Below are positions 1-28,368 of a stretch of 28,368 bases of DNA, one piece after another (within the stretch, counting starts at the first letter, position 1; each line of letters starts with the position of its first letter). The position numbers and the translations under genes were made by a program. The stretch is from the IMG/VR virus record IMGVR_UViG_3300031645_000009, positions 1 to 28,368 of that record. The stretch is one strand, 5' to 3'. Below the pieces are notes generated by a model, which had not been told where the DNA came from, made no database searches, and was given only the letters and a program-made list of their open reading frames with translations. The DNA is from a virus.

Positions 1-313
1 CTTCATTATCCCCCGAAATGTAAGCCCTATACTTGTACGCTCTTGCACCATATACGCTTGACGGAGAACTTAATTCCATAGTTAAAGAAAGATCTGCCGA
101 TTCATTCCAACCTGCGCTTGATGTCATATTAAGTGTTTGATTGTTTATGGTAACAGGCTTTAATAAGCTGATTGCTGAGCTAGTTATTGATAAAACATCT
201 GGTCTTAACCCAAAATTATATATATAGTCTAAATCTCCCTCTATTCTGTTTAAATCAGAGAATCCTATCCCGTCACCTGGTACCCAATCTTGTTTCGGTG
301 TTATCCATGCCAT
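1..313 (-). CDS. Phage baseplate/tail-fibre N-terminal fragment (partial, runs off left edge)
   Basis: The first 104 codons of a minus-strand gene whose 3' part lies outside the window. It starts MAWITPKQDWVPGDGIGFSD followed by LNRIEGDLDYIYN. I know this opening (W-x-T-P-K-x-D-W ... D-L-N-R-I-E) from minor structural or appendage proteins encoded just after the tail hub in Bacillota siphoviruses. An AGGGAGAA ribosome site lies inside the end of the upstream hub gene, whose stop is one base from this ATG, so the two are translationally coupled. The probable role is baseplate or tail-tip appendage. The C-terminal receptor-binding or enzymatic part cannot be seen. Confidence 0.7.
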   Translation of the reverse strand, partial: MAWITPKQDWVPGDGIGFSDLNRIEGDLDYIYNFGLRPDVLSITSSAISLLKPVTINNQTLNMTSSAGWNESADLSLTMELSSPSSVYGARAYKYRAYISGDNE

Positions 314-314
314 T

Positions 315-2204
315 TTATATTCTCCCTTTATGAACTAATCCAAGCCCACCATCATAATTTATATTGTTAGATATTATTTTATACGCTTTGCTTTGGTACT
401 CGTCTGTTACTGTTATTGTATCACCTAACTCTATAGTAGGATTACCCCCTACGTCAAAAGATAAAGATAAATCTCTTTGAGCGTCTTTAAAACTTGCAAG
501 TAAATCATCAGCTATATTTTCAGCGTTCACTTTCTTTTGTAAAAATGGAGTAGTTGGATATTTAAAAACAATTTCACCATTTTCTAATATTGAAGTTGCA
601 TCCGTTCTAGTAACAGTTTTTTGACCCTTAACCTCATAAGTAGAACCGACTACATTTAATAAAAAGTCTTTATTTACTCCACTTGTATTGGTTATAGTTA
701 AAACAGACCCCCACGAATAATTGTTTTCAATTGTTATTGATAGCCCTGAAACTGCGGGTGATATACTCACAACTTGATCTGATATCGGACTACCACTATA
801 AAATATTGTAACAGTAGTGTCAGCCGTTCCCGTATTAGGATCTATAATTATTCCTGCTATCTCGGGTTCGCTTGCCTGTGTCTCATATACCGTAACACCT
901 GTGGTTTTAACTAATGGAGATGTTGTCACTTTAATGTTATTAGCTACATTCTGGTATATCGGTTGATTATCTTTATCTGTATAATCTGATTGTGTATAAG
1001 TTTTAACTGATCCACTAGGGAAACTTGTTAATAGTTTAATCTGTATCAATCCTAGTCTATCCACGTAAACAACGGCACTACATCCTTGTGCTAGTTGTTC
1101 AAGTGCGTTTCTATGACTTACGTCTGTAAACCATCCATACGGTATTATATAGTCGCTACCTGTTAATAATGAGTCAATATTATACTCTGTGTTTGCTAGT
1201 CCTGCATCATTTAAGACTATTTCAAACCATTCTGAAAAAGTATTTCCTGCAATTACTGTTGATGTAGATATATTAGTTTGTGTTAATAAATTGAGTCTGT
1301 CTTGTGCTGTTGCTGAAACTTCCTTTGACCCCTCGGGAACGTCCCAATCAGTTACCCACCCTTTAAATATTGGTGCATATTCTATTCCTAAAGTAGTATC
1401 CACTCCGATAAACATTTCAACAAGTGCATTTGGTTTAATCAATCCGTATAGTTTTGAATTGGTGTTATTAGCGTCAAACATTCTTTCAATATTAACAAGG
1501 CTAAAACTTCCAATTCCTGCTGATATATTACCTGCCGGTATAGAGTTGTTATTTGATATTTCCCTCTCTTCTGTAGCGTTAAAGTTAATTATGCTTGATC
1601 CTGTATATTCAACAGTAACAGCCGTTGTAAACTCTACTATTTTAACGGGAGTATTAGATTCTGACCATTTAGTCACATTTAGTACTACTTTGTTAATATT
1701 ATCTATCTGTGCAAAAGTTTTTGATAGAGATACTAAAAGATTGCCCGTGAAAGTTTCCGTATGAATCAATGTGGCGTCTTCGTAAAACTTGACCGTAAAA
1801 TCTTTAGGATATTCACCTCGCTTGTTATCTCCTGCTATGAATAAAGATGATACCTTTCTTTTCCCATAAGTTATTTGTGCTGTTACATTCACTATCCCTG
1901 TCGATCCTGTCCGTGTAGCAGACCACCAACCCATTTCATTAAATGAAGCACTTACAAGAGTATCAGGTAACACCGCATAAGAGCCGTCTAATATACTTTG
2001 ATCGTCACAACATATATATTTGTAAGTAGTGTCTGCTCGACCATTAGTCATTTGCTCAGTCTGAGTAACATAATTTTCATCTGCTGAACTTGCTGTTATC
2101 GTAGGATCAAGAAAAGCATCAGTATAGTTAATTCTAATTAATGGGTAAAGCTTTCTTGTATGCGAATCTATCGCTGTTTGATATTCTGAGGATACATCTA
2201 ACAT
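315..2204 (-). CDS. Tail hub / tail-associated structural protein with beta-sandwich insertions
   Basis: 629 aa, directly after the tape measure and a small distal-tail-like gene, where siphovirus tail hub proteins sit. Around residues 215-315 is a segment (SAGIGSFSLVNIERMFDANN, then FKGWVTDW and ATAQDRL) of the type found in gp27/gp44-like hub domains, followed by a D-x-x-G-x-I-x-I strand pair (about 370-400). The C-terminus has IELGDTITVTDEY and an NYDGGLGLVHKGRI tail, common in hub proteins. Residues about 90-200 look like a carbohydrate-binding/discoidin-type insertion and about 450-545 like an Ig-like insertion; both are inferred from beta-rich composition. Start ATG has GGAGGT five bases upstream and overlaps the previous stop as TAATG. 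Confidence 0.7.
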   Translation of the reverse strand: MLDVSSEYQTAIDSHTRKLYPLIRINYTDAFLDPTITASSADENYVTQTEQMTNGRADTTYKYICCDDQSILDGSYAVLPDTLVSASFNEMGWWSATRTGSTGIVNVTAQITYGKRKVSSLFIAGDNKRGEYPKDFTVKFYEDATLIHTETFTGNLLVSLSKTFAQIDNINKVVLNVTKWSESNTPVKIVEFTTAVTVEYTGSSIINFNATEEREISNNNSIPAGNISAGIGSFSLVNIERMFDANNTNSKLYGLIKPNALVEMFIGVDTTLGIEYAPIFKGWVTDWDVPEGSKEVSATAQDRLNLLTQTNISTSTVIAGNTFSEWFEIVLNDAGLANTEYNIDSLLTGSDYIIPYGWFTDVSHRNALEQLAQGCSAVVYVDRLGLIQIKLLTSFPSGSVKTYTQSDYTDKDNQPIYQNVANNIKVTTSPLVKTTGVTVYETQASEPEIAGIIIDPNTGTADTTVTIFYSGSPISDQVVSISPAVSGLSITIENNYSWGSVLTITNTSGVNKDFLLNVVGSTYEVKGQKTVTRTDATSILENGEIVFKYPTTPFLQKKVNAENIADDLLASFKDAQRDLSLSFDVGGNPTIELGDTITVTDEYQSKAYKIISNNINYDGGLGLVHKGRI

Positions 2205-2587
2205 TATACCTCCACTATAGACAATGATAGTCCTGAGTCATAATAAGTGTCTCGTTGCATCAACGCCCCTTTGTCGGTAATTTCTACATCTACGGTCTTT
2301 GAGACCTCTGTGCCGTTCTCTGTGGTGTATATAAACGATAATGTTGATGGTGTGCTATATTGTAAATCAACAATAGCACTTATTATATTAAAATCCGTCT
2401 CAGATATTACGCTCCATGATATAGACCAATTAAGTTTTTTAGCTATGTAATCTATATGTAAAGTCTTGTTTGCTGATCTCGCTGTATTTTTAAAATAAGT
2501 AGGTGCACCCTGTTCATTTATCCTTGATTCTGTGGGTAACGTTGTTTCACTTCCTGGTAGACCTAGTTTTAATATTTGTACTGCCAT
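2204..2587 (-). CDS. Small tail protein, distal-tail position
   Basis: 127 aa located between the tape measure and the hub, overlapping both neighbours by TAATG junctions, so the three are translated as a coupled set. The sequence is rich in beta-strand pattern: W-S-I-S-W near 53-57, FIYTTENG, TVDVEITDKG, then RDTYYDSGLSLSIVEV at the C-terminus. The place corresponds to distal tail (Dit) or another tail-tip adaptor, but it is far shorter than a typical two-domain Dit of about 250 aa, so it may hold only a Dit N-terminal-like beta-barrel. No secure family is recognised. AAGGGG lies about six bases before the ATG. Confidence 0.6.
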   Translation of the reverse strand: MAVQILKLGLPGSETTLPTESRINEQGAPTYFKNTARSANKTLHIDYIAKKLNWSISWSVISETDFNIISAIVDLQYSTPSTLSFIYTTENGTEVSKTVDVEITDKGALMQRDTYYDSGLSLSIVEV

Positions 2588-4971
2588 TATATACCCCTTC
2601 TTTGTAGCTCTTTAACATTAGGGTTATATAAATCCCTCGCTAATCTTTCCAAGTCTTGGGATCTTGGAGGATATAAACTATTTATATTTATTACAGTTTG
2701 ACCACCTCCCGACTTGCTCGCTATTCTTGCAGCTAGTTCATCAATCAATGGAGATCCCTTTGCGCCCATTCCTAGAAGTACGTCTCCTTTGTCTTCACCT
2801 GCTATTATAGAAGTTGCTCCCGTTACAGTTCCACCTTTTGCAAACGCTGGTTTTGGTGGTGGGTTCGTAGAGTTAACGACTGCAACCTGAGCTAGTCCAC
2901 CTGCGACAACTGTTGCCGCTGCTACTGCTCCAAATATTCCCGTTTGCGCCCACGCCTTTGACGCTCCTATTGCCGTGTTAATTGCTATGGTTACTAATGA
3001 TAATTGTTTATTAGCCTCGAATTGATCCTTTTCAATCTTCCATATATCTAAAGCTGCTTGCTTTTCAATCTCTAGTTTTTTGGCGTTGTTCTCATCTCGT
3101 GCCGTTACTGCTTCACCTTCTAAAGTTCGAGTGTTGTCTGCAATATCTAAATCTCTTTGTAGCTCGTTGGCAGTTTGAATAGAGTCTTCATCTCCCATTA
3201 ATATGAGATCTGATATTCTCTTTTCAGTTTCACCCGTTTCTCTTTCAAGTTTCTCTTCTGCTATTAGTTTTTTATAGTCTGATAACGCTGTATCTTGTTC
3301 TGTTTCTAAATCTAAAAGTCTAGTCTTTTCATTTGCGACTCTATTTAATTCTTCTATCTCTAGTGATGCACTATTGCTTGATATCTGAGACAACGCGTCC
3401 GCTATTTCAAGAGCTGCATCAACGACGGAAAAAGCCACCTCTTTCTTTTGTTCTGCTAACTCTTTGGCTATCTCTGCTCTTTCTTTGGCACTCTCAGTTT
3501 CACCAGCTAATATCTTTTCATTTCTTGCATCGTTATCAAACTCAGCCTGTAAGTTTGCCTCTTGTCTTGCCACTCTTTCTTCATCTAAAACGGTAATTTT
3601 CTCTTGCTGTAAGAGTCTAATAGCTTCGGCTTGCTTCGCTTTTGACTCTTCGTCTAACCCATCAAAATTATTAAGCTGTGCTATCTCATCATCTATTATT
3701 TCTATTTTGCTTTTGCTTGCTCTTATTATATCGTCTATAGCGGATACATTTTTTTTATATAGCTGTTCTTCTGCTGTTTGCTGTTGTTCTCTGGCTTGTG
3801 CATTTTCTTTGTCAATTACTGCCTGACTTGATTTTTTATCGGCAAGATCAACTTCTGATTGTATTTCTGCCTTTGTGGCTGTTATAGCTCTTTCGGTATC
3901 ATCTATAGACCTTTGTTTTAACGCTATGCTTTTGCCTAACAAGCTATTAGCCTTCTCTTCTGCCGACACAACTATACCTGCTAGGGCTAACCTCTTATCA
4001 GTCGCTTCTTGACTCAATAGTTGGTTTTTCAATTCTTTAGTCGTCACTTCTAGTTTTGACTCTAAAATAGTCAGTTCCTGCTGTCTCGATGATTCTCCCT
4101 CTTCTAGGGCTTTTTCTGCATCTCTAAGGTTATTGACTTCCCGTATGTAGTCCGCTAATTTCCCCGTTAATTCTCCAAAAATACTTGTCACGCTCGTTGC
4201 AGTTGGTAATAATGATCTACCTAATTCAACCTTTAAATCTGAAACGGCTGCCTCTGCTATTTTGGTTTTATTTGCAAATGAGTCCTGAGATCGTTCAAAA
4301 TCCCCCATAGCGTTCTGTGATTGTGCCATTACTAGGGTTAAGGTCGCCGATGCTTTTGCCTGTTTCTCTGTCGCAAATGTTAGCCCGTTTTCAGTGTCTA
4401 ATAATACCTGAGCTTTTAAATCTGCTTCATTTATTGATATTCCTAACCCTTTAAGCATATCACGTTCACCAAGTAGCGCCTTAGTTAATGCCTCACTTGC
4501 TCCCTCTGCTCCACCTGAGTAATTTGTGAAAGACGCTAAGTCAGCACCAAGGGTTAAAACTTGAGTGGATAAATCTAAAGCTGAATCCTGAGTAAATCCC
4601 AAACCTACGAGTAAGTCACCTGTCCCAGCAAGCATATCTTTGGCTGCCTGTTGTGATAATCCATAACTCCCTGATAATGCGATAGCCATATCGTTGGCAT
4701 CGTCTGACATACTAGAAAATACTACGTTGAACTTATTTTGAGTTTCTTGTGCGTCACTTGCAGCACCTATTGAAGCAACTCCAATATCTTTGATTTTAGA
4801 GGCTAATGCAATTATTGCCCCTGCACCAAGAAGTTTTTTTACTGTACCTGATAAATTTCCTAGACCCGTATTAAACTTTTCAGTCCCCTTCTTAGCCTTA
4901 TCAATTCCATCGTCAAACTTTTTAGTATCTGCATATATTCCTACGAATAATTCACCAATTTTATTAGCCAT
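2587..4971 (-). CDS. Tail tape measure protein
   Basis: 794 aa. The protein sets tail length and is ejected with the DNA. The N-terminus MANKIGELFVGIYADTKKFD with a following GIDKAKKGTEKFNTGL matches TP901-type tape measures, and residues about 65-190 carry the ETQNKFNVVFSS...GLSQQAAKDMLAGTGDLLVGLGF region typical of the family. Residues about 285-660 are a long heptad-like coiled coil rich in K, E, Q and A. Near 670-715 lies a hydrophobic, alanine-rich stretch (IAINTAIGASKAWAQ ... AAATVVAGGLAQVAVV) that could insert into membrane. At the usual 0.15 nm per residue this predicts a tail of about 120 nm. It follows the frameshifted chaperone gene; its ATG overlaps the stop of that gene's frameshift product. 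Confidence 0.95.
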   Translation of the reverse strand: MANKIGELFVGIYADTKKFDDGIDKAKKGTEKFNTGLGNLSGTVKKLLGAGAIIALASKIKDIGVASIGAASDAQETQNKFNVVFSSMSDDANDMAIALSGSYGLSQQAAKDMLAGTGDLLVGLGFTQDSALDLSTQVLTLGADLASFTNYSGGAEGASEALTKALLGERDMLKGLGISINEADLKAQVLLDTENGLTFATEKQAKASATLTLVMAQSQNAMGDFERSQDSFANKTKIAEAAVSDLKVELGRSLLPTATSVTSIFGELTGKLADYIREVNNLRDAEKALEEGESSRQQELTILESKLEVTTKELKNQLLSQEATDKRLALAGIVVSAEEKANSLLGKSIALKQRSIDDTERAITATKAEIQSEVDLADKKSSQAVIDKENAQAREQQQTAEEQLYKKNVSAIDDIIRASKSKIEIIDDEIAQLNNFDGLDEESKAKQAEAIRLLQQEKITVLDEERVARQEANLQAEFDNDARNEKILAGETESAKERAEIAKELAEQKKEVAFSVVDAALEIADALSQISSNSASLEIEELNRVANEKTRLLDLETEQDTALSDYKKLIAEEKLERETGETEKRISDLILMGDEDSIQTANELQRDLDIADNTRTLEGEAVTARDENNAKKLEIEKQAALDIWKIEKDQFEANKQLSLVTIAINTAIGASKAWAQTGIFGAVAAATVVAGGLAQVAVVNSTNPPPKPAFAKGGTVTGATSIIAGEDKGDVLLGMGAKGSPLIDELAARIASKSGGGQTVININSLYPPRSQDLERLARDLYNPNVKELQRRGI

Positions 4972-5626
4972 TACAAATCAACTCCTGCTTCTAGTTTTAA
5001 TCTTTCATATTCACTTAACATTGTTTCTTTGTCTTCGCTCTTAACTGCTTGCCCTCTATCATACCAATTCTCATACTGGAAATCATTCCACATTTCAATT
5101 ATTACGCTTTCTGCAAAGGTGCTGATGTATTCATATTTCCAGCCGTTTCTTGTAGAAATGTCCGCAATAACGGCACCAATTGCTCGGGATCTAAGTTTAG
5201 ATTTTCCATTTCCTTTATCGCTGCTAGCTCCATTTTTTGAATCTGATTTATCGCTTCCAACTCTTTTTTTTTAGTCCCTGTAATATTGAAATAAGCCCAC
5301 TCTTGGAACTTGTTATATTCTGTTTCATTTGTTTTTCTAATGTATTTAAGGGTCACAAAATATCTTGCAATAAATGACCATATAGCTTTTAATAGTGGCA
5401 TTCTTCGTTTTAATACAAGTAAATCCTGTCTAATCATATATAGCCCATAAACATCTACTATGTTATCAAATATTGTTAAGTCATAATCTTTATTACCATT
5501 CATATCTTTAACAGCTTGATCCCATGCTAGTCTTGATATTTTCTTCCTATATATGGATACGTTTGACACATCTAGTGAAAACTTTCCTATAGTTATTAAT
5601 TCTTTATCTTCTATTATCTTGTCCAT
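4971..5626 (-). CDS. Tail assembly chaperone, -1 frameshift fusion (gpGT-like)
   Basis: Predicted long form of the chaperone. Ribosomes read 121 codons in the frame of the short protein to an A9 run (5272-5264), slip back one base, and continue 97 codons in the -1 frame to the TAA at 4973-4971, giving about 218 aa. The -1 frame has a stop just at the A run and is then open for about 290 nt. It encodes a basic linker (SDKGNGKSKLRSRAIG) and an acidic/aromatic tail (NGWKYEYISTFAESV ... EMWNDFQYENWYDRGQ). Position between major tail protein and tape measure is where lambda gpG/gpGT equivalents lie. The stop shares a base with the tape measure ATG. Slippage is inferred from sequence. Confidence 0.75.
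5102..5626 (-). CDS. Tail assembly chaperone, short form (gpG-like)
   Basis: 174 aa starting MDKIIEDKELITIGKFSLDV. I choose the ATG at 5626 because AGGAGA lies six bases upstream; a further in-frame upstream methionine at 5668 has no such site. The protein has an N-terminal beta-like part, a central helical part (LLVLKRRMPLLKAIWSFIAR) and a charged C-terminus (KKKELEAINQIQKMELAAIK). It lies between the major tail protein and the tape measure, the invariant position for tail assembly chaperones that coat the tape measure before tail-tube assembly. No specific sequence family is recognised; the call rests on synteny and the embedded frameshift signal. Confidence 0.75.
   Translation of the reverse strand: MDKIIEDKELITIGKFSLDVSNVSIYRKKISRLAWDQAVKDMNGNKDYDLTIFDNIVDVYGLYMIRQDLLVLKRRMPLLKAIWSFIARYFVTLKYIRKTNETEYNKFQEWAYFNITGTKKKELEAINQIQKMELAAIKEMENLNLDPEQLVPLLRTFLQETAGNMNTSAPLQKA
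5264..5272 (-). promoter_or_regulatory. Programmed -1 ribosomal frameshift site (A9)
   Basis: On the minus strand codons read ACT AAA AAA AAA GAG, containing an in-frame A-AAA-AAA slippery heptamer followed by G. A stop in the -1 frame (TAA at 5273-5271) sits exactly at the start of the run, and the -1 frame is open from there to the tape measure start. This is the standard arrangement of chaperone frameshifts. I did not identify a clear downstream pseudoknot. Confidence 0.7.
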
Positions 5627-5686
5627 TCGTTCTCCTAAAATTGAGGCAGCCGGAGAACAACCAACCACCCCAACGTATTAATAATA

Positions 5687-6328
5687 TTATGCAGGTAGAG
5701 CTACTGACTCTTCTCTGATAAACAATTTATCTCCATCTGTTCGTGTGCTATCTTCAATAGCTCTAAAAGTAAATGGATATTCGATTATAGGGTTTTCCTC
5801 TGTGTCTGCTGGTGGGTCTTGTGTCTCTCCACCTGTATAATTACATTTATAGAAAGTTGTAGTTGTTATGAACTTAACGCTAGCACCAACTGCAAAAGTT
5901 ACCGTTTCTGCAGATGGAGTTGTAACCCATCTTAAAACGTCGGCTGCCGTTGCGTTTCGTCTGGTCGTCTGCACGGCTTTAACGATTACACTGTTTTGAG
6001 CTGATAAACCACCTGTAGAATAAGTAGTAACGCCCGTTGTTGCTGATACTATTTTTACATCAATATCACCACGCATTTGTTTAATATTATCCCAAACTTG
6101 AGTCCATAAAGAACCTCTAATCTCTGCCGATTGCTTTGATACTCCTTGTAATATGTCTGGCTCTTCTCCGTTGTCTGGATCACCGCTTAAGCTTGTTATG
6201 GCTTCCGTATAACCAAACCCTTTTCCAATACCTAAATCGGTAAAACTTGACGCACCATATGCAGAGATTGACATAACCACTGACCCTATATGTTGTGCCT
6301 CTTTGTATTGTGTTGCTGATTGACCCAT
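5687..6328 (-). CDS. Major tail (tube) protein
   Basis: 213 aa beginning MGQSATQYKEAQHIGSVVMS. The ATG at 6328 is preferred over the TTG at 6334 because AAAGGAGG ends six bases before the ATG and would abut the TTG. It is the only protein of suitable size between the tail-completion genes and the chaperone. The beta-rich sequence with an early glycine-rich loop (LGIGKGFGY) and a middle domain (WDNIKQMRGDIDVKIVSATT) fits a tail-tube subunit. Residues about 155-185 (FYKCNYTGGETQDPPADTEE) form an acidic, proline-containing loop. Its strong ribosome site fits a protein needed in many copies. Confidence 0.75.
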   Translation of the reverse strand: MGQSATQYKEAQHIGSVVMSISAYGASSFTDLGIGKGFGYTEAITSLSGDPDNGEEPDILQGVSKQSAEIRGSLWTQVWDNIKQMRGDIDVKIVSATTGVTTYSTGGLSAQNSVIVKAVQTTRRNATAADVLRWVTTPSAETVTFAVGASVKFITTTTFYKCNYTGGETQDPPADTEENPIIEYPFTFRAIEDSTRTDGDKLFIREESVALPA

Positions 6329-6344
6329 AGTCAACCTCCTTTAA

Positions 6345-6761
6345 TTACATATTTATTAACCCGAACTCTACGGGTGTGTTTACTTCTGATTCTGTAGGAT
6401 CGGGAATTGAACCAATAATTCTACAAAGTGTTTGTGTGAAATATCCATGAATAGGGGTCTGTTTCTGGTGGAACTCGTCTCGAACGGTTTTAGCGATTAA
6501 ATAGCTTTCCCGCTGAGTGGCTGCCACGCAATTCAAAGTAAACGTATCATCACTTAAAAAGTTTGTCTTTTCTGATCCACTATTAGTGAATATGATCTTT
6601 GGTAAACCTATTTCCTGTTCTGCTAAAACTCCACCCGCTATTAATGGGACAGTTGTAAACCCCCCGTTGATAGGATCAATGTATTTACCAAGTAGTGCTG
6701 TCAATGTAGCATTACTTTGTAATAGTGCCGTTACGGCTGTGTATGAATCAGTTATTGACAC
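6345..6761 (-). CDS. Tail terminator / tail-completion protein (SPP1 gp17-type position)
   Basis: 138 aa with GTG start (MSITDSYTAVTALLQSNATL). Its length, its place directly upstream of the major tail protein and downstream of an HK97 gp10-like gene, and the pattern of an N-terminal helix, then beta strands (LPKIIFTNSG, TFTLNCVAATQRESYLIAKT) match tail terminator (DUF3168-like or gpU-like) proteins that cap the tail tube. A GGGGAAGAAAAG ribosome site precedes the GTG. The start overlaps the previous gene by 14 bases. Confidence 0.65.
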   Translation of the reverse strand: MSITDSYTAVTALLQSNATLTALLGKYIDPINGGFTTVPLIAGGVLAEQEIGLPKIIFTNSGSEKTNFLSDDTFTLNCVAATQRESYLIAKTVRDEFHQKQTPIHGYFTQTLCRIIGSIPDPTESEVNTPVEFGLINM

Positions 6762-7095
6762 TTTTCTTCCCCTCGGATATAAATATTTTCTTAAACTTTA
6801 GTTTGTTATCAAATAATGCTGGTCTTAAATATGGTTGTCCTTGGTAAGATGTTGATTTATCACCGAACTCTATCCATGCTGCATAATCTTCGTTAGTGCT
6901 AACAATAGCCTCTAGGTCTTTAGGCTCAATAGCTTTAACAATCGAACCTCTTAATATTCCTTGGTCTACGGGAACTAAAGTTTTTGCGTCTGCTTGGACT
7001 ATGTTTATAGATCTAGTTAACGCTCTTATAGTTCCAAGATTAATATCCCTCTTCTTTTTATCGCCGTTCCATATAACCTTTGTTTCTAAAGCCAT
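6748..7095 (-). CDS. HK97 gp10-like neck/tail-completion protein
   Basis: 115 aa. The pattern ALTRSINIVQADAKTLVPVD, GILRGSIV, YAAWIEFGD and QPYLRPALFDN is characteristic of the HK97 gp10 family: a helix, 'VPVDtGxLRxS', 'YAxxxExGT' and 'PFLRPA'. These proteins join head connector and tail tube. The ATG lies about nine bases after GGGGG. It overlaps the downstream tail terminator gene by 14 bases. Confidence 0.9.
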   Translation of the reverse strand: MALETKVIWNGDKKKRDINLGTIRALTRSINIVQADAKTLVPVDQGILRGSIVKAIEPKDLEAIVSTNEDYAAWIEFGDKSTSYQGQPYLRPALFDNKLKFKKIFISEGKKSVNN

Positions 7096-7116
7096 TATAT
7101 TTTAAACCCCCAAATA

Positions 7117-7278
7117 TTAAGTTGTTGGTTCTCCGTCTTCCACCACATCCTCTTTGTTTTGCTCTTTAAACAATCCATCTAATTGCACTATTAAATTGTT
7201 GCTCATCTTAAATGGTAGTTCTTGTAAATAATTTATAACCTCTGTGTACTGCTTTTCGTCTAGTGTTAATGTTTTCAT
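7117..7278 (-). CDS. Small acidic protein in the neck gene cluster, 53 aa
   Basis: A 53-aa ORF, MKTLTLDEKQYTEVINYLQE to the acidic end KEDVVEDGEPTT, with AGGAGAACAG directly upstream of its ATG. It sits between the 61-aa gene and the gp10-like gene and fills an otherwise empty interval in the operon, so I accept it as real. The first 35 residues look helical, the rest disordered and acidic. The function is unknown. Confidence 0.65.
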   Translation of the reverse strand: MKTLTLDEKQYTEVINYLQELPFKMSNNLIVQLDGLFKEQNKEDVVEDGEPTT

Positions 7279-7298
7279 TCTGTTCTCCTATAAAATAG

Positions 7299-7330
7299 TT
7301 ACGGTTTAATAGGGAGAGTCACCGTAAACC
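7299..7330 (-). other. Overlapping inverted repeats between small neck genes
   Basis: TTACGGT (7299-7305) pairs with ACCGTAA (7321-7327), seven bases, and GGTTTA (7303-7308) can alternatively pair with TAAACC (7325-7330). The two hairpins are mutually exclusive. There is no U-run, so this is not a plain terminator; an mRNA processing or stability element within the tail operon is the likeliest role. Confidence 0.4.
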
Positions 7331-7347
7331 CCACAATTTCCTAATTT

Positions 7348-7533
7348 TTATACTTTGCTATCGTCTCGCTCGACTGTCTTTTTAACTGTCTTCACTATCC
7401 TAAGTTTAACCTCTTCAATAGGGTTAAACTGCTTGTAGATCTCAGGTAATTCCACAATCCCTTGAGCGTTACAATTATAGACCTTGTCGCCTATTTTAAC
7501 GTTAGTTACTGGTATTGGTTTATGCTTATACAT
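7348..7533 (-). CDS. Small basic protein, 61 aa
   Basis: MYKHKPIPVTNVKIGDKVYN then CNAQGIVELPEIYKQFNPIE and a basic C-terminus (KTVKKTVERDDSK). AGGAGT lies before the ATG. The core Y-x4-GIVE-x-P resembles the N-terminal part of the 89-aa protein at 8598-8867 (LYKSHNGIVECPHEL), suggesting a shared small fold. The function is unknown; it lies in the head-tail connector cluster. Confidence 0.6.
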   Translation of the reverse strand: MYKHKPIPVTNVKIGDKVYNCNAQGIVELPEIYKQFNPIEEVKLRIVKTVKKTVERDDSKV

Positions 7534-7542
7534 TTAATACTC

Positions 7543-7596
7543 CTAGTCTTTTATTAGCACTAATTCAAAAGATGTTGCTACTGATACCCCTGTCAT
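7543..7596 (-). CDS. Possible 17-aa micro-ORF between connector genes
   Basis: MTGVSVATSFELVLIKD. The ATG follows the TAA of the 117-aa gene without a gap, AAAGGAGC lies five bases upstream, and the TAG supplies part of the ribosome site (TAGGAGT) of the next gene. The spacing suggests translation, either as a peptide or as a coupling device. It is too short for coding statistics. Confidence 0.35.
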   Translation of the reverse strand: MTGVSVATSFELVLIKD

Positions 7597-7950
7597 TTAT
7601 AGCTCCTTTTTGCTTATATAAACATTTATCCACGCATTAGAAAATTGTGGCTGCTTAGGTTGCCCGTTAATATTGTAAACTATCCCGTCAATTGTGGCAG
7701 AATATACGCTTGTTATTGTTCTGTTTTCTGCTGTATCGTCAATGTTTAACTTATATCTTGAATCGTCTTGAACCTGTTGCCTAACTGATATTTGAGCAGG
7801 AGACAGGTTAATAAAGTTTCCTGCTGTTACTATTGTTGCACCTTCTGAGTATTCTGTCTCATAAGTTACAGGATTTAAAGATGCTACCCCAGGCGCTGAA
7901 AATGTAATTGATACCTGATTAGTACCCTGCTTTAAATCGCCCCTACTCAT
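7597..7950 (-). CDS. Head closure / head-tail adaptor candidate
   Basis: 117 aa. It follows the gp6-like connector and precedes the gp10-like gene, where head-completion proteins (SPP1 gp16 or lambda gpFII-like) lie. The sequence starts MSRGDLKQGTNQVSITFSAP and is mostly beta, with a central IVTAGNFINLSPAQISVRQQ and a basic end (YISKKEL). No sequence family is recognised with certainty. The ATG overlaps the stop of the upstream gene (ATGA), without its own strong ribosome site. Confidence 0.5.
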   Translation of the reverse strand: MSRGDLKQGTNQVSITFSAPGVASLNPVTYETEYSEGATIVTAGNFINLSPAQISVRQQVQDDSRYKLNIDDTAENRTITSVYSATIDGIVYNINGQPKQPQFSNAWINVYISKKEL

Positions 7951-8306
7951 AGATATTTCTTTTTAAGTGGCTTAAACTTCTTTAGTTGTTCATCACTTGT
8001 TTTAGAATTGTCTGTGCTTTTAGTATCTCCAAATGATACGCTTTCGCCATCAAATGATTGTGATTTTACATTACCCGACTGTATCGAGATAGATCCCTCT
8101 GACAATAATAGCCACACTAGCCTCGCAAAATAAGGCGTATATGCTACAGGTAAAGTTTCGTCTTCATCTTCATCAATTACGGTTGGTAATATATAATATT
8201 CAACTCTATTCTGAGCTATAGGGTTATAGATAGCAATTTGAGCATCATAAGTAGTGTCTGTTATTCCTAACAATATTTTAATCTCTGATGTTGTTTGCCA
8301 TGCCAT
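7947..8306 (-). CDS. Head-tail connector protein (gp6/gp15-like)
   Basis: 119 aa. MAWQTTSEIKILLGITDTTY, DAQIAIYNPIAQNRVEYYIL and then an acidic stretch and YTPYFARLVWLLL have the helical layout of the HK97 gp6/SPP1 gp15 connector family ('LK..LgI.d...D..I..li..a...v..yl'). This protein forms the ring below the portal. AAAGGA lies about eight bases upstream. The C-terminal 35 residues (SFGDTKSTDNSKTSDEQLKK) are low-complexity and probably flexible. Confidence 0.75.
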   Translation of the reverse strand: MAWQTTSEIKILLGITDTTYDAQIAIYNPIAQNRVEYYILPTVIDEDEDETLPVAYTPYFARLVWLLLSEGSISIQSGNVKSQSFDGESVSFGDTKSTDNSKTSDEQLKKFKPLKKKYL

Positions 8307-8310
8307 TTAA

Positions 8311-8601
8311 CTATCCTTTCACTATTTTTCTAGAAACTACTTTATCACCCTCAAAAGATTCTTCTATCTTTACGTCAGGAATAAATTGCAATGCTTCTGC
8401 TACATTATCACCCTGTTGAGTAGTTACTTGCAACACACAACCAACACCTTCAATTTCCATTGCTTTTGTAGATTTCATCCAACCTTCATTTTGACTTGAT
8501 GCCTTTGAAATAAGCTTGAACGTATCTCCGTTACCAAAAAACACTATATCTTTAACGTTCTTCTTTGCTCCATTTGTATCTGTATTTCCTAATGATTTCA
8601 T
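8311..8601 (-). CDS. Conserved-position head protein of unknown function, 96 aa
   Basis: The gene lies between the capsid-proximal 89-aa gene and the connector, with GGGGAGA before the ATG. The sequence MKSLGNTDTNGAKKNVKDIV, FFGNGDTFKLISKASSQNEG and AMEIEGVGCVLQVTTQQGDN predicts a small beta-rich domain. Head decoration or stabilisation proteins occur here in other phages, but no homology to one is visible. Confidence 0.6.
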   Translation of the reverse strand: MKSLGNTDTNGAKKNVKDIVFFGNGDTFKLISKASSQNEGWMKSTKAMEIEGVGCVLQVTTQQGDNVAEALQFIPDVKIEESFEGDKVVSRKIVKG

Positions 8602-8867
8602 TTATTCTCCCCTAGTTTATCTAGTTTAATTTGTTTGTTAGTTGCGTTCATTTTCATAAACTTCTTTAAATCATCGCCTTTAAGACCTGCGTTTATAGCT
8701 AGTTGCTTCCAGTCTGGTTTATCTTCGATTACAGGTTTAGCTTTCTTCATCTCTTCAAGTTTAATAAATGGATGTGGTAATTCGTGTGGACATTCTACAA
8801 TTCCGTTATGGGATTTATACAAAGATCCGTCGCTCCACCAAATATCCATGTCAGATTTATATTTCAT
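8598..8867 (-). CDS. Small protein with a C-terminal HeH/LEM-like helical motif, 89 aa
   Basis: The gene follows the major capsid gene. The N-terminal half (WWSDGSLYKSHNGIVECPHE) resembles the 61-aa protein at 7348-7533. The C-terminal part DWKQLAINAGLKGDDLKKFM then KMNATNKQIKLDKL has the helix-extended loop-helix look of HeH/LEM or SAP-like modules found in many small phage head-region proteins. The role is unproven. AAAGGAGAACGC precedes the ATG. Confidence 0.6.
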   Translation of the reverse strand: MKYKSDMDIWWSDGSLYKSHNGIVECPHELPHPFIKLEEMKKAKPVIEDKPDWKQLAINAGLKGDDLKKFMKMNATNKQIKLDKLGENK

Positions 8868-8884
8868 GCGTTCTCCTTTAATAA

Positions 8885-8904
8885 AGCCCCCAATTAAGGA
8901 GGCT
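8885..8904 (-). terminator. Weak terminator/attenuator after major capsid gene
   Basis: On the minus strand AGCCTCC - TTAATT - GGGGGCT forms a seven-pair stem (one T-G wobble) followed by TTTATTA. It sits seven bases after the capsid stop. A leaky terminator here would raise capsid mRNA over downstream neck genes. Confidence 0.5.
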
Positions 8905-8910
8905 GTTTAA

Positions 8911-9993
8911 TTATGCTGTAAAAGTAACAACACCCATTTTATTAGCTGGGTTAACTTCTAGCGTATACTCACCAACAAGTTGTACTCTTGTAGAGTCTCC
9001 TAGTTTAGCAAGAGGACTTGTAACCATATCTCTAAATGGTACGATCTTAACGTCAGAAGCATTAACAGCGTATATTTTAGCTGTAGGGATGTCTCTGTCT
9101 GTTCTGATTAAGACTTTATTACCTTTTAAAGAAATAAATGAATCGGCATAGTACCCTCTTTCAGTAGAGTTAATATCTCTTTGAAAGTATGTAGAATCAT
9201 AACCACTAATAACGGCTGCTTTTGCTGGGTTCATCCATAGTTCTTTAAGATTGTAGTCTTTAGATTCAACCATGTAATCAATAAATGCAGAAAGTAAAGC
9301 ACTTGTAATAGTTGTCCCTGCTGTAGACACATGACCCGAGTTGGTAGTGATCCAGTATGGAATACCACCAGCAATTCTTAAAGTTGCATTTGTTGAAGGT
9401 GCTAATTTAAAATCATTCCAAACCATTTTTTTCATAGACTTTCTAAGAACTTCTGATTGATCCGCTACATCGTCCATTAGTTGAGAATCACCTACTTCTT
9501 TTGATGTCTCATAAGCAGAATCGGTAACCTGTGCAACTCTTCTGAATATCTGAGTTACATTTGTAGCCTCAGTTTTAGCGTTAGTAGTTGACAGTGATTT
9601 TTCATCTCCTTCTAATACAGCACTTGATATGATAGTAACTGCTACATTAACCGCTAAAGTTGCGTCTGTTCCATCTACTACGAGTACAGTCAATGTGTTT
9701 GTCGCAATAGAAACAACACTGAAAATTATAGCACTGGCTTGTATTAAATCACCAGGGGTAAAAATAGATCCATCATCTACAAGTAAAACGCCGTCGGCTG
9801 CTTCGTATTCTGTTTCAACAGCATCAACAAACACCCGTGCTTTTTGTTCGTACCAAGTTAAGGTTTTAGCCCCAATCTTTGATCCCATTATTGCAGCATC
9901 TAACATATTACTGTTTAGATCCTCTTGCTTGAAAAAAGCCTTACTTATTGGTGTAATTTCGTCCGTTATTGAATATGTTGTTGTAGATCCCAT
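8911..9993 (-). CDS. Major capsid protein (SU10-like / DUF5309 family)
   Basis: 360 aa with a strong AGGAGGAT ribosome site. The protein forms the icosahedral shell with the HK97 fold. The region around residues 140-195, NVTQIFRRVAQVTDSAYETS then KEVGDSQLMDDVADQSEVLR and KSMKKMVWNDF, follows the 'NYTQIFrk...vs.t...v...g' plus helical spine pattern of SU10-type capsids. A beta insertion lies at about 60-130 (VLLVDDGSIFTPGDLIQAS). It follows the scaffold gene and precedes connector genes, as expected. No separate head protease was found, so cleavage is not indicated. Confidence 0.85.
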   Translation of the reverse strand: MGSTTTYSITDEITPISKAFFKQEDLNSNMLDAAIMGSKIGAKTLTWYEQKARVFVDAVETEYEAADGVLLVDDGSIFTPGDLIQASAIIFSVVSIATNTLTVLVVDGTDATLAVNVAVTIISSAVLEGDEKSLSTTNAKTEATNVTQIFRRVAQVTDSAYETSKEVGDSQLMDDVADQSEVLRKSMKKMVWNDFKLAPSTNATLRIAGGIPYWITTNSGHVSTAGTTITSALLSAFIDYMVESKDYNLKELWMNPAKAAVISGYDSTYFQRDINSTERGYYADSFISLKGNKVLIRTDRDIPTAKIYAVNASDVKIVPFRDMVTSPLAKLGDSTRVQLVGEYTLEVNPANKMGVVTFTA

Positions 9994-10019
9994 TAGATCC
10001 TCCTATAATTAACAGACTT

Positions 10020-10586
10020 TTATCGCCTACTGATTATTTTCTTTTCCAGTGGGCTTAATTCGTCTGTTTTAGTTGTGCTATTATACTGTTCTCTTGATCC
10101 TGAGAACTTAGTATCCCATTCTTTATCTCTCTGTTCGTTGTTTTCTTTTAAAGCATCGTCCATTACATTTCTATAATTTACTACTGCCTCAACACTTGGA
10201 AAGTTTAAAGCTTCTATTTGTTCTGTTGTAAAGTTTAATTCTCTGGCTTTTTCTTTTATCTCAAAAGTTCTTTCCCTTTGAATTGCCTTTGCTTCTCTTG
10301 TTGATATGTCGTCTTCTCTTGATTGGTATGCAATTTCTTTTTCTTCGGCTTCTCTTTTCTTTTTTTGGTCTGCCGTTTCGGTTGCTATCAATCTCTCTTT
10401 TTCTGCTTTGTCTTTTTCGCTTATCTTTCTATCCAGACCTGCATTATCTAATTTTAACTTTTCATATGCCTGCTCTTTGGCTTCCAGTTCCGCTTTGTAA
10501 TCCCTTGTGTCTTCTGTTATTATTGTTGTGTCTGTAGTTTCAGCTACTTCGCCTGACTCTATGTCCTGCTTTGTCTCTTCTGCCAT
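10020..10586 (-). CDS. Capsid scaffolding protein
   Basis: 188 aa, very charged and almost entirely helical: residues 28-120 form a coiled coil (YKAELEAKEQAYEKLKLDNA ... KDKAEKERL ... REAEEKEIAYQSRE). The short basic C-terminus (LSPLEKKIISRR) is typical of the capsid-binding end of scaffolds. It lies directly upstream of the major capsid gene. Expression starts from its own consensus promoter 26 bases upstream. AAGGGG serves as ribosome site. Confidence 0.85.
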   Translation of the reverse strand: MAEETKQDIESGEVAETTDTTIITEDTRDYKAELEAKEQAYEKLKLDNAGLDRKISEKDKAEKERLIATETADQKKKREAEEKEIAYQSREDDISTREAKAIQRERTFEIKEKARELNFTTEQIEALNFPSVEAVVNYRNVMDDALKENNEQRDKEWDTKFSGSREQYNSTTKTDELSPLEKKIISRR

Positions 10587-10618
10587 TATGACCCCTTCGC
10601 TTTTTTAATGTATGATTT

Positions 10619-10648
10619 ATTATACACTAACAGACGTTAAGTTGTCAA
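10619..10648 (-). promoter_or_regulatory. Consensus promoter of the scaffold-capsid-tail operon with operator-like palindrome
   Basis: TTGACA (10648-10643), an 18-bp spacer and TATAAT (10624-10619) read toward the scaffold gene. The spacer holds CTTAAC-GTCT-GTTAGT (10641-10626), an imperfect copy of the palindrome found in the portal promoter. Transcription should begin near 10612, leaving a 25-nt leader. Confidence 0.85.
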
Positions 10649-10674
10649 ATATGGTTTTAAATAGATTTTGGATA

Positions 10675-10765
10675 TAAAAATGCACCCCGTTAAGAGTGCA
10701 AGTAAGGAGATAGTATGCCAGATAACGATATACAATAAAATATCATAAAGGTTATCTGCGAAAGA
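10675..10765 (-). ncRNA. Putative ~90-nt small RNA with exposed anti-Shine-Dalgarno segment
   Basis: A minus-strand unit with its own promoter (10772-10800) and terminator (10681-10700) and no credible ORF. From the 5' end: an eight-pair stem CAGATAAC (10758-10751) with GTTATCTG (10726-10719), inside which GATAT/ATATC can add pairs; then the single-stranded segment CTATCTCCTTAC (about 10714-10703); then the terminator hairpin and U-run. The open segment is complementary to TAAGGAGATA-type ribosome sites, which several genes here carry, notably the methyltransferase (11726-11735) and the 71-aa gene beside the Rha-like gene. Transcription and function are inferred. Confidence 0.5.
10681..10700 (-). 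terminator. Rho-independent terminator of DUF2493 / small RNA
   Basis: On the minus strand TGCACTC and GGGTGCA pair (seven pairs, one T-G) around a six-base loop, followed directly by TTTTTA. It ends minus-strand transcription just before the scaffold promoter. Confidence 0.8.
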
Positions 10766-10771
10766 TAATTA

Positions 10772-10800
10772 AATATAGTCTATTTGTTTAATGCTGTCAA
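10772..10800 (-). promoter_or_regulatory. Promoter of the putative small RNA
   Basis: TTGACA (10800-10795), exactly 17 bp, then TATATT (10777-10772), reading minus. It lies downstream of the DUF2493 stop and upstream of a gene-free hairpin/terminator unit. A CTTAAC half-site, as in the late operator, lies two bases upstream of the -35. Confidence 0.7.
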
Positions 10801-10828
10801 ATGTTAAGATATAATTCTAACTACACCC

Positions 10829-11167
10829 TTAATTATCGTTATGCAATATTATTAACTTATATTTTAATCCATTCTCATACATGTTTTTAGATCCTTTCCC
10901 ACCTTCAAATAATATAAGAGCGTCTGCATATTTTGCCATTTGTTCGTTTCTTAGAATCCCCCCTATTTTACCAAGCGACCAATTAGGTTTAAAATCTTTT
11001 ATTGGTACGTCAATATATCTTGCAAATGATTCTCCAAACATATCAGCACCCTTACAAGTTCCCGACACTATTTCTGTAAAGTTATGCTTTTGATGTAATT
11101 CTAAAAGTAAGTCACAATCTTTATTAGTTTGCTTAAAGTTTCTTCCGCCTGCTATTATTACTTTCAT
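10829..11167 (-). CDS. SLOG-superfamily protein (DUF2493, YspA/CpYpsA-related)
   Basis: 112 aa. The signatures are MKVIIAGGRNF at the N-terminus, EIVSGTCKGADMFGESFARY in the middle and NWSLGKIGGILRNEQMAKYA near the C-terminus. They match the DUF2493 family of Rossmann-like SLOG domains, which bind nucleotide-derived ligands. The GGRNF, SGxCKGAD and GGxxRNxxM motifs are intact and the length is normal. Function in phages is unknown; SLOG domains are often tied to nucleotide signalling in conflict systems. It is the only protein gene between the methyltransferase island and the scaffold. AGGAGATAAT precedes the ATG, and the large structured RNA region lies directly upstream, so that region could be its leader. 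Confidence 0.85.
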   Translation of the reverse strand: MKVIIAGGRNFKQTNKDCDLLLELHQKHNFTEIVSGTCKGADMFGESFARYIDVPIKDFKPNWSLGKIGGILRNEQMAKYADALILFEGGKGSKNMYENGLKYKLIILHNDN

Positions 11168-11224
11168 ATTATCTCCTATATATACTTATCAACTACTAAA
11201 TACTATATTCTTGTTGGTGATTAG

Positions 11225-11591
11225 GGTGCACTCCTCCTAAGAACAGCACACCTTTAAATCTATATTCTCGCCAGAGCCTACAGGGTGAAATGTCTCATTT
11301 TCTATCAAGGAATCCCATATATCAACCTCTGCTTATAGATAGTCTCACAGTAGCAATAATTCTAATAGCCCTGCCAGTTACAGTTTTCCCCGACGACTAT
11401 TAAAATGTCATTGGGTAATGTCCTGTCTTATATACTACCCTGGCAGTCAAAGAGCATAAAAAAAGAGCTTTACTTGTACTCCTTCTTATGATACCACTCA
11501 TAAACACCAACAACCGCCACAGTATTAGTTAAGGAATACAAATAAAACTCTTTGTATTATGTGGCAGTATTGTGTCATTTACAAGGTTGGT
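11225..11591 (-). ncRNA. Large structured RNA candidate (about 370 nt)
   Basis: No ORF with start and ribosome site covers 11168-11737 on either strand, yet inverted repeats are dense. Minus-strand helices (plus coordinates): 11586-11591 with 11506-11511 enclosing 11560-11565/11516-11521 and an 8-bp 11551-11558/11535-11542; TTATGA/TCATAA at 11498-11503/11486-11491; CTGCCAG/CTGGCAG at 11440-11446/11371-11377 crossed by TAATAG/CTATTA at 11397-11402/11363-11368, forming a pseudoknot; and 11246-11252/11225-11231. The last helix pairs fully only on the minus strand (two G-U pairs become A-C mismatches on plus), which supports this strand. It may be a free ncRNA of the ornate phage-RNA kind (ROOL, GOLLD) or a long leader of the DUF2493 gene. 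Confidence 0.5.
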
Positions 11592-11640
11592 AGCCTCTGA
11601 CTTCTATATAATAACACATTTATTAAATTAGTACTATACA
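11592..11640 (-). promoter_or_regulatory. Possible extended -10 promoter for the structured RNA
   Basis: Reading minus, TG-T-TATTAT lies near 11612-11604 with no good -35. It would start RNA at about 11595, just before the outermost helix. This is weak evidence; read-through from the portal operon is an alternative source. Confidence 0.3.
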
Positions 11641-11682
11641 AAGATTAAGCAGTAATGTATTTTAGTGTAATTTAATTTAAAG

Positions 11683-11715
11683 TAGTTGACTAAGTAAACT
11701 AAAGTGATGTAAAAT
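11683..11715 (+). promoter_or_regulatory. Methyltransferase promoter with overlapping palindrome
   Basis: TTGACT (11686-11691), 18 bp, TAAAAT (11710-11715). The -35 is covered by the near-perfect palindrome TAGTTGAC-TAA-GTAAACTA (11683-11701, seven of eight arm bases matching), which looks like a repressor operator. TAAGGAGATA follows at 11726-11735. Confidence 0.65.
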
Positions 11716-11737
11716 ATATTAACAATAAGGAGATAAA

Positions 11738-12694
11738 ATGAATGTAGTTAGTTTGTTTGATGGCATGAGATGTGGAAGACCTGCTTTAAAACGTGCAGGG
11801 GTAGTAGTTAATAATTATCATAGTTCTGAAATAGATCCTTATGCAATTAAAATAGGAGATAAGAATTACCCTCAAGACATAAAAAATAAATTGGGTGACG
11901 TTACAAAATGGCGAGAATGGAATCTATCAGATATTGGCTTAATTATTGGTGGTAGTCCTTGTCAGGGGTTTAGTGTTGCTGGAAAACAATTAAATTTCGA
12001 TGATCCTAGAAGCGCCTTGTTTTTTGAGTTTTTAAGTGTGTTAAAACACTACAAGCCGAAATATTTCCTATTAGAAAATGTAGCACGTATGGATGATAAT
12101 GTTAAAAATATAATTTCTGAATTAATAGGCTGGCAACCTATTAAAATAAACAGCAACTTAGTTTCAGCTCAAAATAGAGATAGATTATATTGGACAAATA
12201 TCCCAAATGTTCAACAGCCAGAAGATAAGGGTATTTTCTTGAAAGATATTATGCTTGAAAAAACTAGTGAATATGTAAAAGCTAGTAAAAAGGGAATATA
12301 TAAAAAGTTTCAAAATAAAGCTAGTTGTTTAACTGGAGGCGCTCATAGTGGAGGTAATTATTCCGATATGGATTTATTTGGAATATTAAAAAACAGGTGT
12401 TACCATATTGGGGAGGCTATAGGAATAAATGGACACGAACTATTAACAAGGGTTTATGCTGATTATGGAAAATCACCAACATTAACAACTATTACGGGTG
12501 GTAACCAATATTCTAAAATTGCTATTGATGATTATATTTGGAGAAGATTAACCCCTGTTGAATGCGAAAGGCTTCAAACTATTCCAGATAATTATACCGA
12601 AGGTGTTAGTAATTCACAAAGATATAAGATGTTAGGCAATGGTTGGACTGTTGATGTAATAGCTCACATATTAAGGGGAATAGAATGTATCTAA
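11738..12694 (+). CDS. Orphan C5-cytosine DNA methyltransferase
   Basis: 318 aa, full length. SAM-binding motif I is VVSLFDGMRCGRPALKRAG, the phage-type variant in which FxGxGG is replaced by FDGMxCG. Motif IV is IIGGSPCQGFSVAGK with the catalytic cysteine, motif VI is LLENVARM, motif VIII is QNRDRLYWTN, and motif X is MLGNGWTVDVIAHIL. The target-recognition region is short (about 195-255, containing LTGGAHSGGNYSD). No restriction enzyme gene is adjacent, so protection of phage DNA from host restriction, or epigenetic control, is likely. It is first in a plus-strand operon and overlaps the next gene by ten bases. Its ribosome site TAAGGAGATA is complementary to the putative small RNA at 10675-10765. 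Confidence 0.95.
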   Translation: MNVVSLFDGMRCGRPALKRAGVVVNNYHSSEIDPYAIKIGDKNYPQDIKNKLGDVTKWREWNLSDIGLIIGGSPCQGFSVAGKQLNFDDPRSALFFEFLSVLKHYKPKYFLLENVARMDDNVKNIISELIGWQPIKINSNLVSAQNRDRLYWTNIPNVQQPEDKGIFLKDIMLEKTSEYVKASKKGIYKKFQNKASCLTGGAHSGGNYSDMDLFGILKNRCYHIGEAIGINGHELLTRVYADYGKSPTLTTITGGNQYSKIAIDDYIWRRLTPVECERLQTIPDNYTEGVSNSQRYKMLGNGWTVDVIAHILRGIECI

Positions 12695-12837
12695 CAATAC
12701 AAGAGTATGCAGACCAACAAAGACCGCCAGTACACCGTACAACGGTCGAGAGATGGATAAGAGAGGGGAAGCTAACATATGAGCTAACTATCAGTAATAG
12801 AAAGCGTATAACAGGGATAAGGAGAGAGTATGACTAA
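12685..12837 (+). CDS. Excisionase/MerR-like micro helix-turn-helix protein, 50 aa
   Basis: Translation MYLTIQEYADQQRPPVHRTT then VERWIREGKLTYELTISNRK. The 'LTIQEYA ... vHRTTVERWIREGKL' pattern is the winged-helix DNA-binding fold of excisionases and MerR-type small regulators. It starts inside the methyltransferase gene with AAGGGG upstream, so the two are coupled. It may regulate this operon through the palindrome at 11683-11701. Integration or excision cannot be judged, because no integrase is seen. Confidence 0.75.
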   Translation: MYLTIQEYADQQRPPVHRTTVERWIREGKLTYELTISNRKRITGIRREYD

Positions 12838-13000
12838 CAGACGATCTTTTAGGTTTACTATGACACAAGAAGAAAAGTTAAAGAGACAACGTAATGAACA
12901 GGAATGTATTGTATTTATCCCTAAATACAAATCTATATATAATCTTTTATTACCATCAGTGGACCATGAAAATAGAGGTACAGAAGGGATTAAGGAGTAG
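12830..13000 (+). CDS. Small charged protein, 56 aa
   Basis: MTNRRSFRFTMTQEEKLKRQ, then RNEQECIVFIPKYKSIYNLL and an acidic tail. ATAAGGAGAGAG precedes the ATG, which overlaps the end of the HTH gene by eight bases. The basic N-terminus could bind nucleic acid. No family is recognised. Confidence 0.6.
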   Translation: MTNRRSFRFTMTQEEKLKRQRNEQECIVFIPKYKSIYNLLLPSVDHENRGTEGIKE

Positions 13001-13003
13001 AGT

Positions 13004-13186
13004 ATGAATATTAAAGATTTATATATAGATGTTTTAAATAGCGCTATTAAATGCAATATGGATCAAAAGACTATTATTAATCTTAAAGAATGGCACGCTC
13101 AACAAGTAAAAAACAATTTCAGCTGGTTGGGTTATGAGCATCAATTAAAAACATTAAATAAGATTTATATAAGTACTATTTCTTAG
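13004..13186 (+). CDS. Small protein, 60 aa, last gene of methyltransferase operon
   Basis: MNIKDLYIDVLNSAIKCNMD then QKTIINLKEWHAQQVKNNFS. AAGGAGTAGAGT directly precedes the ATG, three bases after the previous stop. It is mostly helical with two cysteine/histidine residues too few for a zinc site. It ends convergently inside the 3' end of the head-morphogenesis gene (11-bp overlap), with no terminator between. The function is unknown. Confidence 0.6.
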   Translation: MNIKDLYIDVLNSAIKCNMDQKTIINLKEWHAQQVKNNFSWLGYEHQLKTLNKIYISTIS

Positions 13187-14177
13187 GGAATAAAACTTCA
13201 CCATAACGGTTAGTAATCAAACCCTGCTTCTCGCTATAGGTTTTGAAATCTTCGTATGGCACTACTTTATTATTGCCGTCTTTGTCTCGTTGGATTCTGG
13301 ATTCAGGAGGGAACTCTTCATCTAGTGTTATGGTTGTAGATCTATCGTTTATATCAAATTTAGCCACTCCGCTATTATGTGCAAACTTATATCCTACTTC
13401 TGGAAACTTAAACTTACCCTCTTTGTTAGCTATTTGACCATCCATTTGAGCAGACTGTGCCCTGGTCCTATCGTCTAAAGTTTCGACTAATTGCAATTTA
13501 CTAGGTACTATTTCCTGTTGGTTAATCCATTGATCTGTGTCTGCCGTTGCTCTCATTCTAAGTGTTTCTGTCCTTAAAGTCCTAGTCGTTTTATATGTCT
13601 GACCTTTTCTTAAACTAGGATCTGCAATCCATTTACCTGCTGAGTCTCGATAACCTAACACCTGGTCAAGTTGCCTGTTGATCTTAGGTAAACTTAACCC
13701 TTGTTCTACACCCGATACAATATTAGTATAGATCTGCTCTAAGTCTATTGATCGACCGGTCTGCATCTTTGCACGGTTCATCAATTTACTTAATGGTGCG
13801 TTACTAGCCTTTTTAAATTGCTTTTCTGTATACTTGGGTAACTTTACTAGATAGCCCTCTGATATACCCGTGTTGACGATAGTATAAAGGCTTTCATAGT
13901 ATGCGGTGTTATATTCTTTCAAATAGGCTGCCTGACTAAATGAGTCTTTCTTGATATAGCTCGGTCGGAGTGTCTCATTAGTTTCTTTTGCGAACTTCTC
14001 AGCTCTGTTATATTCACTAAAATATTGTTGATTATCGACTGCCTTTTCTGTTACATCCATTGCTAATTTACGAGACTTGTCACGGATTACATCAAAGATA
14101 AGACCTATCTCGTTAATAATAGATTTATCTCTTTGGGATCTCAGTTTAATAACTTGCTTCTGATATTTAGATGTCAT
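13176..14177 (-). CDS. Head morphogenesis / minor capsid protein (SPP1 gp7, Mu gpF-like)
   Basis: 333 aa, directly after the portal gene. The C-terminal half contains YKTTRTLRTETLRMRATADT then LQLVETLDDRTRAQSAQMDG, the conserved 'R.iaRTE..r...a......w.......k.W.t..D.rTR..H..mdG' block of phage head morphogenesis proteins, with the usual histidine replaced (AQSAQMDGQ). The N-terminal half is helical and likely binds portal or DNA. In SPP1 the homologue enters procapsids with the portal and affects DNA ejection. The start overlaps the portal end (ATG within GAAGATGAC), with a weak GGTAGAAG site. Confidence 0.85.
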   Translation of the reverse strand: MTSKYQKQVIKLRSQRDKSIINEIGLIFDVIRDKSRKLAMDVTEKAVDNQQYFSEYNRAEKFAKETNETLRPSYIKKDSFSQAAYLKEYNTAYYESLYTIVNTGISEGYLVKLPKYTEKQFKKASNAPLSKLMNRAKMQTGRSIDLEQIYTNIVSGVEQGLSLPKINRQLDQVLGYRDSAGKWIADPSLRKGQTYKTTRTLRTETLRMRATADTDQWINQQEIVPSKLQLVETLDDRTRAQSAQMDGQIANKEGKFKFPEVGYKFAHNSGVAKFDINDRSTTITLDEEFPPESRIQRDKDGNNKVVPYEDFKTYSEKQGLITNRYGEVLFPKK

Positions 14178-15651
14178 CTTCTACCGTGTTAAATTGACTC
14201 TCTTCTGACAACTCGCCCATTATTCTGGATCTTTCCTCTTCTATCATCGGTTCTACTATATCCCATTTTTCAAGGTTGGATATTTTATACGCTAATTCAG
14301 TTGGAACTACTATTCCAGCTTCTTTTAAGGATTTCATAGTTAATATTTTGTCTTCTGGGATGTTATGATGGAATACTACATCTAAGTCCAGGTAATCCAT
14401 ATTCATATTGTTGGCTTTACCCTGTGTTAATACTAATCTAAAAAGTTCCATGTAGGATTTTTTAAACTCCATTTCTGTTTTAACTGAGCTATCGATTAGT
14501 GGTTTAAGCTTCTGTCTTATCTGGTAGGCTGTAGCATTTGCCCCGTCTGCACCTAATGAATTAGGATTATAAGAATTAGATCCCTCAAATATGTCGTTTT
14601 CTAATAGGATTAAGTGTTTAGAAAGTGATTCATAACCTTTATAGTCTTTAACTAACCACGCCCAATCACCAGCTAACATTCCATAATCTCGGAGCTGTTT
14701 GACCATTGCTGCAAACTCTTCTTTGCCTATCTCTTGGGACCCGTCTTCATCCTTAGTCTTATCGTTAAGTATAACGTCGGCAAATGCACTGAATGAAGTT
14801 GACGCCTTACTTACTAATTCGTCTCTTGCGTCCTGAGAGTCTAGTGTCTTCTCTACATCTCCAATCTTATCGCTATTATTAAAAAACTCTACTACAGGAA
14901 CACCATTATAGGTGTGTGGTCTTCTACCTGACATTATCTCCACATTAGCAACAACCATTGCAGGATAGTCCTGGGTATTAGGCAATAAAACATCGTTATC
15001 GTTATCAGTATAAAAATACATATCTTCATTTTCGTTTAAATATGTGACCCTGTAATTAGTAGCTGAATTATTATCTTCTACACTCTCAGCGATAACTTCC
15101 CACTGCATAACCCCAACCAATCGACCGGTCTTATTATAAAAACTTGCATAAGTCCACGGCTCATATTTCGTAAATGTCGATAGACCTGTGATCTTATCAG
15201 TATATAGTCGTAATGATTTAACCCCATAACTACAAGTGTCGCCAACTAATTCATTATGGGTTGCTTCAAATGTGTTTGCTTTTAAGAATTGTTCTATCTT
15301 CTGTTTAGCTGTCTCGTTTTCAGATACTACTTCAAACCCTGATAAATAGCCTGTTTTATTAGTCGCTATCATATTAGGATAGTCTTTGTGTGACTTCATG
15401 TTTAACTCGTTATCGGAAGTAAGCCCTTTAGAATCAGCTCTAAGATATACCGGAACACCTGTGGCAGCTCGACCAAATGGCTTGTTAGCTGTAGCAGGAA
15501 TAAGCTTTAAACGGTTATTAACTCCAAGCTGTTCATTTTGTCTACTTGCAAGCTGGGTATCTCTGACAACATCGTTAAACACTCTCTTGATAGTTGGTAA
15601 ATCTGCATTATTCATATGATCTATTATATTATCGCTTAGTATATTATTCAT
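14167..15651 (-). CDS. Portal protein (SPP1 gp6-like)
   Basis: 494 aa, normal length for the SPP1 portal family. The dodecameric portal is the DNA entry and exit channel and docks TerL. Recognisable features are the N-terminal N-R-L-K-L-I-P and GVPVYLR region (about 45-70), NPMxA-like IATNKTGYLSGFEV, an oligo-acidic region (NENEDMYFYTDNDND), VPVVEFFNN, then DSQDARDELVSKASTSFSAF and the clip/crown helices (about 380-450). The acidic C-terminus (EERSRIMGELSEESQFNTVE) is usual. Transcription should begin about ten bases before the ATG, so the leader is extremely short. Confidence 0.9.
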   Translation of the reverse strand: MNNILSDNIIDHMNNADLPTIKRVFNDVVRDTQLASRQNEQLGVNNRLKLIPATANKPFGRAATGVPVYLRADSKGLTSDNELNMKSHKDYPNMIATNKTGYLSGFEVVSENETAKQKIEQFLKANTFEATHNELVGDTCSYGVKSLRLYTDKITGLSTFTKYEPWTYASFYNKTGRLVGVMQWEVIAESVEDNNSATNYRVTYLNENEDMYFYTDNDNDVLLPNTQDYPAMVVANVEIMSGRRPHTYNGVPVVEFFNNSDKIGDVEKTLDSQDARDELVSKASTSFSAFADVILNDKTKDEDGSQEIGKEEFAAMVKQLRDYGMLAGDWAWLVKDYKGYESLSKHLILLENDIFEGSNSYNPNSLGADGANATAYQIRQKLKPLIDSSVKTEMEFKKSYMELFRLVLTQGKANNMNMDYLDLDVVFHHNIPEDKILTMKSLKEAGIVVPTELAYKISNLEKWDIVEPMIEEERSRIMGELSEESQFNTVEDDI

Positions 15652-15667
15652 TTAGAGCCTCTAATGC

Positions 15668-15696
15668 ATTATACCTTAACAAAGGTTAAGTGTCAA
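15668..15696 (-). promoter_or_regulatory. Perfect consensus promoter of portal operon with CTTAAC-N4-GTTAAG palindrome
   Basis: TTGACA (15696-15691), 17 bp, TATAAT (15673-15668): both hexamers and spacing match consensus exactly. The spacer is almost wholly the perfect palindrome CTTAAC-CTTT-GTTAAG (15690-15675), so a bound factor would block polymerase. The scaffold promoter has the same layout. Confidence 0.9.
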
Positions 15697-15722
15697 AACT
15701 GTAAATATAATTAAAATATTAT

Positions 15723-15765
15723 GTGATTATCACTTGTTTACTATATACATTAGTGTGGTTATCGC
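15723..15765 (+). promoter_or_regulatory. Paired operator-like repeats GTGRTTATCRC before the ART operon
   Basis: GTGATTATCAC (15723-15733) and GTGGTTATCGC (15755-15765) are related near-palindromes whose starts are 32 bp apart, about three helix turns. The second abuts the -10 TATACT (15767-15772) of the plus-strand operon; the -35 (TATACA) is poor. This fits dimer binding by a repressor and looping or cooperativity. Confidence 0.55.
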
Positions 15766-15773
15766 ATATACTT

Positions 15774-15795
15774 AGGTAAGAGTTAAGGAGAGACG
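15774..15795 (+). repeat. 22-nt translation leader repeat, copy 1
   Basis: AGGTAAGAGTTAAGGAG plus AGACG ahead of the first ART-like gene. It recurs at 16128-16149 ahead of the second with a single mismatch. Confidence 0.8.
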
Positions 15796-15797
15796 AG

Positions 15798-16124
15798 ATG
15801 GAAAAAACAACTATTACAGCATACCATTATTCAAGCAAGCCTTTTGACAAGTTTGACATTTCAAAGTGTGACGGGTTTTGGTTTACAGATATAAACCCAG
15901 GTAATACAGAGATGTTAGAAGAAATAGGAGCATCTGATTTAAATTATGTTGCCATTTGTGAACTTGACATAAATGAAACACTAACAAATGGAGATAATTA
16001 TGACGTTGAAGATCAATTAGCTGATACTGAATACGATGCTTTAGAAAATAGTTATGATGGATTCACAGATTATGCATTGATTGACGAGTCAAAAATTGAA
16101 GTTATCGAATGGAAAAAAATCTAA
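15798..16124 (+). CDS. Small ADP-ribosyltransferase-like protein, 108 aa
   Basis: MEKTTITAYHYSSKPFDKFD, then CDGFWFTDINPG, and near the C-terminus ENSYDGFTDYALIDESKIEV. This order, a strand with histidine (H10) then 'S...FDkFD', 'GFwFTd', and a final 'YDGf....vi..skI', is that of the compact ART domains seen in phage polyvalent proteins and related toxins or effectors. These transfer ADP-ribose from NAD to proteins or nucleic acid. The middle is strongly acidic. It is first in a plus-strand accessory operon, preceded by TTAAGGAG and by two operator-like sites. The target is unknown; activity is inferred. Confidence is moderate because ART domains diverge widely. Confidence 0.55.
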   Translation: MEKTTITAYHYSSKPFDKFDISKCDGFWFTDINPGNTEMLEEIGASDLNYVAICELDINETLTNGDNYDVEDQLADTEYDALENSYDGFTDYALIDESKIEVIEWKKI

Positions 16125-16127
16125 AAA

Positions 16128-16149
16128 AGGTAAGAGTTAAGGAGAAACG
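16128..16149 (+). repeat. 22-nt translation leader repeat, copy 2
   Basis: Same as 15774-15795 apart from one base (AGAAACG for AGAGACG), carrying the ribosome site of the AcrIF11-like gene. Confidence 0.8.
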
Positions 16150-16150
16150 G

Positions 16151-16615
16151 ATGAATACAGTTTACCATACAAGCCCAGAAGCAATAACAGAAATTACAAT
16201 GAATGGCTTATTCGACGATTGTTTATTTTTCTCCACTGACATTTATTCCATGGGTGATATTGTTGCAACATATGAAATGGAAGTTGAATGTCTTGAAACT
16301 TCATCTTTCTTTTATCAGGATAATTGTGATGAAATATTAAAAGATGTTGTATCTACAGTAGCAATGTACTTTGATTGTGATAATGATACAGCGATAGACT
16401 TACTTGATGATACTAAAAGAGCATTTTTTTATATGTGTGAAAACGGAAATAATGAAAACGGTGAAGCTGGTGAAGCTGCTTGGTATATCCAAAAAAAACA
16501 AGGTGAAGCTGGGAAATTATTGGGTTATGACGGTGCAATATCGGATGACGAACAAGGAACAGTATATATTATTCCTATGATGGGAAGAGAAAACGATCTA
16601 AAGGAAGTAAAATAA
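16151..16615 (+). CDS. AcrIF11-like ADP-ribosyltransferase (putative anti-CRISPR)
   Basis: 154 aa; the ATG at 16151 is chosen because TTAAGGAG lies ten bases upstream. The N-terminus VYHTSPEAITEITMNGLFDD then CLFFSTDIYSMG, a middle helical part (ILKDVVSTVAMYFDCDNDTA), and the C-terminus EAAWYIQKKQGEAGKLLGYD then GAISDDEQGTVYIIPM correspond block by block to what I remember of AcrIF11-type anti-CRISPRs: 'FHTSP.EIT.I', 'G.F...L.F..D.Y.M', 'W.IQ......A..LG..G....DEQGT.Y.I.M.G'. AcrIF11 is an ART that modifies the type I-F Cascade. The DDEQGT motif (132-137) and the HTS (6-8) are kept. In this host background the target may be another Cascade or unrelated. It is coupled to the PLD-like gene by TAATG. 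Confidence 0.75.
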   Translation: MNTVYHTSPEAITEITMNGLFDDCLFFSTDIYSMGDIVATYEMEVECLETSSFFYQDNCDEILKDVVSTVAMYFDCDNDTAIDLLDDTKRAFFYMCENGNNENGEAGEAAWYIQKKQGEAGKLLGYDGAISDDEQGTVYIIPMMGRENDLKEVK

Positions 16616-17205
16616 TGACAGGAAGTTTATTCAGTTCAGAGGATATAAAAGAAGAAAAGAAAGAGGTTAAATCAAAAGCTCATTCTTTAAAGTCTAAAAA
16701 AAAGAGAGTTGTAGGAAAAGAGAATTCTATTTGTAAAGATGTTATTGGACAACTAGAACAAGATACGGTTTTACAGTTTGTAACAAAAGGCGAATGGTCA
16801 ACACATGATTTATTATTTCATATTTTAAATCAGGTGGGAGCTAGTGAGGTCACTATTGCGACATGGAGTGTATCAAGTCCAGTAGTCGCTCAAATTGCTA
16901 ATTTATTAGAATCTGGAATGATAACAAAGCTTGATGGGCTATTTGATTGGCGCATGAAAGTTAGATGTCCAGAAGCAGAACAGTTTTTAAAGTTTAATTG
17001 CGCAAACATTAGACTTATTAATTGTCATGCTAAAGTTACAGTTATTAAAAATGATAATTGGAATATAACGATAGTTGGAAGTGCAAATCTAACAAATAAC
17101 CCACGTATAGAATCAGGTGTAATTTTTACAGATAAAGAAACAGCTGATTTTAATTTAGAATGGATGAAAGGAGAGTTAAAAAATGGTAAATACTTTACAG
17201 ACTGA
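16615..17205 (+). CDS. PLD-like (HKD) domain protein
   Basis: 196 aa. After a lysine-rich N-terminal tail (about 1-35), residues 60-170 follow the phospholipase D-like fold: ATWSVSSPVVAQIANLLESG, then a single HxK site at H138/K140 (NCHAKVTVIKNDNWNITIVG) and SANLTNNPRIESGVI. The classic HxKxxxxD aspartate is displaced by two residues, and only one half-site is present, so a homodimer would be needed for catalysis. Such phage proteins are usually called PLD-like nucleases. Lipid activity is unlikely. It is translated from an ATG overlapping the upstream stop. Its role in the island, whether DNA processing, counter-defence or otherwise, is unknown. Confidence 0.75.
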   Translation: MTGSLFSSEDIKEEKKEVKSKAHSLKSKKKRVVGKENSICKDVIGQLEQDTVLQFVTKGEWSTHDLLFHILNQVGASEVTIATWSVSSPVVAQIANLLESGMITKLDGLFDWRMKVRCPEAEQFLKFNCANIRLINCHAKVTVIKNDNWNITIVGSANLTNNPRIESGVIFTDKETADFNLEWMKGELKNGKYFTD

Positions 17206-17449
17206 AGTAGAAGAGTTAGCAAGTTTACAATTTTCAAGAGATGAGATTTTAACAATTGTTGGAGAAGATAAAACCCTGGAAGACATCTGGGTTAAAAGAG
17301 GTAGATTGAAAGCTATGGCAGAAGTAAGAAAATCTATCTTTTCACAAGCAAAACAAGGATCTAGCCCAGCCCAAAAAGAATACATGAATATGATTACTAA
17401 TAGAGAAAAACAAGAGAGAAGAGAGAAGGCTAAAAATGACAGCAAGTAA
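17183..17449 (+). CDS. Terminase-small-subunit-like / DNA-binding protein, 88 aa
   Basis: TEVEELASLQFSRDEILTIV, then LEDIWVKRGRLKAMAEVRKS and IFSQAKQGSSPAQKEYMNMI. The 'fsrdEI..i.g......f.rGrlka..evRksif.qA..Gs..Aqk..' pattern occurs in small terminase-like and related phage HTH proteins, in which a helix-turn-helix is followed by a helical stem. A genuine TerS is encoded at 20678-21139, so this is a second protein of the type, perhaps a host-derived or satellite-like relic or a regulator. It overlaps the PLD-like gene by 23 bases; GGAG lies upstream. Confidence 0.6.
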   Translation: MVNTLQTEVEELASLQFSRDEILTIVGEDKTLEDIWVKRGRLKAMAEVRKSIFSQAKQGSSPAQKEYMNMITNREKQERREKAKNDSK

Positions 17450-17594
17450 ATATTGTAAATTACATGGATTAAAGGGCGTGGAAGAGTTAGCAACATACTG
17501 CGAACTTAAACCAAGACGTTTATTTGATTGGTGGAATACTAACAATAAAGCTTTTAAAGTTTTAGTTGATGGGTGGTCGTTGTTAAATAAGTAA
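17436..17594 (+). CDS. Micro-HTH protein, 52 aa, last gene of ART operon
   Basis: MTASKYCKLHGLKGVEELAT then YCELKPRRLFDWWNTNNKAF. The pattern 'Y-C-K-x-x-G ... E-x-A-x-Y ... F-x-x-W ... F-x-x-L-V' is shared with the 55-aa protein at 21914-22081, so two copies of this small helix-turn-helix family exist here. It overlaps the previous gene by 14 bases. Six bases after its stop a strong terminator begins. A last-gene HTH beside an anti-CRISPR-like gene is reminiscent of Aca regulators, and the paired operators at 15723-15765 would be candidate sites; this link is speculation. Confidence 0.6.
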   Translation: MTASKYCKLHGLKGVEELATYCELKPRRLFDWWNTNNKAFKVLVDGWSLLNK

Positions 17595-17599
17595 TCAAC

Positions 17600-17637
17600 A
17601 CCCTCTTTTTATGTAGTATAATACATAAAAAGAGGGT
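17600..17637. terminator. Bidirectional terminator, 16-bp perfect stem
   Basis: ACCCTCTTTTTATGTA (17600-17615) pairs perfectly with 17622-17637 around GTATAA. A-rich and T-rich flanks within the stem give U-runs in both directions. It separates the plus-strand ART operon from the minus-strand Rha operon. Confidence 0.9.
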
Positions 17638-17649
17638 AGTCAAAAGGTG

Positions 17650-17742
17650 TTACTTTATCTCCTTAGTTTTAAAAAGAGGTTCAAGAGTCTCTTTTATATC
17701 TCCGTATTCCTTCTTTAGTTCTAGCATTGGTTTAATTATCAC
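17650..17742 (-). CDS. Possible 25-30-aa peptide downstream of the 71-aa gene
   Basis: GTG start at 17742 (or ATG at 17727) gives MIIKPMLELKKEYGDIKETL followed by EPLFKTKEIK, a charged amphipathic helix. It overlaps the end of the 71-aa gene. No good ribosome site is visible, so this rests only on the open frame and position before the terminator. Confidence 0.25.
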   Translation of the reverse strand: MIIKPMLELKKEYGDIKETLEPLFKTKEIK

Positions 17743-17947
17743 CCATTATTGCTCTTGTTAAAGCTGATCTTTCACCAACTAAAGATAACTCATTAATTTT
17801 AACTTGTAACATTCTTCCATTCTTAGATTTAATTTCTGCTATCCCGTGTGCTATTTCATCTTGATAAACACCTTCTCTTGAAGACATTCTAAAACCTTTA
17901 CCTACTTTTTTACAAACAATATAATTTACCTTGTCGCCTCTCTTCAT
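17732..17947 (-). CDS. Small basic protein, 71 aa, paired with the Rha-like gene
   Basis: MKRGDKVNYIVCKKVGKGFR then MSSREGVYQDEIAHGIAEIK. The start 'rGDkV.y.v' and following strands look like a small SH3-like beta-barrel. The ribosome site CTAAGGAGATAG is complementary over 11 bases to the open segment of the putative small RNA at 10675-10765. It is nine bases downstream of the Rha-like gene and probably cotranscribed with it. The function is unknown. Confidence 0.65.
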   Translation of the reverse strand: MKRGDKVNYIVCKKVGKGFRMSSREGVYQDEIAHGIAEIKSKNGRMLQVKINELSLVGERSALTRAIMGDN

Positions 17948-17956
17948 CCTATCTCC

Positions 17957-18634
17957 TTAGTTTATCTTTAAACTATTTCCAAACACTATTAAATCTTCTG
18001 CTACACTCTTATATATATCTTTGTAGTCTCGACCTAATTCCATATATTTAACTAAACTATTTTTTGCTACTCTTTCAGCTAACAATAATTCAGATAGTTG
18101 GTATATATCAAGAGTATCTCTTAAAGCTGGCTTTTTATGTATCATTAATTCTAAAGCTCTGTAAGTTGCATTAGTAATATGCTTGTAATAAAACTTAGCT
18201 TTATGACTACCTTGATTAGTTGCGTAATCTATAAAATCTTTGATAACGTCTGTTTCTTCTCGTCTCCCTAATTTAGTTTGTTGCCTAGCTTCAATAAAAG
18301 TTGTATCTGATTTATTTCTGTCAGCTATTAAGATCTTTTCTTCCATCTCATAAAAAGCATTATTAAACTTAACTTGCCATTGTAAAGCTTTCTTACTTTC
18401 AAACCTCATAGATAAAAGCGTGAAAAACTCCCGATCCATTAAATAGGCTTTGTAAGTTTGCCCTTTATATTCTTTCTGAAACTCTTCTATTTTAGGGTAC
18501 CCGATGGTCACCCTTAATCTTTCCGCTAATCTTTCAATAGTTCTTATTACTTTTGCATGTTGAACATCAAACTTCTTGGCAACCATTGAACTATCACAAA
18601 AAACATTGTTGTGTTTATATTCTACTAAATCCAT
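17957..18634 (-). CDS. Rha-type phage regulatory protein with C-terminal extension
   Basis: 225 aa starting MDLVEYKHNNVFCDSSMVAK; the ATG at 18634 is chosen because GGAGG lies six bases before it. Residues 1-100 follow the pRha pattern: 'CDSSMVAKKFDVQHAKVIRT', 'yKGqTYKAYLMDREFFTLLS', 'MRFESKKALQWQVKFNNAFY', 'EMEEKIL'. Rha proteins influence phage lysogeny or development in hosts lacking IHF (P22/phi80 data). The C-terminal half (about 115-225, KFYYKHITNATYRALELMIH ... YQLSELLLAERVAKNSLVKY) is a helical domain found after several antirepressor-type modules. It has its own promoter, back to back with that of the plus-strand gene. Confidence 0.8.
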   Translation of the reverse strand: MDLVEYKHNNVFCDSSMVAKKFDVQHAKVIRTIERLAERLRVTIGYPKIEEFQKEYKGQTYKAYLMDREFFTLLSMRFESKKALQWQVKFNNAFYEMEEKILIADRNKSDTTFIEARQQTKLGRREETDVIKDFIDYATNQGSHKAKFYYKHITNATYRALELMIHKKPALRDTLDIYQLSELLLAERVAKNSLVKYMELGRDYKDIYKSVAEDLIVFGNSLKIN

Positions 18635-18656
18635 ATTTCCTCCAATCAATACGTTA

Positions 18657-18685
18657 ATATTACACTATTAGATTTATTGTGTCAA
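18657..18685 (-). promoter_or_regulatory. Promoter of the Rha-like gene
   Basis: TTGACA (18685-18680), 17 bp, TAATAT (18662-18657), reading minus. The -35 lies five bases from the -35 of the divergent plus-strand promoter, so regulation of both by one factor is likely. Confidence 0.8.
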
Positions 18686-18690
18686 TATAC

Positions 18691-18719
18691 TTGCATAGTA
18701 TTATTTAGTATGATATATT
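18691..18719 (+). promoter_or_regulatory. Promoter of the 88-aa acidic protein and its structured leader
   Basis: TTGCAT (18691-18696), 17 bp, TATATT (18714-18719). Start is expected near 18726, so the leader opens with the base-paired GGCAAGAG element. Confidence 0.7.
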
Positions 18720-18726
18720 TATTGTA

Positions 18727-18793
18727 GGCAAGAGGTCGGGAGTGATATATCAACGGTTGCAAACGTACTCAATGAATAGGTATTTCTCTTGTC
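18727..18793 (+). promoter_or_regulatory. Structured 5' leader (riboswitch/attenuator-like) of the 88-aa gene
   Basis: GGCAAGAG (18727-18734) pairs with CTCTTGTC (18786-18793), eight pairs with one G-T. Inside, GAGT (18740-18743) pairs with ACTC (18767-18770) and ACG (18753-18755) with CGT (18764-18766). A perfect TGATATATCA palindrome spans 18743-18752. The unpaired segments lie between 18735-18739 and 18771-18785. No known riboswitch class is recognised. Confidence 0.45.
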
Positions 18794-18826
18794 TATTATA
18801 TTTAATTAACGATAAGGAGAACAGAG

Positions 18827-19093
18827 ATGAAGATAAGAGATTTAATTTTATTTATAGAGCATAACGATATTGAATGGCATTGGTTTGACACCTTTAAAAA
18901 TAAAAATGTAATTATATTTGTTAATGATTATCAATTAGAAGACTTTAGACATGTATTACATTCTAGTGACTATAACGATGAAGGAATTGAGATTGTATTA
19001 AAAGATAACTATTTCTGTGTTAAAATGGCAGACTTATGCGAGAATAATGATATAGATATTTGTGATGTCTTTGATGTAAACAAGAAAAATTAA
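18827..19093 (+). CDS. Acidic protein of unknown function, 88 aa
   Basis: MKIRDLILFIEHNDIEWHWF then a strand (NVIIFVNDYQLEDFRHVL) and a very acidic C-terminus (LCENNDIDICDVFDVNKKN). It is alone on the plus strand between TerL and the Rha-like gene, with its own promoter, a 100-nt leader and GATAAGGAG ribosome site, and ends at a shared terminator. Small acidic phage proteins often act as DNA mimics or inhibitors, but nothing here proves it. Confidence 0.7.
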   Translation: MKIRDLILFIEHNDIEWHWFDTFKNKNVIIFVNDYQLEDFRHVLHSSDYNDEGIEIVLKDNYFCVKMADLCENNDIDICDVFDVNKKN

Positions 19094-19132
19094 CCCCTAT
19101 TGGTGTAATATTAGCCCCTTAATCGGGGTTAA
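19090..19132. terminator. Bidirectional terminator between the 88-aa gene and terL
   Basis: TTAACCCC (19090-19097) can pair with GGGGTTAA (19125-19132), or the nearer GCCCC (19114-19118) can pair with the same CGGGG block. Both convergent genes end here and their stop codons lie within the arms. The U-runs are poor. Confidence 0.6.
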
Positions 19133-20688
19133 TAGATATTATATGACCGTCTACCTGATTTCTTAACCTCTAATTCAGCACGGCATATAATATAAGCGTC
19201 TGCTAAGTTGGGGGATCTTGTTCCTTTTGGCTTCTTATCTATCATCAATCTACCATTAGCACTTAATTTAAATTGTGGCTGTGATAATTCTCTTATTAAC
19301 TTTTCAGATTTGGGTGATACATTTTTATCAATATGGACTAATTGCGTTGAATCAAAGTCTTTTCCATTAACCTTCCTGTATGTATTTCTAAACTCGTCTC
19401 TGGCTTTCCACCATGCCTGAGCTTTAGCGTTCTCAAATAGATCTCCATTGTTTTTATTTTGGTAGTCTTTTGCCTTTGGTCTAATAACTTTACCTGATGC
19501 ACTCCAAGGAATTACCGTGATAGATAATGCTTTCTTGCGTCTTGCTTCTGAGATAGTTTTATCTTTCATCATAGTAACTAAAATCTCTTTAACTCTTACC
19601 TGGACACCAGCACCGACACCGATAGGGTCATATCTGAATTGTTCACAATCCATGTCTACAGCTAACCAGAAATATTTATCTGTTGCGTCTCCCACATCGC
19701 CCTCTGCACTTTCTTCCACATAGGTTACACTATTACCATTCATAGATATAAAGCCATGCGTGTCGCTTCCCTCGTTTGATGGATCTAATGATGCTATCTT
19801 TAAGCCATGCCCTTTTAAATCATTTCTATTAGAAGAGTTCACCCAATCAGATGGACATACCACTGACTCAATACTTGCGCTTGCGTCTCTTTCTACTTCC
19901 TGCTTAAATACATGTAGCGTACCTTCTGCAATAGCTTTTGCTTTCTCTGCATCGTACCACTCTTGAGAATATAACGGTATTTCCCACCAATCAAAGGTAA
20001 AAACTTTATTTATTCCAGATGAACACTTTCTATAAAATAGCGTATTAGTCCCATTATGAGTTGACCCCCATATTTTACAATCACTATTCCTTGAAACACT
20101 TGCCTCAATTGCTTCTGCTCTAGGATAAAAGGCGCACTCATCTAAAAAGAATATAGAAGATCTACCACCACGCCCGGCATTATCTCCCGCTTTACCTGTG
20201 ATTATAGAATTAGTTTCTGAGTTATGGATCTGCATTAATTTAGTCTCGACTTGTTTGGTGAATTGTTCCGGTAGGTAATCAATAACGAATATCATTTTTT
20301 CAAGTAACGTGTCCATATCACCTAATTTATGACACTCATCGGCTTTATATGTGTACATTGATACTGTTACAGAGTCTTGAAATAATAAAAGATATACAGC
20401 AAAGGCAGCATTCAGCCATGAATAACCAACACCTCGGCACTTATCAATAACACCATCTTCTCTTAATGTGTATCTATCCCATAACCAGGCTATATATTCC
20501 TCTTGTTTATCAAACAATTCAAAAGGCATAACCCTATCTTCAAGCTTCCTTGGATCAAATGTAAAACAAAATCTATTAATAAAATCTATTACAGCCTCAG
20601 TACAGCCAAATTGATACATTTCTTTGTATCGTATGATTTCTTCTTTTGAGCTATTTATCTGTAAACGTTCATCCCAATCAATTTTCAT
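19129..20688 (-). CDS. terL: Terminase large subunit
   Basis: 519 aa. It is the packaging motor and nuclease. The ATPase domain has an adenine-binding DKQEEY region (about 60), a deviant Walker A DKCRGVGYSWLNAAF (around 82-96, GxGxSW without the usual GKS/T lysine, as in Mu/P22-type 'sRxxGxSW'), Walker B SIFFLDECAF and coupling motif GSTHNGT. The nuclease domain shows the acidic ASLDPSNEGSD strand, a central acidic motif DPIGVGAGVQV, and a C-terminal RSPNLADAYIICRA. The start overlaps the terS stop (ATGAAAATTGA). Confidence 0.95.
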   Translation of the reverse strand: MKIDWDERLQINSSKEEIIRYKEMYQFGCTEAVIDFINRFCFTFDPRKLEDRVMPFELFDKQEEYIAWLWDRYTLREDGVIDKCRGVGYSWLNAAFAVYLLLFQDSVTVSMYTYKADECHKLGDMDTLLEKMIFVIDYLPEQFTKQVETKLMQIHNSETNSIITGKAGDNAGRGGRSSIFFLDECAFYPRAEAIEASVSRNSDCKIWGSTHNGTNTLFYRKCSSGINKVFTFDWWEIPLYSQEWYDAEKAKAIAEGTLHVFKQEVERDASASIESVVCPSDWVNSSNRNDLKGHGLKIASLDPSNEGSDTHGFISMNGNSVTYVEESAEGDVGDATDKYFWLAVDMDCEQFRYDPIGVGAGVQVRVKEILVTMMKDKTISEARRKKALSITVIPWSASGKVIRPKAKDYQNKNNGDLFENAKAQAWWKARDEFRNTYRKVNGKDFDSTQLVHIDKNVSPKSEKLIRELSQPQFKLSANGRLMIDKKPKGTRSPNLADAYIICRAELEVKKSGRRSYNIY

Positions 20689-21139
20689 TCTTAAGTTTAA
20701 AAAACATATCCTTACACTCTTCCTGAGTCATGCCTTTTGATGTTATACCAATTGGTTTACCGTTTTCATCTGGTGTTGTAATGCTTATATCTTTCTTCTC
20801 AGTATAAAGCCCTTGGTATTTAAACAACATGTCTAAATAACTTTTCTTATCGCTTGCTCTGACCTGTAGTATTTCCATTTCACTATCTGACATAAAAGCA
20901 TATTTTTTACACTCAGCTATTAAATCATAAGTTAACCCTTTAACATCTCCTATCATAAAATCAATCTCTTTATCAAGATAATCTCTAATGTAAACTTTTG
21001 ACAAGTTATCATTTCCTATCTGTCTAGCTGTATCTTCACTATAACCCGCCGTAATAGCTGCCTGCGTTGCGTTAAACCCATTAGCTAAATAAGTGCTACA
21101 GAATAGTTGTTGCTTCGTTGTTAGCTGTTTCTCGCTCAT
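20678..21139 (-). CDS. terS: Terminase small subunit (Terminase_2 family)
   Basis: 153 aa. KQLTTKQQLFCSTYLANGFN then ATQAAITAGYSEDTARQIGN and IRDYLDKEI is the classic Terminase_2 DNA-binding helix-turn-helix ('lt.kq..F...Yl..gnat.AA..AGYs..tA...g...L....v..yi'). It recognises the packaging site and recruits TerL. The C-terminus (EECKDMFFKLKNEN) probably contacts TerL. It overlaps the upstream gene by ATGA and the downstream terL by 11 bases. Confidence 0.95.
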   Translation of the reverse strand: MSEKQLTTKQQLFCSTYLANGFNATQAAITAGYSEDTARQIGNDNLSKVYIRDYLDKEIDFMIGDVKGLTYDLIAECKKYAFMSDSEMEILQVRASDKKSYLDMLFKYQGLYTEKKDISITTPDENGKPIGITSKGMTQEECKDMFFKLKNEN

Positions 21140-21660
21140 TCTATTATTATTACCTCTCTTCCTGCATATTTAATTTTTATATTACTCATGTCAACATTCT
21201 TTGCATTCCCAACCACTAAACTTTGGAATCCGTCATAATCCCAGCGATTATCTGCACTTAACTCTAATTCACCTGTATTTGTATCATATAAAGCCTTTAG
21301 TCCTGCTTCTGTTATTCTAATTGGTTCTAGTTTCTTTTCTATTATTCTATAACGATATTTAAGATTTGTTGTCTCTAAGATAAGCCTAACTACTTCTGTT
21401 TTAGAGTCTGCGTTTTTTCTCCACTTATTCCTATTTTCTTTATATCCCCAATCTCCTGTATAATAAACCTCTATCTCTATATCCTCTCTAGTAAAAAACT
21501 TATCTGGTAAATTATCTATATCTAACGGTAAAAACATCTCACCTCTTAGTTTATCGTCTCTCTTTTTTATTTCTCTTGCCAACGCTTCTCCAACATCTTT
21601 ATATAATTTATCGTCTTTTATCAATTTATCTACATCTTCCATATTTAATCTTTTCCCCAT
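21136..21660 (-). CDS. Protein of unknown function upstream of terS, 174 aa
   Basis: An N-terminal charged helix (MEDVDKLIKDDKLYKDVGEA, then LAREIKKRDDKLRGEM), followed by a beta-rich part: IEIEVYYTGDWGYKENRNKW and TTNLKYRYRIIEKKLEPIRI, and a C-terminus YAGREVIIIE. AGGGGAT lies about nine bases upstream. No family is recognised. It is coupled to terS, which suggests a packaging-related or late-early switch role, but this is only position. Confidence 0.65.
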   Translation of the reverse strand: MGKRLNMEDVDKLIKDDKLYKDVGEALAREIKKRDDKLRGEMFLPLDIDNLPDKFFTREDIEIEVYYTGDWGYKENRNKWRKNADSKTEVVRLILETTNLKYRYRIIEKKLEPIRITEAGLKALYDTNTGELELSADNRWDYDGFQSLVVGNAKNVDMSNIKIKYAGREVIIIE

Positions 21661-21687
21661 AATACCATATCCCCTAAATTATCCAAA

Positions 21688-21768
21688 CTATCTTTCTTTT
21701 ACATCTGCATTTACATCTACATTTGATACAGATTTTACGGTTACACATCTGTTACCATACTTACCCAT
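21688..21768 (-). CDS. Possible 26-aa peptide MGKYGNR...
   Basis: MGKYGNRCVTVKSVSNVDVN then ADVKER. It starts inside the 58-aa gene in another frame. The alternating V-x-V-x 'VTV...VDVNADV' beta pattern resembles short phage proteins that follow coiled-coil genes, and it fills an otherwise empty interval. The ribosome site is weak. Confidence 0.35.
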   Translation of the reverse strand: MGKYGNRCVTVKSVSNVDVNADVKER

Positions 21769-21917
21769 AATATAAAATCTTCGTGGTCGTGTACTTTTTT
21801 TGATAATAAACTGTTAGCACCCTCATTGAGAGCCTTTAAATGCCCCCTTGCTTCTTTTAGTTCATCACTTAGCAATTTATTCTCTCTAGCTAGTATATTT
21901 ATCTCATGCTGTTTCAT
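21741..21917 (-). CDS. Coiled-coil protein, 58 aa
   Basis: MKQHEINILARENKLLSDEL then KEARGHLKALNEGANSLLSK, a two-heptad coiled coil with leucines in register, followed by a short C-terminal strand. The ATG overlaps the stop of the micro-HTH gene (ATGA), so it is translationally coupled. The function is unknown. Confidence 0.55.
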   Translation of the reverse strand: MKQHEINILARENKLLSDELKEARGHLKALNEGANSLLSKKVHDHEDFILWVSMVTDV

Positions 21918-22081
21918 ACATGCTTACCCATATAAGCAAAAACCAATCCTTTAAATATCTCTGGTCTTAGGATAAACCATCGCCTAAATGTAGCAGATCC
22001 AACTTTAAAATATATTGCTACCTCGGTTATATTACACCCCTGACTCTTGCAGTACTCTGCGGGTCTTGTATCGCTTCCCAT
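21914..22081 (-). CDS. Micro-HTH protein, 55 aa
   Basis: MGSDTRPAEYCKSQGCNITE then VAIYFKVGSATFRRWFILRP and EIFKGLVFAYMGKHV. A helix-turn-helix with 'ITEVAIYFKVGSATFRRW' as the DNA-binding part. It shares Y-C-K-x-x-G, E-x-A-x-Y, F-x-x-W and F-x-x-L-V spacing with the 52-aa protein at 17436-17594. GGAGCAATT precedes the ATG. It probably is a small regulator or a packaging accessory next to the terminase genes. Confidence 0.65.
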   Translation of the reverse strand: MGSDTRPAEYCKSQGCNITEVAIYFKVGSATFRRWFILRPEIFKGLVFAYMGKHV

Positions 22082-22090
22082 AATTGCTCC

Positions 22091-22513
22091 TTAAGCCGAA
22101 TAGTCTATTGTTTGGACACTCTGAATGGATTTTGTCTCTAAATTACTGCACCTTGGGAACAAAACTTTTAACATTTGTTTGCTTTTTAATTCCCGGGTAG
22201 CTCTTATTTTACCATGTTGAGCTTTTCCTGCTTTATCCTGTAACCAATATTCAAATATATATCTTCGTTGGCTTCCAGGTACAGCAACCTTTTTTGCTGC
22301 TTTTTTAGATGCTTTTTTTATTGCATCTTTTGTAAATTGCTTTTTATAATTCGGGTCCTCTTTAATTTTAGCTTCCCTTAATTCTTTCCTATTCAGACTA
22401 TCACACTTTTTACACCGCTGTTCCAATCCTGTTTTGCTCACTTTCCTGGTTTTAAAATATTCTTTTGTATACGGAAGGATATTTCCGCATTGATTACATG
22501 GTAACTTTATCAT
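22091..22513 (-). CDS. Zinc-ribbon basic protein, 140 aa
   Basis: Two CxxC pairs form a four-cysteine zinc site: CNQCGNILPYTKEYFKTRK then QRCKKCDSLNR. The middle is extremely lysine-rich (DAIKKASKKAAKKVAVPGSQ) and the C-terminus has YIFEYWLQDKAGKAQHGKIR. The N-terminal finger resembles those preceding HNH domains in phage endonucleases, but no HNH is present. It probably binds nucleic acid. It overlaps the upstream gene by four bases. Confidence 0.65.
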   Translation of the reverse strand: MIKLPCNQCGNILPYTKEYFKTRKVSKTGLEQRCKKCDSLNRKELREAKIKEDPNYKKQFTKDAIKKASKKAAKKVAVPGSQRRYIFEYWLQDKAGKAQHGKIRATRELKSKQMLKVLFPRCSNLETKSIQSVQTIDYSA

Positions 22514-22869
22514 TCTTTAGCTCTTAACTGGTCTATAATAAACATAATAGCATCCACTTTTGCTTCGTCAATATCATCGATAAAATTAAATGTTTCCATA
22601 GAAGCTAATATATACAGCACCTCTATATATGAATCTTTTGTATATACTCTATATAATAATTCATCATCATTATATTTTCTATTTATCCCCTCAATAACTC
22701 TCTGCAAAAATAACTGAGATATCATCACCTGGAATAACTCGTTTGGATAATCCAAGTAAGTCCATTGTCCATCTGGGAAACATAAAATCTCTCTATTTTT
22801 TGATATACTTATTTCAAACCCTTCCGGCTTAAACTCTTCAACGCAATATTTTATATCTGTTTTAGTCAC
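22510..22869 (-). CDS. Acidic early protein of unknown function, 119 aa
   Basis: MTKTDIKYCVEEFKPEGFEI, SISKNREILCFPDGQWTYLD and a helical C-terminus (IDDIDEAKVDAIMFIIDQLR). It sits between coupled early genes, three bases after the stop of the 90-aa gene. AAGGAG lies near the start. There is no recognisable domain. Confidence 0.6.
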   Translation of the reverse strand: MTKTDIKYCVEEFKPEGFEISISKNREILCFPDGQWTYLDYPNELFQVMISQLFLQRVIEGINRKYNDDELLYRVYTKDSYIEVLYILASMETFNFIDDIDEAKVDAIMFIIDQLRAKE

Positions 22870-22872
22870 TCT

Positions 22873-23145
22873 CTACTCCTTGGTTAGGTTGTTAACTCTT
22901 GCACATTTTAACCATACACCGAACTCTTTTAAATATTTTGGGTAATGGTGTAATGACGCTTTATCGAAAATCTTCCAATCTGTATTATTGATAAACTGTT
23001 TTCTTAACTCTTCTATTGTTAAGATTTTGGGTACAATATCAGAGCGAACATACTTTATATCATCGTCTGTTATTCTGTGATCTGCCCATGTAGTCTCACC
23101 ATCTACACCCATGTTTTCTTGTAAAAATATTTCTGCTTTATCCAT
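22873..23145 (-). CDS. Early protein of unknown function, 90 aa
   Basis: MDKAEIFLQENMGVDGETTW then ADHRITDDDIKYVRSDIVPK and a C-terminus with KASLHHYPKYLKEFGVWLKC. It lies in the early operon, seven bases after the upstream gene. No motif can be assigned; histidine and aspartate residues do not form a known catalytic pattern. Confidence 0.6.
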   Translation of the reverse strand: MDKAEIFLQENMGVDGETTWADHRITDDDIKYVRSDIVPKILTIEELRKQFINNTDWKIFDKASLHHYPKYLKEFGVWLKCARVNNLTKE

Positions 23146-23152
23146 TATTTAT

Positions 23153-23632
23153 TTATCCTTTAATCCAATTCTTACAACAGTCAGTTACTATAAGATCTTC
23201 TATTGACCCAATATTGCAAATATATCCATCTGATGAATCTTGACAGTTACTACAATTACCGCAACATTTAAGATTATCCAAATCCCCTCTAAGCCGTTCA
23301 ATTTCAACCGTACTCTTAGCAGTCTTTATTATCTGTTTCATTAATTTAGCTTTTAGGTCGTCAATTTCCTGTTGTTGGGATTGGATGATCTCTAATAGAT
23401 CTTTGTTCTCTTTTTCTAATTTTTTTATAGTCTTGTCTTTGATTATATTTTGATCCTCTAAAAATTTAATAAATGGTCCTATATTGTCACCATCCAAGTC
23501 GAGAATCGTACCAGCCGACTTACAATGAGGACATATTTCAATATCATCTATTTCTAGCAATTTATCTTCTGACATTATACGCATACAATTAGTACAGGCT
23601 ACAATTTGCTCGTCTATCTCTTCTCTATCCAT
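23153..23632 (-). CDS. Zinc-ribbon coiled-coil protein with Cys-rich C-terminus, 159 aa
   Basis: The ATG at 23632 is chosen: GGTGGAG is upstream, whereas the upstream GTG at 23641 lies inside that site. Residues about 10-40 hold a zinc ribbon (VACTNCMRI ... EICPHCKS). Residues 60-120 form a coiled coil (KTIKKLEKENKDLLEIIQSQ). The C-terminus has at least seven cysteines (CCGNCSNCQDSSDGYICNIG then DCCKNWIKG), another metal-binding module. It could be a dimeric nucleic-acid-binding factor; the precise role is unknown. Confidence 0.65.
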   Translation of the reverse strand: MDREEIDEQIVACTNCMRIMSEDKLLEIDDIEICPHCKSAGTILDLDGDNIGPFIKFLEDQNIIKDKTIKKLEKENKDLLEIIQSQQQEIDDLKAKLMKQIIKTAKSTVEIERLRGDLDNLKCCGNCSNCQDSSDGYICNIGSIEDLIVTDCCKNWIKG

Positions 23633-23738
23633 TATCTCCACCTTTATTGATTCGTCTTTCTATCTCAAATACAATTATATAATAGACTACTAATCCGCTA
23701 AACTTTAACATAATAAAAAACTCTTTAACCTTATTCAA
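23625..23738 (-). CDS. Single-pass membrane micro-protein, 37 aa, TTG start
   Basis: MNKVKEFFIMLKFSGLVVYY then IIVFEIERRINKGGDNG. A hydrophobic stretch (FFIMLKFSGLVVYYIIVF) is flanked by basic residues. The TTG is supported by AGGGGG five bases upstream, a very strong site. It overlaps the start of the zinc-ribbon gene. The function is unknown. Confidence 0.5.
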   Translation of the reverse strand: MNKVKEFFIMLKFSGLVVYYIIVFEIERRINKGGDNG

Positions 23739-23757
23739 TTATACCCCCTGTAACGAG

Positions 23758-23782
23758 TACCCCTATTTTTAAAATAAGGGTA
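23758..23782 (-). other. Hairpin before the 37-aa membrane peptide gene
   Basis: On the minus strand TACCCTTATTT and AAATAGGGGTA pair over 11 positions (one T-G) around TAA. On plus the same pair is a C-A mismatch, so it is a minus-strand RNA element. No U-run follows. Confidence 0.45.
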
Positions 23783-23838
23783 AATCTATGAATAACTTAT
23801 ATATATAATACATCAATATACGTTTTTTATCAAGCTTT

Positions 23839-23946
23839 TTAGAATAATATAGACTTTTCTACTATAGCTGCCACAATAATTGACAGAACAAAACATATAA
23901 TTAAAACCTTTTCTCTAACTTCTAAATGATTATCTTTATTTTTCAC
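23839..23946 (-). CDS. Membrane micro-protein, 35 aa, GTG start
   Basis: MKNKDNHLEVREKVLIICFV then LSIIVAAIVEKSILF. A charged N-terminus and one clear transmembrane helix (VLIICFVLSIIVAAIV). The GTG overlaps the end of the HTH gene and has AAGGGG six bases upstream. The remaining bases to 23740 hold no other gene. Confidence 0.5.
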   Translation of the reverse strand: MKNKDNHLEVREKVLIICFVLSIIVAAIVEKSILF

Positions 23947-24478
23947 TTTCAACCCCTTCAGCCATATCTAATAATTTATGCAGCACTTCCCCGTTTGTTC
24001 TACAATTTAGTTTTATTTTCATTGCATTAATTCGATCAAGCCCAGTTCTTCTAACATCAAAAATTGAAATACATTTAGCGTCTCTTTTCACTCTTGGATT
24101 GTCAGGCAGTGCGTAAACGTCTGGTAAGTTCTGAATCATATTCCTAGTAATAGGACTTTCTCCTCTTTCCACTATGCTTATCCCAGTATGACAGCAGCAT
24201 AAATATTTAGCCATTTGCCCTTGTGATAGCCCTTTGATTAATCTTAGGTCTTTTAAATCTTTTGCTTTAAAATCTTCTTTATTCATCTTATCTCCTACCT
24301 TATCCATTTGTTCCATTACTTCGCTACAGTCGCAATCGTCAAGCCATGACCCACCATAATCTCTAGTGAACCCTTCACCCTGACATTTAATACAATCTTT
24401 ATCGGGACCATTAATAATGTGCTCCTCAATAGCTGTTTCCTCTGGTATATTTATTGGGATATCAATATACCACTTCAT
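23936..24478 (-). CDS. Zinc-binding plus helix-turn-helix regulator, 180 aa
   Basis: Residues 28-52 form a DnaJ-like zinc module (CIKCQGEGFTRDYGGSWLDD then CDC). Residues 73-125 form an XRE-type helix-turn-helix: DLKDLRLIKGLSQGQMAKYL then CHTGISIVERGESPITRNM. The C-terminus (INAMKIKLNCRTNGEVLHKL) is helical. A strong internal ribosome site (TAGGAGATAAG) precedes in-frame M65 at 24286, so an HTH-only form of 116 aa may also be made. It is probably a regulator of early transcription. Confidence 0.65.
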   Translation of the reverse strand: MKWYIDIPINIPEETAIEEHIINGPDKDCIKCQGEGFTRDYGGSWLDDCDCSEVMEQMDKVGDKMNKEDFKAKDLKDLRLIKGLSQGQMAKYLCCCHTGISIVERGESPITRNMIQNLPDVYALPDNPRVKRDAKCISIFDVRRTGLDRINAMKIKLNCRTNGEVLHKLLDMAEGVESEK

Positions 24479-24636
24479 TTAAGTTCCTCATCAATACCCT
24501 GTTTCCTGTTTATCTCTCTTGTGGTCATTCCCATTATTTTATTGTCAGGTTTACACCAGGGATCATTATTCTGTTTACAGTTTTCAGGATCTCTAATATT
24601 ACATATTTCTTTATATTTACAATCACAATTATTCAT
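24475..24636 (-). CDS. Cys-rich micro-protein, 53 aa
   Basis: MNNCDCKYKEICNIRDPENC then KQNNDPWCKPDNKIMGMTTR. Five cysteines in the first 28 residues suggest a metal-binding knuckle. GATGGAGAAATT precedes the ATG, and the stop overlaps the next gene as ATGA. It is likely real although short. The function is unknown. Confidence 0.55.
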   Translation of the reverse strand: MNNCDCKYKEICNIRDPENCKQNNDPWCKPDNKIMGMTTREINRKQGIDEELK

Positions 24637-24821
24637 AATTTCTCCATCTCATAATCATTTATTTTCTTGTTAAGTTCGCCATTATCGTTTGTTTTAGTAT
24701 TATATCTATCTAATAATAAGCCCTCTTTTATCTGTAGTTCAATCTTATTTATCGCCGTTAGTGCCATATCTATTCCAGCTTTTGCAGATTCTAAATTCTC
24801 TTTTATTCTTCTGTTATTCAT
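24633..24821 (-). CDS. Helical protein, 62 aa
   Basis: MNNRRIKENLESAKAGIDMA then LTAINKIELQIKEGLLLDRY, a long amphipathic helix likely to dimerise. It overlaps neighbours on both sides by four bases. AGGGGATAAG precedes the ATG. The function is unknown. Confidence 0.6.
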   Translation of the reverse strand: MNNRRIKENLESAKAGIDMALTAINKIELQIKEGLLLDRYNTKTNDNGELNKKINDYEMEKL

Positions 24822-24982
24822 CTTATCCCCTCAATTTCTTTCTGCATCTCTTCTATTTTAATCAATAGATCATCTTCGTTTAATTCGATCATTGAATCTC
24901 CACAACTTGCACATGGATATACTGGTTCTGGTTCATCTTCTACTTTTACAAATCTATCACATTCACTACAGTATATAATCAT
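24818..24982 (-). CDS. Zinc-ribbon protein, 54 aa
   Basis: MIIYCSECDRFVKVEDEPEP then VYPCASCGDSMIELNEDDLL, with two CxxC pairs 18 residues apart forming a zinc ribbon and a C-terminal helix. The ATG at 24982 is chosen since AGGGGATA precedes it; a longer in-frame start at 25012 lacks such a site. It is coupled to the helicase loader gene, whose stop lies one base upstream. Confidence 0.65.
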   Translation of the reverse strand: MIIYCSECDRFVKVEDEPEPVYPCASCGDSMIELNEDDLLIKIEEMQKEIEGIR

Positions 24983-24983
24983 A

Positions 24984-25727
24984 TTATCCCCTATATCGTT
25001 TACTGCTACCATTCATTTCAACAACACATTCTCTAAATCTATCTAATGTAGCTGTTGGTAATAATTGTCTAATCTCTTCCTTAGTCTTTGCATTACATAT
25101 CAATATTGTTTTCTTCTCCCAGTCGTAACGGTGGTTTAAGATCCCAAATAACTGTGCTTTGTTAAAATCTGAATCGTTGTTTTTACCAGCTTCATCAAGG
25201 ATTAAAAGATCTATCTCTTTGTATCTCTTAATCTTATATTGCATATCGTCAAAACCATCCTTCAAATCGTTAAGCAAATCAATCTCTGTTATCAATTTAA
25301 AACGCTTTATTTCTCCATGTTTAATAAGTTCCTTTGCAACAGTGTAAGCTTCCCAAGTTTTACCAGTTCCGAAACCTCCCCAAACAATAGAGCATGTAGA
25401 AGTTAATAACTCTTTATTGGTAGGTTGCTTTAATTTTCCTCTATATCTTGGTGGTATCTGTAAATCAAAATTAGAGATTCTATCATCAACAAGTTTTTTA
25501 TATCTTGCCTTTTCTTCTATTTTGTCATTCTCAATTTTACAGTCAGAACAAACACTATCAACATAAAGATTAGATCCTTCTTTTACCTTTGATAATTCAT
25601 TTGACCATTCTTTGCCACATTTACATTTTAATATTGCAGAAACCCAGACAGTGTTATCCTCCTCTGTTGTGTGTGCTTCTGTAATGTTTTTTAAGTTTTT
25701 AAAAAAAGATTCTTTACTAGAAGTCAA
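24984..25727 (-). CDS. DnaC/DnaI-like AAA+ helicase loader
   Basis: 247 aa. An N-terminal zinc motif (LKCKCGKEW ... VCSDCK, about 34-63), then an AAA+ domain: SIVWGGFGTGKTWEAYTVAK Walker A, LLILDEAGKN Walker B, TILICNAKT sensor I and LDRFREC with the arginine finger. It loads the replicative helicase at the phage origin together with the replisome organiser encoded directly upstream, which it overlaps by 11 bases. It is the expected pair in Bacillota siphoviruses. Confidence 0.9.
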   Translation of the reverse strand: MTSSKESFFKNLKNITEAHTTEEDNTVWVSAILKCKCGKEWSNELSKVKEGSNLYVDSVCSDCKIENDKIEEKARYKKLVDDRISNFDLQIPPRYRGKLKQPTNKELLTSTCSIVWGGFGTGKTWEAYTVAKELIKHGEIKRFKLITEIDLLNDLKDGFDDMQYKIKRYKEIDLLILDEAGKNNDSDFNKAQLFGILNHRYDWEKKTILICNAKTKEEIRQLLPTATLDRFRECVVEMNGSSKRYRG

Positions 25728-26484
25728 AGTTTTGTTCTCCTCTCCATTTGTCTGGTTTTGAATTAGTTGTTTGTTTTGGTTCTACATAATTAACATCTAA
25801 ATAAATATTAAATGTCTCATTATTCATAAATCTAAAACAATGCTTCCAAAATTTATAATCAGGGTATTCTTTTTTATATCTGTCTAACACCTTTTGCCAT
25901 TCTTCCTCAGATATATTAAATAATATCTTTTTAGTTTTAGAAGTAACATTCTTTTTACCGTCTGGTCTTCTCTCTCTAGGATACATCAACCAAAGTTTAT
26001 TAAAATGCTCTCTTGTCTTTATCTCTTTATTTGTCTCTATATCTTTCTCTAGTTCTTTCTCTTTCTCTGTGTGACTAATTTGGACATTGTCACACTTTGG
26101 TAGCAATATGTCACTATTTTCTCTTAACCTTTGTCTTCTTTTACGCTTTGCCGAGTCGGTTTCTGTTCCTGTCATCTCAGTAATTCTATTCATATATAAC
26201 TCTTCGGAATTAGACTCTTCTAGCATATTGTGTTTAATCAAATAAGATATAGTTATTTCTACATTCTCAACTTTTTCATCAAGTTCATAGGCTAACTCTT
26301 CAACAAAAGAATCTTCAACACCTTCATAATAAAGTTTACCATCGTCTTTTAAACTAAGAAGTGACATTTTAAGATATATAATAACATAAGTGTCTCCACC
26401 TGCTATTCGTCTAAGCTTCTTGATTTCCTTTTGACCAAAAAACCCATGCTCCATTTTTAACCAATAGTATTTCTTATCACTCAA
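25717..26484 (-). CDS. Phage replisome organiser (DnaD-like N-terminal domain)
   Basis: 255 aa. YYWLKMEHGFFGQKEIKKLR then RIAGGDTYVIIYLKMSLLSL is the signature of the 'phage replisome organizer N-terminal' family, a winged-helix origin-binding domain. A charged linker (RKRRQRLRENSDIL ... EKELEKDIETNK) follows. The C-terminal part (HFNKLWLMYPRERRPDGKKN ... YKFWKHCFRFMNNE) is of the kind that binds helicase or loader. It likely binds the replication origin, often inside its own gene; an inverted repeat GTGTGAC/GTCACAC lies at 26069-26095. Confidence 0.9.
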   Translation of the reverse strand: MSDKKYYWLKMEHGFFGQKEIKKLRRIAGGDTYVIIYLKMSLLSLKDDGKLYYEGVEDSFVEELAYELDEKVENVEITISYLIKHNMLEESNSEELYMNRITEMTGTETDSAKRKRRQRLRENSDILLPKCDNVQISHTEKEKELEKDIETNKEIKTREHFNKLWLMYPRERRPDGKKNVTSKTKKILFNISEEEWQKVLDRYKKEYPDYKFWKHCFRFMNNETFNIYLDVNYVEPKQTTNSKPDKWRGEQNFDF

Positions 26485-26649
26485 TTAAACATCCTCCACT
26501 AATATAAATACAATCTCTTTAACCGTATCAGGTTTAGGCTCTCGGACAATTCGACTCTCAGGAATACCTCCAGACTTAATTCTTTTTCTTACTGCTTGAT
26601 CTGATATGCTGTGGTTTTTTGCATACTCTGCTACTGTTATTTTTTTCAT
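26485..26649 (-). CDS. Excisionase/MerR-like micro-HTH protein, 54 aa
   Basis: MKKITVAEYAKNHSISDQAV then RKRIKSGGIPESRIVREPKP. 'ITVAEYA...SISDQAVRKRIKSGGIPES' is a winged helix-turn-helix of the same broad type as the 50-aa protein at 12685-12837. AAAGGAG lies eight bases before the ATG. The gene stops immediately before the replisome organiser start. It is probably a small DNA-binding regulator. Confidence 0.7.
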   Translation of the reverse strand: MKKITVAEYAKNHSISDQAVRKRIKSGGIPESRIVREPKPDTVKEIVFILVEDV

Positions 26650-26847
26650 TTACTCAAACTCCTTTAGTGATTTAATAAGATTTTCTATTTTATTAAGAGA
26701 TAAATTGTCTAAGCTCTTAAAGTCTATATTAAACTTGTATTTTGTTTCTCTTAATGTCTTGGTGAATAGGTTTATTGATATAGAGCCTTTAATATACCAA
26801 TTACCCATCTTATTAAATCCGTTGTTTTCTAATTCTCCATAGGTCAT
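26650..26847 (-). CDS. Early protein of unknown function, 65 aa
   Basis: MTYGELENNGFNKMGNWYIK then GSISINLFTKTLRETKYKFN. TAGGAGATAAT precedes the ATG; a small UUCG hairpin lies just ahead of that site. No motif is recognised. Confidence 0.6.
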   Translation of the reverse strand: MTYGELENNGFNKMGNWYIKGSISINLFTKTLRETKYKFNIDFKSLDNLSLNKIENLIKSLKEFE

Positions 26848-26857
26848 ATTATCTCCT

Positions 26858-26871
26858 AGCCCCGAAGGGCT
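26858..26871 (-). promoter_or_regulatory. UUCG-capped hairpin abutting a ribosome binding site
   Basis: On the minus strand AGCCC-TTCG-GGGCT, a five-pair stem with the extra-stable UUCG tetraloop, ends where TAGGAGATAAT of the 65-aa gene begins. No U-run, so not a terminator. It may protect mRNA or keep the site open. Confidence 0.6.
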
Positions 26872-26876
26872 GTTTA

Positions 26877-27161
26877 CTAAAGTGTATCTTCTAAATTATT
26901 TGATCTAATATAATCTATTATTATAGTTACATGGTCATGCTTTCTATTGTAGTTTCTATAATTAGAATCTATTGATTTATTTTCTTTTCTTCCATAAGAA
27001 TAATAATTTTTTTTTGTATATAAATACTCTTGAATCTCATATAAGTTTTCTAAAGAAATGTTTTCTTTTTTAAAAAAATATAGAGGATCTGAAGATGTCC
27101 CATTCATACAAACCGCTGTACTACTAATTATGTCTGCTTTCTTTTGGCTTAATCTTATCAT
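26877..27161 (-). CDS. Early protein of unknown function, 94 aa
   Basis: MIRLSQKKADIISSTAVCMN then an aromatic, lysine-rich centre (YLYTKKNYYSYGRKENKSID) and a helical end (DHVTIIIDYIRSNNLEDTL). It is the first gene after a promoter (27186-27214) and terminator. AGGGGATAAA precedes the ATG. No family is recognised. Confidence 0.6.
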   Translation of the reverse strand: MIRLSQKKADIISSTAVCMNGTSSDPLYFFKKENISLENLYEIQEYLYTKKNYYSYGRKENKSIDSNYRNYNRKHDHVTIIIDYIRSNNLEDTL

Positions 27162-27185
27162 CTTTTATCCCCTCTAACTGTTTAT

Positions 27186-27214
27186 ATAATATAACAACTA
27201 AGAACTTTATACAA
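27186..27214 (-). promoter_or_regulatory. Promoter for the replication operon
   Basis: TTGTAT (27214-27209), 17 bp, TATTAT (27191-27186), reading minus, between the UUCG terminator and the 94-aa gene. It likely drives genes from 27161 leftward. Confidence 0.6.
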
Positions 27215-27244
27215 CCCCAGACAACAATAAAAGATAAAAAGTGT

Positions 27245-27272
27245 AAATAAAAAGCCATCCGAAGACAGCCTT
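27245..27272 (-). terminator. UUCG-loop Rho-independent terminator
   Basis: On the minus strand AAGGCTGTC (27272-27264), TTCG loop and GATGGCTTT (27259-27251) pair over nine positions with G-T wobbles, followed by TTTTATTT. It lies five bases after the stop of the 62-aa membrane protein gene. Confidence 0.75.
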
Positions 27273-27276
27273 AATA

Positions 27277-27465
27277 TTATTCGTATGATAACCCTATACC
27301 ACATATTCCACATAATAATAGTATTCCACTATAAATTATATATTGCATCCCAACGCCCTGCTGCATTACTGTTGATGCATCGTTAAAAGTTGTGTATCCT
27401 GTATAACACATAATACCTGATACTATTAAACTAAATAATCCAATAAATCCTATAAATGTTTTCAT
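27277..27465 (-). CDS. Two-helix membrane protein, 62 aa
   Basis: MKTFIGFIGLFSLIVSGIMC then YTGYTTFNDASTVMQQGVGM and YIIYSGILLLCGICGIGLSY. Two transmembrane helices are separated by a short polar loop, with a single glutamate at the C-terminus. A holin-like topology is possible, but location in the early region argues for another membrane role such as superinfection exclusion. AAAGGAGAAC precedes the ATG. Confidence 0.65.
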   Translation of the reverse strand: MKTFIGFIGLFSLIVSGIMCYTGYTTFNDASTVMQQGVGMQYIIYSGILLLCGICGIGLSYE

Positions 27466-27466
27466 A

Positions 27467-27730
27467 TTATTTGTTCTCCTTTGTTGTCTTAACTTCGACC
27501 CTGAATTGATCCCGTATTTTATCCTTGTTCATATCAATACTTTGTACCAGGTGTTTTAATTGATCCTCTAACGGTTGGTCTAGGTCATAATCATATTCAA
27601 TTATAGCCTGTAGAGCTTGGTAGACTGTTCCAAACTCTCTAACGTTAATATCTCTCCCTTTCTCGTTCTTCTCAACAAGTCTAAAGTATTGACCTGATTT
27701 CTCTAAATGCACGTTCTCTGTTATTTTCAT
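27467..27730 (-). CDS. Early protein of unknown function, 87 aa
   Basis: KSGQYFRLVEKNEKGRDINV then REFGTVYQALQAIIEYDYDL and a charged helical end. The N-terminal strands plus 'FGTvyqALqaIiE' helix resemble small early proteins in Bacillota phages but I cannot name a family with certainty. AGGAGATAAC precedes the ATG. It lies one base before the membrane protein start. Confidence 0.6.
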   Translation of the reverse strand: MKITENVHLEKSGQYFRLVEKNEKGRDINVREFGTVYQALQAIIEYDYDLDQPLEDQLKHLVQSIDMNKDKIRDQFRVEVKTTKENK

Positions 27731-27894
27731 GTTATCTCCTGTAATCCTCTGTTAAGTTTTTGAATAAGTTCCACTATCTGCATGGTTATCTCTTCGTGCT
27801 CTGGTGTTAATTTCCGATGTATTGTAACGCTGACCCCTTCGGTGTAGTGCGCTGGTATTGTCTCTATGTATGTTTTTATTACGTTATATTTCAT
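27727..27894 (-). CDS. Small early protein, 55 aa
   Basis: MKYNVIKTYIETIPAHYTEG then VSVTIHRKLTPEHEEITMQI and a C-terminal helix. GAGGGGATAAT precedes the ATG and the stop overlaps the next gene by ATGA. It fills an otherwise empty interval. The function is unknown. Confidence 0.6.
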   Translation of the reverse strand: MKYNVIKTYIETIPAHYTEGVSVTIHRKLTPEHEEITMQIVELIQKLNRGLQEIT

Positions 27895-27903
27895 ATTATC
27901 CCC

Positions 27904-28113
27904 TCAATTTACTATTAAATCTGACCCTGTTACGGTTTGCTCTACAGTGTATCTATTTCTTTTTTTATACGGGTGCATGTTCACCATTTCTAAATTGCTA
28001 TAATTAGGATATTTCTTTTTTAAATATTCCCTTACTTCTTCCCTGGTTTCTGCAAAAGTATAACCCTCTCGGATGTGGTTTCCGTGTTGCAATACATATT
28101 TATATCTAATCAC
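27904..28113 (-). CDS. Small early protein, 69 aa, GTG start
   Basis: MIRYKYVLQHGNHIREGYTF then AETREEVREYLKKKYPNYSN, a strand-helix protein. The GTG overlaps the stop of the previous gene (GTGA), with GAGGA directly beside it, so reinitiation is the likely route. The function is unknown. Confidence 0.6.
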   Translation of the reverse strand: MIRYKYVLQHGNHIREGYTFAETREEVREYLKKKYPNYSNLEMVNMHPYKKRNRYTVEQTVTGSDLIVN

Positions 28114-28292
28114 TCCTCTATCTTTCGATATCTGTAAGTGAACTTATCACCTATTACGCAACTTAATATTAAAAAAAGTGCGATCTCTGTTTTAACCCAG
28201 TCCCCCTCTTTTGTCAGTTGTTCAAACTCGTAGGTATCTTCCAGAATATCACATGGAACATTGTATTTTACTAAAGTCTTCCATTCGTTCAT
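28110..28292 (-). CDS. Small early protein, 60 aa
   Basis: MNEWKTLVKYNVPCDILEDT then YEFEQLTKEGDWVKTEIALF. A hydrophobic stretch (EIALFLILSCVIG) is too short and interrupted for a sure membrane helix. GGGGGGAAAGC precedes the ATG, which overlaps the upstream stop. The function is unknown. Confidence 0.55.
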   Translation of the reverse strand: MNEWKTLVKYNVPCDILEDTYEFEQLTKEGDWVKTEIALFLILSCVIGDKFTYRYRKIEE

Positions 28293-28368
28293 GCTTTCCC
28301 CCCTTCTGCAAACTCGTCTAATTCTTTTACACTAAACTTTGTACCGCTAAAATTATACTTAGTTAAAA
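28289..28368 (-). CDS. C-terminal fragment of an early gene (partial, right edge)
   Basis: The last 25 residues (LTKYNFSGTKFSVKELDEFA then EGGKA) of a minus-strand gene whose start lies beyond the window. The TGA overlaps the ATG of the 60-aa gene. The product cannot be named. Confidence 0.5.
   Translation of the reverse strand, partial: LTKYNFSGTKFSVKELDEFAEGGKA

Follow-up and report, generated by a model that had tools for sequence, protein, structure and literature searches.

The DNA analyzed here, referred to as the window, is a 28,368-base IMG/VR virus record whose genes lie mostly on the minus strand and include those for a terminase, an SPP1-type portal, a Mu-F-like head protein, and an SU10-type capsid. 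The portal and capsid matches were largely to phages of Bacillota, and the terminase and Rha matches were mostly to phages of Gammaproteobacteria. The best capsid match in the phage collection had approximately 28% identity, and the Mu-F-like protein had no match in that collection. By sequence comparison, this is a phage with few relatives in the collections searched.

Between the Mu-F-like and scaffold genes lies a 2.6-kb cassette (10587-13175) made up of a C5-cytosine DNA methylase gene, a spacer, and a YspA-type SLOG gene (Table 1). Sporosarcina phage Lietuvens, which has a similar gene order with short gaps (portal, minor capsid, scaffold, and capsid), is without the cassette. The SLOG gene has the Shine-Dalgarno (SD) sequence AGGAG before its ATG. 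The methylase and SLOG genes diverge, and the gene-free stretch 11168-11737 is the upstream spacer common to both. The initial annotation had described 570 nt without a gene, and this was borne out, as the stretch contains no open reading frame (ORF) of at least 60 aa and its longest open frames span 28 to 60 codons. A spliced or frameshifted protein gene, named in that annotation as evidence that would speak against an RNA, was not found in the stretch.

Table 1. Positions of genes and predicted elements in the window
Feature	Position	Strand	Detail or basis
Mu-F-like gene	13176-14177		
C5-cytosine DNA methylase gene	11738-12694	+	318 aa; PF00145, E 2.8e-47
Candidate extended -10 element, TGTTATTAT	11608-11616	-	Start would be at about 11601-11603
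Bistable RNA element, core of the finding	11445-11602	-	Three-way junction (fold A) or 23-bp hairpin (fold B)
P1 of fold A, AGUCAGAG/CUUUGACU	11602-11595/11452-11445	-	
Fold A rod	11492-11592	-	Takes up 5' strand of 23-bp helix
Rod helix UACCA/UGGUA	11592-11588/11496-11492	-	
Rod helix CUUGUAAAU/GUUUAUGAG	11585-11577/11505-11497	-	
Rod helix CUGCCACA/UGUGGCGG	11567-11560/11521-11514	-	
Rod helix AAUACAAA/UUUGUAUU	11558-11551/11542-11535	-	
Fold A arm, AAGAAGGAGU/GCUCUUUUUU	11487-11478/11468-11459	-	
Fold B hairpin, 23 bp	11462-11553	-	Strands 11553-11531 and 11484-11462
U7 tract	11458-11464	-	Sequence; directly 3' of GCUC of the stem
H-type pseudoknot	11359-11446	-	S1, 11446-11440/11377-11371 (7 pairs)
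Hairpin with SD-like AGGAGGAG (11238-11231) in loop and 3' side	11225-11252	-	z -3.2
YspA-type SLOG gene	10829-11167	-	112 aa; PF10686, E 1.3e-11
Second strong promoter-like site, SLOG-scaffold spacer (10587-10828)	10800-10772	-	11/12 matches
Terminator-like hairpin with T5, 3' of SLOG gene	10700-10681	-	Terminator scan
Promoter-like TTGACA-18-TATAAT before scaffold and capsid genes	10648-10619	-	12/12 matches
Scaffold gene	10020-10586		

The terminator-like hairpin downstream of the SLOG gene is flanked by the two strong promoter-like sites, all three on the minus strand. The head genes thus seem to be left with a promoter of their own despite the cassette, and the more upstream of the two sites could give rise to a short RNA of about 70 nt. 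Two terminase relatives (63 to 64% identity) carry a methylase gene, 41% identical to the one here, directly before the terminase gene, and the sequences suggest that the methylase is mobile within the terminase-related group. Elsewhere in the window, a weak PLD/NgoFVII-like nuclease match (PF13091, E 4e-4, under the curated cutoff) falls in the plus-strand frame 16615-17205. This frame is among the plus-strand genes between portal and terminase, which may form a second foreign cassette. The regions 17500-17731 and 19094-19128, in or near convergent-gene spacers, have hairpins that are strong on either strand and are likely ordinary two-way terminators.

Two exclusive folds of the minus strand

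We examined the folding of the spacer on both strands. The minus-strand segment 11610-11200 folded at -119.4 kcal/mol (z -4.22; none of 100 shuffles was as good), compared to a z of -0.53 for the same segment on the plus strand, so that the structured RNA candidate is specific to the minus strand, as first proposed. The signal is distributed unevenly on this strand. The 5' part (11602-11456) gave a z of -4.4, the hairpin piece within it (11555-11455) a z of -6.5, and the last hairpin piece (11256-11220) a z of -3.2 (0/200 shuffles). The 3' half (11455-11225) folded no better than its shuffles (z -0.74), and 11350-11253 had a z of +1.0. A long-range closing helix near 11600/11275 was not above chance (P values of 0.31 and 0.39).

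A helix said to pair fully only on the minus strand is indeed present: it is the 23-bp helix of Table 1, with all 23 pairs formed, including 3 G-U pairs. On the plus strand no run exceeds 12 pairs, and 200 shuffles of the spacer reached at most 19. A count of at least seven helices above chance was not borne out: without the 23-bp helix the contiguous helices have at most 13 pairs, and the longest in shuffled sequences averages 12 to 13. The natural start of the structure is at about 11602 rather than at 11591, the 5' end given originally. The picture of a large RNA whose helices nest and cross holds in that the stretch is structured, but it was overstated, as the signal resides in 158 nt (11602-11445). 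This signal appears to consist of a choice between two folds, not of one ornate fold.

When the transcript was grown in silico from 11603, its minimum-energy fold switched completely and repeatedly. For the RNA 11603-11444, fold A had an energy of -50.4 kcal/mol and fold B, obtained as the best fold when every fold A pair was penalized, had an energy of -45.8 kcal/mol, with zero pairs in common. Forcing the 23-bp helix while allowing P1 gave -49.1 kcal/mol. The order of A over B for this RNA held at 20 to 42°C and with three dangle settings. Fold A is a three-way junction whose arm sequesters the U tract together with the 3' strand of the terminator-like stem. Fold B is terminator-like, with a 46-nt loop that contains two small hairpins; the foot of its stem is A+U rich, and three U's of the U7 tract can pair with AAA at the stem foot. 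In the full-length fold, AGUCAGAG, the 5' strand of P1, has an alternative partner, CUCUGGC, near 11277-11271.

Shuffled sequences had best folds of -32.2 ± 3.6 kcal/mol and disjoint alternatives of -27.0 ± 2.7 kcal/mol. The alternative fold of 11603-11444 thus has a z of -6.9, and none of 1,000 shuffles reached -45.8. These ends were picked after the folds had been seen; the unbiased grid window 11441-11600 (minus strand) gave -44.0 and ranked first among 1,412 windows of 160 nt on both strands, with the next unrelated window at -37.3. Among GC-matched windows at other loci, of which 12,481 of 14,440 were scored, none reached -45.8 and one reached -44.0. That single window consists of tandem repeats spaced 22 nt apart, and in the bistable element no direct repeat of at least 8 nt was found. 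A two-fold value this high is rare. The plus strand showed weaker bistability (alternative z -3.0), and two other hairpin regions of the record gave z values of -2.2 to +0.2 on both strands.

By the same measure, the Escherichia coli thr leader, a known attenuator, had a z of -3.9 (0/300), and the trp leader, a classic attenuator, had a z of +1.4 (276/300). As the thr leader scores and the trp leader does not, the measure detects some attenuators, not attenuators as such. Scoring for a second fold disjoint from the first may also be useful in the discovery of bistable RNAs lacking homologues. What the computation provides is the sequence, the two exclusive folds, the closeness of their stabilities, and the strand preference. 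The energy models indicate that the minus-strand stretch probably gives an RNA with two almost equally good, incompatible folds.

The pseudoknot reported earlier exists, and only 3 of 1,000 shuffles were as good, but it is not exceptional within the record: in a scan of 4,712 windows of 96 nt, several other sites, coding sequence included, scored at least as high. Its second stem, S2, has 12 pairs (11406-11395/11370-11359), and its two 3' strands directly abut. The full-length fold contains a pairing between CUGCCA (near 11567) and UGGCAG (near 11376). Because this pairing would break S1, the pseudoknot would suit fold A better than fold B, as far as can be reasoned with a folding program that cannot score pseudoknots.

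Known families and homologue searches

The initial annotation had named the ROOL and GOLLD RNAs as possible relatives; kinship with these or with HEARO was not supported. An Rfam search gave no match at the gathering threshold over the window, which places the RNA candidate outside any Rfam (15) family. At E values of up to 10 over 10600-13200, there was no credible hit, with the best hits far under threshold. The ROOL model (RF03087) searched alone had no match at an E value of ≤10, as was also the case for 14 control genomes. Phage-encoded ROOL and GOLLD RNAs resemble the candidate in being structured and in containing a pseudoknot (PMC12286853, in part). In contrast, the ROOL model searched here has 574 positions and, according to the same source, many GOLLD members exceed 800 nt, whereas here one element of 158 nt carries the signal. 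ROOL and GOLLD are often near tRNA islands, and the window has no tRNA. A known large phage RNA class of this kind, or a self-splicing intron, was favored only by the analogy drawn at the outset; given no Rfam match, no tRNA, and no surrounding exons, there is next to no chance that it applies. Group I and group II introns (no Rfam match and no exons) and tmRNA or tRNA (no tRNA in the window) were rejected as well. Overall, the computed folds describe a strand-specific, strongly bistable RNA candidate that does not appear, by the tests made, to be an ornate RNA like ROOL or GOLLD.

No homologue of the region was found by blastn against phages and plasmids or against 198 of 200 collected loci, the other two (L001 and L002) being stretches of the window itself. 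Relatives were collected by the SLOG protein (14 loci), by the terminase (80 loci, plus 7 viral and 12 genome loci), and by the methylase (at least 80 loci); the Mu-F-like and capsid proteins gave none. In the stretches compared, the portal, capsid, and SLOG proteins of this phage matched nothing in the terminase relatives (62 to 74% identity). Two 15-base patterns from the RNA each occurred at 32 loci in viral_contigs, with flanks at most 40% identical over 25 bases per side, which corresponds to chance. Covariance models built from a single sequence, one for the 5' element (R2) and one for the pseudoknot segment (R3), were searched against the window and 152 of 266 loci. Only the window gave meaningful matches, among them a plus-strand echo of its hairpin (E 0.007). 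In 296 genomes of one phylum, there was one 35-nt match (E 3.9e-4 per genome, approximately 0.1 overall), with no model match there.

A possible leader of the SLOG gene and other readings

The element precedes the SLOG gene on the same strand, an order and orientation that fit a leader. The divergent spacer is a place where a convergent-gene terminator is not expected, and such a terminator was rejected because the flanking genes diverge. We consider it possible, with a probability of roughly 0.4, that minus-strand 11603-11168 is a leader RNA of the SLOG gene and that its first 158 nt act as a bistable transcription attenuator. From the fold models we infer that the RNA would be made from a start near 11602, that termination would occur at the U7 tract, and that SLOG would be regulated in this way.

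Such a leader would span about 435 nt, and the fold A rod would be the first part to form during transcription. With the polymerase at the U7 tract (nt 140 to 146), the 23-bp hairpin of fold B would become competitive, and if it formed, transcription would stop after about 147 nt. If fold A were kept, its second arm would sequester the U tract and the 3' strand of the terminator, P1 would then close the junction, and the polymerase would continue through the pseudoknot and the last hairpin into the SLOG gene. As an antiterminator, fold A would thus engage the U tract and the two strands of the terminator. The balance might be tipped by, for example, a metabolite, a protein, the speed of transcription, or an antisense RNA.

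The energies of the growing transcript were compared with the 23-bp helix excluded or favored. Fold A was ahead until nt 134 (-32.3 versus -30.3), fold B was ahead at nt 138 to 154, and fold A was ahead again from nt 158, when P1 closes. The crossover coincides with synthesis of the U tract, indicating that the folds are balanced at the point where the polymerase would either stop or read on. Between the two folds, a path search found a high barrier (saddle at -11.4), and the choice would therefore be made during transcription, insofar as equilibrium nearest-neighbor energies, which ignore kinetics, pseudoknots, and proteins, allow such a statement.

The likeness to attenuators such as the thr leader of E. 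coli and the ABC-leaders lies in the presumed leader position, the hairpin with a U tract, and a competing, mutually exclusive fold built in part from the strands of the terminator (PMC2965389, in part). However, the candidate here is a computed one, has no conservation, has a branched terminator loop of 46 nt, and has an unusually extensive alternative fold. The 23-bp hairpin was not listed in the terminator scan, in which the loop limit was 3 to 8. The extended -10 element would fit the proposed start, but such matches are not overrepresented in the record (15 found and 10.9 expected); the sigma-70 scan listed no promoter at this site, and there was no good -35 for the start. The SLOG message could originate within the element or 3' of it, at promoter-like sites with 9/12 matches (11584-11556 and 11325-11297). 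None of 14 related viral SLOG genes has a comparable leader (the gap to the preceding gene is at most about 206 nt). This weakens the link to SLOG but not the mechanism, for which conservation is not strictly required. On the strength of its folds, the element is probably an orphan of the terminator/antiterminator kind.

The absence of such a leader from related SLOG genes also argues against a job tied to SLOG, and the folding evidence is equally compatible with a free-standing, trans-acting phage RNA of about 147 nt ending at the U7 tract, or a longer one reaching to about 11225, whose two folds would be working states or bound and unbound forms. The 147-nt form resembles a promoter followed by a structured RNA and a U-run end, and SLOG alone could be transcribed from the weak promoter-like site at 11325-11297. 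Conservation in kin is frequent among trans-acting phage RNAs, whereas no homologue was found in the searches made here; the element is moreover directly upstream of SLOG in the same direction, with no promoter listed in 11296-11167. We regard this reading as less likely than the attenuator but as a serious rival to it. Somewhat more doubtful is a decayed or neutral spacer whose inverted repeats fold well by accident or whose structure matters only as DNA. No relative was found in any collection searched, and once the 23-bp helix and the two-fold property are set aside, most elements lie close to chance. The two-fold property, however, is what accident explains poorly, as such a second fold occurred in none of 1,000 shuffles and in at most 1 of 12,481 windows. 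The strand bias is likewise strong, with all non-Watson-Crick pairs of the 23-bp helix being G-U on the minus strand, and the GC content is 0.39 in 11225-11602, compared to 0.19 in 11603-11737 and 0.31 in the SLOG gene.

Two readings as toxin-antitoxin-like modules were also considered. The order of parts (an RNA, a Rho-independent terminator, and a protein gene) matches the description of type III systems, and type III antitoxin RNAs and RCd22 of AbiF share with the candidate a structured RNA and a terminator-like element upstream of a protein gene (PMC12373285, in part). In this reading, the element would be the RNA antitoxin of such a module, followed by a leaky terminator and the protein gene. 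Unlike those systems, the RNA here has no tandem repeats, the only repeat being a 10-nt AT repeat outside the RNA. The downstream protein is a SLOG protein of the YspA type (PF10686) rather than an endoRNase toxin or a ToxN- or AbiF-like protein, and there is no Rfam match, making this assignment improbable. A type I-like pair, in which the minus-strand RNA would be the antisense of a 37-aa hydrophobic peptide encoded on the plus strand (11290-11403), draws on an open frame whose translation has a membrane-like core. U-rich antisense frames often look hydrophobic, however, and no ORF of at least 12 aa with an SD was listed on either strand. There is no plus-strand promoter-like site just before the frame, and the bistable part lies outside 11290-11403 and would go unexplained, so that we hold such a pair to be very improbable.

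Returning to the attenuator reading, the downstream gene belongs to the superfamily of the viral YpsA-like SLOG proteins (PF10686), which in phages are proposed to act on or sense ADP-ribose derivatives from host immunity and to counter ADP-ribose-based immune signals of the host (PMC9503650, in part). Given this proposed role, inducible control by a leader would be plausible. A switch of this kind, if real, would represent RNA-level control ahead of a gene from a family for which dampening of host immune signaling has been proposed, and a read-through assay would be a direct handle on the timing of SLOG gene activation. That the element founds a new class of phage riboregulators, in which a bistable leader senses a host immune product and switches on SLOG counter-defense when needed, is a long shot. 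The signal sensed, for example, ADP-ribose, a cyclic nucleotide, or slowed transcription during attack, is pure conjecture.

Gene-free elements upstream of other methylase genes

Among the methylase loci listed, at least 4 of 80 have an upstream gap that is larger than 200 nt or undefined. Two of the collected loci, L135 (489-663, minus strand) and L134 (3209-3401, minus strand), share a gene-free element that is 78% identical over 211 nt, and a third copy is present in L265 (33-190, plus strand), the Manatee Spring phage MW202825.1. All three copies lie upstream of a DNA methylase gene, with two ORFs in between in L134. The element had no Rfam match, and its model matched none of 296 genomes of one phylum. 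This model (R1) also had no match in the window at an E value of ≤10, and the element is thus unrelated to the RNA of the window. Folded singly, its sequences show no unusual stability (z -1.5 and -1.1). Blocks invariant in the three copies are ACGGGGC.AT.ACCCAGCCCTCTGGAATGT, GCGACAGACCAGGATAAACG, and ACTAGATAAACGAGAG, and by sequence the element looks like an undescribed phage RNA family. Another gene-free stretch upstream of a phage methylase gene, L136 991-1391 (minus strand), has no similarity to the other methylase-upstream stretches and is unusually stable, with a z of -5.0.

What the first reader, a model, noticed from the sequence alone, without database searches (positions are those of the whole stretch)
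16151..16615. AcrIF11-like ADP-ribosyltransferase in a low-GC siphovirus
The 154-aa protein matches, block by block, the remembered pattern of AcrIF11-type anti-CRISPRs, including an N-terminal HTSP/EIT segment, a W-x-IQ helix and the DDEQGT motif near the catalytic site. AcrIF11 is known from Gram-negative hosts and type I-F systems, which are rare in Bacillota, so the target here may be a different Cascade or another defence complex.
Basis: partly seen in the sequence, partly recalled or inferred. Interest (0 to 1): 0.85.

Follow-up and report, generated by a model that had tools for sequence, protein, structure and literature searches.

The report
Phage AcrIF11 anti-CRISPR operon, host unknown
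This phage gene encodes a divergent member of a known anti-CRISPR enzyme family (AcrIF11) that shuts off bacterial CRISPR immunity by attaching ADP-ribose to it; it sits in a small self-contained operon with a second, uncharacterised enzyme-like protein of related fold and a likely regulator, but the bacterium this phage infects could not be identified.

Summary
Window 16151-16615 (+) encodes a 154-aa AcrIF11-family ADP-ribosyltransferase: NCBIfam NF052490 at 107 bits (cut-off 50), PDB 8dwq E 2.6e-18, and a confident model (pLDDT 94) whose only significant fold matches are the two solved AcrIF11 structures. The four residues needed for activity in AcrIF11Pae2 (H20, Y46, D146, E147) are all present (H6, Y32, D133, E134).

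It is gene 2 of a five-gene + strand transcription unit (15798-17594) lodged among opposite-strand late genes: a 108-aa protein with a PARP/PolyVal-like ART fold, AcrIF11, a NucT/PLD-like nuclease, an 88-aa protein, and a 52-aa HTH-like protein. The last is homologous to the small gene directly downstream of AcrIF11 in other elements, so it is a likely Aca regulator. A 19-bp hairpin follows.

The head and replication genes look Bacillota-like, but AcrIF11, the 108-aa ART, Rha and the large terminase have mainly or only Gram-negative relatives. The simplest target remains type I-F Cas8f/Csy1, not tested.

Verdict: a new, divergent member of a known kind. The most interesting part is the neighbouring uncharacterised ART-fold gene sharing the same leader.

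The parts
15723..15765 (+). Two palindrome-like elements GTGATTATCAC (15723-15733) and GTGGTTATCGC (15755-15765); candidate operator sites of the operon
   Evidence: the only two matches of GTGNTTATCNC in the window. A pair of this quality is not rare by itself (about 3% of 147-nt stretches of the window), so suggestive only.
15744..15772 (+). Sigma-70-like promoter TATACA-17-TATACT of the + strand operon; the second palindrome lies in its spacer
   Evidence: 9 of 12 consensus; weak alone.
15774..15791 (+). Leader/ribosome-binding segment AGGTAAGAGTTAAGGAGA, identical to that at 16128-16145
15798..16124 (+). 108-aa ART-fold protein (PARP/PolyVal-like), uncharacterised; possible second anti-defence enzyme
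   Evidence: Model pLDDT 86.9; the leading PDB matches are nearly all PARP/tankyrase catalytic domains, best E 5e-3, prob 1.00; viral matches include several named ART-PolyVal / PolyVal ADP-ribosyltransferases, best match E 2.8e-5; homologues only in L046 (72%) and L047 (51%).
16128..16145 (+). Second copy of the leader/ribosome-binding segment, before the AcrIF11 gene
16151..16615 (+). AcrIF11-family anti-CRISPR ADP-ribosyltransferase, 154 aa; active-site residues H6, Y32, D133, E134
16615..17205 (+). NucT/PLD-like nuclease (HxK...GSAN motif), 196 aa
   Evidence: PHROG endonuclease family E 1.2e-22; Pfam PLDc_2 E 4e-4, below cut-off; phage NucT-like relatives.
17183..17449 (+). 88-aa protein, partner gene of the NucT-like nuclease; relatives lie between NucT and terminase genes in other phages
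17436..17594 (+). 52-aa HTH-like protein, candidate Aca (anti-CRISPR-associated) autorepressor
   Evidence: Homologous to the gene immediately downstream of AcrIF11 in L033, L028, L034 and L018 (0 of 2000 shuffles reach the scores). No significant library profile hit of its own.
17600..17637 (.). 19-bp inverted repeat with no spacer, likely (bidirectional) terminator closing the operon
   Evidence: pair I2, 95% complementary.

Best explanation
The gene encodes an enzymatic anti-CRISPR of the AcrIF11 family. Inferred from the characterised members: after entry, the phage expresses the operon from its own promoter; the protein binds NAD+ with its ART fold and transfers ADP-ribose to the Cas8 subunit (Cas8f/Csy1, N250 in Pseudomonas aeruginosa) of an assembled type I-F Cascade, which then cannot bind target DNA. 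The 52-aa HTH-like protein at the operon's end probably acts as an Aca repressor on the operon's own promoter. Shown here: family membership, fold, catalytic residues, operon layout, relatedness of the last gene to AcrIF11-linked HTH genes. Inferred: enzymatic activity, target, regulation. The operon behaves as an inserted, independently transcribed cassette: the related virus L002 has TerL and portal adjacent without it.
For: NF052490 107 bits against a cut-off of 50. phmmer to 8dwq E 2.6e-18; profile to 8dwq E 8.8e-34 and 6kyf E 7e-8. Fold match only to 8dwq (E 1.7e-7) and 6kyf (E 2.5e-4); the next match is at E 0.6. The residues whose double mutants abolish activity in AcrIF11Pae2 (H20/Y46, D146/E147; PMC12421852) align with H6, Y32, D133, E134. 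The 52-aa protein is related to HTH genes beside AcrIF11 elsewhere. L002 has TerS-TerL-portal without the cassette and no AcrIF11 anywhere in its 31.8-kb record. AcrIF11 is documented next to several Aca families (PMC9765179), and Aca sites are inverted repeats in the core promoter (PMC9410906). The one AcrIF11-bearing whole genome found also carries csy1.
Against: No host, so no demonstrated type I-F target. The protein is a deep branch, at most about 45% identical to any relative and not placed in a well-supported subgroup, so target drift is possible. Some structural and replication genes look Bacillota-like, where type I-F is not expected (general knowledge). The operator palindromes are not statistically exceptional.
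Confidence: 0.82

Rival explanations
1. An AcrIF11-family ART whose target is a different Cascade (I-B, I-C, I-E) or another defence complex, because the phage infects a bacterium without type I-F.
For: Divergent branch. Bacillota-like portal, capsid, replisome organiser and tail protein. The replisome-organiser family is rare in Gammaproteobacteria, 1 of 369.
Against: AcrIF11 relatives of known origin, the Rha and TerL genes, and one homologue of the adjacent gene point to Gram-negative hosts. Published AcrIF11 modifies Csy1 and nothing else detectable in the cell (PMC12421852).
Confidence: 0.1
2. An ART of the same fold with a non-defence target (host takeover, for example RNA polymerase or ribosome modification as by phage T4 ARTs).
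For: Phages use many ARTs for host takeover (general knowledge); a second ART-fold gene lies next door.
Against: Profile and fold matches are to AcrIF11 specifically, with no other ART family scoring; the HTH partner gene matches other AcrIF11 loci.
Confidence: 0.05
3. Decayed, non-functional remnant of an acquired acr gene.
For: The relative L002 lacks it.
Against: Intact frame with ribosome-binding site; catalytic residues retained; operon with promoter-like site and terminator intact.
Confidence: 0.03

Closest known systems
AcrIF11Pae2 (PDB 8dwq) and AcrIF11Pae1 (PDB 6kyf), Pseudomonas aeruginosa
   Same: Full-length sequence similarity (34% identity in the structural alignment to 8dwq), ART fold with a helical region, all four functionally required residues.
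   Different: Deeply divergent; different mobile-element context; activity and target untested.
AcrIF11 homologues in Vibrio anguillarum phages (VaK, VPBES and relatives)
   Same: Closest named-phage relatives, 41-42% identity over 96-99%, followed by a small gene.
   Different: The following small gene belongs to another family (phrog_18848); none of the window's other cassette genes matched there.
acr-aca operons (Aca1, Aca4-Aca7 with AcrIF11; PMC9765179)
   Same: Acr gene, terminal small HTH-like gene, two promoter palindromes.
   Different: Three further genes share the unit (108-aa ART, NucT-like nuclease, 88-aa protein); the HTH-like protein matches no named Aca profile tested.
ART-PolyVal / PARP-type phage ADP-ribosyltransferases (for the 108-aa neighbour)
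   Same: Predicted fold.
   Different: Minimal size, no sequence-family hit. By motif comparison (inference) it has H10 and D91 where PARPs have H and E, and lacks the usual tyrosine.

Membership tests
AcrIF11 family anti-CRISPR ADP-ribosyltransferase (NF052490) | Score above the curated family cut-off | tested here: met
   107.3 bits, cut-off 50, positions 3-142 of 142.
AcrIF11 family anti-CRISPR ADP-ribosyltransferase (NF052490) | AcrIF11-type ART fold | tested here: met
   Model pLDDT 94.2; best and only significant matches 8dwq and 6kyf.
AcrIF11 family anti-CRISPR ADP-ribosyltransferase (NF052490) | Catalytic/NAD-site residues H, Y, D-E (AcrIF11Pae2 H20, Y46, D146, E147) | tested here: met
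   H6, Y32, D133, E134.
AcrIF11 family anti-CRISPR ADP-ribosyltransferase (NF052490) | ADP-ribosylates Csy1/Cas8f and inhibits type I-F CRISPR-Cas | not testable with these tools
   Needs an assay.
AcrIF11 family anti-CRISPR ADP-ribosyltransferase (NF052490) | Carried on a mobile element | tested here: met
   Phage sequence with terminase, portal and capsid genes.
acr-aca operon | Small HTH regulator encoded in the same transcription unit as the acr | tested here: met
   52-aa protein related to HTH proteins beside AcrIF11 in L028, L033, L034, L018. Its own match to HTH profiles is not significant, and co-transcription is inferred from layout.
acr-aca operon | Inverted repeats in the acr promoter bound by the HTH protein | tested here: inconclusive
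   Two palindromes at a promoter-like site; a similar pair occurs in about 3% of stretches; binding not testable.
Known Aca families | Match to a named Aca profile | tested here: inconclusive
   No NCBIfam hit; I did not check that all Aca families have models in that library.

The most novel reading that the evidence does not exclude
The operon is a two-ART anti-defence cassette: AcrIF11 plus a hitherto undescribed minimal PARP/PolyVal-like ART (108 aa), sharing an identical leader and one promoter, the second enzyme ADP-ribosylating a different defence component (or AcrIF11 itself acting on a Cascade other than I-F in an unusual host).
Probability: 0.3. Interest if true: 0.65.

Novelty: new member of a known kind. 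Interest (0 to 1): 0.42.

Why it matters
It adds a deep branch to a well-characterised family of enzymatic anti-CRISPRs, useful for asking which parts of AcrIF11 set target choice. Its operon offers a concrete candidate, an uncharacterised 108-aa ART-fold protein, for a new anti-defence enzyme by guilt by association. If the host proved to lack type I-F, it would suggest that AcrIF11 can be retargeted.

Tried and rejected
Host identification failed. A genome-contig scan with the portal alignment gave no relative. Two viral contigs carry related portals (L002 70%, L038 46%) but name no host. Relatives cannot be drawn for a virus record, and no Bacillota genome handle was available for a matched comparison with the 369 Gammaproteobacteria. 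A genome-contig scan for AcrIF11 found one Aliivibrio genome, but with a single short pattern, so absence elsewhere is weak evidence. A viral-contig scan with the window protein alone found nothing; the alignment found 28 loci. The start at 16109 was rejected for lack of a ribosome-binding site. The palindrome pair in the promoter was tested against the rest of the window and is not exceptional. Literature searches for AcrIF11 in Gram-positives and for type I-F in Firmicutes gave no paper; one paper assigns an Oenococcus prophage ORF to AcrIF11 by database prediction only (PMC9867325).

Full report
Observation. The ORF at 16151-16615 (+) is real, 154 aa, with its own ribosome-binding site. It scores 107 bits to NCBIfam NF052490 'AcrIF11 family anti-CRISPR ADP-ribosyltransferase' (cut-off 50), matches PDB 8dwq (AcrIF11Pae2) at E 2.6e-18 and, as a profile, also 6kyf (AcrIF11Pae1) at E 7e-8. 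It has no Pfam hit; in PHROGs it matches phrog_11282, unknown function.

Anatomy of the protein. In an alignment of 23 homologues H6, S8, Y32, Q114, D133, E134, Q135 and G136 are invariant. In AcrIF11Pae2 the double mutants H20A/Y46A and D146A/E147A abolish both Csy1 ADP-ribosylation and phage protection (PMC12421852); these positions align with H6/Y32 and D133/E134. AlphaFold2 on 25 sequences from the window and fetched loci gives pLDDT 94.2, and Foldseek finds only 8dwq (E 1.7e-7) and 6kyf (E 2.5e-4) below 0.001, the next match being at E 0.6. A maximum-likelihood tree places the window on its own long branch inside the family.

Operon. The gene is second of five overlapping or closely spaced + strand genes, 15798-17594. 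The neighbouring phage genes are mostly on the minus strand: portal on one side, Rha and terminase on the other. There is a promoter-like site at 15744-15772 and a 19-bp inverted repeat after the last gene. Genes 1 and 2 share an identical 18-nt leader (a third near-copy occurs on the minus strand inside TerL). In the related virus L002 (portal 70% identical) TerS, TerL and portal are adjacent with no cassette, and the record has no AcrIF11. The cassette therefore looks like an inserted, independently transcribed module.

Neighbours. Gene 1 (108 aa) has no family hit, but the model (pLDDT 86.9, from only three sequences) matches PARP/tankyrase ART domains (best E 5e-3, prob 1.00) and viral ART-PolyVal proteins. 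Its only found relatives are in two viral contigs, L046 and L047; L047 carries RimP- and PgpA-like genes, recognised by eye from the translations, suggesting a proteobacterial prophage. Gene 3 is NucT/PLD-like. Gene 4 (88 aa) is its partner: pairs of NucT and a similar small protein lie directly before the terminase genes in Microcystis phage Mea-Yong924-1 and in gut phages. Gene 5 (52 aa) aligns with the small protein encoded immediately downstream of AcrIF11 in L033, L028, L034 and L018, with scores never reached in 2000 shuffles. Relatives of that protein weakly match Cro/repressor profiles, so it is a candidate Aca. AcrIF11 is known beside Aca1 and Aca4-7 (PMC9765179), and Aca proteins act on inverted repeats in the core promoter (PMC9410906). 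Two palindromes lie at the operon's promoter, but such pairs are not rare in this sequence.

Host. Not determined. Bacillota-like: SPP1-type portal, replisome organiser (family in 1 of 369 Gammaproteobacteria), capsid relative in a Sporosarcina phage, tail protein in a Flavonifractor phage. Gram-negative-like: TerL (935 records, the leading ones Vibrio, Pseudomonas, Klebsiella, Acinetobacter), Rha (best in Vibrio phages, 39.5% over 99%), AcrIF11 (22 Vibrio phages; Vibrio, Alteromonas, Photobacterium and Providencia plasmids; one Aliivibrio genome, which also carries csy1).

Mechanism and conclusion. By homology and retained active site, the protein most likely ADP-ribosylates the Cas8 subunit of a type I-F Cascade and so blocks DNA binding. 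Family membership is shown; activity, target and regulation are inferred. The finding is a new, divergent member of a known kind; the neighbouring ART-fold gene is the part most worth testing.

Noticed in passing
window 16615-17449 (+): NucT/PLD-like nuclease plus 88-aa partner, a pair that in other phages (L042-L044) sits directly upstream of the terminase genes, here embedded in the anti-CRISPR operon on the opposite strand to TerS/TerL; role unknown.
   Followed up: partly
window 15774-15791, 16128-16145, 19584-19601 (-): 18-nt leader AGGTAAGAGTTAAGGAGA repeated exactly before the two ART genes, with a near-copy (1 mismatch) on the minus strand inside TerL; 3 matches against 0.07 expected.
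   Followed up: partly
window 11738-12694 (+): Orphan C5-cytosine DNA methyltransferase on the + strand among minus-strand head genes; possibly a second anti-defence moron.
   Followed up: no
window 15668-15696 (-): Perfect 12/12 sigma-70 promoter (TTGACA-17-TATAAT) just upstream of the portal gene.
   Followed up: no
window 18827-19093 (+): 88-aa, notably acidic orphan protein on the + strand between Rha and TerL, followed by a terminator-like hairpin; no confident family hit.
   Followed up: no
L025 and L026, 4995-5978 (+): AcrIF11-like domain at the start of a 327-aa open frame, i.e. with a C-terminal extension of about 185 aa; a possible AcrIF11 fusion.
   Followed up: no
L028, L033, L034, about 4915-4960: Tandem palindromes (TAAAGTAAAAC-CTTTA type) in the region upstream of AcrIF11 genes that are followed by the related HTH gene; likely Aca operators.
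   Followed up: partly
L038 9393-11036 (+): Mu F-like minor head protein with a C-terminal region that by eye resembles an ART domain.
   Followed up: no
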